64,000 bases of DNA from Bifidobacterium pullorum subsp. gallinarum. Its GTDB lineage: Bacteria; Actinomycetota; Actinomycetes; Actinomycetales; Bifidobacteriaceae. Positions within the stretch are counted from its first letter, which is position 1. The number at the start of each line of letters is the position of its first letter. Under the pieces are notes generated by a model, which was not told the DNA's origin, ran no database searches, and worked only from the letters and a program-made list of their open reading frames with translations. The stretch lies in assembly GCF_000741215.1 (NCBI RefSeq), contig NZ_JGYX01000002.1:248001-312000 (forward strand), in the 5' to 3' direction. The position numbers and the translations under genes were made by a program. This document shows positions 1 through 64,000 of the stretch, piece after piece.

Positions 1-98
1 TACGCCGTTCCGTAACATTGCCGATGCCCATGCCCTTACCTTCCGTTCCGGAAATCGTACCGAGACAAGCACGAGCATACTACTTTTAGTCACAATGA

Positions 99-749
99 CT
101 ATAACTGCGTGTCATCAAGCGGACCACCGCTTTCCAACGCAGCGCCAACCGAGTCCGGCAGAAACGGCGCAAGCTCGGGCAGCTGTTCCAACGAGGACAA
201 CCCCATCTTCTCCAGAAACAGCGGTGAAGTCACCAGCAACGCGGCACGAGACTCTTCCTCAATCCCCTCTTCACGTATCAATCCTCGCACGATCAACGCC
301 CGAATCACCCCGTCGGAATTGACTCCTCGGATCGCCGCGATCTGCGCACGCGTGATCGGCTGCCGGTACGCGATGATCGCCAGCGCCTCCAACGCCGCCT
401 GAGACAGGCGCGCGGTCTGCCCGTCGGTCACGAACGCCGACACCACCGGTTCGAACACCGCACGACTGGAGAACTGCCACCCCCGGGCGGTACGGCGCAG
501 CTCGAACCCCCTGGGGGCGCGACCGGAGGCGTCCGAACCGTCATAGTCGCGTTGCAGCGTCTCCAGCGCCGCGGTCACCCGCTCCTCGTCCACCGCCAGC
601 ACCCGCGCCAGATCGGCGGCCTGCTGGGGCTGATCGCAGACCATCAGCACCGCCTCCAGACATGCCGGCAGGCCGCCGGGGAATCCGTCGACGTCGAAGT
701 CCACGTATTCGGGGCGCGCCGCGCCGACCGTCCGCTCGTTCTGATCCAT
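99..749 (-). CDS. scpB: Segregation and condensation protein B (ScpB)
   Basis: ScpB is the winged-helix kleisin-associated subunit of the SMC-ScpA-ScpB condensin that organises and segregates the chromosome. The 216-residue product carries the family core (LSQAALEALAIIAYRQPITR and then RGVNSDGVIRALIVRGLI, the two winged-helix hallmarks). The ATG at 749 is chosen because a GGAGGC ribosome site lies just upstream; the frame stays open further 5' but that extension is antisense-like sequence inside scpA. It follows scpA by 28 bases on the same strand and ends a parA-scpA-scpB unit. Its partner smc lies at 19.7-23.4 kb. Confidence 0.95.
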   Translation of the reverse strand: MDQNERTVGAARPEYVDFDVDGFPGGLPACLEAVLMVCDQPQQAADLARVLAVDEERVTAALETLQRDYDGSDASGRAPRGFELRRTARGWQFSSRAVFEPVVSAFVTDGQTARLSQAALEALAIIAYRQPITRAQIAAIRGVNSDGVIRALIVRGLIREEGIEEESRAALLVTSPLFLEKMGLSSLEQLPELAPFLPDSVGAALESGGPLDDTQL

Positions 750-777
750 CACAGCCGCCTCCCGCCGTATCCGATTG

Positions 778-1620
778 TCATGCGAAATCCCGTTCGTCGA
801 TCGCGGTGTCCGTCTCCTCCGCACCGGCCACCCACCGCAGGTGCAAGGTCTCATAGGGACCGGCCTGTCTGAACTGCAGCACACCCTGCTTGAAGAACGC
901 CAGCACCGCCAGGAACCTGGCCACCACCTCAATGGCGCTCGCCGCATCCGCCGTCAGCTCGGCGAAGGTCATCGACCCTCCGACCGGCAGGGCGCGCAGC
1001 CGGTCCCGCACCAGCATGGATTGGGCGCGCAGGTCCACCATCGGCATATGCAGCTGATGCACCGACACCTCGCTGGCCGGCGCGTTGGCGAACGCCTGCG
1101 CGGCCAGCCGGGCCAGGTCCTCGGGGGTCAGCGTCCAGACCAGTTCGGGCAACAGGGCCGACATGCCCGCGTCCATCACCGCCGGATGCGGGAACCGGCC
1201 CGAATTCGCCGCCAGACGTGCACGGAAGTCGTCGGCGGCCTGCTTGAACGCGCGGTACTGCAGCAGCCTGGCGAACAGCAGATCACGCTCGCGCAGCGCC
1301 TCCATGCTGTGCTCGTCGCGCCCGCCGTCCTCGTCGCCGGGCAGCAGCGCGGCGCTTTTGGCCTCCACCAGGATCGAGGCGACGTCGATGAACGAACTGG
1401 CGGCCTCCATGTTGCGCGCCACATCCATGCCCCGGACATACTCCAGGAACTCCTCGGTGATCGCCGAGAGCGAAACCTCGGTCAGTTCCAGGCGATTGCC
1501 GGCGATCATGCCCAGCAGCACGTCGAACGGGCCGGAATACACGTCCAGACTGACGGCGAATCCGGAGTCGACGGCACGCCCCTCCGGCTCCGCCAGCTCT
1601 GCCCATTCCACCATGGCCAC
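778..1620 (-). CDS. scpA: Segregation and condensation protein A (ScpA kleisin)
   Basis: ScpA is the kleisin subunit that bridges the SMC heads and binds ScpB. The 280-residue protein has the diagnostic N-terminus (YSGPFDVLLGMIAGNRLEL, about residues 28-46) followed by LTEVSLSAITEEFLEYV, and a C-terminal winged-helix region. The start is a GTG at 1620, eight bases after the parA stop; an in-frame ATG at 1614 is an equally good alternative. The short spacing to parA and scpB implies one transcript, a gene order common in Actinobacteria. Confidence 0.95.
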   Translation of the reverse strand: MAMVEWAELAEPEGRAVDSGFAVSLDVYSGPFDVLLGMIAGNRLELTEVSLSAITEEFLEYVRGMDVARNMEAASSFIDVASILVEAKSAALLPGDEDGGRDEHSMEALRERDLLFARLLQYRAFKQAADDFRARLAANSGRFPHPAVMDAGMSALLPELVWTLTPEDLARLAAQAFANAPASEVSVHQLHMPMVDLRAQSMLVRDRLRALPVGGSMTFAELTADAASAIEVVARFLAVLAFFKQGVLQFRQAGPYETLHLRWVAGAEETDTAIDERDFA

Positions 1621-1628
1621 GCCGCCGG

Positions 1629-2468
1629 TCAGGGCACGATGCCCTTGGCGATCAGCTCGCGGGCCACCTCGCGGTATTCCTTGGCCGTCTTGTGCCCGGG
1701 GGCGTAGATGGTGATCGGCGCGGCCGCCACCGTGGCGTCCGGCAGCTTGATCGACCGGGAGATGACCGAGTGGAACACCTTGCCCTGGAAGGCCTCGTAG
1801 ATGCGCTGCAGCACCTCCTCGCAGTGCAGCGTGCGCGTGAACATGGTGACCAGCACGCCGTACACCTCCAGACGGGGGTTGATGCGGGACTGCACCTTCT
1901 CGATCGACTGCATCAGCAGCGCCACGCCGCGCAGCGCGAAGAACTCCGCCGCCACCGGGATGATCACGCCGTCGGCCGCGGTCAGGGCGTTCACCGTCAG
2001 CAGGCCCAGCGAGGGCTGGCAGTCGACGATGATCACATCGTATTCGTTGCGCACCTTGCGCAGCACGCTCGCCAGCACCTGCTCGCGGCCGACCTCGGTG
2101 ACCAGCTGCACCTCCGCGGCCGACAGGTCGATGTTCGCCGGCATGATGTCGATGTTCTCGAAATCGGTGGCGTGGATCACCTCATGCGGATCCACGGACA
2201 TGTCGAACAGCGCCGTGTACACCGTGTTCTCCACGGTGTTCGCGTTGATGCCCAAGCCCACGGTGGCCGCACCCTGCGGGTCGAAGTCCACGATGAGCAC
2301 ACGGCGCCCGTACTGGCTCAGCGCGCCGGCGATGTTGATCGAACTGGTGGTCTTGCCGACGCCGCCCTTCTGGTTGCACATCGCGATGATCCGCGCCGGA
2401 CCGTGCTGACGCAGCGGTTCGGGCGCGGGGAACGTCTCATATTCACGACCAAGCAGATCCGTAGGCAT
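1629..2468 (-). CDS. ParA/Soj-family ATPase
   Basis: This is a deviant-Walker ATPase of the ParA/MinD family, 279 residues, with KGGVGKTT at residues 34-41, the DFDPQGAA motif and DVIIVDCQPSLGLL (Walker B region). It lies directly upstream of scpA-scpB as in many Actinobacteria, so a role in chromosome or nucleoid positioning is likely; no parB adjoins it, so it is probably not the origin-proximal parA. The ATG at 2468 has an AAGGTG site seven bases upstream. The frame is open 61 codons further (to 2651), but that stretch looks like non-coding leader. Confidence 0.85.
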   Translation of the reverse strand: MPTDLLGREYETFPAPEPLRQHGPARIIAMCNQKGGVGKTTSSINIAGALSQYGRRVLIVDFDPQGAATVGLGINANTVENTVYTALFDMSVDPHEVIHATDFENIDIMPANIDLSAAEVQLVTEVGREQVLASVLRKVRNEYDVIIVDCQPSLGLLTVNALTAADGVIIPVAAEFFALRGVALLMQSIEKVQSRINPRLEVYGVLVTMFTRTLHCEEVLQRIYEAFQGKVFHSVISRSIKLPDATVAAAPITIYAPGHKTAKEYREVARELIAKGIVP

Positions 2469-2794
2469 ACTGTTCACCTTATCAACATTCATGTGTTCAT
2501 CCGACGAGGTTCCACCACGTGTCCCCCCGTCATCCACGGCCGGCACGGCGTACGTGCCGCCTATCGGCAGCAGCCCCTGCCGGAACCGGTGCGTCGTGGA
2601 CTCGTCATACCACGGCCCCGTCCCACTGCCCTGCGATTGCGCCGCGCCCATACCGTCTCCATTCCTGTGGCGGCGACCCGTGCCGCGACCATGGCTGAAG
2701 TCTTCCGATTGCTATCGTATCGCGACAATGTGTCCGAAGACATCACGCGGCGTCCGTGGCGTGCCCCTTGCAGGCATCTGCGGGGCAGTCGCGT
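2469..2794. other. Intergenic region between parA and xerD
   Basis: This stretch of 326 bases lies between the xerD stop and the chosen parA start, both on the minus strand. It probably carries the parA promoter; a TACGAT -10-like hexamer is present on the minus strand near 2718, but I see no matching -35. It could also encode an N-terminal extension of ParA because the frame is open. No RNA or repeat was recognised. Confidence 0.4.
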
Positions 2795-3739
2795 TCACCG
2801 GGCACGCGGGTGGGCGGTCAGATAAGCCTCGATCAACGATTCGGGGCTGACATGCGTATAGATCTGCGTGGTGATGACCGAGGCGTGGCCAAGCAGCTCC
2901 TGCACGGTGCGCACGTCGGCCCCGCCCTGGATCAGATGCGTGGCGAAGGAGTGGCGCAGCGTGTGCGGATGCAACGGCTTGGCGATATGCGCCCGTTCGC
3001 CGGCCGCCTTGACCACCTCCCATACCGATTGCCGGGAGAGCCGGCAACCGCGCTTGTTCAGGAACAGCGCGCGGCGTTCCGCACTCCCCGACCGCTTGCG
3101 TCGCTCCAGCACCGGTCGCGCCTCGTCCAGGTACCGCCGCAGCGCCTGGCAGGCGTACCCGCCCACCGGCACCAGCCGCTGCTTGGAGCCCTTGCCCGTC
3201 ACACGGATCACATGCTCGTCGAAATCCATGTCATCGATATCCGCCCCCACGATCTCCGAGACGCGCGCGCCGGTGGCGTACATGAGTTCGAGCAGCGCCC
3301 GGTCGCGCACCAGCACGGCGTCCTCCACACCGGCCACGCCCGTGCCCCCGGGCTGCGGGACGGCCTCCAGCAGACGGGCGACCTCGTCCACGGTCAGCAC
3401 GTCGGGCAGCGTGCCGGCCCCCTTGGGGGCCTTGACCGTCGCCGCCACATCCGATGCCACGGCCTGCTGGGCGAGGGCGAACCGATGGAACGCGTGGATG
3501 CTGGCCAGTCGCCTGGCCTTGCTGCGGCCGCTCTCCCCCGCCCCGTCGAGATCGGCGACGTAGTCCTCCACATCCTGCCGTGTCACGGCGGCCGGCCCGT
3601 GGACGCCGCGGGCCTCCAGCCAGTCGAGATACCGGCGCAGATCGGACGCATAGGCGTCAACGGTCGATTGCGCCAATCCCCGTTCCACGCCGATATGCGT
3701 GAGGAACTGCTCCAACAGCCGCCCGAAGTCGGATTCCAT
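2795..3739 (-). CDS. xerD: Site-specific tyrosine recombinase XerD
   Basis: This tyrosine recombinase of 314 residues resolves chromosome dimers at dif. It has the N-terminal SAM-like core-binding domain (residues about 5-110, GLAQSTVDAYASDLRRYLDWL) and the catalytic domain with Arg in ATGARVSE, the H-x-x-R of HTLRHSFATHL and the terminal LGHASVITTQIYTH carrying the nucleophilic Tyr. Its position beside parA-scpAB supports XerD rather than an integrase. The ATG at 3739 follows a GGAGGG site; an upstream in-frame extension reaches into the rplT terminator and is rejected. Confidence 0.93.
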   Translation of the reverse strand: MESDFGRLLEQFLTHIGVERGLAQSTVDAYASDLRRYLDWLEARGVHGPAAVTRQDVEDYVADLDGAGESGRSKARRLASIHAFHRFALAQQAVASDVAATVKAPKGAGTLPDVLTVDEVARLLEAVPQPGGTGVAGVEDAVLVRDRALLELMYATGARVSEIVGADIDDMDFDEHVIRVTGKGSKQRLVPVGGYACQALRRYLDEARPVLERRKRSGSAERRALFLNKRGCRLSRQSVWEVVKAAGERAHIAKPLHPHTLRHSFATHLIQGGADVRTVQELLGHASVITTQIYTHVSPESLIEAYLTAHPRAR

Positions 3740-3780
3740 CCGGGTCTCCCTCCCTCTACCGTTCCTCCGGTAGATACGAG

Positions 3781-3804
3781 GAAACCCCGCCGAAGCGGGG
3801 TTTC
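3781..3804 (-). terminator. Terminator of the infC-rpmI-rplT operon
   Basis: A perfect 10-bp stem GAAACCCCGC / GCGGGGTTTC with a four-base loop lies 31 bases after the rplT stop on the minus strand. The T residues fall inside the 3' arm, typical of compact actinobacterial terminators. Confidence 0.75.
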
Positions 3805-3835
3805 GCAACAGGAATCATGCGTGCGTCACGCCGAT

Positions 3836-4219
3836 TCAGGCCTCCACCGGGGCGTTGACATCCGCCGGCAGGGCGTTCTTGGCCTCGGCGACGATGGCCT
3901 TGAAGGTCTCCGGATCGGAGACGGCCAGTTCGGCCAGGGCGCGACGGTCGAGCTCGATGCCGGCCAGGCGCAGGCCCTGGATGAAGCGGTTGTAGGTGAT
4001 GCCCTCGGCGCGGACCGCGGCGTTGATGCGCTGGATCCACAGCTTGCGGAAGTCACCCTTGCGAGCCTTGCGGTCGCGGTAGTTGTAGGTAAAGGAGTGC
4101 AGCAGCTGCTCCTTGGCCTTGCGGTACAGGCGGGAGCGCTGGCCGCGGTAGCCCGAGGCCCTCTCGAGAACGACGCGACGCTTCTTGTGGGCGTTCACTG
4201 CGCGCTTGACACGTGCCAT
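3836..4219 (-). CDS. rplT: 50S ribosomal protein L20 (bL20)
   Basis: bL20 is a large-subunit assembly protein. The 127-residue product begins [15 protein letters not shown] and contains the typical [19 protein letters not shown] and [14 protein letters not shown] segments. Most bL20 proteins have about 118-128 residues. It is the last gene of infC-rpmI-rplT, 49 bases after rpmI, and is followed by a stem-loop terminator. Confidence 0.98.
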
Positions 4220-4268
4220 AATCTATTCCTCAGCTTTCTGTTGACGTCTTGTTCGATCTCGAAGCAGC

Positions 4269-4463
4269 TCACATACCGAGCAGGTTCTTCATCTTCTTGA
4301 CCTGGTTCGGAGCCATGACCTCGTCGGCGGACAGCGCGCGGCGCTTGCGGGCCGACTTGTGCTCCAGGTTGTGGCGCATGCCGCTGCCGACATGCATCAG
4401 CTTGCCCTTGCCGGTGACGCGGACGCGCTTGGACGCGGCGGAATTAGTTTTCATCTTCGGCAT
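4269..4463 (-). CDS. rpmI: 50S ribosomal protein L35 (bL35)
   Basis: bL35, 64 residues, starts [21 protein letters not shown] and ends in [10 protein letters not shown], both typical of the family. Its first 20 bases overlap the end of infC in another frame, so its translation is probably coupled to that of IF3. Confidence 0.98.
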
Positions 4464-5172
4464 TGCTGCCCTCCTTGGTTGTGTTGTTCTTCGCGGAAGT
4501 CTTCGACTGACCGTTCACCGCGGCCTGGGCCTCGGCGGCGGCCTGGGCCTGGGCCTCCTGCTTGGCGGCCAGGCGTGCGGCCTGACGGGCCTGGCGCTCG
4601 GCGCGGGATTCCGCACCGCGGCGGCGCTGCTCGGACTGCGTGTGCACCTTCTTGCCCTTCGGGGCCAGCGTCATGATGATGTTGCGGCCCTCCTGCTTCG
4701 GAGCGGACTCGATGGTGCCGTACTCCTCCACGTCGGCGGCCAGGCGCTGCAGCATCTCCACGCCGCCGATCGGACGCGACTGCTCACGACCGCGCAGCAT
4801 GATGGTGACCTTGACCTTGTCCCCGCCGTTGAGGAAACGGACGACATGACCCTTCTTGACCTCGAAGTCATGGTCGTCGATCTTCAGACGGAAACGGATC
4901 TCCTTGATCTCGGCAGTGTTCTGATTACGGCGGGCCTCACGGGCCTTGATCTTCTCGTTGTACTTGAACTTGCCGTAATCGATGAGCTTGGCGACCGGAG
5001 GCTTTGCGTTGGGTGCCACCTCGACGAGATCGAGGTTCGCTTCCTTGGCCAGGTTCAGTGCGACGGAGGTCGCGATGACCCCCACCTGCTCGCCGTTCGG
5101 GCCGATCAGGCGCACCTGGGAGACGCGAATCTCGTCGTTAATGCGTGGTTCGTCGCTGATGATGACTCCAAT
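4444..5172 (-). CDS. infC: Translation initiation factor IF-3
   Basis: IF-3 blocks subunit joining and proofreads the start codon. The N-terminal domain includes [13 protein letters not shown] and [13 protein letters not shown], and the C-terminal domain [21 protein letters not shown]. No ATG or GTG exists before the conserved N-terminus; the first good codon is ATT at 5172, about ten bases after AAGGA. infC genes characteristically use ATT-type starts, so this is preferred, giving 242 residues; ATC at 5163 or 5160 are alternatives. A 60-residue Ala/Gln/Glu-rich tail after [13 protein letters not shown] exceeds the E. coli protein. The stop overlaps rpmI by 20 bases. Confidence 0.93.
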
Positions 5173-5476
5173 CCTCGGTGTTTCCTTGCGGGCTCACCGT
5201 TCGGCGCGCACGTCGCCGGGTCAGGGCATGTCATCATGCATCCGTTGATGCGGACACTGTACATGGCGGCGCACATGGGCACCGCGAGCGGACGATAGCC
5301 ATCGTCGGGCTCATGCCTTGGACCCGAGGCCGTAACAGGCTTCCAGGTGGGGTTTCCCCGCTTTCTTGATTTCTCAAGCCTTGGATAGTGTACCACATGC
5401 CCGGACGGGCGTGTCGCGGGTGCGGCGTCCGCGCGGGCCGGGCGTCCGGGGCACACGGACTCACGGACGCACGGCC
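5173..5476 (-). promoter_or_regulatory. infC operon leader and promoter region
   Basis: About 300 bases separate asnB from infC. On the minus strand a -10-like TACACT lies at 5392-5387, leaving a leader of roughly 210 bases before the ATT start. A GGGG-AAA-CCCC hairpin lies just downstream of it (about 5350-5360). Long leaders controlling infC-rpmI-rplT by autoregulation are known in other phyla, but I do not recognise the known L20 leader structure here. Confidence 0.35.
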
Positions 5477-7366
5477 TCACGCGGTCAGTTCGACCAGCTC
5501 GGGCTTGGAGCCGTCGTGGTTGAAGTAGACGTCGTACCACGTCAGGAACGTGAACACGGTCCAGATCTTGCGGCGGTCGTCGGTTCTGCCCTCGAAATTG
5601 TCGTCGAGCATCTTGAGCAGCGCGTCCTGGTCGAAGAACCGACCCACCCATTCCTGCTCGAACAGCGCGCGGACGTGGCGGTAGTACTTCTCCTGACGCA
5701 GCCAGATCTTGATCGGCACCGGGAAGCCGAGCTTCTCACGGTCGTACCATTCCTTCGGCAGATGGCGGGCGGCGGCCTGGCGGAACGCGAACTTGGTGTT
5801 CTCGTCGGTGATCAGGTACTTGGTCGGCACCTGCTCGGCCACGGCCATCAGCTCCTTGTCGAGCAGCGGCACGCGCAGCTCCAGCGAATGGGCCATCGTC
5901 AGCTTGTCGGCCTTGAGCAGGATGTCGCCAGGCATCCACTGGTGCATGTCCAGATACTGCTTCTTCTTCAGCTCGGACATGCCCCGGCCCTTGATGCGCT
6001 CATAGATGCGGCCGACGATCTGGGCCACGCCCGGCCCCTGCCGGTATTCGGGCTTAAGCAGCCTGACGGCCTCATCCTCGTCGAAGACCTTGGCCTGACC
6101 GATGAAGCTCTCCTCGGCCGGAGCCAGGTTGGCGTACAGGTGCCATGCGCCATGGAAGGTCTTGCCCTTGCAGAACCGCGCGATGGCGTGGCGCATGCCC
6201 TGGGGCAGGTGGGTCAGCATCCGCGTGACCACCTTGATGGCCTTGGAGTGGGTGTGCACGCCGTAGTCGATGTACCCGGCGAACAGCTCGTCCGCGCCTT
6301 CGCCGCTCAGCACGACGCGCAGATCGCGGCTGGCCAGTTCGGACAGGAAGAACAGCGGCACGCAGGACGGGTTGGAATCCGGTTCGTCCAGATGCCACTG
6401 GATGCGGGGGAAGTTTTCGAAGGCCTCGTCGCCGCCCAGCGCCTCGGAGGTGTTGTTCAGGTCGATGATCTGCGCCAGTTCCTGTGCCTGCTGCGACTCG
6501 TTGTAGGTGCCCTTGCCGAAGCCGATCGAATAGGTGTGCTCGGGGCGGGCCACGGCGGCCACATAGCTGGAGTCGACGCCGCTGGAGAGGAACGAGCCGA
6601 CCTCCACGTCGGCGATCTGGTGGGCCTTGACCGAGTCGCACACCGTGCGGTCGATGGTGTCGACGAGCTCCTTGAGGTCCATGCCGCCCTCGGTGTAGGT
6701 CTCGTCATAGTAGCGGCGGATGTCCATCCGGCCGTCCCGGTAGGTGAAGCAGTGTCCCTCGGGCAGCTTGAACACGCCTTTGAAGAAGGTCTCGGGGATC
6801 GCCGGGTACTGGAACGTCATATACGGCTTGAGCGCGTCCGCGTTGAGTTCCTTGACGAAGTCGGGGTGCTGCAGCAGCGCCTTGATCTCCGAGGCGTACA
6901 TGAACGTGCCGTTCATCTGCGCATAGTAGAACGGCTTGATGCCGAAGTGGTCGCGGGCGCCGAACAGGGTGCGGGTCTTCGTATCCCAGATCACGAAGGC
7001 GAACATGCCGCGCAGTCGCTTGAGCACGTCCGCGCCCCACTGCTCGTAGCCGTGCAGGATCACCTCCGTATCGCCCTCGGTGGCGAAGGTGTGGCCCAGC
7101 GCGAGCAGCTCCTCGCGCAGCGGCTGGTAGTTGTAGATCTCGCCGTTGTACGTGATGACCAGCGTGCGGTCCTCGTTGTAGATCGGCTGCGAGCTGCCGC
7201 CCAGGTCGATGATGCTCAGACGGCGGTGCCCCAGGGCCGCATGCTCGTCGACATAGCTGCCCTCGCTGTCGGGACCACGATGCGCGATGATATCCGTCAT
7301 CCGCTTCAGGACGGGACATTTCACATCAATCGGCATGTCATTGACGAAACCGGCGATACCGCACAT
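5477..7366 (-). CDS. asnB: Asparagine synthase (glutamine-hydrolysing)
   Basis: The enzyme converts aspartate, glutamine and ATP to asparagine. The 629-residue protein begins MCGIAGF, leaving Cys as the N-terminal nucleophile of the class II glutamine amidotransferase domain (about residues 2-210, with RGPDSEGSY and GEIYNYQPLREEL). The synthetase domain carries the ATP-pyrophosphatase loop GSFLSSGVDSSYVAA near residue 260 and VVLSGEGADELFAGY. A GAAGGAG site precedes the ATG by ten bases. It is divergent from the thiamine pyrophosphokinase gene. Confidence 0.95.
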   Translation of the reverse strand: MCGIAGFVNDMPIDVKCPVLKRMTDIIAHRGPDSEGSYVDEHAALGHRRLSIIDLGGSSQPIYNEDRTLVITYNGEIYNYQPLREELLALGHTFATEGDTEVILHGYEQWGADVLKRLRGMFAFVIWDTKTRTLFGARDHFGIKPFYYAQMNGTFMYASEIKALLQHPDFVKELNADALKPYMTFQYPAIPETFFKGVFKLPEGHCFTYRDGRMDIRRYYDETYTEGGMDLKELVDTIDRTVCDSVKAHQIADVEVGSFLSSGVDSSYVAAVARPEHTYSIGFGKGTYNESQQAQELAQIIDLNNTSEALGGDEAFENFPRIQWHLDEPDSNPSCVPLFFLSELASRDLRVVLSGEGADELFAGYIDYGVHTHSKAIKVVTRMLTHLPQGMRHAIARFCKGKTFHGAWHLYANLAPAEESFIGQAKVFDEDEAVRLLKPEYRQGPGVAQIVGRIYERIKGRGMSELKKKQYLDMHQWMPGDILLKADKLTMAHSLELRVPLLDKELMAVAEQVPTKYLITDENTKFAFRQAAARHLPKEWYDREKLGFPVPIKIWLRQEKYYRHVRALFEQEWVGRFFDQDALLKMLDDNFEGRTDDRRKIWTVFTFLTWYDVYFNHDGSKPELVELTA

Positions 7367-7533
7367 GGATACGGCGCTCCTTCTTCCTCTGTTTCCTCTA
7401 TGTCCTCTTTTATGGTGCTGCCGGGTCCTCGCCCGACACCGATACTGCCAGTCAGCTTAGCAAACAGTTGTGCCGTTCCTGTGAGCGAGGCGACACTCGC
7501 CGCTTGGCGCCGAGCCGCGGTACAGTGGGGCTC

Positions 7534-8280
7534 ATGCATGACGACACCTGTGTGATCTTCGGCGCGGGCGACTACTACGACGCGCCCGTTGTCCCCGACG
7601 GGGCATTCATCGTGGCCGCGGACGGCGGTCTGGACCATGTGCGCGGGCTCGGCCTCACCGCCGACGTCGTCATCGGGGATTTCGATTCGCTCACGGGACG
7701 CCGTCCGGCGGACGGGGAGCGCACCATCGCGCTGCCCGCGGAGAAGGACGATCCGGACATGCTCTCGGCGCTCAAGATCGGTTGGTCGCACGGCTGCCGC
7801 ACCTTCCACATCCACGGCGGACTGGGCGGGCGCATCGACCACACCATCGCCAACATCCAGCTGATGGCGCTCGTCTCCCGGCACGGCGGCATCGGTTTCC
7901 TGCATGGCGACGGCACGGTGGTCACGGCGATCACCGACGGCGAGCTGCGGTTCCCCGCCAACGACGTGCCCCCCGGACGCATGGTCTCCGTGTTCTCGCT
8001 GAGCGACGAGGCGCGCGATGTCAACGAACCGGGATTGAAATACCAGCTCAGGCACGCCACGATGACCAACACCCGCGTCAACGGCGTCAGCAACGAGTTC
8101 CTGCAGGGCGTGCCTTCCGCGATCAACGTCCATCACGGCACGCTGATCGTCACGTTCCCCTCCGAGGCGCCGATGCCCGAGGTCGTCCGCTTCCACGGGT
8201 TCGCGGGGGACCTCGGTTCGCTCGATACCGCCGTATCCCCGGTGCTCGCCAAGGGTGTGAGCGCTCACGGAAATTCCTGA
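7534..8280 (+). CDS. Thiamine diphosphokinase
   Basis: Thiamine pyrophosphokinase transfers pyrophosphate from ATP to thiamine, making the cofactor of phosphoketolase, the key bifidobacterial enzyme. The 248-residue product shows the family signatures VAADGGLDHVRGLGL, DVVIGDFDSL, EKDDPDMLSALKIG and the GGLGGRIDHTIANIQ active-site segment. The ATG at 7534 has no ribosome site; instead TACAGT ends seven bases before it, as expected for a leaderless transcript. The frame extends further 5' but those residues resemble nothing in the family. Confidence 0.9.
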   Translation: MHDDTCVIFGAGDYYDAPVVPDGAFIVAADGGLDHVRGLGLTADVVIGDFDSLTGRRPADGERTIALPAEKDDPDMLSALKIGWSHGCRTFHIHGGLGGRIDHTIANIQLMALVSRHGGIGFLHGDGTVVTAITDGELRFPANDVPPGRMVSVFSLSDEARDVNEPGLKYQLRHATMTNTRVNGVSNEFLQGVPSAINVHHGTLIVTFPSEAPMPEVVRFHGFAGDLGSLDTAVSPVLAKGVSAHGNS

Positions 8281-8309
8281 AAATTCATCTCACAGCCCCG
8301 CTTGTCCCG

Positions 8310-8338
8310 TTGCCCAAGTACAGACGACGCACTAAAGT
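8310..8338 (+). promoter_or_regulatory. Promoter of gap
   Basis: TTGCCC (8310-8315) and TAAAGT (8333-8338) are separated by 17 bases, a good housekeeping promoter about 85 bases upstream of the gap start. Confidence 0.6.
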
Positions 8339-8422
8339 ACAAGGTGTTGGTATTCAACGGCCGCGCGTGCGCCATGCGGGGTTCCGACAACGTGCCACGG
8401 CCTATCCCCAAGGGAGAACTAC

Positions 8423-9481
8423 ATGACAGTCAAGATTGGTATCAACGGCTTCGGTCGTATTGGTCGTCTCGCGTTCCGTCGCATCTTCGAGCTGCAGCAG
8501 AAGGGCGGCGAGGCTGGTGATATCGAGGTCGCCGCGATCAACGATCTGACCTCCCCGTCCGCTCTGGCGTACCTGCTGAAGTACGACAGCACGCACGGCA
8601 CCTTCAAGCACGTGGACGGCACCCCGGTCGAGGTCTCCGCCACCGACTCCGCCATCGTCGTCGACGGCAAGGAGTACCCGGTGTACGCCGAGCCGGATGC
8701 GAACAACATCCCGTGGGTCAAGAACGACGGTGTCGAGTTCGTGCTCGAGTGCACCGGCTTCTACACCTCCGCCGAGAAGTCGCAGGCCCACCTGAACGCC
8801 GGCGCCAAGAAGGTCCTGATCTCCGCTCCGGCCAAGGACGCCACCACCCCGACGGTCGTCTACGGCGTGAACCACGAGATCCTGAAGGCTGAGGACAACA
8901 TCGTCTCCGCCGGCTCCTGCACCACCAACTCGATGGCCGCTATGGTCAAGCTGCTCAACGACAAGTGGGGCATCAAGGTCGGCTTCATGACCACCATCCA
9001 CGCCTACACCGGCACCCAGATGATCCTCGACGGCCCGCGCGGCAAGAAGAACGGCCGCGACCTGCGCGCCGCCGCCGTCAACACCATCGCGCACTCCACC
9101 GGTGCCGCCAAGGCCATCGGCAAGGTCGTGCCGGAAGTCGACGGCAAGCTGCAGGGCCACGCCCAGCGCGTCCAGGTTCCGGACGGCTCCGTGACCGAGC
9201 TGTTCACCGTGCTCGAGAAGGAAACCAACGTGGACGAGATCAACGCCGCGTTCAAGGATGCCTTCGAGGGCTGCGAGTACTACGGCTACAACGCTGACGG
9301 CATCGTCTCCGGCGACATCGTCGGCGACACCCACGGCGGCGTGTTCGACCCGACCCAGACCGATGTGAACGAGGTGGACGGCGTCCAGCTCGTGCGCACC
9401 GTGGCCTTCTACGACAACGAGTACGGCTTCACCTCGAACATGGTTCGTACGCTGCTGTACTTCGCCGAGCTCGCCAAGTGA
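8423..9481 (+). CDS. gap: Glyceraldehyde-3-phosphate dehydrogenase
   Basis: GAPDH oxidises glyceraldehyde 3-phosphate to 1,3-bisphosphoglycerate with NAD in the lower part of the bifid shunt. The 352 residues start with the Rossmann motif INGFGRIGR, carry the catalytic SAGSCTTNS (Cys166) and the His of [10 protein letters not shown], and end normally. Codon use is strongly biased to preferred C-ending codons, as in a highly expressed gene. An AAGGGAG site precedes the ATG, a 17-bp-spaced promoter lies upstream, and a terminator follows. Confidence 0.98.
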
Positions 9482-9522
9482 GCCTCAGCGGCCTAGTCCG
9501 CTAGGTTCCTGACGAACCGTTC

Positions 9523-9554
9523 GGGCCGTCCCGGTTTCCGGGGCGGCCCTTTTC
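9523..9554 (+). terminator. Terminator of gap
   Basis: A GC-rich stem (gggccgtcccgg / cggggcggccc with a small bulge) is followed by TTTT, 40 bases after the gap stop. Confidence 0.8.
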
Positions 9555-9595
9555 GTATGTCAACGTGTGCCGAGGCACGACATAGGATAGGTGGC

Positions 9596-10096
9596 ATGGG
9601 TAGGAAGACATCAGGCAAGGGATCCACACCGGCGATTGTGGAGCTGGAACGCGCGGGTGTTCCGTTCGAGATTTACGAGTACGAGCACTCCAACGACCAC
9701 ATGGATGACGGCTATGGCATTGAAGCGGCCCGCAAGCTGGGCTTCGACGAGCATCAGGTGTTCAAGACGTTGATGGCCGACACCGGCACGGCGCGCGTGG
9801 TCGGCGTGGTGCCGGTCAGCGGACATATGGACCTGAAGGCGCTGGCCGCCGCCGTGGGCGCGAAGAAGGCCGCGATGGCCGATCCGAAGGTGGCAATGCG
9901 CGAGAGCGGCTATGTGGTGGGCGGCATATCGCCGTTCGGGCAGCGGACGCGCCATGCGACCGTGCTCGACGAGAGCGCGCTGGCCTATGACCGTATCCTG
10001 GTGTCCGGGGGCAAGCGCGGGTTCAGCGTCGGCATCGCCCCGCAGGATCTGGTGAGGGTTCTGAACGCCGCCACCGCCCCCATCGCCACCTGGTAA
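9596..10096 (+). CDS. ybaK: Cys-tRNA(Pro)/Cys-tRNA deacylase, YbaK/EbsC family
   Basis: The family edits mischarged Cys-tRNA(Pro) in trans. The 166-residue product has the single YbaK domain, with KTLMADTGTARVVGVVPVSG, the strictly conserved Lys of LAAAVGAKKAAMADP, the GYVVGGISPFGQR loop and the VSGGKRGFSVGI segment. The ATG at 9596 is chosen because the protein then starts with the usual short basic stretch; TAGGAT sits exactly seven bases upstream, so the mRNA may be leaderless, although AGGATAGG could also serve as a ribosome site. Confidence 0.9.
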   Translation: MGRKTSGKGSTPAIVELERAGVPFEIYEYEHSNDHMDDGYGIEAARKLGFDEHQVFKTLMADTGTARVVGVVPVSGHMDLKALAAAVGAKKAAMADPKVAMRESGYVVGGISPFGQRTRHATVLDESALAYDRILVSGGKRGFSVGIAPQDLVRVLNAATAPIATW

Positions 10097-10168
10097 CCCG
10101 TGGTAACCCGTGACCGTACCCCGGCCCTTTCGTGACCGTGCGACATCGTGACTGTGCGATAACGTCTC

Positions 10169-10193
10169 AAAACGTTGCAATTCCAACGTTTTT
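10169..10193. terminator. Bidirectional terminator between ybaK and ispH
   Basis: A perfect 9-bp inverted repeat AAAACGTTG / CAACGTTTT with a six-base loop and an A-run on one side and T-run on the other lies between the convergent ybaK and ispH genes, so it can terminate both. Confidence 0.75.
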
Positions 10194-10242
10194 CCCAATG
10201 TGTCACAGTCACGGATGTATCAGAGTCACAACAGGATCGGGG

Positions 10243-11238
10243 TCAGCGGCGCAGTTCGGCGGGCAGGACGAAGTGCATATGCTCCTTGATGGTCTCGACG
10301 GTGGAGACCTCGGTGAATCCGAACCCGCGCAGCGCCTCGACCACGCCGGCGACCAGCTCGTCCGGCACCGAGGCGCCCGAGGAGACGCCGACCGCGCTCA
10401 CACCGGCGAACCATGCGGAATCCAACTCCCCCGCATCATCCACACGGTAGGCCCGGCCGCGATCGGCCAAGCCCTCCTGCGCCACCTCCATCAGCCGCAC
10501 CGAATTCGAGGAATTCGCCGAGCCTACGATCACCACGCAATCGGATTGCTCGGCAACGAGCTTGACCGCGGCCTGCCGGTTGGACGTGGCATAGCAGATA
10601 TCCGAGCTCGGCGGCATCTCGATCCACGGGAACCGACGCTTCAGCGCCTCGATGGTGCCGGCCGTCTCATCCACGCTCAACGTGGTCTGCGTGAGCAGCA
10701 CCAGCTTGGTCGAATCATCGAAGTCCAGCGATTCCACATCCGTCTCGTGCTCGATCAGGTGCACATGCTCGGACGACTCCCCCACCACGCCGACGGCCTC
10801 GTCGTGGCCGCGGTGCCCGATGTAGATGATCTCGTACCCCTCCCGCACGAACCGCAGCACCTCACGGTGGACCTTGCTGACCAGCGGGCAGGTGGCATCC
10901 ACCACATGCATGCCGCGGCGCGCCGCCTCGGCCTTGATCTCCGGGGAGACGCCGTGTGCGGAGAACACCACCGGAATGCCGGCGGCCACGGCCTCGTCGG
11001 GGATCTCGTCGAGCTCCTGCACGAACACCGCCCCCTGCGCGGACAGATCCTCCACCACATGCCTGTTGTGCACGATCTGGCGGCGCACATACACTGGCGG
11101 CAGTCCCGCGGCACGCGCGCGTTCGGCGTCGGCCGCGGATCTCAGGATGGTCTGCACGGTCAGGATCGCGCGGTCCACCCCGGCGCAGAATCCCCGCGGA
11201 TCGGCCAGCACGATGCGGCCGGACTGTTCGTTCGTCAT
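10243..11238 (-). CDS. ispH: 4-hydroxy-3-methylbut-2-enyl diphosphate reductase (IspH/LytB)
   Basis: IspH is the last enzyme of the MEP isoprenoid pathway and makes IPP and DMAPP using a [4Fe-4S] cluster. The 331-residue product has the three cluster cysteines in family context: Cys18 (DPRGFCAGVDRA), Cys117 (VDATCPLV) and Cys215 (DICYATSNRQ). The active-site segments FSAHGVSP and IGHRGHDE are also present. The ATG at 11238 follows GGAGGAACC; an N-terminal extension in the same frame is GC-rich upstream sequence. Confidence 0.96.
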   Translation of the reverse strand: MTNEQSGRIVLADPRGFCAGVDRAILTVQTILRSAADAERARAAGLPPVYVRRQIVHNRHVVEDLSAQGAVFVQELDEIPDEAVAAGIPVVFSAHGVSPEIKAEAARRGMHVVDATCPLVSKVHREVLRFVREGYEIIYIGHRGHDEAVGVVGESSEHVHLIEHETDVESLDFDDSTKLVLLTQTTLSVDETAGTIEALKRRFPWIEMPPSSDICYATSNRQAAVKLVAEQSDCVVIVGSANSSNSVRLMEVAQEGLADRGRAYRVDDAGELDSAWFAGVSAVGVSSGASVPDELVAGVVEALRGFGFTEVSTVETIKEHMHFVLPAELRR

Positions 11239-11412
11239 GGTTCCTCCATTCTGACGCCATCTTACCCGTTCCGGGGTGCCGCGCACCGCCCCCGCGCGGG
11301 GGACGCGCCAAGCAGTGCGGCGGCGCCGAACGAGCCGATCGACGCGGCGCCCCGCACGGGACACACCGGGCCGCGCCGATGCGGGAACCGGGAATCGGCA
11401 GTACGATAGTGA

Positions 11413-11426
11413 GCGATAACAATCGC
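11413..11426. promoter_or_regulatory. Operator-like palindrome upstream of the aldose 1-epimerase gene
   Basis: GCGAT-AACA-ATCGC is a perfect 5-bp inverted repeat in the context TGAGCGATAACAATCGCATC, 27 bases before the ATG at 11453. The form resembles LacI-family operators. A TACGAT -10-like element lies at 11402-11407, so binding here would block transcription. Confidence 0.5.
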
Positions 11427-11452
11427 ATCATTTCACTATGGGAGTGATATCC

Positions 11453-12403
11453 ATGACCATCGCCGCCACGCCGCGCACCGGCCATCAGTACACCATCACG
11501 CACGGTGATTACGTCGCCGTCATCACCGAGTTGGGCGCCGCGCTGCGCAAGCTCACCTACCAGGGCAAGAACGTCATCGCCACGTTCGGCGCCAACGAGG
11601 TGGCCCCCGCCTCCAGCGGCCAGCTGCTCATCCCCTACCCGAACCGCATCGAGGACGGCGTCTACACGTTCGAGGGCAAGACCTACGAGCTGCCGATCGA
11701 CGAGCACGAGCGCCGCAACGCCATCCACGGCTACGGCTACCGCGCCTACTGGACGCTGGAGAACCTCGACGAGTCCACTGTCACGCTCTCCTGGCGCGTG
11801 CCGAACATGGCCGGCTACCCGTTCGACGTGGTGGTGGCCGTCACCTACACGCTGACCGACAACGGACTGAACCTGACCATCGCCGCCCGCAACAACGGCG
11901 AGACGAACGCCCCGTGGGCGCTGGCGATCCACCCGTGGCTGGCCAACGGCTTCGACGGGTACGGCGACGAGATCGACGGCCAGAACGCGCAGTGCTCGCT
12001 GATGGTGCCCGCCGACACGCATGTGACCGTCGACGACCGTCTGCTGCCGACCGGCACCGAGCCGGTGGACGGCACGAAGTACGACTTCCGCGAGCCGATG
12101 AAGCTCGACCAGCAGCCCTACGACGATGCGTGGACCGATGTCAAGCACGCCGAGGACGGCACCGTGACGGCCGTGCTGTACCGTCCGGACGGCATGGCCG
12201 TGGAGGTCGGCGGCGACGAGACCATCACCTCGTTCCAGGTGTGCACCGGCACCGGCTTCGCCCCGGACAACCATCCGGCCGGCGTGGCGGTGGAGCCGCA
12301 GACCGCCTATGCCAACGCGTTCCGCTCCGGCAAGGACGTCATCGTCATCAAGCCGGGCGAGGTCAGCTCCACCACGCTGTTCATCCGTATGCGCAAGGCC
12401 TGA
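11453..12403 (+). CDS. Aldose 1-epimerase family protein (galactose mutarotase-like)
   Basis: Aldose 1-epimerases interconvert alpha and beta sugar anomers. The 316-residue protein shows the GalM fold signatures QLLIPYPNRIEDGVYTFEGKTYEL, the catalytic-type His in NAIHGYGYRAYW and a second in LAIHPWLANGF. A Glu near the C-terminus (VAVEPQTAYANAF) matches the catalytic base position of the family. The ATG at 11453 is preceded by GGGAG at suitable distance; a GTG-type start five codons earlier is less likely. A palindromic operator lies just upstream. The substrate is not deducible. Confidence 0.85.
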   Translation: MTIAATPRTGHQYTITHGDYVAVITELGAALRKLTYQGKNVIATFGANEVAPASSGQLLIPYPNRIEDGVYTFEGKTYELPIDEHERRNAIHGYGYRAYWTLENLDESTVTLSWRVPNMAGYPFDVVVAVTYTLTDNGLNLTIAARNNGETNAPWALAIHPWLANGFDGYGDEIDGQNAQCSLMVPADTHVTVDDRLLPTGTEPVDGTKYDFREPMKLDQQPYDDAWTDVKHAEDGTVTAVLYRPDGMAVEVGGDETITSFQVCTGTGFAPDNHPAGVAVEPQTAYANAFRSGKDVIVIKPGEVSSTTLFIRMRKA

Positions 12404-12416
12404 TTCCATAGGGATC

Positions 12417-12462
12417 CACATCCGCGCGACGCCGCCGAAGTTGTGAACGTCGCGCGGATGTG
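12417..12462 (+). terminator. Stem-loop after the aldose 1-epimerase gene
   Basis: A perfect 15-bp inverted repeat (CACATCCGCGCGACG, 12417-12431, and its complement 12448-12462) follows the stop codon by 13 bases. There is no T-run, so termination would be imperfect. The -35 of the next promoter lies in its loop. Confidence 0.5.
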
Positions 12463-12469
12463 AGATAAT
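12441..12469 (+). promoter_or_regulatory. Promoter of the bL37 gene
   Basis: TTGTGA (12441-12446) and GATAAT (12464-12469) are spaced by 17 bases and lie 37 bases before the bL37 ATG. Confidence 0.5.
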
Positions 12470-12506
12470 CCCGTAGGCTTATTAACCGTCAGTAAAGGAG
12501 TCCATC

Positions 12507-12581
12507 ATGGGCATGCGTGGCCGCAAGCGCAAGGCGCGTCGCAAAAAGGCAGCGAATCACGGCAAAAGGCCGAATGCCTGA
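12507..12581 (+). CDS. 50S ribosomal protein bL37 (24 residues)
   Basis: A 24-codon gene, easily missed, starts MGMRGRKRKARRKKAAN and ends ANHGKRPNA. That very basic sequence with the terminal NHGKRPNA is the hallmark of actinobacterial bL37, a small extra protein of the large ribosomal subunit first seen in mycobacterial ribosome structures. A strong AAAGGAG site sits six bases before the ATG, a 17-bp-spaced promoter lies upstream, and a classical terminator follows, so this is an independent transcript. Confidence 0.9.
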   Translation: MGMRGRKRKARRKKAANHGKRPNA

Positions 12582-12609
12582 GCTGTGAGCTCTGAGATAT
12601 GAGCATGGC

Positions 12610-12644
12610 ATCCGCGGAACCGCTTAGGGTCCGCGGATTTTTTT
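12610..12644 (+). terminator. Terminator of the bL37 gene
   Basis: A 9-bp stem ATCCGCGGA / TCCGCGGAT is followed by seven T residues, a canonical intrinsic terminator. Confidence 0.9.
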
Positions 12645-12645
12645 A

Positions 12646-12927
12646 TTACCCTCGGAACGGCGGCTGCGCATCCTGCTCGCAGCAGCAGTGGTCCAGCGTG
12701 GCGCGCAGACGGGTCAGCAGACACTCGGGCGCCTGTTCGGGGCGCAGGTAGGCGCGCAGGGCCTCGATCAGCGCCCGCTCCCGCGCGTCGCAACAGGTTT
12801 CAGGGTCAAAGCACTCCCCGTTCGCTGCCTCGTTGACCTCGGCGATGTGCACGTCGGTGTGCACCACGCCTTCATGGGTCCGGCTGGTGATGGAGATATG
12901 GCTCTGGCGCACTACATGTCGATTCAT
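12646..12927 (-). CDS. Putative anti-sigma factor, RsrA-like, cysteine-rich
   Basis: The 93-residue protein overlaps the sigma factor stop by four bases (ATGA), which implies translational coupling and a partner role. Its second half (RALIEALRAYL..APECLLTRLRATL) resembles the C-terminal part of mycothiol-system anti-sigma factors of the RsrA/RshA type, which release their sigma upon disulfide stress. It has seven cysteines (39, 45, 46, 69, 81-83), but the canonical H-x3-C-x2-C zinc motif is not intact. The identification therefore rests mostly on context. Its stop touches the bL37 terminator on the other strand. Confidence 0.6.
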   Translation of the reverse strand: MNRHVVRQSHISITSRTHEGVVHTDVHIAEVNEAANGECFDPETCCDARERALIEALRAYLRPEQAPECLLTRLRATLDHCCCEQDAQPPFRG

Positions 12928-13595
12928 GCCAGTTCCTTTCCATCGGTTGACGTCCTGTTTCCATTATCGCCGTGTTTGCCGGAACCGAGGTTCGCGGACG
13001 GTGAATCCGCAATGCCGTACCCACGCTCCCGCGCGTATGCCGCCAATTCGCGTTTCAGCTGCGTGCGGGCGCGGTTCAGACGGCTCATCACCGTGCCGAT
13101 CTTGACGCCCTGCTCGTCGGCCACCTGCTGGTAGGACTTGCCGTCGATGGCCGCGTCGATGAACACCTGCCGGCGTTCGGGGCTCAGTTTGGCGAGCGCC
13201 GCCATGATCTCCTCGGGCGCGAAGGTGTCCAGATACTCCTGCTCCGCCGACTTCAGGCCCTCGGAGGTGTGTTCGGAGGCGGAGTAGATGTCCCAGTCGT
13301 CGTATTCGCCGGTCGAGTCGTTGGCCCGCTGCGGGCGACGCTTGGCCTTGGCGTACTGGTTGAAGTAGGCGTTGCGTTCGATGGTGGTCATCCACGCCTC
13401 GAAGTTCGTGCCCGGTTGGAACGAGTCGAAGGCCTTGAAGCCGCGCTCGAAGGTGTCCTGCACCAGATCCTGGGCGTCCTCGGGGTTGTTGGTCAGCTTC
13501 ATCGCCTGCCGGTACAACGCGTTGACGGCGGGCATGGCGAGTCGTTCGAAGCGTTCCCGCCGCTGTGCCATCGTCTCGGTCTGCTCGCTGTCCAC
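12924..13595 (-). CDS. ECF RNA polymerase sigma factor, SigH/SigR type
   Basis: Region 2 (YRQAMKLTNNPEDAQDLVQDTFERGFKAF) and region 4 (LSPERRQVFIDAAIDGKSYQQVADEQGVKIGTVMSRLNRAR) are those of actinobacterial SigR/SigH, which controls the thiol-oxidative stress response. GTG at 13595 gives 223 residues and lies eight bases after a TACAAT hexamer, suiting a leaderless mRNA. ATG at 13571 (215 residues) is the alternative; neither has a ribosome site. The stop overlaps the putative anti-sigma gene (ATGA). A longer open frame to 14354 is antisense to the exonuclease gene. Confidence 0.88.
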   Translation of the reverse strand: MDSEQTETMAQRRERFERLAMPAVNALYRQAMKLTNNPEDAQDLVQDTFERGFKAFDSFQPGTNFEAWMTTIERNAYFNQYAKAKRRPQRANDSTGEYDDWDIYSASEHTSEGLKSAEQEYLDTFAPEEIMAALAKLSPERRQVFIDAAIDGKSYQQVADEQGVKIGTVMSRLNRARTQLKRELAAYARERGYGIADSPSANLGSGKHGDNGNRTSTDGKELA

Positions 13596-13688
13596 GACAG
13601 CCCATTGTACCGTCCGCACCATGCCGCGACACCGCATCGGTCCGCGGATCGGTGCGATTTGTCTGATTTGACCGTGAGAATATGCGGT

Positions 13689-14435
13689 ATGACGAATCTG
13701 AAGGATGCCCTCGAAGCCGCCCCCGTGCAGGATGCCGACACCCCGCTCGGCCAATCCCGGCTGTTGGGGTTCGACACGGAGACCACCGGCGTGGCCATGG
13801 GCAGGGACGCCATCGTCTCCGCCACGTTGGTGCTGCGCGATCCGCGATCCGCCCATGACGGCGATGTCATCGACACGTGGATCATCAACCCGCACCGCCG
13901 CATGAGCCCCGGCGCCAGCAAGGTCAACGGCTTCACCGACGCGTTCCTGGCGGAGCACGGCGAGGAGCCGATCGACGCCATCGAGCGCATCGCCTCGCTG
14001 ATCGCGCTGGCCCAGAGCAAGCGCATCCCGTTGCTCGCCTATAACGCGCCGTTCGACATCCGGATGCTGGCCGGTGATCTGAACCGCTGGCAGCTGCGTC
14101 CCATGGAGGAGCGACTGGATGGCCGGGCGATGCTGGTGGTCGATCCGCTGGTCATCGACCGTTCCGTGTCGCGCCGCTCCGGCAAGCGCACGCTGGAATA
14201 CACCACCGAATACTACGGGGTGGAGCCCGACGGTGATTTCCATGACGCCACCGCCGACACCATCGCGGCGGTCGACCTGATCGCGCCGATGACCACGCTG
14301 TACCCGCAGGTCGGACATATCACGCTTGAGGGCCTGATGGACTGGCAGCGACATGCCTACGGCACCTGGCGCGAATCGTACAACCGCTGGCTCGCCGGGC
14401 GCGGCCGGGCACCGGTGCGTGAGAGCTGGCTGTAA
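13689..14435 (+). CDS. DEDDh 3'-5' exonuclease (DnaQ-like)
   Basis: The 248-residue protein has the exonuclease fold of DNA polymerase III epsilon: ExoI FDTETTG (residues 28-34), ExoII around YNAPFDIRML, and ExoIII FHDATADT with the H-x4-D arrangement. There is no polymerase or BRCT fusion. It may act in proofreading or general DNA/RNA trimming; proteins of this size are often annotated as DNA polymerase III subunit epsilon. It is divergent from the sigma factor and followed closely by murE. Confidence 0.85.
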   Translation: MTNLKDALEAAPVQDADTPLGQSRLLGFDTETTGVAMGRDAIVSATLVLRDPRSAHDGDVIDTWIINPHRRMSPGASKVNGFTDAFLAEHGEEPIDAIERIASLIALAQSKRIPLLAYNAPFDIRMLAGDLNRWQLRPMEERLDGRAMLVVDPLVIDRSVSRRSGKRTLEYTTEYYGVEPDGDFHDATADTIAAVDLIAPMTTLYPQVGHITLEGLMDWQRHAYGTWRESYNRWLAGRGRAPVRESWL

Positions 14436-14510
14436 CCCGACTTACAGGAGACACTCAGGGTCCGGGACTTTTGACACTGTTCCCAACGTCCGCATGAAAG
14501 GACCATATCC

Positions 14511-16073
14511 ATGCCGCTCACGCTCCGTACAGCCGCCCGGCTGCTATCCGACCATGGCCTGCTCCGGGAGGTCATCCACGATGACCGTTGGATGATGCAA
14601 GTCCCCGACGATCCGGCGGCCGACGTGCCGTTCTCCGCCATCACCTACGACACGCGCACCGTGGACGGCGGTTCGCTGCTCGTCTGCAAGGGTCGGTTCC
14701 GGCCGGAATATCTGGACGGTTTGGATGGGCGGGGGCTGGCCGCCTACGTGGCCGACACCGATTATTCGGCCGTCGTCGACGCCCCGGGACTGATCGTGGA
14801 CGACCCGCGCAAGGCGCTCAGCCTGCTGTCGGCGGAGTTCTACGGCCGCCCGCAGGACGAGCTGACCGTCATCGGCATCACCGGCACCAAGGGCAAGACC
14901 ACCACCGCCTACCTGACGCAGGCGATCCTCAACGCCCATTCGGGCGGCCGCTGCGCGCTGTTCTCCTCCGTGGACAACTGCCTGGACGGCCATACCTACG
15001 AGGAGTCCGACCTGACGACGCCGGAGTCGTTGGATGCGTTCCGGATGATGCGCCAGGCCGCCGACAACGGCATGCGCTACCTGGTCATGGAGGTCTCCTC
15101 ACAGGCCTACAAGGTCCACCGCGTCCACGGACTGACCTTCGACATCGGAGCATTCCTCAACATCTCCCCCGACCACATCAGCCCCATCGAACACCCCACC
15201 TTCGAAGACTACCTCCACTGCAAACGCCAACTCATCACCAACAGCAAAACACTCGTCGTCAACGCCGACTGCGACCATATGCAGCTGCTGCGGCAGGACG
15301 CCGCCCACGCCGGGATTCCGGTCGTCGACTTCTCCGTACACGGCCCCGATGACGGCTGCAAGACGGCGCACGCGATCACCGCGACTGCGGACGGTTCCGA
15401 TCCGGACGACTTCCGCGTCGCCATCCGTAACCACGACGCCGGCACGTTCCGGCTGCGACTGCCCGGCGACTTCAACATCGCCAACGCCGCCGCGGCCATG
15501 GCCATCGCGACCGCCGCCGGCGCGCCCGCCGACAGCCCCGCCCTGCACGCGGTCGAGACCGTGACCGTTCCGGGACGCATGGAGGTGCTCGCCGATCCGG
15601 ATACGCGGACCTGGGCCATCGTGGACTATGCGCACAACTTCGCCAGCGTCGCCGCGCTGCTCGACTTCGTCGACAGCCGGTACGGTGCCGACCAACCGTA
15701 TATCACCCTGGTCACCGGCGCGGCCGGCAACAAGGCGATCGGCCGCCGTCGGGAGATCGTGGAGGCCGCCCAGCACCGCATCGGCCGGTTCGTCTTCACC
15801 GCCGAGGACACCGACACCGAACCGTATGAGGACATCTGCAACGATATGCTGCGGCACGTCACCAATCCGGACGTGGACGCGCGGATCGTCGTGGACCGTG
15901 TGACGGCGCTGACCGAGGCCATCCGGGATGCTCGGGGCAACCCCGAGCGATGGGACATGGTGCTGGTCATCGGCAAGGGGCACGAACGTTGGATCAAGGA
16001 CCGGAACCGCCATATGCCCTATGAGGGTGACGACAAGGTGGTGTCGCGTCTGCTCAGTGAGCCCTTGGAGTAG
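14511..16073 (+). CDS. murE: Mur ligase family protein, MurE-like (first tandem copy)
   Basis: MurE adds the third residue (L-Lys, L-Orn or meso-DAP) to UDP-MurNAc-L-Ala-D-Glu. The 520-residue protein has the three Mur domains: N-terminal (AITYDTRTVDGGSLLVCKG), central ATPase with GTKGKTTT (125-132) and EVSSQAYKVHRVHGL, and C-terminal ligand-binding domain (VPGRMEVL, DYAHNFASV, GKGHERW). The usual DNPR specificity motif of DAP enzymes is replaced by an aligned TAEDTDTEPYED stretch, so DAP is unlikely. A block at 15012-15253 is almost identical to the next gene. Start: ATG with AAAGGA upstream. Confidence 0.88.
   Translation: MPLTLRTAARLLSDHGLLREVIHDDRWMMQVPDDPAADVPFSAITYDTRTVDGGSLLVCKGRFRPEYLDGLDGRGLAAYVADTDYSAVVDAPGLIVDDPRKALSLLSAEFYGRPQDELTVIGITGTKGKTTTAYLTQAILNAHSGGRCALFSSVDNCLDGHTYEESDLTTPESLDAFRMMRQAADNGMRYLVMEVSSQAYKVHRVHGLTFDIGAFLNISPDHISPIEHPTFEDYLHCKRQLITNSKTLVVNADCDHMQLLRQDAAHAGIPVVDFSVHGPDDGCKTAHAITATADGSDPDDFRVAIRNHDAGTFRLRLPGDFNIANAAAAMAIATAAGAPADSPALHAVETVTVPGRMEVLADPDTRTWAIVDYAHNFASVAALLDFVDSRYGADQPYITLVTGAAGNKAIGRRREIVEAAQHRIGRFVFTAEDTDTEPYEDICNDMLRHVTNPDVDARIVVDRVTALTEAIRDARGNPERWDMVLVIGKGHERWIKDRNRHMPYEGDDKVVSRLLSEPLE
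15012..15253 (+). repeat. Block shared with the second murE copy (copy A)
   Basis: 242 bases differ at only about three positions from 16642-16883, at a constant offset of 1630 bases, whereas most of the flanking murE sequence has diverged clearly. A second shared block begins near 14821 (partner 16451). The last 110 bases use CCC, GAA, AAA and CTC codons more than the rest of the gene. Confidence 0.85.
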
Positions 16074-16076
16074 CAT

Positions 16077-16115
16077 CGTATGTCGGCACGGTCACCGGGA
16101 CCGTGCCGACATACG
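16077..16115. repeat. 17-bp perfect hairpin between the two murE genes
   Basis: CGTATGTCGGCACGGTC (16077-16093) and its exact complement (16099-16115) enclose a five-base loop and fill most of the murE-murE gap. There is no T-run. It could act as an attenuator, an RNA-processing or stabilising structure, or a weak terminator. Confidence 0.7.
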
Positions 16116-16137
16116 CATCCAGGAGGCTTGACGACCC

Positions 16138-17715
16138 ATGTCGGCATTCACCATCGCCACGGCGGCGCAACTGCTCGAACGGCACCATCTGCTGCGCGAA
16201 ATCATCCATACCGGTGGTTGGACGCTGGACGCATCCGATGTGCCCGGCGCCGACAATCCGATCGCCGCGGTCACCTACGACACGCGCACCGTGACGCCGG
16301 GGTCGATGCTGTTCGTCAAGGGACGGTTCCGTCCCGAGTTCCTGGACGGCATCGACGAGCGCGGCCTGGCCGTCTACGTGGCGGAGAACGACCACTCCGA
16401 CCGCACCGCCGCCACCGGACTGATCGTGGACGATGTGCACAAGGCGATGAGCCTGCTGTCGGCGGAGTTCTACGGCCGCCCGCAGGACGAGCTGACCGTC
16501 ATCGGCATCACCGGCACCAAAGGCAAGACCACCACCGCCTACCTGGTCCACGCCATCCTGAACGACTACAGCAACCAGCGCGCGGCGCTGTTCTCCTCCG
16601 AACAGACCTGTCTGGACGGCCGCACCTACACCGACTCGAAGCTGACGACGCCGGAGTCGTTGGATGCGTTCCGGATGATGCGCCAGGCCGCCGACAACGG
16701 CATGCGCTACTTGGTCATGGAGGTCTCCTCACAGGCCTACAAAGTCCACCGCGTCCACGGCCTGACCTTCGACATCGGAGCATTCCTCAACATCTCCCCC
16801 GACCACATCAGCCCCATCGAACACCCCACCTTCGAAGACTACCTCCACTGCAAACGCCAACTCATCACCAACAGCAAAACACTGGTGCTCGATGCCGCGT
16901 GCGACCATCACCGGCTGCTGATGCAGGACGCCGCCATGGCCGACGTGCCGGTGGCGCAGTACGCCTTCCTCGACGGCACGGATGACACGACCGGCGCGGA
17001 CAGCCGCAGCGGCATCCGCAACCTGTTCGTGGCGGCGCGCCCCGATCCGCACAACCGCATGGGATTCCTCCTGACCGCGGACGGCGCGGAGCTGGGACCG
17101 TTCGAGCTGGCGATGCCGGGCACGTTCAACATCGCCAACGCGGCGGCCGCCGTGGCGATGGCCCTCAAGGCCGGCGTGCCGGCCACCGACCCGGCGATCC
17201 ACGCGATTGAACGGGTGAGTGTGCCCGGCCGCATGGAACGCATCACGGCGGGCGGCAACCTGGTGGTGTATGTGGATTTCGCCCACAATTACCTGAGCTG
17301 CAAGGCACTGGTCGACGAGGCGCTGCGCGCGTACGGCAACCGCAATCCGCGCATCACGCTGGTGGCCGGCTCCACCGGCGGCAAGGCCATCGACCGGCGC
17401 GAAGGCATCGTCAAGGGCGCCGACGGCCGCGCCGAGGCGTTCTACTTCACGCTCGACGACCCCAACTTCGAGGACCCCACGGCCATCGCCGAGGAAATGC
17501 GCTCATACGTGACCGACCCGCGCGCCGAGACGCATGTCATCGTGCCCCGCGAGGACGCGATCCGCGCGGCCATCGAGGACGCCCGGCGCCACGCCGACCG
17601 GTTCAACGTGGTGCTGCTGGCCGGCAAGGGGCATGAGCGCCGCAACATCATCAACGGCAAGCCGGTGCCCTACGAGGGCGACGGGCCCATCGCACGCCGG
17701 CTGCTCGGCCTGTGA
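16138..17715 (+). CDS. murE: Mur ligase family protein, MurE-like (second tandem copy)
   Basis: A 525-residue paralogue of the preceding gene with the same architecture: VTYDTRTVTPGSMLFVKGRF, GTKGKTTT (126-133), EVSSQAYKVHRVHGL, VPGRMERI, DFAHNYLSC and GKGHERR. At the substrate motif it reads TLDDPNFEDP, close to the D-D/N-P form of MurE enzymes but without the Arg that selects meso-DAP, which fits L-Lys or L-Orn. Of the two copies this looks the more typical MurE. An AGGAGG site precedes the ATG. The following ATP-grasp ligase and racemase point to a peptidoglycan stem/cross-bridge module. Confidence 0.88.
   Translation: MSAFTIATAAQLLERHHLLREIIHTGGWTLDASDVPGADNPIAAVTYDTRTVTPGSMLFVKGRFRPEFLDGIDERGLAVYVAENDHSDRTAATGLIVDDVHKAMSLLSAEFYGRPQDELTVIGITGTKGKTTTAYLVHAILNDYSNQRAALFSSEQTCLDGRTYTDSKLTTPESLDAFRMMRQAADNGMRYLVMEVSSQAYKVHRVHGLTFDIGAFLNISPDHISPIEHPTFEDYLHCKRQLITNSKTLVLDAACDHHRLLMQDAAMADVPVAQYAFLDGTDDTTGADSRSGIRNLFVAARPDPHNRMGFLLTADGAELGPFELAMPGTFNIANAAAAVAMALKAGVPATDPAIHAIERVSVPGRMERITAGGNLVVYVDFAHNYLSCKALVDEALRAYGNRNPRITLVAGSTGGKAIDRREGIVKGADGRAEAFYFTLDDPNFEDPTAIAEEMRSYVTDPRAETHVIVPREDAIRAAIEDARRHADRFNVVLLAGKGHERRNIINGKPVPYEGDGPIARRLLGL
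16642..16883 (+). repeat. Block shared with the first murE copy (copy B)
   Basis: Counterpart of 15012-15253; about 239 of 242 bases match by eye. It encodes the central-domain segment from the LTTPESLDAF motif to NSKTL. Confidence 0.85.
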
Positions 17716-17767
17716 TCCCCTCCCATCCATCGACTCCAAGCACACCCCACGCGCTACAGTGAACACC

Positions 17768-19012
17768 ATGACACGTTTTCTACCGATCCTGCTGGGCAGT
17801 GACATCAACGTCTACGGCATGGCCCGCGCCTTCCACGAGGCGTACGGCATCACATCCCGGGCCTACGCCTACTTCCAACTGAGCCCCACGAAGTTCAGCA
17901 GGATCGTCGACGTCCATATCGTCCCCGACTTCAACAATTTCGTGACCTTCCGGGACACCATGCTGGCCGAAGGCAAGCGGCTCAAGCAGGAGGACCCGGA
18001 CCGCGCGCTGCTGCTGATCCCCTGCGGCGACGTGTACGCGAACCTGCTCAGCCAGTGCGGCGACGACCTGAAACGCTACTACGTGTACAACACGCTCGAC
18101 ATCCAGCTGTCGCGCAAGCTGGCGTACAAGTCCACGTTCTACCGGATGTGCGAGCAGTACGGGCTGCCCCATCCCAAGACCAAGACGGTGACCGCCGAGC
18201 AGGTGAAGGCCGGCGAGTACCGCAACCTGCCGTTCGACTACCCGGTGGCCATGAAACCGGCCAACAGCGTGGAATGGCTGAACATCGACTTCGAGGGTCG
18301 TAAGAAGGCCTACATCCTGGACACGCCGGAGCAGTTGGAGACGATCATCCGACGCGCCTACGACGCCGGATACACCTCCGAGATGGTAATCCAGGACTTC
18401 ATCCCCGGTGACGACTCGCATATGCGCGTGCTCAACGCCTACGTGGACAAGCACCACCGCGTGCGCATGATGTTCCTCGGCCATCCGCTGCTTGAGGACC
18501 CCTCCCCCGTGGCGGTGGGCAACTACGCGGCGATCATCCCCGACTACAACGAGGACGTGTTCCGCCGGATCAAGGCCTTCCTGGAGGCCATCGAGTACGA
18601 GGGCGTGGCGAACTTCGACATGAAGTACGACGAGCGCGACGGCGAGTACAAGCTCTTCGAGATCAACCTGCGACAGGGCCGCTCCAGCTATTTCGTGACG
18701 CTCAACGGCTTCAATCTGGCCCGCTACTTCGTCGAGGACCTGGTGGAGGACACGCCGTTCGACGGCGAGACGCTGTTCGGCCGCGGCTCCAAGCTGTGGC
18801 TGGAGATCCCCCGGTCGATCTTCGAGGACTACGTGGAGCCCGGCGAGGACAAGGACCGCGGCATGCGCATGCTGCGCGACGGCGACTGGGGCACCACGCT
18901 GGAGTACAAGAAGGACATGAACCCGCTGCGCTGGCTGATGGTGCGCCACATGTTCGCCCTCTACAAGAGGAGCTACGCCACGTGGTTCCGGAAGAAGGCC
19001 GACCTGAAATGA
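17768..19012 (+). CDS. ATP-grasp carboxylate-amine ligase, D-aspartate ligase-like
   Basis: The 414-residue protein is a COG3919-type ATP-grasp ligase: an N-terminal GSDINVYGMARAFHEAYG nucleotide-like fold, the ATP-grasp segments DYPVAMKPANSVEW and EMVIQDFIPGDDSHMRV, and metal-binding YKLFEINLRQGRSS. This family includes the enterococcal enzyme that adds D-Asp to the side-chain amine of L-Lys in peptidoglycan precursors. Position after two murE genes and four-base overlap with an Asp/Glu racemase favour a cross-bridge role. TACAGT lies seven bases before the ATG with no ribosome site, suggesting a leaderless mRNA. Confidence 0.8.
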   Translation: MTRFLPILLGSDINVYGMARAFHEAYGITSRAYAYFQLSPTKFSRIVDVHIVPDFNNFVTFRDTMLAEGKRLKQEDPDRALLLIPCGDVYANLLSQCGDDLKRYYVYNTLDIQLSRKLAYKSTFYRMCEQYGLPHPKTKTVTAEQVKAGEYRNLPFDYPVAMKPANSVEWLNIDFEGRKKAYILDTPEQLETIIRRAYDAGYTSEMVIQDFIPGDDSHMRVLNAYVDKHHRVRMMFLGHPLLEDPSPVAVGNYAAIIPDYNEDVFRRIKAFLEAIEYEGVANFDMKYDERDGEYKLFEINLRQGRSSYFVTLNGFNLARYFVEDLVEDTPFDGETLFGRGSKLWLEIPRSIFEDYVEPGEDKDRGMRMLRDGDWGTTLEYKKDMNPLRWLMVRHMFALYKRSYATWFRKKADLK

Positions 19013-19731
19013 GGCGTCCGTTCTTCGCGGTGCTGGGCGGCATGGGCACGTTGGCCACCGAGAGCTTCATCCGGCTGGTCAACCGTGCCGTGCCGACCCA
19101 CACGGATCAGGATTTCCTGGATTATGTGGTGTTCAACGACGCCTCGGTGCCCGACCGGACGGCGTTCATCCTCGGCAGGAGCGACGACGACCCGTTCCCC
19201 GTGCTGGCGGACGATGTGGCCAAGGCCACCGCGATGGGCGCCGCGTTCATCGTGCTGACCTGCAACACCGCGCATGTGTTCCATGAACGGCTGCAGGCGC
19301 TGACCGACGTGCCGATCCTGCACATGCCGCGCGGGGCCGTCGCCAAGCTCGCCGCGTCCTATCCGGGGGCGCGGTGCCGTCGCGTCGGTTTCCTCGGCAC
19401 CGAGGGGTCGCGCGCTTCCGGCGTGTACCGGAGGGCCGTCGAGGAGGCGGGATACACCTTCGTGGAGCCCGACCAGAGGCTGCAGGACCGCATCACCTCG
19501 CTGATCTACGATGACGTGAAGGGCTCGGGCGACCTGAATCTCGCCCGGTACGAATCGGTGTTGCGGGATATGCTCGACCCGTCGGGCCCCTGCCACTGCG
19601 ATGCGCTGATCCTCGGATGCACCGAGCTCAGCGTGCTCAACGAGGCGTTCCCAATGCCGCAGCTGCCCATCATCGACGCCCAGGCCGTCCTGGTGCAAGA
19701 CACCGCGGCCCGCGCGCTCGCCCTGCGCTAA
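19009..19731 (+). CDS. Aspartate/glutamate racemase family protein
   Basis: This 240-residue cofactor-independent racemase has the two catalytic cysteines in family context, Cys85 (LTCNTAH) and Cys204 (LGCTELS), and the N-terminal GGMGTLATESF loop typical of aspartate racemases (GGmG-x2-aT). It would make D-Asp (or D-Glu). Its ATG overlaps the stop of the ATP-grasp ligase (ATGA), so product and ligase are likely coupled: racemase supplies D-amino acid, ligase attaches it to the stem peptide. The stop overlaps the convergent smc stop by four bases. Confidence 0.85.
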   Translation: MRRPFFAVLGGMGTLATESFIRLVNRAVPTHTDQDFLDYVVFNDASVPDRTAFILGRSDDDPFPVLADDVAKATAMGAAFIVLTCNTAHVFHERLQALTDVPILHMPRGAVAKLAASYPGARCRRVGFLGTEGSRASGVYRRAVEEAGYTFVEPDQRLQDRITSLIYDDVKGSGDLNLARYESVLRDMLDPSGPCHCDALILGCTELSVLNEAFPMPQLPIIDAQAVLVQDTAARALALR

Positions 19732-22700
19732 CCCGCCCGCTTGAGCTTCTGGCTGACCACGGCGGTCACGCCGTCGGCACGCATCGTGACGCCGTACAGC
19801 GCGTCGGCGATCGACATCGTACGCTGCTGATGGGTGATGACGATGAGCTGGGCGTGCGAACGCAGCTGCTCGAACGCGTTGAGCAGCCGGGTCAGGTTCA
19901 CGTCATCCAACGCGGCCTCCACCTCGTCCATCACGTAGAACGGGCTCGGACGCGCGGTGAAGATGGCGAACAGCAGAGCCAACGCGGTCAGCGACCGTTC
20001 GCCTCCGGACAGCAGGCTCAGCTGCTTGACGCGTTTGCCGGCCGGACTGGCCTCCACCAGCACGCCGGTGGTCAGCAGATCGTCCGGGTTCTCCAACCGC
20101 AGCCGGCCGGTACCGCCCGGGAACAGCGTGGCGAACACCTGCTCGAACGCGGCCGCCGTGTCCTCGAACGCGCTGCGGAACACCTCGACCATCGTCCTGT
20201 CCAGGTCGCGGATCAGCGTCATCAGGTCGTCGCGGCTGTTCACCACGTCGTTGCGCTGGTCGTTCAGGTACCGGTTGCGGGCCTCCAACGCCTCGTACTC
20301 CTCGGCCGCCAGCGGGTTGACCTTACCGAGCGCCGCCAGGTCCCGCTTCGCCTTCTCCAGCCGTTTGACCTGTTCGGCGCGCACATACGGCACCGTGCGG
20401 TACGCCACGGGTGCGGCGGCGTCTCCGTCCGCCGGGCCGTCGGCCCCGGCATCGCCGGACCCATCCGACCGTGCGGCGTCATCGCCGTCATCCAACGGCA
20501 CCGGTCGCCCGTCGTCATCGAGCACGGGAACCGGCTGGTCGGGGCCGTACTGCGCCACCAGTTCGTCCAACCCCATACCGACGGCATCGGCCACCTTCTG
20601 CATCAGCTGCCCGTATGCGGCGGCCAACCGTTCACGGTCCACATCCAGCTCGTGCTCGCGCCGCTGCAATCCGGCCACGCGCGGCTCGATCTCGTTGCGT
20701 TGGGCGCGCAGCGTCTTGAGCTCCTCGTCGTGGCTGGATACGGCGGCCTGCAGCTCCTCGCGGCGTGCGACCACGTTCCGGATGCTCGCCGCCACCAGTC
20801 CGGCCACCGCGTCCGCATCGGCGGCGATGCGTTCGATATGCGCCATCTGCTTGCGACGGCGTTCGTTCAACGTCTCCAGGCGTGTCCGGCGTTCGGCCGC
20901 CTCCCGCGCGTTGTCGTGCAGCAGCCCCGCCTGCCGGGTCAGGGATTCGGCCTTACGGTTCGCCTCCGTCCACGCGATCCTGGCCGAAACCTCCTGCTCG
21001 CGCGCCGCGTTCAGGCTCTGTTCCAGTTCCCGTTCGCGGTCGGTCAGATCGTCGAAGTCGGCGTGCTCGCCGGTGGCTGTCTGCGCGGAGGCCAGGGCCC
21101 GGTTCAGATCATCCAGTTTGAGCCGATGCGACTGCGCATCCTCCCGGGTTTTGGCGATGCGCTCATCCATCGCCGTCACCTGCCGGTTCAGGCTGGCGAC
21201 ACGGTCGACGGCGCCGCGCAGCGCTTTCTCGGCCTGCTGAATCCGCAATCGCAGCTCGGTCCGCCGCTGCGCCGCGGCGTCGACGGCGAGCCGTGCCCGG
21301 TCCCGCGCGTCGCGCGCCTGCGCCACCTGCGCGTTGAGATCCGCCAGTTCCACCTTGAGTTCGGCGACCTCATGCAGCGCCTTATCCCTGCGGGAGGCCA
21401 GCGACAGGTCGCTCTGCGAGAGCGATGAGCCGCCGATCGCCGCCACGCCGGCGACCACCGCCTCACCGTCGCGCGTCACCGCGCGGGTGAATCCGGTCGC
21501 GCCGGAGGTCGCCCGCTGCGCCTGCGCCACATCGTCCACGGCGGCGACATCGGACAGCAGCACCCGTACCGTGTCGGCCACGTCACTGGCCTGTGCCGGA
21601 TCCGCGGCATCGGGGTTGGGCTCCACCAAAGAAGCCAACGGCGTGACGGATCGGCCGACATCCGCCGTTCGCGCGACCGTGGGACGTCCCGCCGCCACGT
21701 GGGACGCCTCTGACGCCGAATCGGGCGCGGCGGTCAGGATCACGGCCTTGCCGAGCTTGTCGGCCTTCGCCTTCTTTAGCGCGTGCAGCATCTGCTCCCG
21801 GCCCGGCACCACCATGGCACCGGCGAACTGCTCCAATGCGCGGGCGACGCCTTCCTCCCAGCCTTCGGCGACGCGGATGAAATCGGTCAGCCGACCCATC
21901 GTCTCCAGGGAGGCGTCCCGTTCCAGGCTTCCGGAGGCATTGCGGCTATCCAGCGTGTCCTTGAGCGCGTCGGCCTTGGCCTGCAGCGAGATGATCCGTC
22001 CATCCACCTCGCGCCGCCGCGCCTCGACGGCGTTGAGCTCGTCCTGCAACCGGGACACGGTCTCGCGTGCGGCGTCCAGCGCCGCGCCGCCGTCATCGTC
22101 CACGGCCTGCGACTCCTGCTCCAACGACTGCCGTTGGCGTTCGGCCTCGTCGTACTGCCGCACCAGCGTCTCGCGCTGGCCGCCAAAATCACGGATTCTG
22201 GTTTCGGCCAGTTGCACCGCCGATTCCTCGCGGGCCACCAGCTCACGCAGATTGGCGATCTGCGTCTCACGCTGCTGCGCGGTGCGGCGCAGCTCGTTCA
22301 GCGTCTGCCGGACCGAGGCCAGCCGTTTCTCGCCGTCCGCACGCTGTTCCGTGGCCTTGTCGAAGGCCAGTCGCATATCCGAGACCGTGCGCTGCTGATC
22401 CTGCGCCTGGGCGTCCAGTTCCGCGGCGCGTTGCTCCAGGATGCCCGGGTCCTCGCCGAAGTTCGTGACGATCTGCCCGGCCAGCGACCGGCTGCGCTCC
22501 CCCGCCAGCTGGGCGAGCGCGTGCAGTCGCTCCTCGATGCGCGACAACTCGTGGAAGGTCTGGTTGATGCGGGCCATGGCCGGACTGGATTGGGAGCTCA
22601 GCGCCTCCACCTGTTCGATGCGGACCTTGATCTGGGCCAGGTCGTGCTGTGCGGCGTTCAGCTGCGTACGCACCGCGGTCAGTTCCGTACGCAGCGCTTC

Positions 22701-23423
22701 CCGACGTTTCATCGACTCGCAGGCATCCTCGGCGTACAGTCGCGCCTGAGCGTCACGCAGGCTGATCTGGATGCTGTCGGCCCGTCGGGAGATACGCGCC
22801 TGTCTGCCGAGCGGTCCGAGCTGACGGCGGATCTCGCCGAGCAGGTCGTCCAACCGGGACAGGTTGGTTTCGGTGTTCGCCAGCTTGCGCAGCGCACGCT
22901 CCTTGCGTTTGCGGTGTTTGAGGATGCCGGCCGCCTCCTCGATGAAGGCGCGGTGGCCGCTCGGATCGGCCTTGAGGATGGCGTCGAGACGCCCCTGGCC
23001 CACGATGACGTGCATCTGCTGGCCCAGCCCCGTATCGCTCAACAGCTCCTGGATGTCCAGCAGGCGGCATGGCGAGCCGTTGATGGCGTATTCGGAGCCG
23101 CCGTTGCGCCAGATCGTGCGTGAGATCGTGACCTCGGTGTAGTCGATGTCCAGCGTGCGATCGGTGTTGTCGATGGTCAGGCTCACCTGGGCGCGGCCCA
23201 ACGGCGGACGGCTCGACGTGCCCGCGAAGATCACGTCCTCCATCGAGCTGCCGCGCAGGTTCTTGGCGCCCTGCTCGCCCATGACCCACGTCAGCGCGTC
23301 CACGATGTTCGACTTGCCCGACCCGTTCGGACCGACCACGGCGGTGATGCCGGGCTCGAACCGCAGGGTCGTGGCCGAGGCGAACGACTTGAAGCCGCGC
23401 AGCGTGAGTTCCTTCAGATACAT
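19728..23423 (-). CDS. smc: Chromosome segregation protein SMC
   Basis: SMC is the long coiled-coil ATPase of bacterial condensin. The 1231-residue protein has the N-terminal head with GPNGSGKSN (residues 31-39), a first coiled coil (about 170-500), the hinge (about 500-650, EGWEEGVARALEQFAGAMVV), a second coiled coil, and the C-terminal head with LSGGERSLTALALLFA and FYVMDEVEAALDD. A short Asp/Gly/Ala-rich insertion (PLDDGDDAARSDGSGDAG) interrupts the second arm before the C-terminal head. It works with ScpA/ScpB encoded at the start of the window and is followed upstream by folC on the same strand. Confidence 0.97.
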   Translation of the reverse strand: MYLKELTLRGFKSFASATTLRFEPGITAVVGPNGSGKSNIVDALTWVMGEQGAKNLRGSSMEDVIFAGTSSRPPLGRAQVSLTIDNTDRTLDIDYTEVTISRTIWRNGGSEYAINGSPCRLLDIQELLSDTGLGQQMHVIVGQGRLDAILKADPSGHRAFIEEAAGILKHRKRKERALRKLANTETNLSRLDDLLGEIRRQLGPLGRQARISRRADSIQISLRDAQARLYAEDACESMKRREALRTELTAVRTQLNAAQHDLAQIKVRIEQVEALSSQSSPAMARINQTFHELSRIEERLHALAQLAGERSRSLAGQIVTNFGEDPGILEQRAAELDAQAQDQQRTVSDMRLAFDKATEQRADGEKRLASVRQTLNELRRTAQQRETQIANLRELVAREESAVQLAETRIRDFGGQRETLVRQYDEAERQRQSLEQESQAVDDDGGAALDAARETVSRLQDELNAVEARRREVDGRIISLQAKADALKDTLDSRNASGSLERDASLETMGRLTDFIRVAEGWEEGVARALEQFAGAMVVPGREQMLHALKKAKADKLGKAVILTAAPDSASEASHVAAGRPTVARTADVGRSVTPLASLVEPNPDAADPAQASDVADTVRVLLSDVAAVDDVAQAQRATSGATGFTRAVTRDGEAVVAGVAAIGGSSLSQSDLSLASRRDKALHEVAELKVELADLNAQVAQARDARDRARLAVDAAAQRRTELRLRIQQAEKALRGAVDRVASLNRQVTAMDERIAKTREDAQSHRLKLDDLNRALASAQTATGEHADFDDLTDRERELEQSLNAAREQEVSARIAWTEANRKAESLTRQAGLLHDNAREAAERRTRLETLNERRRKQMAHIERIAADADAVAGLVAASIRNVVARREELQAAVSSHDEELKTLRAQRNEIEPRVAGLQRREHELDVDRERLAAAYGQLMQKVADAVGMGLDELVAQYGPDQPVPVLDDDGRPVPLDDGDDAARSDGSGDAGADGPADGDAAAPVAYRTVPYVRAEQVKRLEKAKRDLAALGKVNPLAAEEYEALEARNRYLNDQRNDVVNSRDDLMTLIRDLDRTMVEVFRSAFEDTAAAFEQVFATLFPGGTGRLRLENPDDLLTTGVLVEASPAGKRVKQLSLLSGGERSLTALALLFAIFTARPSPFYVMDEVEAALDDVNLTRLLNAFEQLRSHAQLIVITHQQRTMSIADALYGVTMRADGVTAVVSQKLKRAG

Positions 23424-23465
23424 GTCAGCGGCCCTCTCCTGGCCCTGACGGCCTGCGCCGGCGCA

Positions 23466-25124
23466 TCATGACTCATCCTTGGCGCCGCCGGACACCTTGT
23501 CCACAATCGCCTGCGCGTCCTGTTCCAGTTCGGCCTGCGCCTTGGCCACGTCGAAGATGCCGAAATCGGAGTCGGCGAAGTCCGGATTCGCGTCGGTGGC
23601 GAAATCCTCGTCGGCGTCGAGGGCCGGACCGGCGGTCTCGTCCCCGTCGTCCTCGTCGTCCCCGGACTCGGTCGCGACGGCGCCTTCGGGCGTAAGGTCG
23701 GCGGGGTTCACGCGCTCGGCCTTCGGCCTGGCCAGATCGCCCAGCGCATGCTCCTTGAGCATCGTGCGGGCGTCGCCGGCGGTCACGAAACTGCCGCAGA
23801 TCAGCACGCCATGCCCATAGCCGACGCCCAGCTCGTCCTCGGCGTCCACCATGTTCACGGCGGTCTGGATGGCGTCGGGCAGATCCGGTTCGCAGGTCAC
23901 CCGGTCGCGGCCGAACACGCGCACGGCCACCTGTTCCAGATCCTTGGCCGACATGACGCGTTCGCGCCACGAGTTCTCGGTCACCACCACATGGCTGAGC
24001 AGCGGTTCGAGCACACCCAGGTACTCCTCCACCTGCTTGTCGCCCATCATGGCGATGACGCCGACCAGCTGCGTGAAGTCGTAGTTCTCCTCGATGGCGG
24101 CACGCAGCGCCTCGGCGGCATTCACGTTATGTCCGCCGTCGATGATGATCGTCGGCGAGGTGCGCACCTGCTCGATGCGGCCCGGCACCTTCACGCCGCC
24201 CAACGCCTCGGACACGATATCCGCGTTCAGCTGTCCGGAAACCGGGATCACCGCCTCGGCGGCGGCGAGCGCGGCCAGCGCGTTGTGCGCCTGATGCTCA
24301 CCGAACTTGGCGACCGGGATCTCCGCGTACTCCCCCAACGGGGTGCGCAGCGTGACCAGTTGTCCGCCGACGGCCGGGGCGCGCGAGACGACCTCCATCT
24401 CGTACCCGTCGCGCAGCATCCTGGCGTGGTTGCGTTCGGCCGCCTCCTCCAGGATCGGCATCACGGCCTGCTCGTGCGGCTGCGGTCCGATCACGGCGGT
24501 GCAGCCGGGCTTGATGATGCCGGCCTTCTCGGCGGCGATCTGCTCGACCGTATCGCCCAGCCACTGCATGTGGTCCATATCCACCGGTCCGATGACGGCC
24601 GCGTCGGCGTTCAGCACGTTGGTGGCGTCCCAGGCACCCCCCATGCCCACCTCCACGACGGCCACGTCCACCGGCGCGTCGGCGAACTTCCAGATCGCCA
24701 TGGCGGTCAGCACCTCGAAGAAGCTCATCCTCGGCTTGCCGGCCTGTTCCATCTTCATGTCCACCAGATCGACCAGATCCTTGATCTGATCCCAGGTGTC
24801 CACGAAGTCGTCGTCGCTCAGCGACTGGCCGTCGATGGCGATGCGTTCGTTGATGCGTTCCAGATGCGGCGAGGTGTACAGGCCGGTGCGCATGCCGTAG
24901 GCGCGGCAGATGGCCTCCGCCATGCGGGCCGTGGAGCCCTTGCCGTTGGTGCCGGTGACGTGGATGACGCGGAACGACTCCTCCGGATGACCCAGCACGT
25001 CGAGCATCAGGTTCATCCGGTCCAAATCCAGGTTGGTGGTGTTGTGTTCCGGCGGCCGGCGCATGATCTCGCGCTCGACCTCGTGGATGGATGCGTTGCT
25101 CCGGTTCGGATGCTCGAATGACAT
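23466..25124 (-). CDS. folC: Bifunctional folylpolyglutamate synthase/dihydrofolate synthase
   Basis: FolC adds glutamate to folates. The 552-residue product has the ATP site HVTGTNGKGST (55-65), the folate loop GLYTSPHLERINERI and the C-terminal Mur-ligase-like domain (GRIEQVRTSPTIIIDGGHN). Homologues are about 430-500 residues; here an extra C-terminal tail of about 87 residues (466-552), rich in Asp, Glu and Ala, follows the catalytic part. The ATG at 25124 has GAGGGAAC upstream. It ends 42 bases before smc, so the two are probably co-transcribed. The AT-rich restriction island begins right behind its start. Confidence 0.94.
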   Translation of the reverse strand: MSFEHPNRSNASIHEVEREIMRRPPEHNTTNLDLDRMNLMLDVLGHPEESFRVIHVTGTNGKGSTARMAEAICRAYGMRTGLYTSPHLERINERIAIDGQSLSDDDFVDTWDQIKDLVDLVDMKMEQAGKPRMSFFEVLTAMAIWKFADAPVDVAVVEVGMGGAWDATNVLNADAAVIGPVDMDHMQWLGDTVEQIAAEKAGIIKPGCTAVIGPQPHEQAVMPILEEAAERNHARMLRDGYEMEVVSRAPAVGGQLVTLRTPLGEYAEIPVAKFGEHQAHNALAALAAAEAVIPVSGQLNADIVSEALGGVKVPGRIEQVRTSPTIIIDGGHNVNAAEALRAAIEENYDFTQLVGVIAMMGDKQVEEYLGVLEPLLSHVVVTENSWRERVMSAKDLEQVAVRVFGRDRVTCEPDLPDAIQTAVNMVDAEDELGVGYGHGVLICGSFVTAGDARTMLKEHALGDLARPKAERVNPADLTPEGAVATESGDDEDDGDETAGPALDADEDFATDANPDFADSDFGIFDVAKAQAELEQDAQAIVDKVSGGAKDES

Positions 25125-25337
25125 GCCGTGTTCCCTCGTGTTCCTCTTGACGATGCAAACTCCACTCATTCTAGGCGAACGGGGCAACCGGGGACAGCGG
25201 CCCCACTGTCCACTTTACGTTGCAATCCAGCAACAGCGCAAAAGTCGCCTCACGTCAACCGCCAAACGCCGAATCAAACAGTTCAGAGTTCGCGATGCAA
25301 ACACTCACATCCTCCTAGGAAGAACACTTCACGAACT

Positions 25338-25353
25338 TGGCAGCAGCGTAAGT
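25338..25353 (+). repeat. hsdS inversion repeat, N-proximal (silent copy)
   Basis: TGGCAGCAGCGTAAGT, encoding WQQRK(S/L/Y), occurs here, at 25914-25929, and inverted at 27930-27945 and 28533-28548. It marks the upstream edge of each recognition-domain module. Confidence 0.85.
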
Positions 25354-25806
25354 ATTCGGACTACTTAATCGAGAGCAATATTCCGGGGCACGATGGTTCT
25401 GAAGCGAATAAACTAACAGTAAAACTGTGGGGCAAAGGCGTGGTCGAGAAAGAGACGGTGACAGCAGGCAGCAATGCAACGAAATATTATATTCGGCATA
25501 CCGGGCAACTGATGTATGGGAAGCTAGATTTCCTTCATGCGGCTTTTGGATTAGTGCCACCCGAACTTGACGGGTACGAGTCCACAGCGGATTCGCCAGC
25601 CTTTGACATTTTACCATCTGCTGATCCGAATTTCATTTTAATGACATGCCTCAGCAAACATACTTATTTATATCAAGGTAATCTTGCGGACGGTTCAAGA
25701 AAAGCAAAGCGAGTTCATGTTCCTACGTTTTTGGATATGTCCCTTAATATCCCAAATATTGAAGAACAATATCGCATTGTTTTGTTTCTCCATACAATTG
25801 ACAAGC

Positions 25807-25930
25807 TTATCGCTGCCGCCAAGAAAAAGGCCGACCTGCTCAAACTCAAGAAACGCTACTATTTGCAGGCCATCTTCAGCCAGCAACTCCGCTTCAAAGG
25901 ATTCACAGAACCCTGGCAGCAGCGTAAGTT
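25807..25930 (+). repeat. hsdS inversion repeat, central (silent copy)
   Basis: 124 bases are an inverted copy of 27929-28052 with only two mismatches by eye (GAA/GAG and CCC/CCA codons). It encodes the central spacer helix and the start of the second recognition domain, the classical crossover site of phase-variable hsdS genes. Confidence 0.9.
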
Positions 25931-26468
25931 AGGGGATTTACTCAAATTTGAGCGGCCAGATCGTTATATCGAGCCCGATGGAGACTATTTATCCGAGGGA
26001 ACCACACCGGTGCTTACTGCGAACAAAGGATTCGTGTTGGGGTATACCAATAACTCCGAAGGGATATATGACAAAGGAGCATGCATTATATTCGACGATT
26101 TCACTCTCGATCGCAAATTAGTGCGGCGTCCGTTCAAAGTACGGTCTTCAGCGATCAAGATTTTGACCGCGAATCCGTCCATGGATTTGTATTTCATATT
26201 TGAGCTACTCGAATTCCAGAAATTCCCCTCTCTTGGTCATGCGCGTCATTATATATCCGTGGTTGAACCATGGCGCGCACCCGTTCCGGATTGCTCCGAA
26301 CAGACCCACATCGGTGAGATGTTCCGTATGATGGACGATCTTATTGTTGCCGTGACGCGAAAGATCGAGTTGCTTGAGCGGCGAAAGACCGCTTACCTGC
26401 AACGTTTGTTCGTATGAGGTTTAGCCTGTTTCCACTGTCGCCGTGTGGGTGACGGTGGAAAGGTAATC

Positions 26469-27392
26469 ATGCATAAGAACCAGTATCTGCCGACGTACTT
26501 CCATAACTGGATGGAGATGTACAAGAAAGGAGCGGTGACTGATATCACCTTCCGTAAATACGAGCTGACATACCAGCATCTGTTGAAGCTTGCGCCCAGA
26601 TTGTCTCTGGGCAGCATCACGCGAATCGAATATCAGCAGCTACTCAATGTCTTCGCGGAAGACCATGAGCGCCAGACAGTCATGGATTTCCACCATCAGG
26701 TCAAGGCTGCTCTGCTTGATGCGGTGGAGGAAGGCGTCATCCCACGGGATCCCACGCGCAAGGTCGTGATCAAGGGAACCGTGTCTCGAAAGCATAAACC
26801 CAAATTCCTCAACCAGCACGAACTGCAGAAGTTTCTAGACCAACTGGAACTACGTGGAGTTCCCAACGTCGATTATTTGCTGTTGCTAATTGCAAAGACT
26901 GGACTGCGTTTCGCGGAAGCCCTTGCCGTCACACCGCAGGACGTCGACTTCCATAGGCAAATGCTCAATGTCAGTAAGACCTGGAGCTACAAGGATTCCT
27001 TCGGACGTTTCGCCAAGACAAAGAACAAATCTTCCAACAGGAAGATTCGGATCGATTGGATGCTGTGCATGCAACTCAAACAGCTATCCGAAGGGCGTCC
27101 CGAAGACAAACCGCTGTTCATACACGAGGGGAAACGTATCTACAACTCCACGGTCAACGACCGGCTCGCCCGACTCTGTGCACAGGCCGACGTTCCTGTA
27201 ATCTCCGTCCACGGATTGAGACACACACATGCCTCGCTGCTGCTTTACGCGGGAGTTTCCGTTGCATCGGTGGCACGACGCCTCGGTCATGCCAACATGA
27301 GCACCACGCAAAGCACCTACCTGCACATCATCAAAGAACTGGAAAACCAAGACAATGACCGTGTGATGCAATTCCTCAGCACATTACAGTAA
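26469..27392 (+). CDS. Tyrosine recombinase, probable hsdS invertase
   Basis: The 307-residue protein has an N-terminal SAM-like domain (YLPTYFHNWMEMYKKGAV..) and the integrase catalytic domain with Arg in KTGLRFAEALAV, HGLRHTHASLLL, and RLGHANMSTTQSTYLH ending in the Tyr nucleophile. It sits between two oppositely oriented hsdS copies, an arrangement known from phase-variable type I systems in Gram-positive bacteria where such recombinases invert hsdS segments. The ATG at 26469 follows GGAAAGG. No phage genes or att sites adjoin it, so integration of a prophage is unlikely to be its task. Confidence 0.88.
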   Translation: MHKNQYLPTYFHNWMEMYKKGAVTDITFRKYELTYQHLLKLAPRLSLGSITRIEYQQLLNVFAEDHERQTVMDFHHQVKAALLDAVEEGVIPRDPTRKVVIKGTVSRKHKPKFLNQHELQKFLDQLELRGVPNVDYLLLLIAKTGLRFAEALAVTPQDVDFHRQMLNVSKTWSYKDSFGRFAKTKNKSSNRKIRIDWMLCMQLKQLSEGRPEDKPLFIHEGKRIYNSTVNDRLARLCAQADVPVISVHGLRHTHASLLLYAGVSVASVARRLGHANMSTTQSTYLHIIKELENQDNDRVMQFLSTLQ

Positions 27393-27405
27393 TTAGGCAA
27401 TTGCT

Positions 27406-28677
27406 TTACACAAATAGTTGTTGGAGATAATATGACTTTATCTTCTGCAAATCTTCAGCTTTCTTCTTGACAAGAGCAGTTAGCTCATCATTTAGAACGA
27501 GGAATTCGCTTATCCGCTCCTGTTCGGCCAATGAAGGTATTGTTACTCGAATTTCCGAAAGGAGCGGATACTTCAGATTCCACGTATCGGAAGTTAACCC
27601 TTGCGAATAACGTTGGAACAAATGAAGCATCCTTACCAGCTTGAACATCTGAGCGAAGAAGGAGGACGAAACTTCTGAACTCGGGATAAGTACGGTATAT
27701 GCCGGACTCAGGATTCCGGAATAGGGAGATACACCACTTGCCCCTTGCCACATCCGCATTGTGTTATATGCGATGTCACCTGTCTTCACTTGCTTGTAAT
27801 TCGATTTATCCTCGCTGGAATTATCTTTACGTTCAAGCGAAGAAGCTGGTACGACTCCATTGGTAATGGTGACGGATATAAGTTCACCTTGGTTACTTCG
27901 TTCAGACCTTTCCTTGAATAGTTCTCCCAACTTACGCTGCTGCCATGGCTCTGTGAATCCTTTGAAGCGGAGTTGCTGGCTGAAGATGGCCTGCAAATAG
28001 TAGCGTTTCTTGAGTTTGAGCAGGTCGGCCTTTTTCTTGGCGGCAGCGATAAAATCATCCAACACGCGAAAGAACTCTCCAATGCGAATTTGTTCGCTTA
28101 ATGAAGGGAAAGTTGAAATCAGCTCCATAACCTTCTTTTTTGAGATATTGAATCGAGATATTCCTTGTGCAAGAAGCTGAATTTTGGATCTGAATTGCGG
28201 AGAACGTAATGAATAGGCCATGAAGATTGAATTATGATTGGCGGTCATTCGATAACCGAAGCAGAAGCTGTTAAGGTACAAGTTGTCTTGTGCGCCAAGC
28301 CATAAAGAAGTCATTCCGACGTCTTCGGGAGTTTCTGAACTTGCAGTAAAAAATATATCACCTGTAATAACTTTATGTTGTTTGTCATCTATTTCAACGG
28401 CCTCAATCCCATAGCAATCTGCTATTGGATTTGAAAATACATTAAGATAGGTGACGAAATATGCACTTCCATGTCCAAAATCCGATTTATTTTTCCCAGA
28501 CAAGCCCGAATACGTAAAACCAAGCTCTCCCAACTTACGCTGCTGCCAAGGGTCAGCAAAGCCTTTGAAACGGAGTTTCGGCTGCAATATCTTCCCTTGC
28601 GGGAGCTTTCGCTGCATTTCAGCGTTCAGCATGCCATCGTCGTTCATATCGTCGCTCTTTGTAGATTGGTTGCTCAT
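27406..28677 (-). CDS. hsdS: Type I restriction-modification specificity subunit HsdS (expressed copy)
   Basis: HsdS chooses the bipartite DNA target for the HsdM/HsdR complex. The 423-residue protein has a short leader, WQQRK repeat (44-48), recognition domain 1 (about 50-205), a central conserved helix (209-249, identical in sequence to the silent cassette), recognition domain 2 (about 250-395) and a C-terminal helix ending YYLQQLFV. CGGAG precedes the ATG at 28677. It is the last gene of the hsdR-hsdM-DUF3644-hsdS unit. Inversion with the silent cassette would replace either or both recognition domains without altering its start. Confidence 0.93.
   Translation of the reverse strand: MSNQSTKSDDMNDDGMLNAEMQRKLPQGKILQPKLRFKGFADPWQQRKLGELGFTYSGLSGKNKSDFGHGSAYFVTYLNVFSNPIADCYGIEAVEIDDKQHKVITGDIFFTASSETPEDVGMTSLWLGAQDNLYLNSFCFGYRMTANHNSIFMAYSLRSPQFRSKIQLLAQGISRFNISKKKVMELISTFPSLSEQIRIGEFFRVLDDFIAAAKKKADLLKLKKRYYLQAIFSQQLRFKGFTEPWQQRKLGELFKERSERSNQGELISVTITNGVVPASSLERKDNSSEDKSNYKQVKTGDIAYNTMRMWQGASGVSPYSGILSPAYTVLIPSSEVSSSFFAQMFKLVRMLHLFQRYSQGLTSDTWNLKYPLLSEIRVTIPSLAEQERISEFLVLNDELTALVKKKAEDLQKIKSYYLQQLFV
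27929..28052 (-). repeat. hsdS inversion repeat, central (expressed copy)
   Basis: Inverted partner of 25807-25930 inside the expressed hsdS; it includes the 16-base core at 27930-27945. Confidence 0.9.
28533..28548 (-). repeat. hsdS inversion repeat, N-proximal (expressed copy)
   Basis: Inverted copy of TGGCAGCAGCGTAAGT, at codons for WQQRK just before recognition domain 1 of the expressed hsdS; partner of 25338-25353. Confidence 0.85.
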
Positions 28678-28764
28678 CGATGCTCCGTGGTATTCTCTGT
28701 AGTAGATAACTCGTGAAGGATTACAGCTGGGTCCCAGAATGGGGTAGGCGTTTGCCGAGCATTC

Positions 28765-29778
28765 CTATGCTCCTGGGGTTATCTGCCTCTTAAGGCTCCC
28801 GATGATTTCATCGGGAGCCTTTACGATTTCTCCGACGATGAAATCAATCATATGCTGCGAATAGGTCCATCGCGGTGCCTCGTCGCCGATTACATACTTG
28901 TATGCATAACGTTCATCGCTTTTCAAATCATAGAACCTGATGAACAGCTGAAGCGTATAGCTGTTGAATTCGGTATGTTCCCTTCCTCCCGATACATAGT
29001 GCATGACAGTTCCGGAAGCCGCCAATCTAGTATTCACTGCGTCGATGACGTTATGGTACGTATAACGATGTGTATCGGCAGGATTTTTGATGTCTTTCAC
29101 TATTGCAACGGGGTTCGCGGATTCTTTTTCCACGCGCACAGTGAAATCGGCATCTTTCTTGCTTCGGACAATGTATAGGTTCTGCCGTACCGGTATGGTG
29201 AATCTATCGGATGCTGTCTGTTCCTGATCAACATTGATGGCATTGGCTTGCCTGATGAATCGCTCAGCAATCTCAGCGGGATACTTCAGTCGAATCTGCT
29301 CATTGGTTAACGGCTCAGCCGTAGCCGACAACATAAGGAAATTCTGCTGTATGTAATCGGAAATCTCCCGTTTATGAAAACGATTTAATTCTCCAGCGAA
29401 ATTCAATACGCACGCTTGGAACAGCGGCGCATATGCCGCTTCATAATCTTCAGTAATGAAATGTGTACTGGTATTGCGCAGTTCGATGATTCGTTCCAGA
29501 TTGAGGCGCAGAGGCTGTCGTTTATCCGTATAAATACGGCGAATCACCTCATTTACCGACAACGTGCGTTCGGGGTTATCGCGATAATAAATCGGCTCAC
29601 CACGTTGTATCAGTTCTGCTTTCAACATCAGTTCCCATGCGTTGATAATGAAGAACGAGAATCCTTCAACGCGGTATCTGATTGTGGGTTTGTTATAAAT
29701 TTCCAAACCCACGAGAAATGCCTCGATACTTTTATCGACAAGTTTGCCTATGATCTCTTGTTCACTAAGCACAGGCAT
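28765..29778 (-). CDS. DUF3644 domain-containing protein in the type I RM operon
   Basis: The 337-residue product begins with LVDKSIEAFLVGLEIYNKPT and RYRVEGFSFFIINAWELMLKAELI, the signature of DUF3644. Its function is unknown; members are often found next to restriction or abortive-infection genes. Motifs suggest a helical N-terminal half with a RNTSTHF element like RnlA/HEPN-type R-x4-6-H patterns, which would be compatible with RNase activity, but this is only a hint. The ATG at 29778 lies inside the last codons of hsdM (14-base overlap), so it is co-translated with the methylase. hsdS follows 87 bases downstream. Confidence 0.75.
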   Translation of the reverse strand: MPVLSEQEIIGKLVDKSIEAFLVGLEIYNKPTIRYRVEGFSFFIINAWELMLKAELIQRGEPIYYRDNPERTLSVNEVIRRIYTDKRQPLRLNLERIIELRNTSTHFITEDYEAAYAPLFQACVLNFAGELNRFHKREISDYIQQNFLMLSATAEPLTNEQIRLKYPAEIAERFIRQANAINVDQEQTASDRFTIPVRQNLYIVRSKKDADFTVRVEKESANPVAIVKDIKNPADTHRYTYHNVIDAVNTRLAASGTVMHYVSGGREHTEFNSYTLQLFIRFYDLKSDERYAYKYVIGDEAPRWTYSQHMIDFIVGEIVKAPDEIIGSLKRQITPGA

Positions 29779-31420
29779 CCCCTTCCGTTGGCACCAAATC
29801 AGCCACCATGGCGTCGAATTGCGCTTGTAGCCGCGCAATTTCCGCATCGACTTCGGCAAGCTGACGATTCACTTCATCAATATCGATGGGCTCCTCTTCC
29901 TCGAAGGTGTCGACGTACCGCGGAATGTTGAGGTTGTATTCGTTCTCCTTGATCTCGTCTGGCGAAGCGACATGCGCGTACTTGTCAACGTCCTTGCGAT
30001 TGATATAGGTTTCGAAGATCAGGTCGATGTCCTCATCGCGTAGATGATTCTGATTCTTGCCCTTTTCGAAGTGTTGCGAAGCATCGATAAACAGTATGTC
30101 TCGGATTTTCCTGTCTTTCCGGAAAACCAGCACGACGGTCGGGATCGATGTGGAATAGAACAGATTGGCGGGCAATCCGATCACGGCATCGAGATAGTTC
30201 TTCTCGATCAACGCTTTACGAATGACCCCTTCAGCCGCGCCACGGAACAGGACTCCATGCGGCAGGACAATCGCCATACGACCGGAATCCTTGAGATGGT
30301 AGACACAGTGCTCCACAAACGCGAAATCAGCTTTCGACTTTGGCGCAAGCTTACCAAAGTCCTTAAAACGCGGGTCCTTCAGCTTGGTCTCGGTGTTGTC
30401 CCAATGCTGAGAATACGGAGGATTAGCGACTACGGCATCGAATGCCCGGGGATGATCAATACCATTCTCATCGACGCCATCCGGCCAATCCTGTTCCAAT
30501 GTATCCGCATTGCGCAGCTTCATGTACTTGTAGTCAACGCCGTGCATCATGAGATTCATTCGTGCCAAGTTGTAGGTCGTACGATTCAGTTCCTGGCCAT
30601 GGAATCGGACCCGCCCCTCACGCTCAGAACCCGGCAGTTCCTTCTGTACGGTCAACAACAACGAACCCGAGCCGCAGGTCGGGTCATACACGCTGAAATC
30701 CTTGTTCGTATCAAGAATGACATCCGCACCTTCGGAGGTTGGATCCGCGTAGGTCACCAATTTGGCCAGTACACGGGACACTTCGTGCGGCGTATAGAAT
30801 TCACCAGCCTTCTTACCGGAATTGCTGGCGAACTGCGCAATAAGGTACTCGTAGACATCGCCGAGAATATCGTGGCCGGATTCATCCTTGAAGTCGATGG
30901 AGTCCACCTTCTCCGCCAAGTTGGACAGACTCTTGGCACGAGCCGCCGTGGAGTTGCCCAGCGAGGAATCAGCGAGATTGATGTCGGAGAACACCTCTCG
31001 GAAATCTTTCTCTGCAGTGGCGTTCAACTCGGCGTTCTGCCGGAACGAATCGAACATCGCCTGAAAATAGTCGGGGCGAAGAGACTGGTCACGAATCCTG
31101 GCTATCAAAGACGCCCATGTGTATTCCGGATCAATGACGTATCCAAGGCTTTGAGAGATGTCCTCGCGCCAAGCCTCAATACCATCCGATTGTGTCTGAC
31201 GAGCATATGCGTCATTAAGCGTCTCACCCTCATAGGTCTCGATGACATTCTGGTTCCTCAAATCCTCCAGATACATCTCCTGTCGTTCGGACAAATAACG
31301 ATAGAAAATGAATCCGAGGATGTAATCGCGAAACTCGTCAGCGGACATCTTGCCGCGCAGATCGTTCGCCATCGCCCACAACTGAGATGTGAGCTGCCTT
31401 GCCGTATTCTGTTCTGCCAT
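29765..31420 (-). CDS. hsdM: Type I restriction-modification DNA methyltransferase HsdM
   Basis: HsdM methylates adenine using S-adenosylmethionine. The 551-residue protein has the N-terminal helical HsdM domain (LWAMANDLRGKMSADEFRDYIL), GEFYTPHEVSRVLAKL (207-222), the AdoMet motif DPTCGSGS (246-253) and catalytic NPPY (333-336). These features mark N6-adenine methylation. It starts 14 bases after hsdR and overlaps the DUF3644 gene. The C-terminal coiled segment (DEVNRQLAEVDAEIARLQAQF) should contact HsdS. Confidence 0.96.
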   Translation of the reverse strand: MAEQNTARQLTSQLWAMANDLRGKMSADEFRDYILGFIFYRYLSERQEMYLEDLRNQNVIETYEGETLNDAYARQTQSDGIEAWREDISQSLGYVIDPEYTWASLIARIRDQSLRPDYFQAMFDSFRQNAELNATAEKDFREVFSDINLADSSLGNSTAARAKSLSNLAEKVDSIDFKDESGHDILGDVYEYLIAQFASNSGKKAGEFYTPHEVSRVLAKLVTYADPTSEGADVILDTNKDFSVYDPTCGSGSLLLTVQKELPGSEREGRVRFHGQELNRTTYNLARMNLMMHGVDYKYMKLRNADTLEQDWPDGVDENGIDHPRAFDAVVANPPYSQHWDNTETKLKDPRFKDFGKLAPKSKADFAFVEHCVYHLKDSGRMAIVLPHGVLFRGAAEGVIRKALIEKNYLDAVIGLPANLFYSTSIPTVVLVFRKDRKIRDILFIDASQHFEKGKNQNHLRDEDIDLIFETYINRKDVDKYAHVASPDEIKENEYNLNIPRYVDTFEEEEPIDIDEVNRQLAEVDAEIARLQAQFDAMVADLVPTEGDACA

Positions 31421-31434
31421 GGGATAATTCTTTC

Positions 31435-34400
31435 TCAGTAATGGGATACTACATAATCGGCAAACTCATACAAAGCCTGCCGAAGGGAATTACGGTACTT
31501 AATCGGGCTTAGTCTGCGAATCTCCTCATCCTGCGCATCCTGCTGATAGAGACGTTCCGCAACGGCATCCGCCAATAACTGAGACAATTCTCCGCCATCC
31601 GCAAGATCCTCCTTATGCAGGATATGCCGGTCCAGCATCCTGTCGATCAGCAGCTTGGCCGTTGCCACATCAACCAACCCCCATTTTTCGCGGAACCGCA
31701 ATGAGGCCTGCCGACGGTCCCGTGCCGTATGGCCTCGGACAATCTCCGAGACCGATTCCGGGACCACTGGATACGTGACGCCTTCAAGCTCTCCGACTTC
31801 CATTGCCTCATCAGCCGTAGCCACCATCTGATCAGCCAAACGGCGATCCTCAAGTTGATCAGTCGCACGTTTGAAGTTGTCATACGTTGCCCGAACAGTT
31901 GCAGCACCCTCCTTAACCTCGTTCAGCAATTTAGCCAACAGCTCGTTGATGTAATCGTAATTAATGCGAATCTCGGCGATATGCTCCACGCCGAAATCCA
32001 GCATCGATACATCAATCAGGCTTTTCCGCTCTTCGGCAAGCTTTTTCAGTTCGCTACGCGCCGGACCATTCAACCATTTTTCCTGGTCATCGGACAGCTT
32101 GAGTTCTTTCAATAACTGTTCCGGCTGATCGTAATCGAATTCGGTATATTGTTTAAGCTGTGAGACCCCGCTATTGAACCGACTGATCAGATTGGCCATT
32201 TCCTGCTGTTCGTTTTCACTCGCCGGCAGTACGGTAAACCCATCCGATAGTTCGCGCAGATTCTCGACAATCTGTTTGGTGTTCTCCTTCACCTCGCTGA
32301 ATGGTTTGGCAAGGATGCCACTATCCTGCAGGTCCTTGAACGAATCCTGCACCATCGCCGAATCCCGATTCGCGTAAATGCTCAGTGCCTCATCCATCAA
32401 TCTCTTCGAGGTTTCCGGCCAGCGGTAGTTGACAATATGGCCCCACGGCTTAGCATGCATGTCCTGAATGCGATTCGTACGTGAATATGCCTGAATCAAA
32501 TTGGCTCCGGCCAGCGTGCGATCCACGTACAACGTATTCACGTTGGGCGCATCATATCCGGTAAGCAACTGATCGATCACAATGACGATATCCAGTTTCT
32601 CGCCTTCGGCCTCGCCACGCAGACGGTCCATGACATCGTTGAAATACTCCCCTACGGTCCGATCGTCAAACGATGTGCCAAATGCCGTGTTGTACGCCAT
32701 CATGGCAGCCCGCAATCCACGGTTCTTATCCAATTGATACTCGGAATTATCCGTACCATAGGAAAACGTCAAGGCGATATTGAGAGGACGCTTCCCCTCT
32801 CCAATCAATTGTTCGTTTCGCCTCTGAAACTCCTCGAAATACTGTATCGCCATTGGTGCAGACGATTTCCCGCCACCGACATGTGTGGTCAGAATCGCGC
32901 TATACCGCCCCTCCTTCGATCGGTTGCGCCAATGAACGACAATGTCATCCACAACCTGCTCAACATGTTTCTGGTTATTGTCATATACGCCGGAATCGAT
33001 ATATTTGTCCACTTCCTCGGGACTCATGCGCGCCACTTTGCGGCTGATGTCCTTATCGGACCAGTGTGGATACCGTTGCCTCAACAAATCAGGCAGCAAT
33101 TGACCAGTGATTTCCGTATTGGGAATCGTATTCTCAAAATCTACGTTGAATCCCAATACGTTCCTGTCAGCTATCGCCTCACGAATGGTATATGCATGAA
33201 TCAGATCGCCGAATGCGGCATGCGTCATATCACCCTCAAACGCCGGAGTACCCGTGTACCCAACCCATGCCGACCGCGGGAAAGCCTTTTTGATACGCTT
33301 GAGCATCTCTCCGTTCGTGGAACGATGTGCCTCATCCACGACGAACACGAAATTCATATCCGGTGCTTTGAATGAGTCACGCTTGCACAAGCGATCCAAC
33401 TTCTGAATGGATGTCACCACAATCGAGTTGTTCCGGCTGCGACTACGCAGTTTAGCTCGCAATACACCGGTGTTCGCGGTCTCCGAAACCACACCGGCAT
33501 TGTCCTCATCGGCATCGGGATCATAGGCGGAATACTTCTCGAACGTCTGTCTCGTCAAAGCCACACGATCGACCACGAACACCACTTTGTCCACATTGGG
33601 CAAGCGGGAGGCCAACCATGCTGTCTTAAAACTGCTGATCGTCTTTCCCGATCCGGTGGTATGCCAGATATACCCGGATTCCTGCGCATCCGTACCAAAT
33701 ACGTGAGTACGCAACCGTTCGATTACACGACGAGTGGCATATACCTGATACGGGCGCATGACGATAAGATTCTTATGCTTCGGGTCTCCATCCAAAATCA
33801 TGTAGCTCGTTGACATCTGATGAGCCATCGGAATCGACAACATCAGATCCGCAAATTCACGCCAATCCCAAACCGGTTTGCTGTCCTCCTCCCGTTGCCA
33901 GTGAAATGCAAACGCCGGATTGAACGAATCAGCATCCGTATTTGCCATGTACAACGCCTGATACGGAGTCATACCGACCAGGATCTGCACTGTCGAATAA
34001 ATGTCATGAAACAATCCCTCATCAATATACTGGCGGATCTGATTCAGTCCCTCCATAGCGTCGTGCTTGTCATACTTCTCCTCGATATGGATGATTGGCA
34101 GACCGTTGATCAGCAATGTCGTATCGAATCGGCGATTTTTACGTCCCGCCATAACATGCGGTCTCTCGATTTGATTGACGATCTGATACACCGTGTTTCC
34201 AGCGCCAACCTGAGCCTGATCGAACACGGTCAGAAATATATGGTTCCCGCCAGTACCATCCTCTGCCTCGTCCCGATCAACCTCGATCTGAGTCACACCG
34301 TTCAGACCATACAGCCAACAGCCCGCTTCATAAGGAGAGCGTAGGCCACAGATCACAGCTTTGACCTGGGCAAACTCGGTGTCCGTCAGAGGTCGCCCAC

Positions 34401-34557
34401 CAAGTTTATCCGCGTTGTTCCGTTCGAGAATTGCCCGGAAATTAGCCCATAACGCTGGAATCGTCTTAATGGAAGGCTCATACTTCCATTGCTTTGACCC
34501 ACCAATCCTCTCCAGATGATGGATCAGTTCATTCTCAAAATCCAGCTCACCAGCCAT
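31435..34557 (-). CDS. hsdR: Type I restriction endonuclease subunit HsdR
   Basis: HsdR translocates and cleaves DNA. The 1040-residue protein has the N-terminal PD-(D/E)xK nuclease (RFDTTLLINGLPIIHIEEKYD, residues 143-163), the SF2 motor with TTGSGKT (300-306) and DEAH (408-411), helicase motifs VGYTGTPAF and DQLLTGYDAP, and a C-terminal helical region that binds HsdM. The ATG at 34557 lies after an AAGGGATGG site; a GTG at 34581 is less likely. It is the first gene of the operon, so expression probably starts in the AT-rich gap upstream. Confidence 0.95.
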   Translation of the reverse strand: MAGELDFENELIHHLERIGGSKQWKYEPSIKTIPALWANFRAILERNNADKLGGRPLTDTEFAQVKAVICGLRSPYEAGCWLYGLNGVTQIEVDRDEAEDGTGGNHIFLTVFDQAQVGAGNTVYQIVNQIERPHVMAGRKNRRFDTTLLINGLPIIHIEEKYDKHDAMEGLNQIRQYIDEGLFHDIYSTVQILVGMTPYQALYMANTDADSFNPAFAFHWQREEDSKPVWDWREFADLMLSIPMAHQMSTSYMILDGDPKHKNLIVMRPYQVYATRRVIERLRTHVFGTDAQESGYIWHTTGSGKTISSFKTAWLASRLPNVDKVVFVVDRVALTRQTFEKYSAYDPDADEDNAGVVSETANTGVLRAKLRSRSRNNSIVVTSIQKLDRLCKRDSFKAPDMNFVFVVDEAHRSTNGEMLKRIKKAFPRSAWVGYTGTPAFEGDMTHAAFGDLIHAYTIREAIADRNVLGFNVDFENTIPNTEITGQLLPDLLRQRYPHWSDKDISRKVARMSPEEVDKYIDSGVYDNNQKHVEQVVDDIVVHWRNRSKEGRYSAILTTHVGGGKSSAPMAIQYFEEFQRRNEQLIGEGKRPLNIALTFSYGTDNSEYQLDKNRGLRAAMMAYNTAFGTSFDDRTVGEYFNDVMDRLRGEAEGEKLDIVIVIDQLLTGYDAPNVNTLYVDRTLAGANLIQAYSRTNRIQDMHAKPWGHIVNYRWPETSKRLMDEALSIYANRDSAMVQDSFKDLQDSGILAKPFSEVKENTKQIVENLRELSDGFTVLPASENEQQEMANLISRFNSGVSQLKQYTEFDYDQPEQLLKELKLSDDQEKWLNGPARSELKKLAEERKSLIDVSMLDFGVEHIAEIRINYDYINELLAKLLNEVKEGAATVRATYDNFKRATDQLEDRRLADQMVATADEAMEVGELEGVTYPVVPESVSEIVRGHTARDRRQASLRFREKWGLVDVATAKLLIDRMLDRHILHKEDLADGGELSQLLADAVAERLYQQDAQDEEIRRLSPIKYRNSLRQALYEFADYVVSHY

Positions 34558-34847
34558 ATATGCCAACCATCCCTTCACCACAGCGTAAGGCTGTAATCAT
34601 TGTACGCATACAAGAAGGCCGCAGAACCGTTGGCATATAAATTCTCAATCGCATGTCGGAGATAACTCAAACAGTGCGTCAAACACTCTCGATAATTCCG
34701 ACGTCGGCCGCAAAGAATTGAACGAGACGGAAACATGATGCTGAACTGAGTCGAGGATGCCACGGCATGCATACGCAAAGACCTCCGAACGGACTACGAT
34801 GGGATGCGGTATATCCGCATACGCATCATCAACGAGGAGTCTCACCT
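34558..34847. other. Junction between the restriction island and pepP
   Basis: The 290 bases hold a TACAAT -10-like element for hsdR on the minus strand (34604-34599), the small inverted repeat ATGCGG-tatat-CCGCAT (34804-34820) and the pepP ribosome site. Two short minus-strand frames (about 34645-34845 and 34575-34778) read into each other in different registers and might be the remnant of a gene, but no family was recognised. Confidence 0.4.
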
Positions 34848-36434
34848 ATGAGCGAAGTCGTGACCGACAAGGACAAGGAGTACGAGGCGCGTGAGGCGGC
34901 GGCCGCGCCGGGAGACGCGCAGCCGAACGCCGACCGTGTGAACAACCGCACGCTGCGGCCGACCGGCGAGACGTTCAGGCATTTCATGACCACGGGCTGG
35001 GATGATCAGGAGCCCGAGATCGAGCCGCTGGAGTCCAGCAGGTACATCCAGGCCCGCATCGACGCGCTGGGCGCGCAGTTCCCGGGCGAACGCATCGTGA
35101 TTCCGGCCGGCACACCGAAGGTGCGTTCCAACGACTGTGATTACGCCTTCCGTCCGGACACCACCTTCGCCTATTACACCGGCCTGGGCCAGGATTACGA
35201 GGCGGGCGCCGTGCTGGTGCTCAACCCGGTGGACCCGGATTCCGAGGAGGCCAAGGCCGGCAGGACGCATACGGCCGAGCTGTTCGTGGCGCCGCGCGCC
35301 GACAACAGCACCGAGGAGTACTACACCTCCGCCCAGTACGGCGAGTACTGGGTCGGCCCGCGCGCCGGTCTGAAGGAGCTGGCCGCGATGACCGGTCTGG
35401 AGACCCATGACATCGCCCAGCTGGCCGATGCGATCGGCAAGGACGTCGGCGCCGAGGCCGGCGCGGTGCGCGTGCGCGTGATCCGCGAGACCGATGCCGC
35501 GATCACCGAGCTGGTCGAGGGCGTGCGAGAGGCGAACGGCTTCGCCGATCCGGATTCCAACACCGCCGCCGACGACAAGCTGCACGAGGTGGCCGCCGAG
35601 GCGCGCATGATCAAGGACGCCTACGAGATCGGCGAGATGCGCAAGGCCGTGGCCGCCACGAAGAAGGGCTTCGACCGGATCCTCAAGACCCTGCCGCATG
35701 TGATCGACAAGGAGCGTTCCGAGCGCATGCTTGAGGGCGCGTTCAACTCGGTTTCGCGCGAGGAGGGCAACGAGGTCGGCTATGACACGATCATCGCCTC
35801 CGGCCCGCACGCCCCGATCCTGCATTGGATGCGCAACACCGGTGTGGTGCGCAACGGCGACCTGCTGCTCATCGATGCGGGCGTGGAGACCGACAGCCTG
35901 TACACGGCCGACATCACCCGCACCTTCCCGGTCAACGGCCACTTCACCGAGTTGCAGCGCGACATCTACGAGACCGTGCTGCGCGCGCAGGCCGCGGGCT
36001 TCGAGGCCGCGCAAGTGGGCGCCACCTATTCGGACATCCACCACGCCTGCATGCGCGTGCTGGCCGAGCGTCTGCACGACTGGGGCATCCTGCCGGTGAG
36101 CGTGGAGGAGTCGCTCTCCCCCGAGGGCCAGCAGCACCGCCGCTGGCACGCCTGCGGCTGCGCGCATCACCTGGGTCTGGACGTGCATGACTGCGCGCAG
36201 GCCCGCTATGAGTCGTACCAGGGCGCCGAGATCCGCCCGGGCATGATCTTCACAATCGAGCCGGGACTGTACTTCAAGGAGAACGACCTGCTGGTGCCGC
36301 CGGAGTTCCGCGGCATCGGCGTGCGCATCGAGGATGACGTGCTGATGACCGAGCACGGCCCCGAGTGGATCTCCGTGGACATTCCGAAGACCGTGGAGGA
36401 TGTGGAGGCCTGGATGGCCGCCATGGCCGAGTAG
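34848..36434 (+). CDS. pepP: Xaa-Pro aminopeptidase (aminopeptidase P family)
   Basis: Aminopeptidase P removes an N-terminal residue before proline, with two Mn ions. The 528-residue protein has the creatinase N-terminal domain (GAQFPGERIVIPAGTPKVRSND..) and the pita-bread C-terminal domain carrying the metal ligands: DAGVETDSLYTADITRTFPVNG (two Asp), HHLGLDVHD (His), IFTIEPGLYF (Glu) and VRIEDDVLMTE (Glu). It is cytosolic, without a signal peptide, and would act on proline-rich peptides. GAGGAG precedes the ATG at 34848. Upstream lies the restriction island; its true operon partners are not evident. Confidence 0.94.
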   Translation: MSEVVTDKDKEYEAREAAAAPGDAQPNADRVNNRTLRPTGETFRHFMTTGWDDQEPEIEPLESSRYIQARIDALGAQFPGERIVIPAGTPKVRSNDCDYAFRPDTTFAYYTGLGQDYEAGAVLVLNPVDPDSEEAKAGRTHTAELFVAPRADNSTEEYYTSAQYGEYWVGPRAGLKELAAMTGLETHDIAQLADAIGKDVGAEAGAVRVRVIRETDAAITELVEGVREANGFADPDSNTAADDKLHEVAAEARMIKDAYEIGEMRKAVAATKKGFDRILKTLPHVIDKERSERMLEGAFNSVSREEGNEVGYDTIIASGPHAPILHWMRNTGVVRNGDLLLIDAGVETDSLYTADITRTFPVNGHFTELQRDIYETVLRAQAAGFEAAQVGATYSDIHHACMRVLAERLHDWGILPVSVEESLSPEGQQHRRWHACGCAHHLGLDVHDCAQARYESYQGAEIRPGMIFTIEPGLYFKENDLLVPPEFRGIGVRIEDDVLMTEHGPEWISVDIPKTVEDVEAWMAAMAE

Positions 36435-36519
36435 GCTGGAATCATCCCTACCGATGGATCGTGTGCGGGTCTGCGCCGGCGGAGGTTGGCACAGACCCGC
36501 ATGATTAAGGAGATGAACG

Positions 36520-37041
36520 ATGGCGACTCCGGAATTCGTGCTGAAGCTGCGTGAGAAAATCGGCCATGACCTGCTGTGGATGATGGGCATCACCGCCTAT
36601 GTGCACGATGCCGAGGGACATGTGCTGCTCGGGCAGCGTGCCGACAACGGCAAGTGGGCGCTGGTGTGCGGCATCGTGGAGCCTGGTGAGGAGCCCGCTG
36701 ACACGGCCGTGCGCGAGATCAGGGAGGAGACCGGCATTGACGCGCTCGTCACCGACATGGTGGCGGTCAAGTCCTCGGATCGGGTGCTCACCTACGACAA
36801 CGGCGACCGGACGATGTACATGGACCACCTGTTCCTGTGCGAGGTCGATCCGCAGGGCAACGCCGACCCGTTCGTCGGCGACGACGAGAGCCTGAAGGTC
36901 GGCTGGTTCGACCCGGACGACCTGCCCGAGCCGATTGCGGCGAGCACGGTGGAGCGCATCGGCTACGTGCACGAGTATCTGCGCAACAAGGCCGCAGGCG
37001 ACAACCACGCGCTGTTCGCCTGCAACGGCAAGCTGCACTGA
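36520..37041 (+). CDS. Nudix hydrolase
   Basis: The 173-residue protein contains a complete Nudix box at residues 51-73 (G-x5-E-x7-REUXEE-x-GU; key residues Gly51, Glu57, Arg65, Glu66, Glu69 and Glu70), so it hydrolyses a nucleoside diphosphate linked to another moiety. A preceding GKWALVCGIVEPGEE segment resembles NAD/ADP-ribose or dNTP-type family members, but the substrate cannot be told. AAGGAG lies before the ATG. A large hairpin separates it from the convergent fucosidase gene. Confidence 0.9.
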   Translation: MATPEFVLKLREKIGHDLLWMMGITAYVHDAEGHVLLGQRADNGKWALVCGIVEPGEEPADTAVREIREETGIDALVTDMVAVKSSDRVLTYDNGDRTMYMDHLFLCEVDPQGNADPFVGDDESLKVGWFDPDDLPEPIAASTVERIGYVHEYLRNKAAGDNHALFACNGKLH

Positions 37042-37083
37042 TTCCGACCCGTCGTTCCGATCCGGCTCTGATTCGGCACCGAC

Positions 37084-37130
37084 GACAACGCCCGACGTCA
37101 CCATCGTTCATGGTGCCGCCGGGCGTTGTC
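37084..37130. terminator. Hairpin between the Nudix and fucosidase genes
   Basis: GACAACGCCCG and CGGGCGTTGTC enclose an inner CACCAT-cgtt-ATGGTG-type stem. There is no T-run; placed between convergent genes it may act as a bidirectional terminator. Confidence 0.5.
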
Positions 37131-37160
37131 ATGTCCGGTGTTGCGCGCCGGTGCACTGCG

Positions 37161-38471
37161 CTACCGCAGCTTCACCGCCAACACGGTGTCGACCGGATCG
37201 GGCAGGACCGGATCGGCTCCCAGATCGGCGAATACGATATCCGGGTAGTCGCTGTGGGTCCAGCTCGTGGAGATCGGCACCTCCGCCCCACTGGCCAGGT
37301 AGCGGATCGAATCGATCTGCTCCTTGCGCACTCCGATCAGGGGCAGTGCGCCGATGCTGTTCTCGTAGACGTGGAAGTAGAGCGTCTTGGTTTCGGCGTT
37401 CGCGGTGATGCGGCCGTATTCGGGCTTCGGCAGGTCGCTGCGCCCGCAACCGTAGATGCTGTCATGGTTCTCGTCCATCCATGCGCCGATCTGGCTGAGA
37501 ATCTCCACGGATTGCTTCGGGAACCGGCCGCGGGCGTCCGGACCGACGTTGAGCAGCATATTCCCGCCCTTGGAGACGCATTCCACCAGTTTGCGGATGA
37601 GCATCGGCGCGGGCTTGAACGCATGGTCGTCGGCCGTGTAGCCCCAGCTGCCGTTCATCGTCACGCACGCCTCCCATGCCAGGTCGTTGCCGTGGACGTC
37701 CTGGATGCCGTTCGGCGGAATCATCTGCTCGGGGCTAACGAAATCGCCATGGTACGGCGTCGGCTCGCCAGCCGCCAGCGACCCGTATCCCTCGCCGCTG
37801 ACCTCCAGACGGTTGTCCACGATGACGTCGGGCTGCAGCGAACGTACCATGTGCATCAGCTCGGTGCCCCGCCAGGCCTCGCCGCGCAGGTTGTCGTAGG
37901 AGAAGTCGAACCAGAGCACGTCGATCTTGCCGTAGTTCGTGCACAGCTCCCTGACCTGCGCGTGCATGTAGTCCAGATACCGGTCGAAGTCGCGGCCCTC
38001 GTCGCTTACGGACTCGTTGTTGCGATCGGGATGGTTGGCGTCGTGCCGATGCGGATAGTCGGGATGATGCCAGTCCAGCAGCGAGTAATACAAGCCCACG
38101 CGCAGCCCTTCGGCCCGGACCGCGTCCACGAATTCGCGCACGATATCCCGCCCGAACGGCGTGTTGGTCGATTTCCAGTCCGTGTACTGCGAGTCGAACA
38201 GGCAGAAGCCGTCATGGTGCTTGGCGGTCAGCACCACGTACTGCATACCCGCCTCCTTGGCGGCGCGGGCCCAACGGCGGGCGTCGAAATCCACCGGATT
38301 GAACTCCTCGAAGTACCGGCGGTACGGTTCCTCGGGCATCTGCTCCACGCTGCGGATCCATTCGCCACGCGCCGGAATCGCGTACAGTCCCCAATGCAGG
38401 AACATGCCGAATCGGGCGTGTCGGTACCAGGTCACGCGACGCTCGTAGGCGTCCCTGTCGAAAACGAACAA
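37161..38471 (-). CDS. GH29 alpha-L-fucosidase
   Basis: GH29 enzymes release L-fucose from host glycans with retention. The 436-residue protein opens with WYRHARFGMFLHWGLYAIPARGEW, contains AKHHDGFCLFDSQYTDWKS and the nucleophile segment DVLWFDFSYDN (Asp189). It lacks a signal peptide, so it is intracellular and must act on imported oligosaccharides. The best start is TTG at 38471, nine bases after AGGAGG; ATT at 38477 is an alternative, and no ATG is available. It lies 79 bases after the GH20 gene on the same strand, probably one operon. Confidence 0.9.
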   Translation of the reverse strand: MFVFDRDAYERRVTWYRHARFGMFLHWGLYAIPARGEWIRSVEQMPEEPYRRYFEEFNPVDFDARRWARAAKEAGMQYVVLTAKHHDGFCLFDSQYTDWKSTNTPFGRDIVREFVDAVRAEGLRVGLYYSLLDWHHPDYPHRHDANHPDRNNESVSDEGRDFDRYLDYMHAQVRELCTNYGKIDVLWFDFSYDNLRGEAWRGTELMHMVRSLQPDVIVDNRLEVSGEGYGSLAAGEPTPYHGDFVSPEQMIPPNGIQDVHGNDLAWEACVTMNGSWGYTADDHAFKPAPMLIRKLVECVSKGGNMLLNVGPDARGRFPKQSVEILSQIGAWMDENHDSIYGCGRSDLPKPEYGRITANAETKTLYFHVYENSIGALPLIGVRKEQIDSIRYLASGAEVPISTSWTHSDYPDIVFADLGADPVLPDPVDTVLAVKLR

Positions 38472-38550
38472 CGTAATGCTCCTCCTGTGCGGTTGATGAT
38501 CGGAATGGTCACATGGTATCGAAATCGGGCGGAGGCACGCGAGCGCCCTC

Positions 38551-40578
38551 TCATGCCGGGACCTGACTGCGGCGCACCTCGTCGGCCAACGCCCACACCA
38601 CATCGGTCACATGTCGCAGTTCGGACTCGCGGCTGGACTCCCGCCACGCGTCCGCCATCGCCTCGCCCCACTCCTCCAGGCGGTATGCGGTCTCCTCCGC
38701 GGACGGCGCGCATCCCTCGCCGTCCGTGTCGCCGCCGATGCCATGCATGCGCAGCAGATGCCAACCGGCCCAATTCATGGCGGCAACGCCCTCGATGGCC
38801 AGCATCGCAGAACCGCCGAACCGCACACGGTCACCCCTCATCCCGCCCAGCAGACGGCCCAGCCGCTCCCGGACCGACATCAGCTCCGCGTCGCGCACCC
38901 CGGCATCGCCGACGCGCGCCGCGAACGCCTTCAACAACCGCCCGCGCTCCTGACGTACGTCCGCCGCATCGGCAACGCGCTCCGCCGGGCCGGATCCGAC
39001 GCACGCATCGCAGAACGCGGCCACGTCCCCGTTCAGCACCGGCCGATGGTCGGCATGGTCATACACGTGCATATCCAATTCCAGATACCGCACGGCGTCA
39101 TCCCAGCCGAAGGTCGTGCATGCCGAGGCCTGCCGCAACGCTTCCACGAATCCGCCCTCCACGCCGTATTCCAGCCGGTCGATCGCGCGATCGACGGCCG
39201 CCTGGCCGCAGTCCCCTCCCCCGTTCCAGCCGCACTGCGCCCCGTAGCACAGGCCCGGCAGACTCATCACCGGATCGTTGACATGCCCGTAGTCGCCCCA
39301 GTCGGTCACGAGGATGCCTTCGGCGCGGTGCGCCGCACCGTACGCGGCCATGCGGGAGATGTTGGCCCACGCCGTGTCGATGCGCGGCAGCAGCGCGTTC
39401 CAGCAGTGCACCGCGGGGCACACATACTGCGCGGCACCGGTCGAGGCCACCAGGGCGGTGCGCGACTCGTCCACGTCGGGCTCGTACTGCCAGTTCAGCA
39501 GGACGGCCTTGTCGCGCAGCCGTTCCAACGCCTCCGGATGGCCGACCGCGATGTCGGCCCACATCATCGGCTGCAGGCCGCGCTCCTCCAGATACGAGCA
39601 CAGCTCGGTCAGGTATCCGGCGTACAGCGTGCCGACGCCCACAGCGCGGGCCTGCGCCGCCGAGCGGCCCTTGCCCAGGTCGAAGGTCTCGTCGGCGCAG
39701 ATGTTGAACCTCCGCGACCGGAACAGCGGCGCGTACTGGTCGATCAGGCGTTTCGCCAACGCCAGCGACTCGTCCATCAGCGGATTGAGCGTATGATGCT
39801 CCATCCGTTCGATGAGGCTGAACGGACGCCCCGCCTGTTCCGGGAATTCGCCGAGCCCCGCGTAGCGGTCCGTGCGCAGCGCCATGTACTGATGCCCGAA
39901 GGTGGAGATGGACGGCACCAGTTCGATGCCGGCCTTCGCGCAGTATTCGTCCAGTTCGAGGATGTCGTCGGCGTCGAGCGCGCCCGTGCCACGCCAGGCC
40001 TGGCTCAACCCGTCGAAGCGGAACGTGTGCTCCACGTACAGCTGCAGTTGGTTGTACTTGTGCAGCTCCAGGACATCGACCAGGGCCTTCAGCGATGCGG
40101 GCGTGGGCACCCGCCCGCGGGTCACGTCCAGATAGTATCCGCGCACCGGCAGCACGGGGGCGTCCTCGATGTGCACCACGGGGACGGCCGGCCCCGCGTA
40201 GCGCACCAGCTGGCGGAACGTCTGCACGCCGTACCGCAGGCCATCCGCATCCCCGCCCACGATGACCACCGAGGCGGAGCCATCGGCCCGCCGGCCGACA
40301 TCCAGACGGTAGGATTGGGCGGCCATCGCGGCATCGACGTCCAGCCGGATGGCGCACTCCCCGACATCGCCCCGGCCCGCGCGCCAACGCAGACCGGCGC
40401 ACGCTTCGAGATCCCGCCGGATCAGCCGCATCAGGCGGCCCGATGCGTCGCAGGCCGCCGCGGCCGCCCCCTCCCCGATGCACCCGATCGCCGCCAGCAC
40501 CGCGATGGAGCCGTCCGCCCGCAACAGACGCGGCGTCGGAATCAGCGGGATATCGGCACGGTTCGTTACAGAGGTCAT
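38551..40578 (-). CDS. GH20 beta-N-acetylhexosaminidase
   Basis: GH20 enzymes remove terminal beta-GlcNAc or GalNAc by substrate-assisted catalysis. The 675-residue protein has the small GH20b-like domain (about 15-135), then the barrel with RGYYLDVTRGRVPTPASLKALVDVL (about 146-170) and the catalytic Asp296-Glu297 pair in FNICADETFDLG. A further C-terminal domain (about 480-675) is not recognised. No signal peptide is seen, so it is cytosolic. It is divergent from the GH125 gene across an operator region and is followed by the fucosidase, so both enzymes trim imported host glycans. Confidence 0.92.
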   Translation of the reverse strand: MTSVTNRADIPLIPTPRLLRADGSIAVLAAIGCIGEGAAAAACDASGRLMRLIRRDLEACAGLRWRAGRGDVGECAIRLDVDAAMAAQSYRLDVGRRADGSASVVIVGGDADGLRYGVQTFRQLVRYAGPAVPVVHIEDAPVLPVRGYYLDVTRGRVPTPASLKALVDVLELHKYNQLQLYVEHTFRFDGLSQAWRGTGALDADDILELDEYCAKAGIELVPSISTFGHQYMALRTDRYAGLGEFPEQAGRPFSLIERMEHHTLNPLMDESLALAKRLIDQYAPLFRSRRFNICADETFDLGKGRSAAQARAVGVGTLYAGYLTELCSYLEERGLQPMMWADIAVGHPEALERLRDKAVLLNWQYEPDVDESRTALVASTGAAQYVCPAVHCWNALLPRIDTAWANISRMAAYGAAHRAEGILVTDWGDYGHVNDPVMSLPGLCYGAQCGWNGGGDCGQAAVDRAIDRLEYGVEGGFVEALRQASACTTFGWDDAVRYLELDMHVYDHADHRPVLNGDVAAFCDACVGSGPAERVADAADVRQERGRLLKAFAARVGDAGVRDAELMSVRERLGRLLGGMRGDRVRFGGSAMLAIEGVAAMNWAGWHLLRMHGIGGDTDGEGCAPSAEETAYRLEEWGEAMADAWRESSRESELRHVTDVVWALADEVRRSQVPA

Positions 40579-40658
40579 GGATGCTCCGATCAGCGGTTCG
40601 CCGTCATCGCCGACGGCTGTGTTCTGGACTGCTCCCGAGTTTACCGCCCATCGGCGTG

Positions 40659-40671
40659 TTAACTTCGTTAA
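40659..40671. promoter_or_regulatory. ROK/NagR-type operator between GH20 and GH125
   Basis: TTAACTTCGTTAA is a perfect TTAAC-N3-GTTAA palindrome in the divergent promoter region. Identical arms occur at 56203 and 59143. Confidence 0.65.
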
Positions 40672-40690
40672 TCAACGATACTATTATTCA

Positions 40691-40703
40691 TTAACAAAGT
40701 TTA
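40691..40703. promoter_or_regulatory. Second operator copy before GH125
   Basis: TTAACAAAGTTTA matches TTAAC-N3-GTTAA except for one base and lies 20 bases before the GH125 ATG, 32 bases (three helical turns) from the first copy. Confidence 0.5.
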
Positions 40704-40723
40704 CATATATGCGAAGGAGCATC

Positions 40724-41940
40724 ATGCCATACCAGACCGTGCCGGACTCCGTCCGCCGTTTCATGGACCGCATCACCGAGCTGTGCGGCACCGAACACGC
40801 CGACTGGGCCGAGAACTTCAACGCCGCGTTCGCCAACACGCTCACCACCACCGTGCACCGCCACGCCGACGGCACGACCTTCCTGCTGACCGGCGACATC
40901 CCCGCCATGTGGCTGCGCGACTCCACCGCCCAGGTGCGCCCGTACCTGCCGATCGCCGCCGAGGACGACGACCTGGCCGACATGATCGAGGGCCTGGTGC
41001 GCCTGCAGTTCCGCTACATCGGCATCGACCCGTACGCCAACGCCTTCAACGAGGAGCCGAACGGCGCCACTTGGGATCCGGACGACCGCTCCGACTTCTC
41101 CAGCCCGTGGCTGTGGGAGCGCAAGTACGAGCTCGACTCGTTGTGCTACCCGATCCAGCTGGCATGGCTGCTGTACGTCAACACCGGTCGCGTCTCACAG
41201 TTCGACGACACATTCATCTCCGGCATGCGGCGCGTCCTCGACGTGCTGGAGACCGAGCAGGACCACGCCCGCTCGCCGTACTTCTTCATCCGCGACTGCG
41301 ACATCCCCACCGAAAGCCTGGACGACGACGGCAGGGGCACGCCCGTGGCCCCCACGGGGATGACCTGGTCGGGGTTCCGCCCCAGCGACGACGCCTGCAC
41401 CTACCACTATCTGGTGCCCGCCAACATGTTCGCCGCGGTCGTCATGGGCTATGCGGAACGCATCTTCACCGAGATCGTCGACGACGCCGCCTTGGCCGCC
41501 CGTGCGCGTGCGCTGCGCGAATCGATCGACGCGGGTCTGCGCTCCCACGGCACGATGACCAACGTCGCCGGCGAGACGATCTGGGCGTACGAGGTCGACG
41601 GGCTCGGGCATGCGCTGCTGATGGACGACAGCAACGTGCCCAGCCTGATGGCCGCGCCCTACCTGGGGTACTGCGCGGCGGACGACCCGCTCTACCTCAG
41701 CACCCGCCGCGCTACGTCTGGCCGATCGCCCTGTCCATCCAGGGGCTCACTTCGCCCGACAAGGCCGAGAAGGCCGCGATCCTGGACAACCTGGTGGCCA
41801 TCGACGCGGGCACGCATCTGATGCACGATGGCGTGTGCGTGGACGATCCGACGCAGTATACGCGCGAATGGTTCTCCTGGTCGAACATGATGTTCTGCGA
41901 GCTGGTGATGGACTACTTCGACATCAGGGTCAGGCACTGA
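40724..41940 (+). pseudogene. GH125 exo-alpha-1,6-mannosidase, internal deletion with frameshift
   Basis: The first part (40724 to about 41715) reads as a GH125 enzyme: LTGDIPAMWLRDSTAQVRPYLP, WERKYELDSLCYPIQLAWLL, DIPTESLDDDGRG and YGLGYCAADDPLYLSTRR-like end. The family C-terminus (YVWPIALSIQGLTS, CVDDPTQYTREWFSWSNMMFCELV) continues in another frame from about 41708. The expected stretch of about 25 residues around GIGSPHTP that joins STRR to YVWP is absent. The junction CACCCGCCGCGCTACG suggests a deletion between short CCCGCCGC repeats, of length 1 modulo 3. GH125 enzymes act on alpha-1,6-mannose of N-glycans; this copy should be inactive. GAAGGAG precedes the ATG. Confidence 0.85.
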
Positions 41941-41991
41941 GGGCGTCAAGGCGGACGGGTCGGGCGGCCCGCACATCCGCCCCGATACGGG

Positions 41992-42035
41992 ACGAGGGTG
42001 GCAACGGACGACGATTCGTCCGCGGCCACCCTCGT
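41992..42035. terminator. Hairpin between GH125 and the transporter ATPase gene
   Basis: ACGAGGGTGGC / GCCACCCTCGT form an outer stem with an inner GGACGA-CGAT-TCGTCC stem between convergent genes; no T-run is present. Confidence 0.55.
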
Positions 42036-42072
42036 TCCGTTGGATGGGGTATCCGGCTGCGTTGCGATCCGC

Positions 42073-43800
42073 TCAGCCCTGCGCCAGCAGCGCGTGCAGC
42101 TGTTCGCGGTGCGCCCGCTGCTCGCGCGGATCCGGCACCGGCAGGGAGGCCAGCAGCTTGCGGGTGTACGGATCCTGCGGATGCTGCATGATGTCCTCGG
42201 TGTCGCCGTGCTCCACGATCCGGCCCTTGTGCATCACCATCACCCGATCGGCCAGCATATCCACCACGGCCAGATCGTGGGTGATGAACAGGCAGGCGAA
42301 GCCGATCTCGGCCTGCAGGCGCTTGAACAGCTCCAGCACCTTGGCCTGCACGGACACGTCCAGGGCGGAGGTGGGCTCGTCGGCGATCAGCAGCGAGGGC
42401 TTCAACGCCAAGGCCCGCGCCAGCGAGGCGCGCTGACGCTGGCCGCCGGACAGCTCATGCGGGAAACGGTTCATATACACGCGCGGCAGCTGCACCATCT
42501 CCAGCAGATCGCCTACGTACTCACGGGCCTCCGCCACGTCACGGTATTTGCCGTGCACGATCAGCGGCTCGGCCACGTTCTGCGCGATGGTCATCAGCGG
42601 GTTGAACGAGCTGCCCGGATCCTGGAACACGAAGCCGATGTCGGCGCGCTTGGGCTTGAAGTCGCGTTCCTTGACGCCGTTCATCTCCACGCCCAGCACC
42701 TTGAGCGAGCCGCCGGAGACCTTCTGCAGGCCGGCGATCGCACGACCGGTGGTGGACTTGCCGGAGCCGGACTCGCCGACCAGGCCGAGCACCTCGGAGC
42801 GGCGGATCGTGAAGTCGATGCCGTCCACGGCCACGAAATCGGGCTGCATGAGGTGGCCCGGATACGTGATCGTCAGTCCCTTGGCCTCGACGGCGATCGG
42901 CTGGTCGCGCCAGTCGTCCTCGCGCTCGATGGCGCGGCCGTCCAGATCGCGCACGACCAGCTGCTGGCCGATGCGCGGCACCGAGGCGAGCAGCCGCTTG
43001 GTGTAGTCGTGGTTCGGATGATAAAAGACCTGTTCCACGTCGCCCTGCTCCACCACATGCCCGCGGTACATCACCACCACCTGGTCGGCCAGGTCGGCGA
43101 TGACGCCCATGTTGTGGGTGATGATCAGCACGCTGGCGCCGAACTCGTCCTTGGCCAGGCGCAGCAGATCCAGGATCTCGGCCTGCACGGTCACATCCAG
43201 TGCGGTGGTCGGCTCGTCGGCCAGGATCAGGCCGGGGTTGAGCACCAGCGCCATCGCGATGACGATGCGCTGCTTCTGGCCGCCCGAGAACTGGTGCGGA
43301 TAGTAGTCCACGCGGGTTTCCGCGTCGGGGATGCCGACCTTCTTCAGGATGTCGATGGCCTTGGCGCGCAGCTGCTTCTTGTCCTTCATGCCGTGCGCGC
43401 GCAGGCCCTCCTCGATCTGCCAGCCGATGGTGTACACCGGGTTGAGCACCGAGTTCGGCTCCTGGAAGACCATGGCCGCCTCGCTGCCGCGCATGCGCTG
43501 CAGGTCCTCGCCGCTCAGGGAGAGCACGTCGAGTTCGCCGGTGCCGTCTCGCTTGGAGAGCATCACGGCGCCGGAGGTGGTGGCGGTTTCGGGCAGCAGC
43601 TTGATGATCGAGCGTGCGGTCACCGACTTGCCGGAGCCGGATTCGCCGACCACGCCGACCACGGTGCCGCGCGGGATCGTGAAGCTCACGCCGTCCACGG
43701 CCTTGATGGATCCGGCGTCGGTGATGAAGGAGACGCTCAGATCCTTGATCTCGGCGAGATTCGTGGACGGGGATGCGCTGGATGCGTTCGGCTCACTCAT
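42073..43800 (-). CDS. Oligopeptide-type ABC transporter, fused ATPase subunits (OppD-OppF-like)
   Basis: The 575-residue protein holds two complete ABC domains: residues about 8-270 and about 300-560, each with GESGSGKS Walker A, an SGGQ signature (FSGGQKQRIVIAMAL and LSGGQRQRASLARAL) and a Walker B DEPT. Family-5 uptake systems usually encode these as two proteins (DppD/DppF); the fusion is common in Actinobacteria. It powers the two permeases encoded just upstream, whose last gene overlaps it by eight bases. C-terminal oligopeptide-transporter motif (VYMNRFPHELSGG, EHGDTEDIMQHPQDPYTRKLLASLP) fits peptide or glycopeptide uptake. Confidence 0.93.
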   Translation of the reverse strand: MSEPNASSASPSTNLAEIKDLSVSFITDAGSIKAVDGVSFTIPRGTVVGVVGESGSGKSVTARSIIKLLPETATTSGAVMLSKRDGTGELDVLSLSGEDLQRMRGSEAAMVFQEPNSVLNPVYTIGWQIEEGLRAHGMKDKKQLRAKAIDILKKVGIPDAETRVDYYPHQFSGGQKQRIVIAMALVLNPGLILADEPTTALDVTVQAEILDLLRLAKDEFGASVLIITHNMGVIADLADQVVVMYRGHVVEQGDVEQVFYHPNHDYTKRLLASVPRIGQQLVVRDLDGRAIEREDDWRDQPIAVEAKGLTITYPGHLMQPDFVAVDGIDFTIRRSEVLGLVGESGSGKSTTGRAIAGLQKVSGGSLKVLGVEMNGVKERDFKPKRADIGFVFQDPGSSFNPLMTIAQNVAEPLIVHGKYRDVAEAREYVGDLLEMVQLPRVYMNRFPHELSGGQRQRASLARALALKPSLLIADEPTSALDVSVQAKVLELFKRLQAEIGFACLFITHDLAVVDMLADRVMVMHKGRIVEHGDTEDIMQHPQDPYTRKLLASLPVPDPREQRAHREQLHALLAQG

Positions 43801-44920
43801 GGTCCGGTTCCTTTCCGTCGGCGTCCGCCGCGCCCGGCGCGGCGGACATCAGGCTCATCGCGTATTCGTTGTCGGCGCTCGGCTCGACGTTCGGCTCCAC
43901 CGACGTGTCCTCGATCGAGCCGATGACCTCGCCGGCGGACTTGCGGGCGCGCAGACGCGGGTCGGCCAGATCGTTGAGCGATTCGCCCACCAGCGTGATG
44001 CCCAGCACGATCAGCACGATCGCCAGGCCGGGGAATACGGCGGTCCACCAGATGCCGGCGGTCACGTCCGCCACCGAACGGTTCAGGTCGTAGCCCCATT
44101 CGGCGGCCGCGGTGGGCTCGATGCCGAACCCGAGGAAGCCCAGGCCGGCCAGGGTCAGGATGGCCTCCGACGAATTGAGCGTCAGGATCACCGGCAGCGT
44201 ACGCGTGGAGTTGCGCAGCAGGTGCACGGTCATGATGCGCCAGGTGGAGGCGCCGACCACCTTGGCCGATTCCACGTAGGCCGAGTTCTTGATGCGCATG
44301 ACCTCGGCGCGGATGGTGCGGAAGTACTGCGGGATGTAGACCACGGTGATCGATACGCCGGAGGCGAGGATGCCGCCCCACAGGCTGGACTGGCCGCCGG
44401 AGATCATGATGGCCATGAGGATGGCCAGCAGCAGCGAGGGGAACGAGTAAATCGCGTCGGCGATCACCACCAGCACGCGGTCGACCCAGCCGCCGAAGTA
44501 GCCGGAGACCAGGCCGAGGAACACGCCGATGAAGATCGAGAGCACCACCGCCACGATGATGGCGATGACCGCGGTGCGTGCGCCCCACACGGTGCGGCTG
44601 AACACGTCGAAGCCGCCGACGGTGGTGCCCCAGATATGCTCGGCGCTGGGCGGCGCCTGCGTGGGGAAGGCCACGCCGTCGTCGCCACGGATCTGCGAAT
44701 ACCCGTAAGGGGCGATCACCGGCGCGAAGATCGCGACGAGGATGAAGAAGGCGGTGATGACCAGACCGGTGATCAGCATGGCCTTCTGCCAGCCGACCGC
44801 GATCTTGAGGTCGCGCACGATCGGCAGGCGGGAGAACACGGACGGCTTCTTGCTGACCTCAAGGTTGGCCAACCGGTTGTCGCCGGGGACGGTGACCTTG
44901 GTTGCGGTGCTTTCACCCAT
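43793..44920 (-). CDS. ABC transporter permease (DppC/OppC-like)
   Basis: The 375-residue inner-membrane subunit has an N-terminal OppC-type segment with one transmembrane helix (AMLITGLVITAFFILVAIFA), a loop (GTTVGGFDVFSRTVWGARTA, the typical GTD-x2-GRD-type region) and five further helices with the EAA-like motif EVMRIKNSAYVESAKVVGAS. Its C-terminal extension after LADPRLR is hydrophilic and Asp/Glu-rich, longer than usual. It begins one base after the partner permease stop and overlaps the ATPase gene by eight bases, so all are translated together. Confidence 0.92.
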   Translation of the reverse strand: MGESTATKVTVPGDNRLANLEVSKKPSVFSRLPIVRDLKIAVGWQKAMLITGLVITAFFILVAIFAPVIAPYGYSQIRGDDGVAFPTQAPPSAEHIWGTTVGGFDVFSRTVWGARTAVIAIIVAVVLSIFIGVFLGLVSGYFGGWVDRVLVVIADAIYSFPSLLLAILMAIMISGGQSSLWGGILASGVSITVVYIPQYFRTIRAEVMRIKNSAYVESAKVVGASTWRIMTVHLLRNSTRTLPVILTLNSSEAILTLAGLGFLGFGIEPTAAAEWGYDLNRSVADVTAGIWWTAVFPGLAIVLIVLGITLVGESLNDLADPRLRARKSAGEVIGSIEDTSVEPNVEPSADNEYAMSLMSAAPGAADADGKEPDHE

Positions 44921-44921
44921 G

Positions 44922-46034
44922 TCAGTACCTCACTCTCGGATCGATGAGCGCGCTGATCACGTCGACGATGAAGTTGGCCACCGAAACGATGATCGCAATC
45001 AGGATGACGATGCCCTGCACGGCCACGAAGTCGCGGGCCTTCAGATAGTTGGACAGCATGAATCCCAGGCCCTTCCACTCGAAGGTGGTCTCCGTGAGCA
45101 CGGCGCCGGCCAGCATGACGGCGATCTGCATGCCCATGACGGTGATGATCGGGATCAGGGCCGGGCGCCAGGCGTGCTTGGACAACAGCCGCTTCTCGCT
45201 GACGCCGCGGGAGCGGGCGGCCTCCACGTATCCGGAGTTGTAGGTGGAGATGACGTTCGTGCGCACCAGGCGGATGAACACGCCGGCGGTGAGCAGGCCC
45301 AGCGCCAGCGCCGGCAGCACGGCGTGCCGGAGCACGTCGGCCAGCACGGTCATGTCGCCGAGCTGCAGGGCGTCGATGATGTAGAAGCCGGTGGGTTGGA
45401 CCAGGCGGTCGAACTGCGCCATGCTGCTCAGGTCGGCGCGACCGGACGAGGGCAGCCATCCCAGCCATACGGCGAAGATCAGCTTGAGCATCAGTCCCAA
45501 GAAGAACACCGGCGTGGCGTAGCACAGGATCGCGAAGGTGCGGATGCCCGCGTCGGCCAGACGGTCGCGGTGGTGCGCGGCGATGCGGCCGAACGCGATG
45601 CCGACGACCATGGCCACGATCAGCGCGAGGATCGCCAGTTCGAAGGTGGCGGCGCCGTACCGGGTCAGGATGGAGATCACCGGCTGGTTGTCGGTGACGG
45701 TGGTGCCCAGGTCGCCGTGCAGCAGGTCGCCCAGATAGTCGACGTACTGCACGATGAGCGGACGGTCGTAGCCGGCCTCATGGATGCGCCGCTGCAGCTC
45801 CTCTGGGCTGAGGCGTCCGCCCTGCGCCGCGGTGATCGGATCGCCGGTGGCGCGCATGACGAAGAAGACGACGGTGACCAGGATGAACACCGTGGGGATG
45901 ATAAGCAGGAAACGGGTGATGACGAAGCGGAAGAACCCTCCCGACAGCCTGTTTTTCTTGGCTTTCGTCGGGCGCGTGGACGCGCTCTGCGTCGGGGGCT
46001 CCGCCGTTGCGTCCTGGGTGCTGGTTTGGGACAC
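44922..46034 (-). CDS. ABC transporter permease (DppB/OppB-like)
   Basis: The 370-residue permease has the DppB topology: a first helix (FVITRFLLIIPTVFILVTVVFFV), a periplasmic loop with GDLGTTVTDNQPV (equivalent of the conserved GDLG-x5-PV), and further helices with EAARSRGVSEKRLLSKHAWRPAL as the ATPase-contacting EAA loop. The start is GTG at 46034. It is separated from the binding-protein gene by a strong hairpin, which often lets binding protein be made in excess. Confidence 0.92.
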   Translation of the reverse strand: MSQTSTQDATAEPPTQSASTRPTKAKKNRLSGGFFRFVITRFLLIIPTVFILVTVVFFVMRATGDPITAAQGGRLSPEELQRRIHEAGYDRPLIVQYVDYLGDLLHGDLGTTVTDNQPVISILTRYGAATFELAILALIVAMVVGIAFGRIAAHHRDRLADAGIRTFAILCYATPVFFLGLMLKLIFAVWLGWLPSSGRADLSSMAQFDRLVQPTGFYIIDALQLGDMTVLADVLRHAVLPALALGLLTAGVFIRLVRTNVISTYNSGYVEAARSRGVSEKRLLSKHAWRPALIPIITVMGMQIAVMLAGAVLTETTFEWKGLGFMLSNYLKARDFVAVQGIVILIAIIVSVANFIVDVISALIDPRVRY

Positions 46035-46111
46035 GCGAAAACTCCTTGGGGGAGGATGGCGGAATACGGTTGAGTGTCCGGCATCAGCGATGTCGGACGT
46101 ATGATGGTAAG

Positions 46112-46153
46112 GCCGTCGGACCCGTCAAGAATAGGAGACACGGGTCCGACGGC
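46112..46153 (-). terminator. Hairpin between binding-protein and permease genes
   Basis: A 14-bp perfect stem (GCCGTCGGACCCGT and its complement, 14-base loop) lies between the binding-protein stop and the permease start. Read on the minus strand it lacks a T-run, so it would attenuate rather than stop transcription or stabilise the upstream message. Confidence 0.6.
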
Positions 46154-46190
46154 GTTTTTGGAGGATGATGGCATCCTCCTTCAGGCGACC

Positions 46191-47819
46191 TCAGGACTTG
46201 GTCACCGAGGCGTAACGGAAGCGGAACGACGCGTCGAGCACGACACCGTCGATGTTGTTGCGGGTCACCGCTACCTGGGCGCCCTGCAGCAGCGGGATGG
46301 TCGGCAGTTCGTCGGTGACGATGTCCTGGATCTGGCCGAGCATCTCCATGCGCTTGTCGTGGTCCTGCTCACCGGCCTGGTTGGTGATGAGCGTGTTGAC
46401 CTCTTCGTTCGAGTAGCCGTTCATCACGAAGTTGCCGTCGCGGAAGAACGGGGACAGGTAGTTGTCCGGATCCGAGTAGTCCGGGAACCAGCCGAGCTGG
46501 TAGGCCGGGTAGGAGCCGTCGGACTCGTCGGTGACGAGGCGCTGCTCGCTGTACTGGGTCCATTCGGTCTGCTGCAGGTCGACGGTGAACAGGCCGTCCG
46601 CCTCCAGCTGCGACTTGATGGCCGCGTACTCGTCGGCGGAGCTGGAGCCGTAGTGGTCGCCGTTGTACTGCAGGTTCAGGGTCACCGGGGTCTCGACGCC
46701 GGCGTCGGCCAGGATCTGCGCGGCCTGCTCGGCGTCCGGGCCGCCGTTGCCGTCGCCGTAGGCGGCCTTCAGCGTGTCCTCATGGCCTTCCAGACCATCC
46801 GGGATGTAGGAGTACATCGGCGTGTAGGTGCCCTTGTACACGCGGTCGGACAGCTCCTCGCGGTCAATCAGCGCGGCCACGGCCTGGCGCACGGCCTTGG
46901 CCTTGGCGGGGTCGGCATCCGGCTGGGACTCGCCGAACGGCTGGATCTTGAAGTTGAAGGACAGGAAGCGCTCCTCGCCGCCCGGCCCCTCGACGACCTT
47001 GAGGTCGTCATTGCCGGAGAGGTCCTCGATGTCGGTGGCGGTCAGCGAACGGAACGCCACATCCACGGTGCCCTGTTCGATGGCCATCTTCAGGTTGGAG
47101 GCGTCGGCGAAGTACTGCACCTGCACGGTCTCGTTCTGCGCGGGGGTCAGGCCCTCGTAGTCCTCGTTCGCGGCGTAGGCCACGTTCTCGTTGAGCGTGA
47201 ACGAGGTCAGCTTGTACGGGCCGGCGAAGGCGTCGCCATCGACGATCGTGTCCGCATCGGTCAGGGCGTCGGCGCTGAACACGTCCTCGTCGACGATCGG
47301 GCCCGCGGGGCTGGAGAGCACCTGCTTGAGCGTCACGTCGAACGGCACGGCCGCGTTGAACACCACGGTGGTGTCATCCGGGGTCTCGACAGACTCGATG
47401 TTGGCCAGCAGCGACACCGGGCCGTTCGGGTCGTCGATCGTCTTGATGCGGTCGAACGAGAACTTGACGTCCGAGGAGGTCAGGTCGTTGCCGTTGGCGA
47501 ACTTCAGGCCTTCCTTGATCTTGACGGTGAACTGGGAGCCGTCCTCGTTCCAGGTGCCGTCGTCGGCGGCGATGTCCGGGCTCAGCTCGGAGGTGTTGTA
47601 GTCCTGGGCGTACAGGAACGGGAACACGTTGATCTGCACGGCGTAGGAGCCGTTGTCGTACGATCCCGCGGGATCGAGGCTGACGATCTTGTCCGTGGTG
47701 CCGATGGTGATGGTGCTGCTGTCGGCGGCCGGTGCGGCCTCATCCTTCACGCCGCAGGCCGCGAGCGATGCCACTGCGGCCACGGAGGCGATGACGGCGG
47801 TGATCTTCTTGCGATTCAC
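46191..47819 (-). CDS. ABC transporter substrate-binding lipoprotein, family 5
   Basis: The 542-residue extracellular receptor begins with a lipoprotein signal (KKITAVIASVAAVASLAAC, lipidated Cys22) and has the family-5 fold (GTTDKIVSLDPAGSYDNGSY, ELSPDIAADDGTWNEDGSQFTVKIKEGLKF). Such proteins bind peptides, and in some cases oligosaccharides. Its location among GlcNAc, fucose and mannose genes suggests import of host-derived glycans or glycopeptides, but this is inference. The start is GTG at 47819 after GAGAGAGGA. Confidence 0.9.
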   Translation of the reverse strand: MNRKKITAVIASVAAVASLAACGVKDEAAPAADSSTITIGTTDKIVSLDPAGSYDNGSYAVQINVFPFLYAQDYNTSELSPDIAADDGTWNEDGSQFTVKIKEGLKFANGNDLTSSDVKFSFDRIKTIDDPNGPVSLLANIESVETPDDTTVVFNAAVPFDVTLKQVLSSPAGPIVDEDVFSADALTDADTIVDGDAFAGPYKLTSFTLNENVAYAANEDYEGLTPAQNETVQVQYFADASNLKMAIEQGTVDVAFRSLTATDIEDLSGNDDLKVVEGPGGEERFLSFNFKIQPFGESQPDADPAKAKAVRQAVAALIDREELSDRVYKGTYTPMYSYIPDGLEGHEDTLKAAYGDGNGGPDAEQAAQILADAGVETPVTLNLQYNGDHYGSSSADEYAAIKSQLEADGLFTVDLQQTEWTQYSEQRLVTDESDGSYPAYQLGWFPDYSDPDNYLSPFFRDGNFVMNGYSNEEVNTLITNQAGEQDHDKRMEMLGQIQDIVTDELPTIPLLQGAQVAVTRNNIDGVVLDASFRFRYASVTKS

Positions 47820-48030
47820 GTTTGAATCCTCTCTCTGTCAACATTCGGACCCGCCTGCATTCCACATTCGCTTTTGGCATCGCGCTCGGCGGGCGTCCAA
47901 GTCACGACCGTAGACGCGGCATGTTACGAAATCGCCCTGCCCATGGCCCGTCCTGCCCCACGAACCACGTCGCCCAATCCCCGTTTTTCCTTGGAATGAC
48001 GCCGTTTTCTGACGTATCACAGGTCGTAAC
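47820..48030 (-). promoter_or_regulatory. Upstream region of the transporter operon
   Basis: About 210 bases lie between the nagA terminator and the binding-protein start; they must hold the transporter promoter. I see no clear -35/-10 pair and no TTAAC-N3-GTTAA operator, so the transporter may be controlled separately from the glycosidases. Confidence 0.4.
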
Positions 48031-48083
48031 AAAAAATCCGTATAGTGAGACGCCATAGGCTGTCATCTCACTATACGGACTTT
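48031..48083 (-). terminator. Terminator of the nagB-nagA unit
   Basis: TCCGTATAGTGAGA (48037-48050) pairs perfectly with 48066-48079. Read on the minus strand the stem is followed by TTTTTTG; on the plus strand by CTTTTG. It lies about 30 bases after the nagA stop. Confidence 0.88.
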
Positions 48084-48109
48084 TGTCGCCTCGTCCGAGG
48101 CACGCCCGG

Positions 48110-49366
48110 TTACTTGAGCTTGCGGCCCGCGCACCAGACCTCACCGACCGCCCAGGTCTCGGGATCGGTCAGGAGCAGGTCGGCGGCATACCCGGGAGCC
48201 AGCAGACCCAGCGGCGCACCGGTAACCGGATTCGGACGGTCGTATCCGAACGTCCTGGCCGGGGTCAGCGTGGCGGCCTCGACGGCGTCGACCGGCGAGA
48301 TGCCGAGCACGGTGACCGCGCGGCGCACGGCGACCTCCAGTAGCAGCGTCGACCCGGCAATCGCGCCGTTGGAGACCAGTCGGGCGTGCCCGTCCACCAC
48401 GTTCACATCCAACGCACCCAGCTTGTACGGGCCGTCCGGGCAGTCGGTGGCGGCCATCGCATCGGTGATGAACGCCGTGCGGTGCGGCGCGAAGCCGAAC
48501 CCGAGCCGGACCATCGGATCCTGGACGTGGAAGCCGTCGTTGATGATCTCGATGGTGACGCGGGGGTCCTCCACCGCCGCCGGGATCGGGCCCGGCTCAC
48601 GGTGGTGCAGGCCGTTCATCGCGTTGAACATATGCGTGATGATGCCCGCGCCGGCGTCGAAACCGCGCTTGGCCATGTCATAGTCGGCGTCGCAGTGGCC
48701 GACCGCGGGCACGACGCCCGCGGCCGCGAACCGCCCGATGGCGTCAATGCCATGCGGCAGCTCGGGCGCGATGGTGATCTGGCGCAGGCTGCCGTCGGCG
48801 GCGTCCAGCAGCTGCTCCACCAGCTCCGGCACCGGATCCTTCAGGCACTCCGGGTCATGGGCGCCCTTGCGGGCGAGCGCCAGGAACGGCCCCTCCAGAT
48901 GCGAGCCCAGCACATCCGGACGGCGGTCCATCGCGGCGCGCACGTTGCGCAGGTTCTCGCACATCACGTCGATCGGGTTGGTGATCAGCGAGCACACCTG
49001 CCGCGTCGTGCCGTGCACGGCGTGGCCGGCCCGGGCGATGTCGATGCCGTCCGGGCCGTCGTCGAAGGACCGCTCCCACGAGCCGTGCGCGTGGATGTCC
49101 ACGTACCCCGGGGTCAGCAGATGGCCGGCGGCGTCGATGATCCGCGTATCATCGGCCGGATCGATGGCGATGGAGCGGCAGGCGTGTTCGAACTCCTCCT
49201 CGTCGGTGCCGGTGGCCGTGATGACCCCGTCGGCCGAGGTCAGCCAGAAATGCTCCCGTACGCCGCGGGCGTCGATCTTCCGCGCGCCGCGGATGGCGAT
49301 GCAGGAGGGGGCCCCGGTGATGGCCGAGGTGACCCGCTTGACGGTTTCCATCCTGTTGGAATCCAT
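48110..49366 (-). CDS. nagA: N-acetylglucosamine-6-phosphate deacetylase
   Basis: NagA deacetylates GlcNAc-6-P to glucosamine-6-P. The 418-residue amidohydrolase shows GYVDIHAHGSW (metal-binding HxH), HLEGPFLALARKGAHDPE (the Glu ligand and active site loop), VGHCDADYD, THMFNAMNGLHHREPG and the catalytic Asp of FITDAMAA. Gly-rich NGAIAGST follows. The ATG at 49366 has GAAGGAG five bases upstream; a GTG two codons earlier overlaps that site and is rejected. It follows nagB by 37 bases and ends in a strong terminator. Confidence 0.95.
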   Translation of the reverse strand: MDSNRMETVKRVTSAITGAPSCIAIRGARKIDARGVREHFWLTSADGVITATGTDEEEFEHACRSIAIDPADDTRIIDAAGHLLTPGYVDIHAHGSWERSFDDGPDGIDIARAGHAVHGTTRQVCSLITNPIDVMCENLRNVRAAMDRRPDVLGSHLEGPFLALARKGAHDPECLKDPVPELVEQLLDAADGSLRQITIAPELPHGIDAIGRFAAAGVVPAVGHCDADYDMAKRGFDAGAGIITHMFNAMNGLHHREPGPIPAAVEDPRVTIEIINDGFHVQDPMVRLGFGFAPHRTAFITDAMAATDCPDGPYKLGALDVNVVDGHARLVSNGAIAGSTLLLEVAVRRAVTVLGISPVDAVEAATLTPARTFGYDRPNPVTGAPLGLLAPGYAADLLLTDPETWAVGEVWCAGRKLK

Positions 49367-49403
49367 GATCACTCCTTCGCAGTCTTGGGACTTGGGGCGG
49401 GGC

Positions 49404-50216
49404 TCAGATGCCCTGCCAGGCCGGCTTATGGGCGTAGGCGTACTCGTAGTAGTCCTTGTGGCTCAGCTTGCTGGCCGCCGCCTCATCCACGATGATCGTG
49501 GCATGCGGGTGCATCTGCAGCGCCGAGGCCGGGCAGAACGCGGAGATGCCGCCTTCGCAGGTCTGGCGGATCGCCTCGGCCTTGCCCTCGCCGAAGGCCA
49601 GCAGCACCAGGTGACGGGCGCGCATGATGGTGCCGATGCCCTGGGTGATGCAATGGGTGGGCACCTGGTTGATGTCGTCGTCGAAGAAGCGGGCGTTGTC
49701 CGCGCGCGTCTGCTCGACGAGGGTTTTGACACGCGTGCCCGAGGCCAGCGAGGAGCCCGGCTCGTTGAACCCGACATGGCCGTCGGTGCCGATGCCCAGG
49801 ATCTGCACGTCGATGCCGCCTGCGGCCTCGATCGCCGCGTCATAGGCCGCACCGGCGCCGGCGATGCGTTCGCCGTCCTCCAGCGGGCAGCCGTTCAGCG
49901 CGTCGCCGGGCACATGCACCTTGGCCGGGTCGAGGCCCAGCGGCGCGGTGACCGTGCGGTTGATGGTGGAGTGGTACGACTCCGGATGATCCAGCGGCAG
50001 ACCCAGGTATTCGTCGAGGGCGAAGCCCTAGACCTGGCTGACGTCGATGCCCTCGGCGTCGATGACCTTGGCCAGCGCCTGATAGGCGGCCAGCGGGCTG
50101 GAACCGGTGGCCAGGCCCAGCACGGCGTTCGGCTTGGACTTGATGAGGTCGGCGACGCAACGAGCGTAGATCTCGCCAGCTTCGGCTTCGTTCTTAACAA
50201 TGATGATTTCCGGCAT
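49404..50216 (-). pseudogene. nagB: Glucosamine-6-phosphate deaminase, interrupted by an in-frame amber codon
   Basis: NagB converts glucosamine-6-P to F6P and ammonia. The reading frame of 270 codons runs from MPEIIIVKNEAEAGEIYARCV to the normal end KPAWQGI, with all expected motifs (GLATGSSPLAAY, GFALDEYLGLPLDHPESYH, ILGIGTDGHVGFNEPGSS with the catalytic Asp-His-Glu set). A single TAG at 50030-50028 interrupts it after DVSQV, where homologues carry Arg or Gln. The downstream frame is otherwise undamaged, indicating a recent mutation, a sequencing error or readthrough. Translation restart at GTG 49919 would lack the substrate loop. Confidence 0.9.
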
Positions 50217-50255
50217 GATATCTACTTTCTTCAGGGTGAGCGACGTAACTGTGCA

Positions 50256-50269
50256 GTTAAATCGTTAAC
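50256..50269. promoter_or_regulatory. Operator-like element upstream of nagB
   Basis: GTTAAATCGTTAAC, 40 bases before the nagB start, resembles TTAAC-N3-GTTAA but with one base less between the arms. Confidence 0.45.
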
Positions 50270-50337
50270 TTCCTTGTCATAAATAATCCTAGCGCGTCGT
50301 CTCCCCAAAAACGCCGTCCGCCACCCCCTCTATGCCA

Positions 50338-50379
50338 ACGGCCGCCTCCCATGGCTTGGTGCACACGGAAGGCGGCCGT
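50338..50379 (-). terminator. Hairpin after the ROK kinase gene
   Basis: ACGGCCGCCT (50338-50347) pairs perfectly with AGGCGGCCGT (50370-50379), 25 bases past the kinase stop on the minus strand; no T-run. Confidence 0.5.
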
Positions 50380-50403
50380 CATGACGGAAACGACGACTGC
50401 GAA

Positions 50404-51294
50404 TCAGTCGCGCGGGGCGGCGAGCGCGGCGCCGATCGCACCGATCGGCTGCTCGACCGGCGCCAGGCGCAGACGCTCGGGCAGATGCAGCGACGTGATG
50501 AAATGGCTGGTCTCCTCGCGGCGGCGCATCTCCTCGACGATCATGTCCAGCAGCGGGCGGCCGGTCTTGGCCATGCCGCCGCCCAGCACGATCAGCTTCG
50601 GGTCATACGCCTGGCCGACCACCTGGATGGTGTCCGCCAGGCCGTGCTGCACGATGCCGTACACCTCCATGGCGCGGGGCTCGCCGGCCTTGGCCTTCTC
50701 AATCAGGTCCGGCAGCGGCGGCTGGCCCGGCCACAGCTTGGCCACCGAGCCGCCCGAGGTGACGGTCTCCAGGCAGCCGCGCTGGCCGCAGTTGCACAGG
50801 AACTTGTTCGGGTCGACCGGGATGTGTCCGATCTCGCCGTAGGAGCCGCTGTACCCGCGTTCCACATGGCCGTCGCGCACCACGCCGGCGGCCAGGCCGG
50901 TGCCGAAGTTCAGGAACACCACGGTATCGCCGGCGGAGACCTGGTCATCGATCAGGGCCACGGCACCCAGCGCGGCCGCATTGACATCGTTTTCAACCTG
51001 CACCGGGATCCCCAGCGCCTTGCTGGCCTCGCGGCCCAGCTCCAGCTTGACGATGTCAAGGTTGACGATGTCGCGCACCACGCCGGTCACCGAATCGACC
51101 TGTCCGGGCAGGCCCACGCCGACGGCCACCGGCTCTCCGCCGAGCCTGCGGGTGATGCCGATGACGTCGTCGAGCACGTTCTGCGCACCCGGCCGGGCGG
51201 GGATGCGGCAGGTGTTGAGCACGGTGTTGCGTTCATCGACCAGCACGGCCTCGATCTTGGTGCCACCGATATCGATGCCAACGTATTCATTCAT
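50404..51294 (-). CDS. ROK family sugar kinase (glucokinase / N-acetylhexosamine kinase)
   Basis: The 296-residue enzyme has the ROK fold: GIDIGGTKIEAVLVDE ATP-binding start, VENDVNAAALGA with catalytic Asp, NFGTGLAAGVVRDGHVERGYSGSYGEIGH, and the zinc motif CNCGQRGCLET. There is no DNA-binding domain. In this context it may phosphorylate GlcNAc or ManNAc (supplying NagA), or glucose; sequence alone cannot decide. GGAGAGGAA precedes the ATG. It lies upstream of nagB-nagA on the same strand, separated by a hairpin. Confidence 0.88.
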   Translation of the reverse strand: MNEYVGIDIGGTKIEAVLVDERNTVLNTCRIPARPGAQNVLDDVIGITRRLGGEPVAVGVGLPGQVDSVTGVVRDIVNLDIVKLELGREASKALGIPVQVENDVNAAALGAVALIDDQVSAGDTVVFLNFGTGLAAGVVRDGHVERGYSGSYGEIGHIPVDPNKFLCNCGQRGCLETVTSGGSVAKLWPGQPPLPDLIEKAKAGEPRAMEVYGIVQHGLADTIQVVGQAYDPKLIVLGGGMAKTGRPLLDMIVEEMRRREETSHFITSLHLPERLRLAPVEQPIGAIGAALAAPRD

Positions 51295-51479
51295 GCGGGT
51301 TTCCTCTCCTGACGGTGTTTCCTTCGCTTTCCTCCGACCACAGGCGTGCGGCACATCATCGCCCGCACAACACCTGCGTCACTAGGCAGATTACCACCCG
51401 AACCGCCCGCGCCCCGTCACGGTACCAGCGGCGTCGTACAGTACTGCCGTATCCATCCCGCCGTCACAAGGACACACCC

Positions 51480-54068
51480 ATGCGCGAGAACCTCCTGTCC
51501 CCCGCACTGCACGACTACGCCGACAACCGGTATCGCGACCGCAAGGCGTCACTGGGCGGCCTGACGATCCCCGCCGACACGCTTATCGGCAGGCTCGACG
51601 GCGACCGACGCGCCCTGATGCATCTGCTCGTCGGCACCCTGCCGACCACCGATATCCTCGAATGCGAGCCGGCGACGCTGCTGGACTACGTGGACCACGC
51701 CCTGGAGCTGCGCCGGAGCCGCGCATGGACCGCGGCACTGCCGGAGGACGTCTTCATCCACTACGTGTTCTGGCCGCGGGTCAACAACGAGCGTCTCGAA
51801 CCGTGCCGCAGCCGCATCGCAGGCGAGCTGGACGCACGGGTTACGCCGCTTGACATGGAATGCGCCGCGATCGAGACCAATTACTGGTGCGCCGAGCATG
51901 TGACCTACGCCCCCTCCGACATCCGCACGATCGGCCCGGTCGGCGCGCTGAACCGCGGCACGGGCCGCTGCGGAGAGGAATCCACGCTGCTGGTGAGCGC
52001 CTTGCGAGCCGTCGGCATCCCGGCGCGTCAGGTGTACACCCCGCGCTGGGCGCATTGCGACGACAACCACGCCTGGGTTGAGGCGATGGTCGACGGCGTC
52101 TGGCGGTTCATGGGGGCCTGCGAGCCCGAGGAGCGTCTGGACCGCGGATGGTTCGACTGCGCGGCGGCCCGCGCGATGCTGATTCACGCCCGCGTGTTCT
52201 GCGACTACACGACCGGATCGGTCGATGTTGCGCCGTCGGCCGGCAGGCAGGGCGCCGCGATACTGCAGAACCTCACGGCCTCCTACGCGCCGACCACCCG
52301 ACTGGCCGTCACGGTGACCGACACCGACGGCGCCCCCGTGCCCGGTGCCGACGTGCGCTTCGAACTGCTCAATATGGCCGAATTCGCGCCGATCGCCCAA
52401 CTGGCCGCCGACGAGGACGGCCGTGCCGCCATCGAGCTCGGGCTCGGCACCGTGCTGGTGCACGCCTCGACGCCGGATGGGTTCGGCGAGGCGCTGGTCG
52501 ACACCGCATCCACCACCGCGGTGACCGTGACGCTGGATGCCGGACGCCGAGACGACGATGCGTGGACGCCGCTGGCGGTGTCCGCGCCCGCCGCCGGCGG
52601 GTCCCGCGCCGCGGCGCTGACGCCGGAGCAGAAGGCCGTGGGCGCGGACAGGGCGCGGCATGCGGAGACCATGCGCGTCGAACGCCTTGAGTCATTCGCC
52701 CGGCAGTCGGCCACCGGCGACGCCGACACCGATGCGATCCTCCGTCTGGCCGGCGGCAACTGGCCGGTTATCGCCCGTTTCCTGGAGGCGGGGAGCGAAC
52801 CCGACCGGATGCTGCTGTTGCAGGCGCTCTCCGACAAGGATCTGGCCGACGTCCACGCCGAGACGCTCGACGACGCGCTGGCCGCGGCCGCGGCGATCCG
52901 GGACCATACGATGCGGATGCTGGCCGATCTCGACGAACGCACCCGCACGGATCTGTGGCGTGACACCGTGCTCAATCCGCGCGTGGACGGCGAGGAGCTC
53001 GCCGGCGACCACCGCGCGCTGCAGCAGCGGTTCGGCGCCGACCGCATCGCGCTGTTCCGTTCCGATCCGCGGACACTGTGGCAGGAGATGCTGCGCGGCG
53101 TGCGCGACGCCGAGGACGACGAGCCCTACACCGGCACGGCGGCGCTGCTGTCCCGCGGATACGGCGACGGCCCGCACCGCGGCATCGCGTTCGTCACCGT
53201 CTGCCGCTGCCTGGGCATCCCGGCGCGCCTGAATCCCGAAACCCGCAGCCCGCAGTATTTCGACGGCGCGCGGTTCGTCGACGTTCAGGCCCGCGAAAGC
53301 GACCGGCTGGTCGCCTGCACGCTCACGGCCCCCGGACGGGACGACACCCCCCGCTACGGCGTGGACTGGACCATCGGCCGGCTGCAGCGCACCCCGTACG
53401 GCATGGATTTCTCCACCATCGACCTGGGCGACGTCCCGTGGACGGACGGCGCGACCCATATCCGCCTAGAGCCGGGCACGTATCGCGTCATCACCACCAC
53501 GCGTCTGCCCAACGGCAGCCAGCTGGCCGCCTCGCGGACGCTCCGGGTGGCGGATGGGGACCGCACCATCGCCTTGGACTGGCGCCGGCCGGCGCAGTCC
53601 GACCTGCTGGCGCATCTGCCGCTGGAGGACCTGCCGCTCATCGCCGACGACGGGACCGACACCCCCTTGAGCGAGGTCCTGCACGGCCGGCGCGGCGTGG
53701 TGTTCATCCTCGACGCCCACGGTTCCGAACCGAGCATCCACGTGCTGGACGAATTGCGCGAGTCGCTGGCGGAACGCCCCGACCCCGATGCCGAGCCCGT
53801 CATCGCCCTCTGCCCGCATGATACGCCCGTCAGCGCCCCGATCACGGCCATGCTCGACCGTCTGCCCCGGCGGTTCCGGCTCTGGCGGTGCGCCGAGCCG
53901 ACGGCGGCCCGCCTGGCGCGCATCACCTTCGTGGATCCGGACAAGTCGCCGGTCATCGTGGCCATCCGCCCCGGCCGGGCACAGGACGACCCCCTGACCG
54001 GCATCTACGCGTGCAGCGGGTACAACGTGGGCTCCGTGGAGCTCGCCCTGAGGCTCAATCGCGTATGA
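51480..54068 (+). CDS. Large transglutaminase-domain protein
   Basis: The 862-residue cytosolic protein (no signal peptide) has a transglutaminase/papain-fold core at about residues 150-225: NRGTGRCGEESTLLVSALRAVGIPARQV (Cys164), DDNHAWVEAMV (His197) and WRFMGACEPEERLDRGWF. It continues with a carboxypeptidase-regulatory-like beta domain (about 280-365), a second region resembling a transglutaminase core (GIAFVTVCRCLGIPARL, about 580), and a C-terminal thioredoxin-like region (about 740-862). Relatives in gut bacteria are uncharacterised. Placement between the sugar kinase and a ROK repressor in a glycan locus suggests a protease or glycan-amidase role. A weak AAGGA precedes the ATG. Confidence 0.7.
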   Translation: MRENLLSPALHDYADNRYRDRKASLGGLTIPADTLIGRLDGDRRALMHLLVGTLPTTDILECEPATLLDYVDHALELRRSRAWTAALPEDVFIHYVFWPRVNNERLEPCRSRIAGELDARVTPLDMECAAIETNYWCAEHVTYAPSDIRTIGPVGALNRGTGRCGEESTLLVSALRAVGIPARQVYTPRWAHCDDNHAWVEAMVDGVWRFMGACEPEERLDRGWFDCAAARAMLIHARVFCDYTTGSVDVAPSAGRQGAAILQNLTASYAPTTRLAVTVTDTDGAPVPGADVRFELLNMAEFAPIAQLAADEDGRAAIELGLGTVLVHASTPDGFGEALVDTASTTAVTVTLDAGRRDDDAWTPLAVSAPAAGGSRAAALTPEQKAVGADRARHAETMRVERLESFARQSATGDADTDAILRLAGGNWPVIARFLEAGSEPDRMLLLQALSDKDLADVHAETLDDALAAAAAIRDHTMRMLADLDERTRTDLWRDTVLNPRVDGEELAGDHRALQQRFGADRIALFRSDPRTLWQEMLRGVRDAEDDEPYTGTAALLSRGYGDGPHRGIAFVTVCRCLGIPARLNPETRSPQYFDGARFVDVQARESDRLVACTLTAPGRDDTPRYGVDWTIGRLQRTPYGMDFSTIDLGDVPWTDGATHIRLEPGTYRVITTTRLPNGSQLAASRTLRVADGDRTIALDWRRPAQSDLLAHLPLEDLPLIADDGTDTPLSEVLHGRRGVVFILDAHGSEPSIHVLDELRESLAERPDPDAEPVIALCPHDTPVSAPITAMLDRLPRRFRLWRCAEPTAARLARITFVDPDKSPVIVAIRPGRAQDDPLTGIYACSGYNVGSVELALRLNRV

Positions 54069-54158
54069 TCACGGGCGACCGTCTACAATGGAGAACCAAT
54101 ACAATGAAGTATCCACGGTAACGGCCAACCGTTCCCCAGCACACTTAGAAGGAACGCT

Positions 54159-55283
54159 ATGAATCCTTCCACCCCGCCCGTCGCCTTCCTCGCGCCGGGA
54201 CATACGTCCAAAGCGGACCCGTCCGACGTACGGCGGAACAACCGTGCGCTGATCTTCGGGCTGCTGTTCCCCGCCACCGAGCTCTCCCGCGCGCAGATCG
54301 GGAGGCGAACGGGGCTCTCCCGCGTGGCGGTGTCCGACGTGGTCGGATCGATGCTGGACGAAGGACTGATCAGGGAGGGCGGGCTGGCCCACAACCCCGG
54401 CAAGGGCAAACGCGGCACGCTGCTCGGGATCGACACCCAGCGGCTCCACATCGTCAGCATCGACCTGTCGCAGTCGCGGTTCATCCAGGGTGCGGTCACC
54501 GATCTGCTGGGCACGATACTGTACCGGTCCGAACTGGCGCTGGGCGCCGAGGACACCATCGCCATCGACGACATCGAGCAGTTGGCGGCCCAGCTCATGG
54601 ACCACACCGACCATGTCATCGGCATCGGCGTGGCCGCCCCCGGCGTCATCGTGGACGGCACGGTGCGGCGCTCCACCGCCCTGGGCTGGCATGACGTCGA
54701 TCTGCGCACGCCGCTGGAGCAGCGGTTCGCCGTGCCGGTCAGCGTGGACAACGATTCGACCAGCGGCATGCTCGCCGAGCGGTTCTTCGGCCAGGGCGGC
54801 CCCAATCTCATGTTCGTCTGGTTCCGCCGCGGCATCGGCACCTCGGTGCTCATCGACGATGTGCCGGTGGTCGGCGAGAACCACGCCGGCGGCGAGATCG
54901 GCCACATCTCCATCGACCCGGAGGGCCCGCCCTGCCCGTGCGGCAAACGCGGGTGCCTCGAACGGCTGATCTCCTCCCAGGTGCTTGAGGCGCGGATGCG
55001 CGACCATCCCGAGTCGCGCCAGACCATCCTCGAACAGGCCGGCGTCCACCTGGCCAATGCCCTGGCCATGCCGGCCGGCATGCTCGACATCACCGACATC
55101 TGCGTGTATGGGCCGCCGGATATCGTCAACTCCGATTTCATCAACGCCGCGCAACGCTATCTGGACCAGACCACGGCATCGTCATTCCACGCCCAGACGC
55201 GCATCCGACGGTGCGAGATCGGCAGCGACATCGCGATCCGCGGCGAATCGACCGCCGTGCTGCGCGACTATCTGGCGCGGTGA
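54159..55283 (+). CDS. ROK family transcriptional regulator (ROK1)
   Basis: The 374-residue protein has an N-terminal winged helix-turn-helix (ELSRAQIGRRTGLSRVAVSDVVGSMLDEGLI) and a ROK sugar-binding domain with GVAAPGVIVDG, SVDNDSTSGMLAERFF, GENHAGGEIGHISIDP and zinc motif CPCGKRGCLE. Such proteins bind sugars or sugar phosphates and repress catabolic genes (NagC, XylR, Mlc types). It has AGAAGGA before the ATG. Its promoter lacks the TTAAC-N3-GTTAA palindrome seen elsewhere here. Confidence 0.9.
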   Translation: MNPSTPPVAFLAPGHTSKADPSDVRRNNRALIFGLLFPATELSRAQIGRRTGLSRVAVSDVVGSMLDEGLIREGGLAHNPGKGKRGTLLGIDTQRLHIVSIDLSQSRFIQGAVTDLLGTILYRSELALGAEDTIAIDDIEQLAAQLMDHTDHVIGIGVAAPGVIVDGTVRRSTALGWHDVDLRTPLEQRFAVPVSVDNDSTSGMLAERFFGQGGPNLMFVWFRRGIGTSVLIDDVPVVGENHAGGEIGHISIDPEGPPCPCGKRGCLERLISSQVLEARMRDHPESRQTILEQAGVHLANALAMPAGMLDITDICVYGPPDIVNSDFINAAQRYLDQTTASSFHAQTRIRRCEIGSDIAIRGESTAVLRDYLAR

Positions 55284-55328
55284 CGGCCGCTCAGCGGTGA
55301 TACGGCGGGGCGTGGCGCCGACGACACG

Positions 55329-56060
55329 TCACCGTGCGGCGAGCACCGCGGCGCGCACGATGGCACGGTCGGTCCGCTCCACGGGGTTCTGGCCACCGCC
55401 ACCGGGACCGCCCGATGCGGCGACCAGCGTCTTGCCGGACAGGTGGATGGCGTCCACCCCCGCCGCACGAATCGCGCCGATGCTTTCGGGCGTCACCCCG
55501 CCGCCGGCCTGGATCTCGATGCGTCCGGCGGCGTGCCTCACCAGATCGCGCAGCCGGTCAAGGCCTTCGGGCACCGTCGGAGCCCCGCCCGAGGTGAGCA
55601 CACGCGTATAGCCCAGTTCGATCAGCACGTCCAGCGCGGCGAACTGGTCGGGCACCATGTCGAACGCACGGTGGAAGGTCACCTGCACGTCGCGGTTGCA
55701 GCGGCGGCCCTCGTCTCGGGCGCATTCGATCAGGGCGGCGGCGAAGGGCACATCGATGGTGTTGTCCTCATTGAGCCCGCCGACCACCACGCCGCTCGCG
55801 CCGGCGAGGATGGCGGAGCGCACGTCGCCCAACTGCACCATCCGTTCCGTCTTGCCGAACACGAACGAGCCGGAACGCGGGCGCACCAGCACCTGCACGC
55901 CGCGCGGCAGACCCACGTGCGAGCACGCCTGGATCAGCGCGAAACTCGGCGTCAGACCACCGGTGGCGCCCAATGCCACACACAGCTCGATGCGGTCGGC
56001 CCCTTCCTCCAGGGCGATCCTCGCGCCTTCGACATCCTGTACGGCGATTTCCACGGTCAC
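55329..56060 (-). CDS. cutC: CutC family protein
   Basis: CutC proteins are TIM-barrel proteins once linked to copper tolerance; the biochemical role is uncertain. The 243-residue product starts VTVEIAVQDVEGARIALEEGADRIELC, with the conserved GGLTPSFALI, VLVRPRSGSFVF and TFHRAFDM segments, and ends with the GRIEIQAGGGVTPESIGAI. The start is set at GTG 56060, six bases after AAGGAG; the ATG at 56066 would touch that site. It is convergent with ROK1 and divergent from ROK2. Confidence 0.85.
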   Translation of the reverse strand: MTVEIAVQDVEGARIALEEGADRIELCVALGATGGLTPSFALIQACSHVGLPRGVQVLVRPRSGSFVFGKTERMVQLGDVRSAILAGASGVVVGGLNEDNTIDVPFAAALIECARDEGRRCNRDVQVTFHRAFDMVPDQFAALDVLIELGYTRVLTSGGAPTVPEGLDRLRDLVRHAAGRIEIQAGGGVTPESIGAIRAAGVDAIHLSGKTLVAASGGPGGGGQNPVERTDRAIVRAAVLAAR

Positions 56061-56190
56061 GGGCATCTCCTTTGATTCTCCTGCCTTGCCACGCCACCAC
56101 GGTACCATCTCCGCGCCGGGCACCACGCCGTGTCACGGATCCCCGACGGGCGGCAGCGGCCTTGGCCGTCGGCGACACGCTGTAAAACGA

Positions 56191-56218
56191 TTGACATATA
56201 CATTAACCATGTTAATAT
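56191..56218 (+). promoter_or_regulatory. Promoter of the ROK2-fructokinase unit with overlapping operator
   Basis: TTGACA (56191-56196) and TAATAT (56213-56218), spaced 16 bases, form the strongest promoter in the window. TTAACCATGTTAA (56203-56215), a perfect TTAAC-N3-GTTAA palindrome, covers the spacer and part of the -10, so a bound repressor would exclude RNA polymerase. Confidence 0.75.
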
Positions 56219-56274
56219 ATAAACAATCGTTGGAAGTCAAAGACGGACCGACAACCGCACCCAAGGAGGCGTCG

Positions 56275-57480
56275 ATGCCCACGTCCACAACCGTCGCATC
56301 GCAGGCGACCGTGTCCGAGTCGAACCGCTCGCGCATCCTCCAGCACCTGTACTACCACGGCATCTGCTCGCGGGCGCAGATCGCCAAGGCCCTGGGACTG
56401 ACGCCCGCCGCCATCACCAAGATCACCGCACGCCTCATCGAGGCCGGCATCATCGAGGAGACCGGGGACATGGAGGGACGGCTGAACCGTCGCTCCATCG
56501 GCCTGAACCTGGACCCCACGCGGTTCCACGTCATCGGCGTCAAATTCGCACGCAGCCTGGTGGAGATCGGCGTCTTCGACCTGAGCGGCACCGCGCTGTC
56601 CATCGAGGACCTGCCCACGGTCAGCGAGGACACCATCCCGCAGACCATCGCCGACATCCACACCAAGGTCGGCGCGCTGCTCGACGCCGACCCGGCCATC
56701 ATCGCCATCGGCATGGCCGTCCCCGGACCGTACCTGCGCGAGGCGGGGTACACCACCGTCGTCTCCTCCATGCAGGGATGGCGCACCATCAACTTCCTCG
56801 ACGAATTCGACACGGCCTTCCGCGTACCGGTGTTCGTCGAGCAGGACGCCCGCGCCGGCGTGCTGGCCCAGCACCTGTTCTCCGACGACGGCCACTGCAA
56901 CAACCTCGCCTACTACCTGCTCGGCGAAGGCGTCGGGCTCGGGGTCATCGACCACGGCAACCTCATCAACGGCGCCCAGGGCACGGCCACCGAACTCGGC
57001 CACACCAGCGTGGACGTCAACGGCCTGCCCTGCGACTGCGGCAACGTCGGATGCCTGGAACGCTACTGCTCCGCCAACGCCATCCACGAGCGCATCAACG
57101 CCGCCGGCATCATCGCGGACAGCCCATTGATGACCCACCGGCAGGCATGCAACGCCCTGTTCGGGCTCGTGTGCGACGGCGACCGGCAGGCCACGGCCAT
57201 CCTCGACGAGGCAAGCCGCTACATCGCCTACGGATGCGTGACGATCTGCAACATGTTCAACCCGGAGCGCATCATCCTCGGCGACATCGTCTCCGGAGCC
57301 GGGCAACGGCTGCTCGACATCGTGCGCGACATCACCAGCCGCCGCGTCAGCGCCGAAGTCATCGAGGCCACGGACATCCGCCTGTCGCAACTGCCCGCCG
57401 ACGCCACCGTCGCCGGCGCGGCGGCCGTGGCCATCACCCAGTTCCTCACCACCCCGTCGAGATTCTTCGACATCTCCTGA
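56275..57480 (+). CDS. ROK family transcriptional regulator (ROK2), candidate master repressor
   Basis: The 401-residue repressor has a winged helix (NRSRILQHLYYHGICSRAQIAKALGLTPAAITKITARLIEAGIIEETG) and a ROK domain with GMAVPGPYLREAGY, EQDARAGVLAQHLF, TATELGHTSVDVNGLPCDCGNVGCLERYC. This resembles NagC/NagR regulators of GlcNAc use. Its promoter overlaps TTAAC-N3-GTTAA, suggesting it represses itself; the same site recurs before the glycosidase and AGE genes, so it is the best candidate for the regulator of the locus. AAGGAGG precedes the ATG. The fructokinase gene follows 61 bases later. Confidence 0.9.
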   Translation: MPTSTTVASQATVSESNRSRILQHLYYHGICSRAQIAKALGLTPAAITKITARLIEAGIIEETGDMEGRLNRRSIGLNLDPTRFHVIGVKFARSLVEIGVFDLSGTALSIEDLPTVSEDTIPQTIADIHTKVGALLDADPAIIAIGMAVPGPYLREAGYTTVVSSMQGWRTINFLDEFDTAFRVPVFVEQDARAGVLAQHLFSDDGHCNNLAYYLLGEGVGLGVIDHGNLINGAQGTATELGHTSVDVNGLPCDCGNVGCLERYCSANAIHERINAAGIIADSPLMTHRQACNALFGLVCDGDRQATAILDEASRYIAYGCVTICNMFNPERIILGDIVSGAGQRLLDIVRDITSRRVSAEVIEATDIRLSQLPADATVAGAAAVAITQFLTTPSRFFDIS

Positions 57481-57541
57481 CGGCAGGCGGTCCCTGACGT
57501 CAATCGACAACCCAACATATCAACCAAGGAAAGGAATCACC

Positions 57542-58444
57542 ATGACCAAACCCACCGTGCTCTCCCTCGGCGAACTGCTGTGGGACATGCTCCCCACCGG
57601 CAAGCGCGCCGGCGGCGCCCCGGTCAACTTCATCTACCACGCCTCCATGAACGGCGCCGAGGGCGTGGCCATCAGCGCCGTGGGCGAGGACGAGCTCGGC
57701 GACGAGCTGCTGGCCGCCACCCAGGCCGCCGGCATCAACTCGATGATCCAGCGCAACGCCTGGCCGACCGGCACCGTGGACGTGGCGCTCAAGAACGGCA
57801 TCCCCGAGTACACAATCGTGAAGAACGTGGCCTGGGACCACATCCTGTACACTCGCCAGCTCATCGAGGTCGTCGAAAGCGCCGACGCGATCTGCTTCGG
57901 CACGCTGGGCCTGCGCTCCCCCGAATCGCATGACACCATCATCGAACTGCTCAAGCACGCCAAGCCCGGCACGATGAAGTTCTTCGACATCAACCTGCGC
58001 GGCGACCACTATTCCAAGGAGCTGATCGAGGAACTGCTCGGATACGCCACCGTGTTCAAGATCAACGACGACGAACTGTTCCTCCTGCGCGACATGTTCG
58101 ACATCCGCGGCACCTCCGACGACGAGGCCTGCCGTTGGTTCATCAACGAATACGGCCTCGACTACATCATCCTGACCGGCGGCGCCGCCTTCAGCACCGT
58201 CATGTCGAAGACGGGCAAGAGCTCCACGATCTCCACGCCGCGGGTCGAGGTGGCCGACACCGTGGGCGCAGGCGACTCGTTCTCCGGCACCTTCACCGGC
58301 AAGCTGCTCAACGGCGCCACGATGGAGGAGGCGCACCGCGCGGCCGTCAACACATCCGCCTTCGTCTGCACGCAGGAAGGCGCCTGGCCCGCCTATCCCG
58401 AGGAGGGCATCCCGGACTACTGCAAGATCATCAACGGCGAGTGA
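57542..58444 (+). CDS. Fructokinase / PfkB-family carbohydrate kinase
   Basis: The 300-residue kinase shows LGELLWDMLP, GGAPVNFIYHASM (substrate-binding), and the ATP/anion-hole signature DTVGAGDSFSGTFTGKLL with catalytic Asp. These fit fructokinases producing F6P, the entry to the bifid shunt. It lies behind ROK2 in one unit; with an AGE-family mannose isomerase downstream it would complete a mannose-to-F6P route. AAGGAAAGGA precedes the ATG. Confidence 0.9.
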   Translation: MTKPTVLSLGELLWDMLPTGKRAGGAPVNFIYHASMNGAEGVAISAVGEDELGDELLAATQAAGINSMIQRNAWPTGTVDVALKNGIPEYTIVKNVAWDHILYTRQLIEVVESADAICFGTLGLRSPESHDTIIELLKHAKPGTMKFFDINLRGDHYSKELIEELLGYATVFKINDDELFLLRDMFDIRGTSDDEACRWFINEYGLDYIILTGGAAFSTVMSKTGKSSTISTPRVEVADTVGAGDSFSGTFTGKLLNGATMEEAHRAAVNTSAFVCTQEGAWPAYPEEGIPDYCKIINGE

Positions 58445-58449
58445 GCGTT

Positions 58450-58498
58450 ATGGCCCATATGTCACATGAGCATAGTGTTTGTGCGACATATGGGCCAT
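58450..58498. terminator. Long hairpin after the fructokinase gene
   Basis: ATGGCCCATATGTC (58450-58463) pairs perfectly with GACATATGGGCCAT (58485-58498), five bases after the stop. There is no T-run. Confidence 0.55.
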
Positions 58499-58517
58499 TG
58501 CATGTGCCCCTCGAGGT

Positions 58518-58556
58518 CCTGTTGCCGCAGCACCACCAGACCGCTGCGGCAACAGG
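58518..58556. repeat. Second hairpin between fructokinase and ssrA
   Basis: CCTGTTGCCGCAG (58518-58530) pairs perfectly with CTGCGGCAACAGG (58544-58556). Lying 20 bases past the first hairpin and before ssrA, it may add to termination or be an RNA or protein binding site. Confidence 0.55.
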
Positions 58557-58652
58557 GCCGGTTCACCGGGAACGCATCGAGTTGCATTCATCGGGCAACA
58601 GGGTTATTGTGGAAAGTCCGGCCACGCGCCGGCATGGTTTGACAATTCAAAA

Positions 58653-59047
58653 GGGGCCGATCGGTTTCGACGATGACCTGTTCGCTGCAGGGAAGCGTGC
58701 CGAGAATGCGGGGTCCACTCGTGGATGTCCCCCGCAAAACAATAAGTGCTAAATCTAACCGCACTGAGTTCGCTCTCGCTGCCTGAGCTTCGCGCCAGGA
58801 CTAATCCAGCGAGCAGCCGCTCCGTCCGTTCTTCTGCGTCTCCGGGAAGAAATCGGGCGTCGTTAAGGAGACTCGCCTCACTCGCCGAGCCGCAGGGCGT
58901 CTGAGGGACTTACACTGTGGATAGGCCTGCCACCGGTTGTCCGCGATATAGGTGGAGGCAGAACAATAGCTGAAAAGCCAGCGGACTACGCACGTAGAAG
59001 ACTGTGGGTACGGTCATCGGACCGGGGTTCGATTCCCCGCGGCTCCA
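58653..59047 (+). ncRNA. ssrA: Transfer-messenger RNA (tmRNA)
   Basis: tmRNA rescues stalled ribosomes and tags proteins for degradation. The 5' end GGGGCCGATCGGTTTCGAC and the 3' end GGTTCGATTCCCCGCGGCTCCA form the tRNA-like domain; GGGGCCG pairs with CGGCTCC in the acceptor stem. CCA is not encoded and must be added. The tag frame starts at GCT 58748 and reads AKSNRTEFALAA then TGA (58784-58786), with the usual ALAA end. The body has pseudoknot-like GC-rich stems. A GACAAT hexamer ends seven bases before the 5' end. A terminator follows. Confidence 0.95.
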
Positions 59048-59055
59048 CTTGTTCA

Positions 59056-59087
59056 GGGTTCCGGGCATACGCCCGGAACCCTTTTTT
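59056..59087 (+). terminator. Terminator of ssrA
   Basis: An 11-bp perfect stem GGGTTCCGGGC / GCCCGGAACCC with a four-base loop is followed by TTTTTT. Confidence 0.92.
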
Positions 59088-59142
59088 GTTGCCCTCACAC
59101 CGTCATATCCACCACACCCGGCGTGTCTTAAGCGGTTTAGTA

Positions 59143-59155
59143 TTAACATTGTTAA
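59143..59155. promoter_or_regulatory. ROK/NagR-type operator upstream of AGE, copy 1
   Basis: TTAACATTGTTAA is a perfect TTAAC-N3-GTTAA palindrome about 55 bases before the AGE start. Confidence 0.65.
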
Positions 59156-59159
59156 CGTA

Positions 59160-59172
59160 TTAACGCAGTTAC
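59160..59172. promoter_or_regulatory. ROK/NagR-type operator upstream of AGE, copy 2
   Basis: TTAACGCAGTTAC matches the palindrome with one mismatch, 17 bases after copy 1. Confidence 0.5.
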
Positions 59173-59208
59173 CGTCGATGTCGACGGACGTCTGGAAGGA
59201 CATCGCAT

Positions 59209-60462
59209 ATGACCGCCGCCTACGCGCCCGAAGCCTATGTCTTCGGCTCGCCGGAGAACCACGACCTGCTTGAGGCCGAAAGCAACGAACTGCTGCATTT
59301 CGGACACCGCTTCCCCGCCCCGAACGGCGGTTCCACCTGGCTGGACGATCGCGGCAACCCCGACCCCTCCCACGGCATCCAGACCTGGATCACCTGCCGC
59401 ATGGCGCACGTCTACACGCTCGGCGCCATCCACGGCGAGCCAGATGCCGAGAAGCTCGTTGACAAGGCGCTCGACGGCCTGCGCGGGCCGCTGCATGATG
59501 ATGTGAACGGCGGCTGGTATCCGTCCATCACCGCGGACGGCACCCCCGAGGCGGGCAAGGTCTGCTACACGCACGCCTTCGTCATCCTGGCCGCCACCTC
59601 GGCCACGCTGATCGGACGCCCGGGCGCCAAGGAACTGCTCTCCGAAGCGCTCGACACCTACAACGCGCACTTCTGGGACGAGGAGCACGGCCTGGCCGTG
59701 GACACCTGGAACACCGAGTTCACCGAGCTGGATCCGTACCGCGGCATCAACGCCAACATGCACACCGTCGAGGCGTTCCTGGCCGTGGCGGACGTGACCG
59801 GCGACGAGACCTATCGCACCCGCGCCGGCCGCATCATCGACCACGTCGTCGACTGGGCGTCGCACAACTCGTGGCGCATCCCGGAGCACTTCACCGCCGA
59901 CTGGACACCGGACCTGGAGTTCAACCGCAGCAAGCCCGACGACCAGTTCAAGCCGTACGGCGCCACGCCCGGCCACGGCATCGAATGGGCCCGCCTGATC
60001 ACCCAGTTCGCCACCAGCTGCAGCCGCACCGACGAGCAGAAGGCCGCGCTGATCGACGCCGCCGAACACCTGTTCGCTCGCGCGCTCGAGGACGCCTGGA
60101 ACACCGACGGCACCGTGGGCCTGGCCTACACCACCGACTGGAACGGCCGCCCCGTGGTCACCGACCGCATGCACTGGACGCTCGCCGAATCCGTGAACAC
60201 CTCCGCCGTGCTGGCCACCGTGACCGACAAGCAGGAGTACAAGGATTGGTACGCCACGTTCTGGCGGTACATCGACGAATACCTCATCGACCATGAGCAC
60301 GGCTCCTGGTTCCACCAGCTGGACAAGGACAACCACGTCATCGGCACCGTGTGGCCCGGCAAGTCCGACCTGTACCACGCGCTGCAGTGCACGTTCATCC
60401 CGCGTCTGAATCCGGCCGTCTCCGTGGCCCCCGCCCTGAAGCAGGCCACCGAGACCCGTTAA
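59209..60462 (+). CDS. AGE family epimerase/isomerase (mannose isomerase or GlcNAc 2-epimerase-like)
   Basis: The 417-residue protein is an (alpha/alpha)6 barrel of the N-acylglucosamine 2-epimerase family: RMAHVYTLGAIHG, GGWYPSI, KVCYTHAFVILAA (catalytic-type His), NANMHTVEAFLAVADVTG (second His), PGHGIEWARLI and YHALQCTFIPR. The closest motif pattern is that of YihS-like aldose-ketose isomerases, which interconvert mannose and fructose, rather than true GlcNAc epimerases. Two operators precede it, linking it to the glycan regulon, and an AAGGA site lies before the ATG. Substrate remains to be shown. Confidence 0.85.
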   Translation: MTAAYAPEAYVFGSPENHDLLEAESNELLHFGHRFPAPNGGSTWLDDRGNPDPSHGIQTWITCRMAHVYTLGAIHGEPDAEKLVDKALDGLRGPLHDDVNGGWYPSITADGTPEAGKVCYTHAFVILAATSATLIGRPGAKELLSEALDTYNAHFWDEEHGLAVDTWNTEFTELDPYRGINANMHTVEAFLAVADVTGDETYRTRAGRIIDHVVDWASHNSWRIPEHFTADWTPDLEFNRSKPDDQFKPYGATPGHGIEWARLITQFATSCSRTDEQKAALIDAAEHLFARALEDAWNTDGTVGLAYTTDWNGRPVVTDRMHWTLAESVNTSAVLATVTDKQEYKDWYATFWRYIDEYLIDHEHGSWFHQLDKDNHVIGTVWPGKSDLYHALQCTFIPRLNPAVSVAPALKQATETR

Positions 60463-60488
60463 CACGTCCCTCCCTCCTTCCGAAAACA

Positions 60489-60526
60489 GCGGGCGCCCCG
60501 GTTCCTTCACGGACCGGGGCGCCCGC
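60489..60526 (+). terminator. Terminator-like hairpin after AGE
   Basis: GCGGGCGCCCCGGT (60489-60502) pairs perfectly with ACCGGGGCGCCCGC (60513-60526), 26 bases past the AGE stop; only CTTA follows. Confidence 0.65.
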
Positions 60527-60559
60527 CTTATCCGCGCCGAAGCAGGTATGATGGCCGGT

Positions 60560-61045
60560 ATGAGAGTGGTCATTCAACGCGTGAGTTCGGCGGGTGTGGA
60601 CGTGATCGACGCGGCAACCGGCGAGCCGGACGCCTCCTTCGAGCCGCAGCGGATCGGACTTGGACTGGTGCTGCTGGTTGCGGTCAGCGATGACGACGGG
60701 CCCGAGCAGATCGACTGGACGGCCCGCAAGATCGCCAATCTGCGAATCTTCGATGACGACGAAGGCAAGATGAACCGCTCGGTGCTCGACGTGGGCGGCG
60801 AGGTGCTGTCCATCTCCCAGTTCACGCTGTACGGCGATGTGCGGCGGGGCAACCGTCCGAGTTTCGTGGCGGCCGGGCAGCCCGACCATGCGCGGGACGT
60901 CTGGCTACGCCTTGACGAGGCGCTGCGCGGCCATGGGCTCACTGTCCGGGAGGGCCGGTTCGCCGCCCATATGCGGGTGTCGCTGACCAACGACGGCCCG
61001 GTGACCATCCCGCTCGATACGGCGGTGATGGCCCGGCCCCGCTAA
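60560..61045 (+). CDS. dtd: D-aminoacyl-tRNA deacylase
   Basis: DTD removes D-amino acids from tRNAs. The 161-residue product has the two active-site motifs SQFTLYGDVRRGNRPSF and NDGPVTIPLDT (GP motif) and the start MRVVIQRVSSAGVDV. A role in a cell that makes D-Asp is plausible but generic. TATGAT (60547-60552) lies exactly seven bases before the ATG with no ribosome site, pointing to leaderless initiation. Confidence 0.95.
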   Translation: MRVVIQRVSSAGVDVIDAATGEPDASFEPQRIGLGLVLLVAVSDDDGPEQIDWTARKIANLRIFDDDEGKMNRSVLDVGGEVLSISQFTLYGDVRRGNRPSFVAAGQPDHARDVWLRLDEALRGHGLTVREGRFAAHMRVSLTNDGPVTIPLDTAVMARPR

Positions 61046-61080
61046 GGATTCGGCATCTTCCCTCCCCGGTCCCTTCCGGG

Positions 61081-61109
61081 GCGGGGCACGCCTGCCGGGC
61101 ATGCCCCGC
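61081..61109. terminator. Hairpin between dtd and ftsQ
   Basis: GCGGGGCA / TGCCCCGC, an 8-bp stem, lies between the convergent dtd and ftsQ genes; no T-run. Confidence 0.45.
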
Positions 61110-61114
61110 CAAAG

Positions 61115-62089
61115 CTACTTGATGATGGGGCGCAGCGGTGCGGAGACGTCCACCTGGTGCTTGTCCCCGATGACGTTGGGGTCGTTGATAATCTTGTCGA
61201 CCACGGCCTTCTTCAGTTTCAGGTCGGAGGAGTCGCCCCAGACGATGGTGTAGTTGCCGCCGTCCAGCACCGTGGTGATCGAATCCTGCGTCTGCGCGCT
61301 CACCGAGGAGATGCGCTGCCGTATCGACTCGTCCAATCGTCCCAGGATCGACAGGGTCTCGTGCACCGCCTGGTCGGACAGCCCCTGGTCGACATCACCG
61401 ACGTCCACCACCGGAATGCCTTCCACCGATACGTTCCCGACGGAATTGAGCACGCGCCCCTTGCTGTCGACCGCGGTCATGGACCCGTCCGAGGCGCGCA
61501 GCATGGCGGCGGGCCGCTGTGCCCGGACCGTCACGCGCAGACGGTTGGGGAACTGCTTGCTCACCTTGGCCTCGGTGACGCCGGGGATGTCGTCCAGCTG
61601 GTCGATGACGTCGTCGCTGGAGACCAGGAGCAGCGATTTGCCGGTCTGTTTGCCGGCGATCTGCATGATCTGCTCCTCGCTGACCCATTCGTTGCCGCCG
61701 GACACCTGGATGCCGCCGGTTTCCAGCCGGAACACCGGGGAGAAGAACAGCAGCCAGACCAAGGCGGCCACGGCGGCCAGCGCGGCGGTTATGACCACCG
61801 CCCGCAGGAGAATCACGCGCGCGGTCGCCTTGCGGCGCTCCTTCAGACGGGCGCGGAAATCCACGACCTTCGGACGCGTAACCACGCCGAGCGGCCCGCG
61901 GGTCTGGTTCAGCGTCTTGGCGACAAGGTCCTCGCCCTGCAGGCGCCTGACGTCGACGAATTCACCGGGATCGGATTGCCCGCTGCGTTTCGGGGACGAC
62001 TCCGTCGAGCGCACGGAGCGCGCCGAGCGTGCGGGCGCCGCCGCCGGCTTGCGGTCCACCGCACCGGAGACGACCCGTCGCCCCGCCAT
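61115..62089 (-). CDS. ftsQ: Cell division protein FtsQ
   Basis: FtsQ is the divisome scaffold that ties FtsB/FtsL to the ring. The 324-residue product has a basic, Ser/Ala-rich cytoplasmic tail (1-92), one transmembrane helix (about 93-116, VILLRAVVITAALAAVAALV), a POTRA domain (FRLETGGIQVSGGNEWVSEEQI..) and an FtsQ beta domain. The start ATG at 62089 overlaps the murC stop by one base (TGATG), implying coupling. A frame open further 5' lies inside murC and is rejected. ftsZ would lie beyond in many relatives, but here the convergent dtd follows. Confidence 0.9.
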   Translation of the reverse strand: MAGRRVVSGAVDRKPAAAPARSARSVRSTESSPKRSGQSDPGEFVDVRRLQGEDLVAKTLNQTRGPLGVVTRPKVVDFRARLKERRKATARVILLRAVVITAALAAVAALVWLLFFSPVFRLETGGIQVSGGNEWVSEEQIMQIAGKQTGKSLLLVSSDDVIDQLDDIPGVTEAKVSKQFPNRLRVTVRAQRPAAMLRASDGSMTAVDSKGRVLNSVGNVSVEGIPVVDVGDVDQGLSDQAVHETLSILGRLDESIRQRISSVSAQTQDSITTVLDGGNYTIVWGDSSDLKLKKAVVDKIINDPNVIGDKHQVDVSAPLRPIIK

Positions 62090-63654
62090 CAGGATTCCAT
62101 CCCGCCGACGCGCGCCGACAGCTCGCGCAGCAGCACGTCGTCCATCCGGTTGATGTCGCCGGCGCCGACGGTGATCACCACATCCCCCGTCCGGACGGTG
62201 TCGAGGATGCGCACGGCGGCCTGCCGCATATCCTCGACGGCGCGGATCCACTCCCCCGCATCCGCGCAACGGTCCGCGTCCGCGGCCTGGACGATGGTCG
62301 AGGCCGAGACGTCGGGGAAGTCCTCCTGCTTCTCGCGGGCGGGGAAGATACCGGCCACGATCACGTCGTCGGCCTTCGACAGCGCCTGTGCGAACTGCTC
62401 GGCGAAGATCCGGGTGCGCGAGTACAGGTGCGGCTGGAACAGCACATGGATGCGGGATTGCGGATACCGGCGCCGGGCCGCGTCGAGCAGCGCGGCGATC
62501 TCGGTGGGATGGTGGGCGTAGTCGTCCACGACGGTGACCCCGTTCACGCACCCGCACACCTGGAAGCGTCGCGCCGCACCCAGGAACGAGGCGGCGGCCC
62601 GTGCGGCCTGCTCGTACGGCATGCCCAGCATCCCCGCGGCGATGATGGCGGCGGCGGCGTTGCGCGCGTTATGGATGCCCGGGATGGACAGTTCCACGGG
62701 CACCTCCAGCTCCGCGCCGTCGGCCAACGCCGGAGGGATGCGCAGCGTGAAGCATTCGCGGCCGGTGCGCTCGCGTTCCCGCTCCGATTCGATGCGGACC
62801 GCAACCGCGCCGTTGAGGTCGCCCAGCGTATCGGGATCCTGGGTGGTGTAGACCACGACCCGTCCGGCGACGTCCGCGTCCACGGCCCGCAGGACCTCCA
62901 GGCAGCCTTCGTCGTCGGCGCACATGACGACCGCGTCCCTCGCGTGGCCGATGTGGTCGACGAAGGCCCGGTGGTATCGGTCCGCCGTGCCGTAATGGTC
63001 CAGATGGTCGGGTTCCGCATTGGTGACGATGGCGATGGAGGGACGGTACTTGGCGAAGCTGCCGTCGGATTCGTCGGCCTCCGCCACCAGCACCGCGCCG
63101 TGTCCGGCATGGCCGCCGTCACGGTTCGTGCCGTCCGGCGACTGGATGGAGCCGCCGATGGCGTAGCTGGGGTCGGCGAGCTCCCCGGTTCCCGCGTTGA
63201 CCAGGATGTGGGCGAGCAGCGAGCTGGTGGTGGTCTTACCGTGCGCGCCAGCCACGGTGACGGCCCGTTTGGCGGCCATCAGCAGGGCGAGGATGTCGCT
63301 GCGGTGCACGATGCGGGCACCGGCCGCATGCGCCGCCACGATCTCCGGATTGTCCGGCTTGATGGCGCTCGAATAGACCACGGTTGCCGCGCCGGCCACG
63401 TTCTGCGCGCGCTGCCCGAACTGGACCGCGACGCCCAGCGACTGCAGCCGATCGGTTTTGGGGCTTGGCTCGCGGTCGGATCCGTCGACGACGACGCCCT
63501 GCTCGTGCAGCATCTCGGCCAGCACGCTCATGCCGGCGCCGCCGATGCCGATGAAATGGGTCCGGCCCAGATCGCCGATCCGTTCGTCGGGTCCGAAGGC
63601 CGGACGGGTCGGATCGAGCTCGATGGTTGTCTCGACGGCTGATTGTTCTGACAC
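62089..63654 (-). CDS. murC: UDP-N-acetylmuramate--L-alanine ligase
   Basis: MurC adds L-Ala to UDP-MurNAc, the first stem-peptide step. The 521-residue protein has FIGIGGAGMS (34-43), the ATP site GAHGKTTT (136-143), EADESDGSF, NAEPDHLDHY and VVDDYAHHPTEIAA. The start is GTG at 63654, six bases after GGAAGGA; upstream codons belong to murG sequence in another frame. It lies 46 bases behind murG and overlaps ftsQ by one base. Confidence 0.95.
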   Translation of the reverse strand: MSEQSAVETTIELDPTRPAFGPDERIGDLGRTHFIGIGGAGMSVLAEMLHEQGVVVDGSDREPSPKTDRLQSLGVAVQFGQRAQNVAGAATVVYSSAIKPDNPEIVAAHAAGARIVHRSDILALLMAAKRAVTVAGAHGKTTTSSLLAHILVNAGTGELADPSYAIGGSIQSPDGTNRDGGHAGHGAVLVAEADESDGSFAKYRPSIAIVTNAEPDHLDHYGTADRYHRAFVDHIGHARDAVVMCADDEGCLEVLRAVDADVAGRVVVYTTQDPDTLGDLNGAVAVRIESERERERTGRECFTLRIPPALADGAELEVPVELSIPGIHNARNAAAAIIAAGMLGMPYEQAARAAASFLGAARRFQVCGCVNGVTVVDDYAHHPTEIAALLDAARRRYPQSRIHVLFQPHLYSRTRIFAEQFAQALSKADDVIVAGIFPAREKQEDFPDVSASTIVQAADADRCADAGEWIRAVEDMRQAAVRILDTVRTGDVVITVGAGDINRMDDVLLRELSARVGGMES

Positions 63655-63700
63655 TGGGAGTCCTTCCTGCACTGTTTCTGGTTCTGCGTTTTCCCCTGCG

Positions 63701-64000
63701 CTACGCGGCCTGACGCTCCGCCGCCGCCAGCACGCGGCAGGCCATGGCCTCGGCGGCGTCGCGGATGCCGTAGCGCCATGCGGCTTCGGCGAATCCGGAC
63801 AGACGGCCGCTGTCGGCCAGCAAGCCCGGCACATGGTCGATCACCCATTCCTTGGTGAATTCGCGGTCGGCCACCATCATGCCGCCTCCCGACTGCACGA
63901 CGGGTTGCGCGTTGAAGCGTTGCTCGCCGTTACCGATCGGCAGCGGCACGTAGATCGCCGGCAGGCCCAACGCCGTCAGCTCGCTCACCGTGCCCGCGCC
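63701..64000 (-). CDS. murG: UDP-GlcNAc:MurNAc-pentapeptide-lipid GlcNAc transferase, C-terminal part
   Basis: This is the last 99 codons of murG, which runs off the window edge. The fragment begins [35 protein letters not shown], the hallmark donor-binding region of MurG (GAgT-xE..G-PaI-VP.P...-dhQ..NA), followed by the C-terminal helix. MurG makes lipid II at the membrane. The order murG-murC-ftsQ is that of the division/cell wall cluster. Confidence 0.92.

Follow-up and report, generated by a model that had tools for sequence, protein, structure and literature searches.

A type I restriction-modification locus of Bifidobacterium pullorum subsp. gallinarum that very probably switches specificity by inversion between four core sites

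Can a bifidobacterial type I restriction-modification system exchange its recognition domains by DNA inversion? The question is raised by a locus of Bifidobacterium pullorum subsp. gallinarum, analysed here within a window of 64,000 nucleotides (assembly GCF_000741215.1, contig NZ_JGYX01000002.1, positions 248,001 to 312,000), in which a plus-strand hsdS cassette and a minus-strand operon hsdS flank a tyrosine recombinase. This arrangement had been proposed from the sequence alone, and gene calls and profile matches agree with it (Table 1). The anatomy of the repeats, the restriction of the cores to this locus in the genome and the rearrangements found in relatives together make it very probable that the locus is an inverting type I system, one whose recombinase is proposed to act on four short cores.

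Architecture of the locus and its repeats

The operon hsdR-hsdM-DUF3644-hsdS is contiguous on one strand, with hsdS last and presumed to be expressed; the latter is organized as a 43-aa N-terminus, a core, recognition domain (TRD) A1, a central region, another core, TRD A2 and the C-terminus. Translation of the recombinase probably begins at ATG 26469 rather than at GTG 26445, from which the frame is open, and its product is XerC/XerA-like, yet far under the equivalog cut-offs. The DUF3644/EC042_2821 gene, whose exact start is uncertain, lies between hsdM, which it overlaps, and hsdS. It encodes a PDC-S19 candidate defence protein with no relative in the other bifidobacterial loci, and this part of the window has 67-70% DNA identity to Streptococcus satellite phages and one Streptococcus phage. 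Since the island is G+C-poor (hsdS 43-46%, recombinase 52%, hsdM 52%) beside the neighbouring folC at 67%, its composition suggests acquisition from elsewhere. A second type I hsdS is encoded in the genome, apart from the locus (G000:C7:51072-52145).

Table 1. Coordinates of the genes, inverted repeats and core copies of the locus within the window
Feature	Position	Strand	Remarks
Silent hsdS cassette (TRD S1, central conserved region, TRD S2, C-terminus)	25338-26417	+	Pfam Methylase_S 2.9e-8; PADLOC Specificity_I 5.7e-39
Tyrosine recombinase, 307 aa	26469-27392	+	Pfam Phage_integrase 1.6e-23; R-K-HxxR-H-Y residues present by inspection
Operon hsdS, 423 aa	27406-28677	-	Pfam Methylase_S 1.4e-12; PADLOC Specificity_I 3e-74
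DUF3644/EC042_2821 restriction-endonuclease-like protein (PADLOC PDC-S19)	28765-29859	-	Pfam 1.4e-55 and 1.3e-34; PADLOC 2.2e-140
hsdM, type I methyltransferase	29765-31420	-	TIGR00497 1.6e-122, above cut-off
hsdR, type I restriction subunit	31435-34581	-	TIGR00348 1.2e-91, above cut-off
Inner inverted repeat, left arm	25807-25930	+	Central conserved region of silent cassette
Inner inverted repeat, right arm	27929-28052	-	Central conserved region of operon hsdS; 124 bp, 2 mismatches
Outer inverted repeat, left arm	25336-25353	+	18 bp
Outer inverted repeat, right arm	28533-28550	-	18 bp, 100%
Core copy 1 (outer left)	25338-25353	+	Proposed crossover segment TGGCAGC, 25338-25344 (putative placement)
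Core copy 2 (inner left)	25914-25929	+	Proposed crossover segment 25914-25920
Core copy 3 (inner right)	27930-27945	-	Proposed crossover segment 27939-27945
Core copy 4 (outer right)	28533-28548	-	Proposed crossover segment 28542-28548

The inner repeat lies, to the base, where it had been placed, and the two mismatches counted by eye are confirmed (25910 and 25913); at lower stringency its arms reach 139 nt at 95% identity (25807-25945 / 27914-28052). All four proposed copies of the 16-bp core TGGCAGCAGCGTAAGT were located; they are 100% identical, two per orientation, and sit in W-Q-Q-R-K codons at the TRD starts. The outer repeats form a perfect inverted match, for which, by our arithmetic, the expectation at an exact length of 18 bp is ~1e-4 per 3.3 kb. 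In the 2.16-Mb genome, the pattern TGGNNNCARCGKAAG has six matches, four of which are the locus cores, all with the exact 15-mer TGGCAGCAGCGTAAG; confinement of this core variant to these four places indicates that the copies change in concert.

The cassette on the plus strand begins at its core, has no HsdS N-terminal segment of its own and is preceded by sequence that is not HsdS-like. With a frame open upstream to GTG 25128, it could be imagined as a second expressed HsdS, translated for example as a fusion that begins further upstream, in which case the strain would have two specificities without switching. Against this, the upstream residues, besides not resembling HsdS, lie within the folC upstream region, and the silent cassettes of other loci likewise begin at the core, that of L058 directly after a stop codon; a second active subunit is thus extremely improbable.

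Predicted products of inversion

If the tyrosine recombinase recombines the four cores, exchange between the inner sites would swap TRD2, exchange between the outer sites would swap both TRDs, and the inner and outer exchanges in turn would swap TRD1. Inner, outer and double inversions were carried out in silico and leave hsdS open in every case: the fixed 5' end in the operon would be joined to A1-A2 (the present form, 423 aa), A1-S2 (411 aa), S1-S2 (402 aa) or S1-A2 (414 aa). The sequence-only reading had assigned the swap of domain 2 to the central repeats and that of both domains to the N-proximal ones, and the simulated forms support it. The four intact proteins would probably confer four methylation and restriction specificities.

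Identity of all four cores would allow unlike pairs to recombine too, yielding in simulation a three-TRD HsdS of 603 aa (A1-S1-S2) or a one-TRD HsdS of 210 aa (S2). The associated idea that a domain may pass in this way from position 1 to position 2 is plausible; in addition to these simulated forms, TRD homologues differ in position from one species to another, those of A1 occupying position 2 in L061, L068 and L072 and that of A2 position 1 in L028.

The assembly of the window, one assembly of one strain, contains a single configuration. This would also suit a silent cassette that is the inert remnant of a duplicated hsdS, kept similar by gene conversion and no longer inverting; however, a remnant of this kind should decay with time; the cassette still has an intact frame, as has the recombinase, all four cores are preserved, and relatives carry inverted forms, making inertness very improbable.

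In the inverting system favoured here, the invertible segment includes the recombinase gene, which starts 51 bp beyond the stop codon of S2. The gene is co-directional with the operon in the forms that have S2 as TRD2 and opposed to it in the present one, so that its orientation is set by the state of the locus, and its expression may depend on that state. In pneumococcus, expression of creX is 2.6-fold higher in the co-directional orientation (PMC6620402). For the present orientation, no recombinase promoter scored above chance, both promoter and terminator scans performing at chance level.

Core sites and rearrangements in related loci

Members of the recombinase family (E <= 1e-60) are encoded in 25 of 112 Bifidobacterium genomes, as well as in many genomes and plasmids of Firmicutes, and mostly adjoin hsdS genes that carry a common core, TGGGARCAGCGTAAG. 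In a phylogenetic tree, the recombinase of the window clusters with those from six loci of bifidobacteria (class A), to which it is 64-67% identical, and the remaining 18 bifidobacterial loci make up class B, inside which two Firmicutes sequences are nested; this topology, several deep branches of which are weak, suggests at least two acquisitions of the family. The viral collection contains distant relatives only (recombinase <=57%, HsdS <=42% identity), and no hsdS core is recognisable with the nine recombinase relatives on IMG/VR viral contigs (L139-L147, 44-57%), which were therefore left out of the comparison. On plasmids of Ligilactobacillus salivarius (L148-L155), GbpC/Spa adhesin genes adjoin a recombinase with 55% identity to that of the window, and a clean inversion of 2.1 kb, between 29-bp repeats without the hsdS core, distinguishes isolates; the family thus seems to serve surface-protein switching too. 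Considered as candidate hsdS loci, these plasmids were rejected as adhesin loci and bear on the recombinase family only.

In most related loci, a 15-bp site of mostly the common sequence marks TRD starts on both sides of the recombinase. Among bifidobacterial copies gathered by peptide motif, a procedure that leaves third codon positions free and misses sites with other peptides, the core codons are nearly invariant (K AAG 69/69, Q CAG 67/69, R CGT 63/69, E GAA 57/63), and those of several conserved residues near the core vary more. The core is just as conserved where the DNA ahead of it does not encode HsdS, as at the starts of silent cassettes. Within the seven window-like loci, core pairs are identical in 83% of cases versus 12% in shuffles (p ~5e-5), a signal that would fit recombination, recent duplication or gene conversion alike. 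Because the WEQRK motif occurs, in the loci sampled, essentially only in genomes and at places with the recombinase, recombinase-free hsdS genes offer no within-genus control for this synonymous conservation. The window departs from the common core in having CAG for GAR, so that its sites start with TGGCAG and those of most relatives with TGGGAA or TGGGAG; none of the relatives in which recombination is evident carries the CAG variant.

Is the recombinase needed for every exchange? The inner arms, which are identical over 103 bp ahead of the core, might invert by general homologous recombination, through RecA or otherwise, leaving the recombinase to the outer cores or making it dispensable altogether. 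Repeats of 18 bp are too short for efficient homologous recombination. The outer pair is of that length, yet cores are conserved and homogenised together with the recombinase across loci, and cores are retained even at sites that have no flanking homology. The pneumococcal precedent points both ways, in that long repeats invert without CreX, which is dispensable for some inversions, and a 15-bp repeat needs it (PMC6620402), whereas PsrA inverts IR1-IR3 in vitro, catalysing exchange at IR2 and IR3 as well (PMC7096588). On balance, inversion of the inner arms by homologous recombination is somewhat unlikely, and the recombinase is proposed to act on both the inner and the outer sites in this strain.

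The rearrangements expected from inversion occur in relatives with the same recombinase family, their breakpoints coinciding with the core, which supports the proposal. Between plasmids of two Enterococcus raffinosus strains (L156 and L157), whose recombinase is 59% identical to the window's, two hsdS genes have traded their TRD1 segments in inverted orientation, within flanks that are 98.7-100% identical; the breakpoint falls within ACGATTGGGAAC, because the upstream flanks stayed in place and a polymorphic position, core base 8, travelled with the TRD. Between the Bifidobacterium loci L064 and L069 (89% identical), the hsdM block is inverted and ends at cores, and two inversions between cores can explain the rearrangements that separate L064 from L065. 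The operons of L057 and L058 are 85% identical, their recombinases are opposite relative to the operon, and similarity on the operon side stops at the core. Of the seven loci of class A, four have a recombinase that converges with the operon, and in three the two are co-directional. Contig ends coincide with a core or lie <=2 bp from it at both ends of L029 and in L073, and another contig of the L029 genome ends 8 bp from one; such ends would arise if the sequenced culture contained mixed orientations, although repeats alone might produce them. In the class B loci L063-L080, cores in inverse orientation enclose a segment with hsdM, so that the methyltransferase gene and the hsdS 5' end appear to switch together between sets of TRDs.

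The E. raffinosus exchange interval overlaps ATTATGGGAA, the 10-bp sequence to which CreX-dependent recombination is tied in pneumococcus (PMC6620402) and which overlaps the first half of the core. The crossover segment presumably corresponds to the first seven core bases, TGGCAGC in the window, where all four sites have this one segment. In L057 (6185-6345) and L058 (6081-6235), read with the recombinase on the plus strand, the inner repeats contain TGGCAAGAGCGTAAG and the outer sites TGGGAGCAGCGTAAG, and the difference between them is confined to the proposed segment (TGGCAAG versus TGGGAGC). We tentatively suggest, as a possibility we hold to be rather doubtful, that the segment is a matching code embedded in HsdS codons, whereby like segments within a locus recombine and unlike ones do not: the differing inner and outer segments of L057 and L058 would keep position-1 and position-2 TRDs apart, and the single segment of the window would let TRDs change position and HsdS gain or lose a TRD.

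Known systems and significance

The closest parallels in mode of action are SpnIII/cod of Streptococcus pneumoniae (CreX/PsrA, IvrR) and a four-way switch of Streptococcus suis. SpnIII/cod has in common with the window one operon hsdS plus silent hsdS, inverted repeats of which one is short and two are longer, a tyrosine recombinase inside the segment that inverts and a recombinase orientation that depends on state (PMC6620402, PMC7096588). Its target contains TGGGAA (PMC6620402) where the window core has TGGCAGC, and it has two silent genes and six forms, compared with one silent gene and four forms in the window; the latter also differs by the extra DUF3644 gene in the operon and by its actinobacterial host. 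By analogy of layout, not of recombinase sequence, the window locus would work like SpnIII/cod. The four-way type I system of S. suis has two hsdS genes whose 5' and 3' TRDs are exchanged via inverted repeats to give four HsdS (PMC7394358), a likeness by description between systems that differ in host, genes and sites. Type I loci with duplicated hsdS in a REBASE survey also have inverted repeats between the hsdS genes, and in several a recombinase or integrase lies next to them; neither the word Bifidobacterium nor Actinobacteria occurs in the main text of the survey (PMC7394358).

Such systems were rightly said to be known in Firmicutes, and hsdS-recombinase-hsdS loci are known in Bifidobacterium longum as well: in strains NCIMB 8809 and CCUG 30698, reported in 2015 with methylome motifs, this array stands beside hsdM and hsdR as in the window, and in CCUG 30698 a hypothetical gene likewise separates hsdS from hsdM (PMC4618763). 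These loci, likened here by layout and not by sequence, differ by extra hsdS genes; the passages retrieved from that paper, whose authors note that recombination among multiple hsdS creates new specificities in other organisms, describe no inverted repeats, cores or hsdS inversion for them (PMC4618763). A text search of the literature, incomplete in coverage, returned no description of hsdS inversion in Bifidobacterium. Since such switches are known elsewhere, the window provides a clear new example and no new kind of system.

In summary, if the locus is active, a single bifidobacterial clone would comprise cells with at least four restriction and methylation specificities, and phage resistance, DNA uptake and possibly gene expression would be affected. 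DNA uptake is already recognised as a hindrance to the genetic manipulation of bifidobacteria. The recombinase family is not rare in the genus (25/112 genomes), and, thanks to the common core, these loci should be readily detected and scored in read data. Finally, comparing the inner with the outer sites points to a testable rule on which TRDs can exchange; if the matching code were true, the rules of TRD shuffling would be readable from sequence alone.
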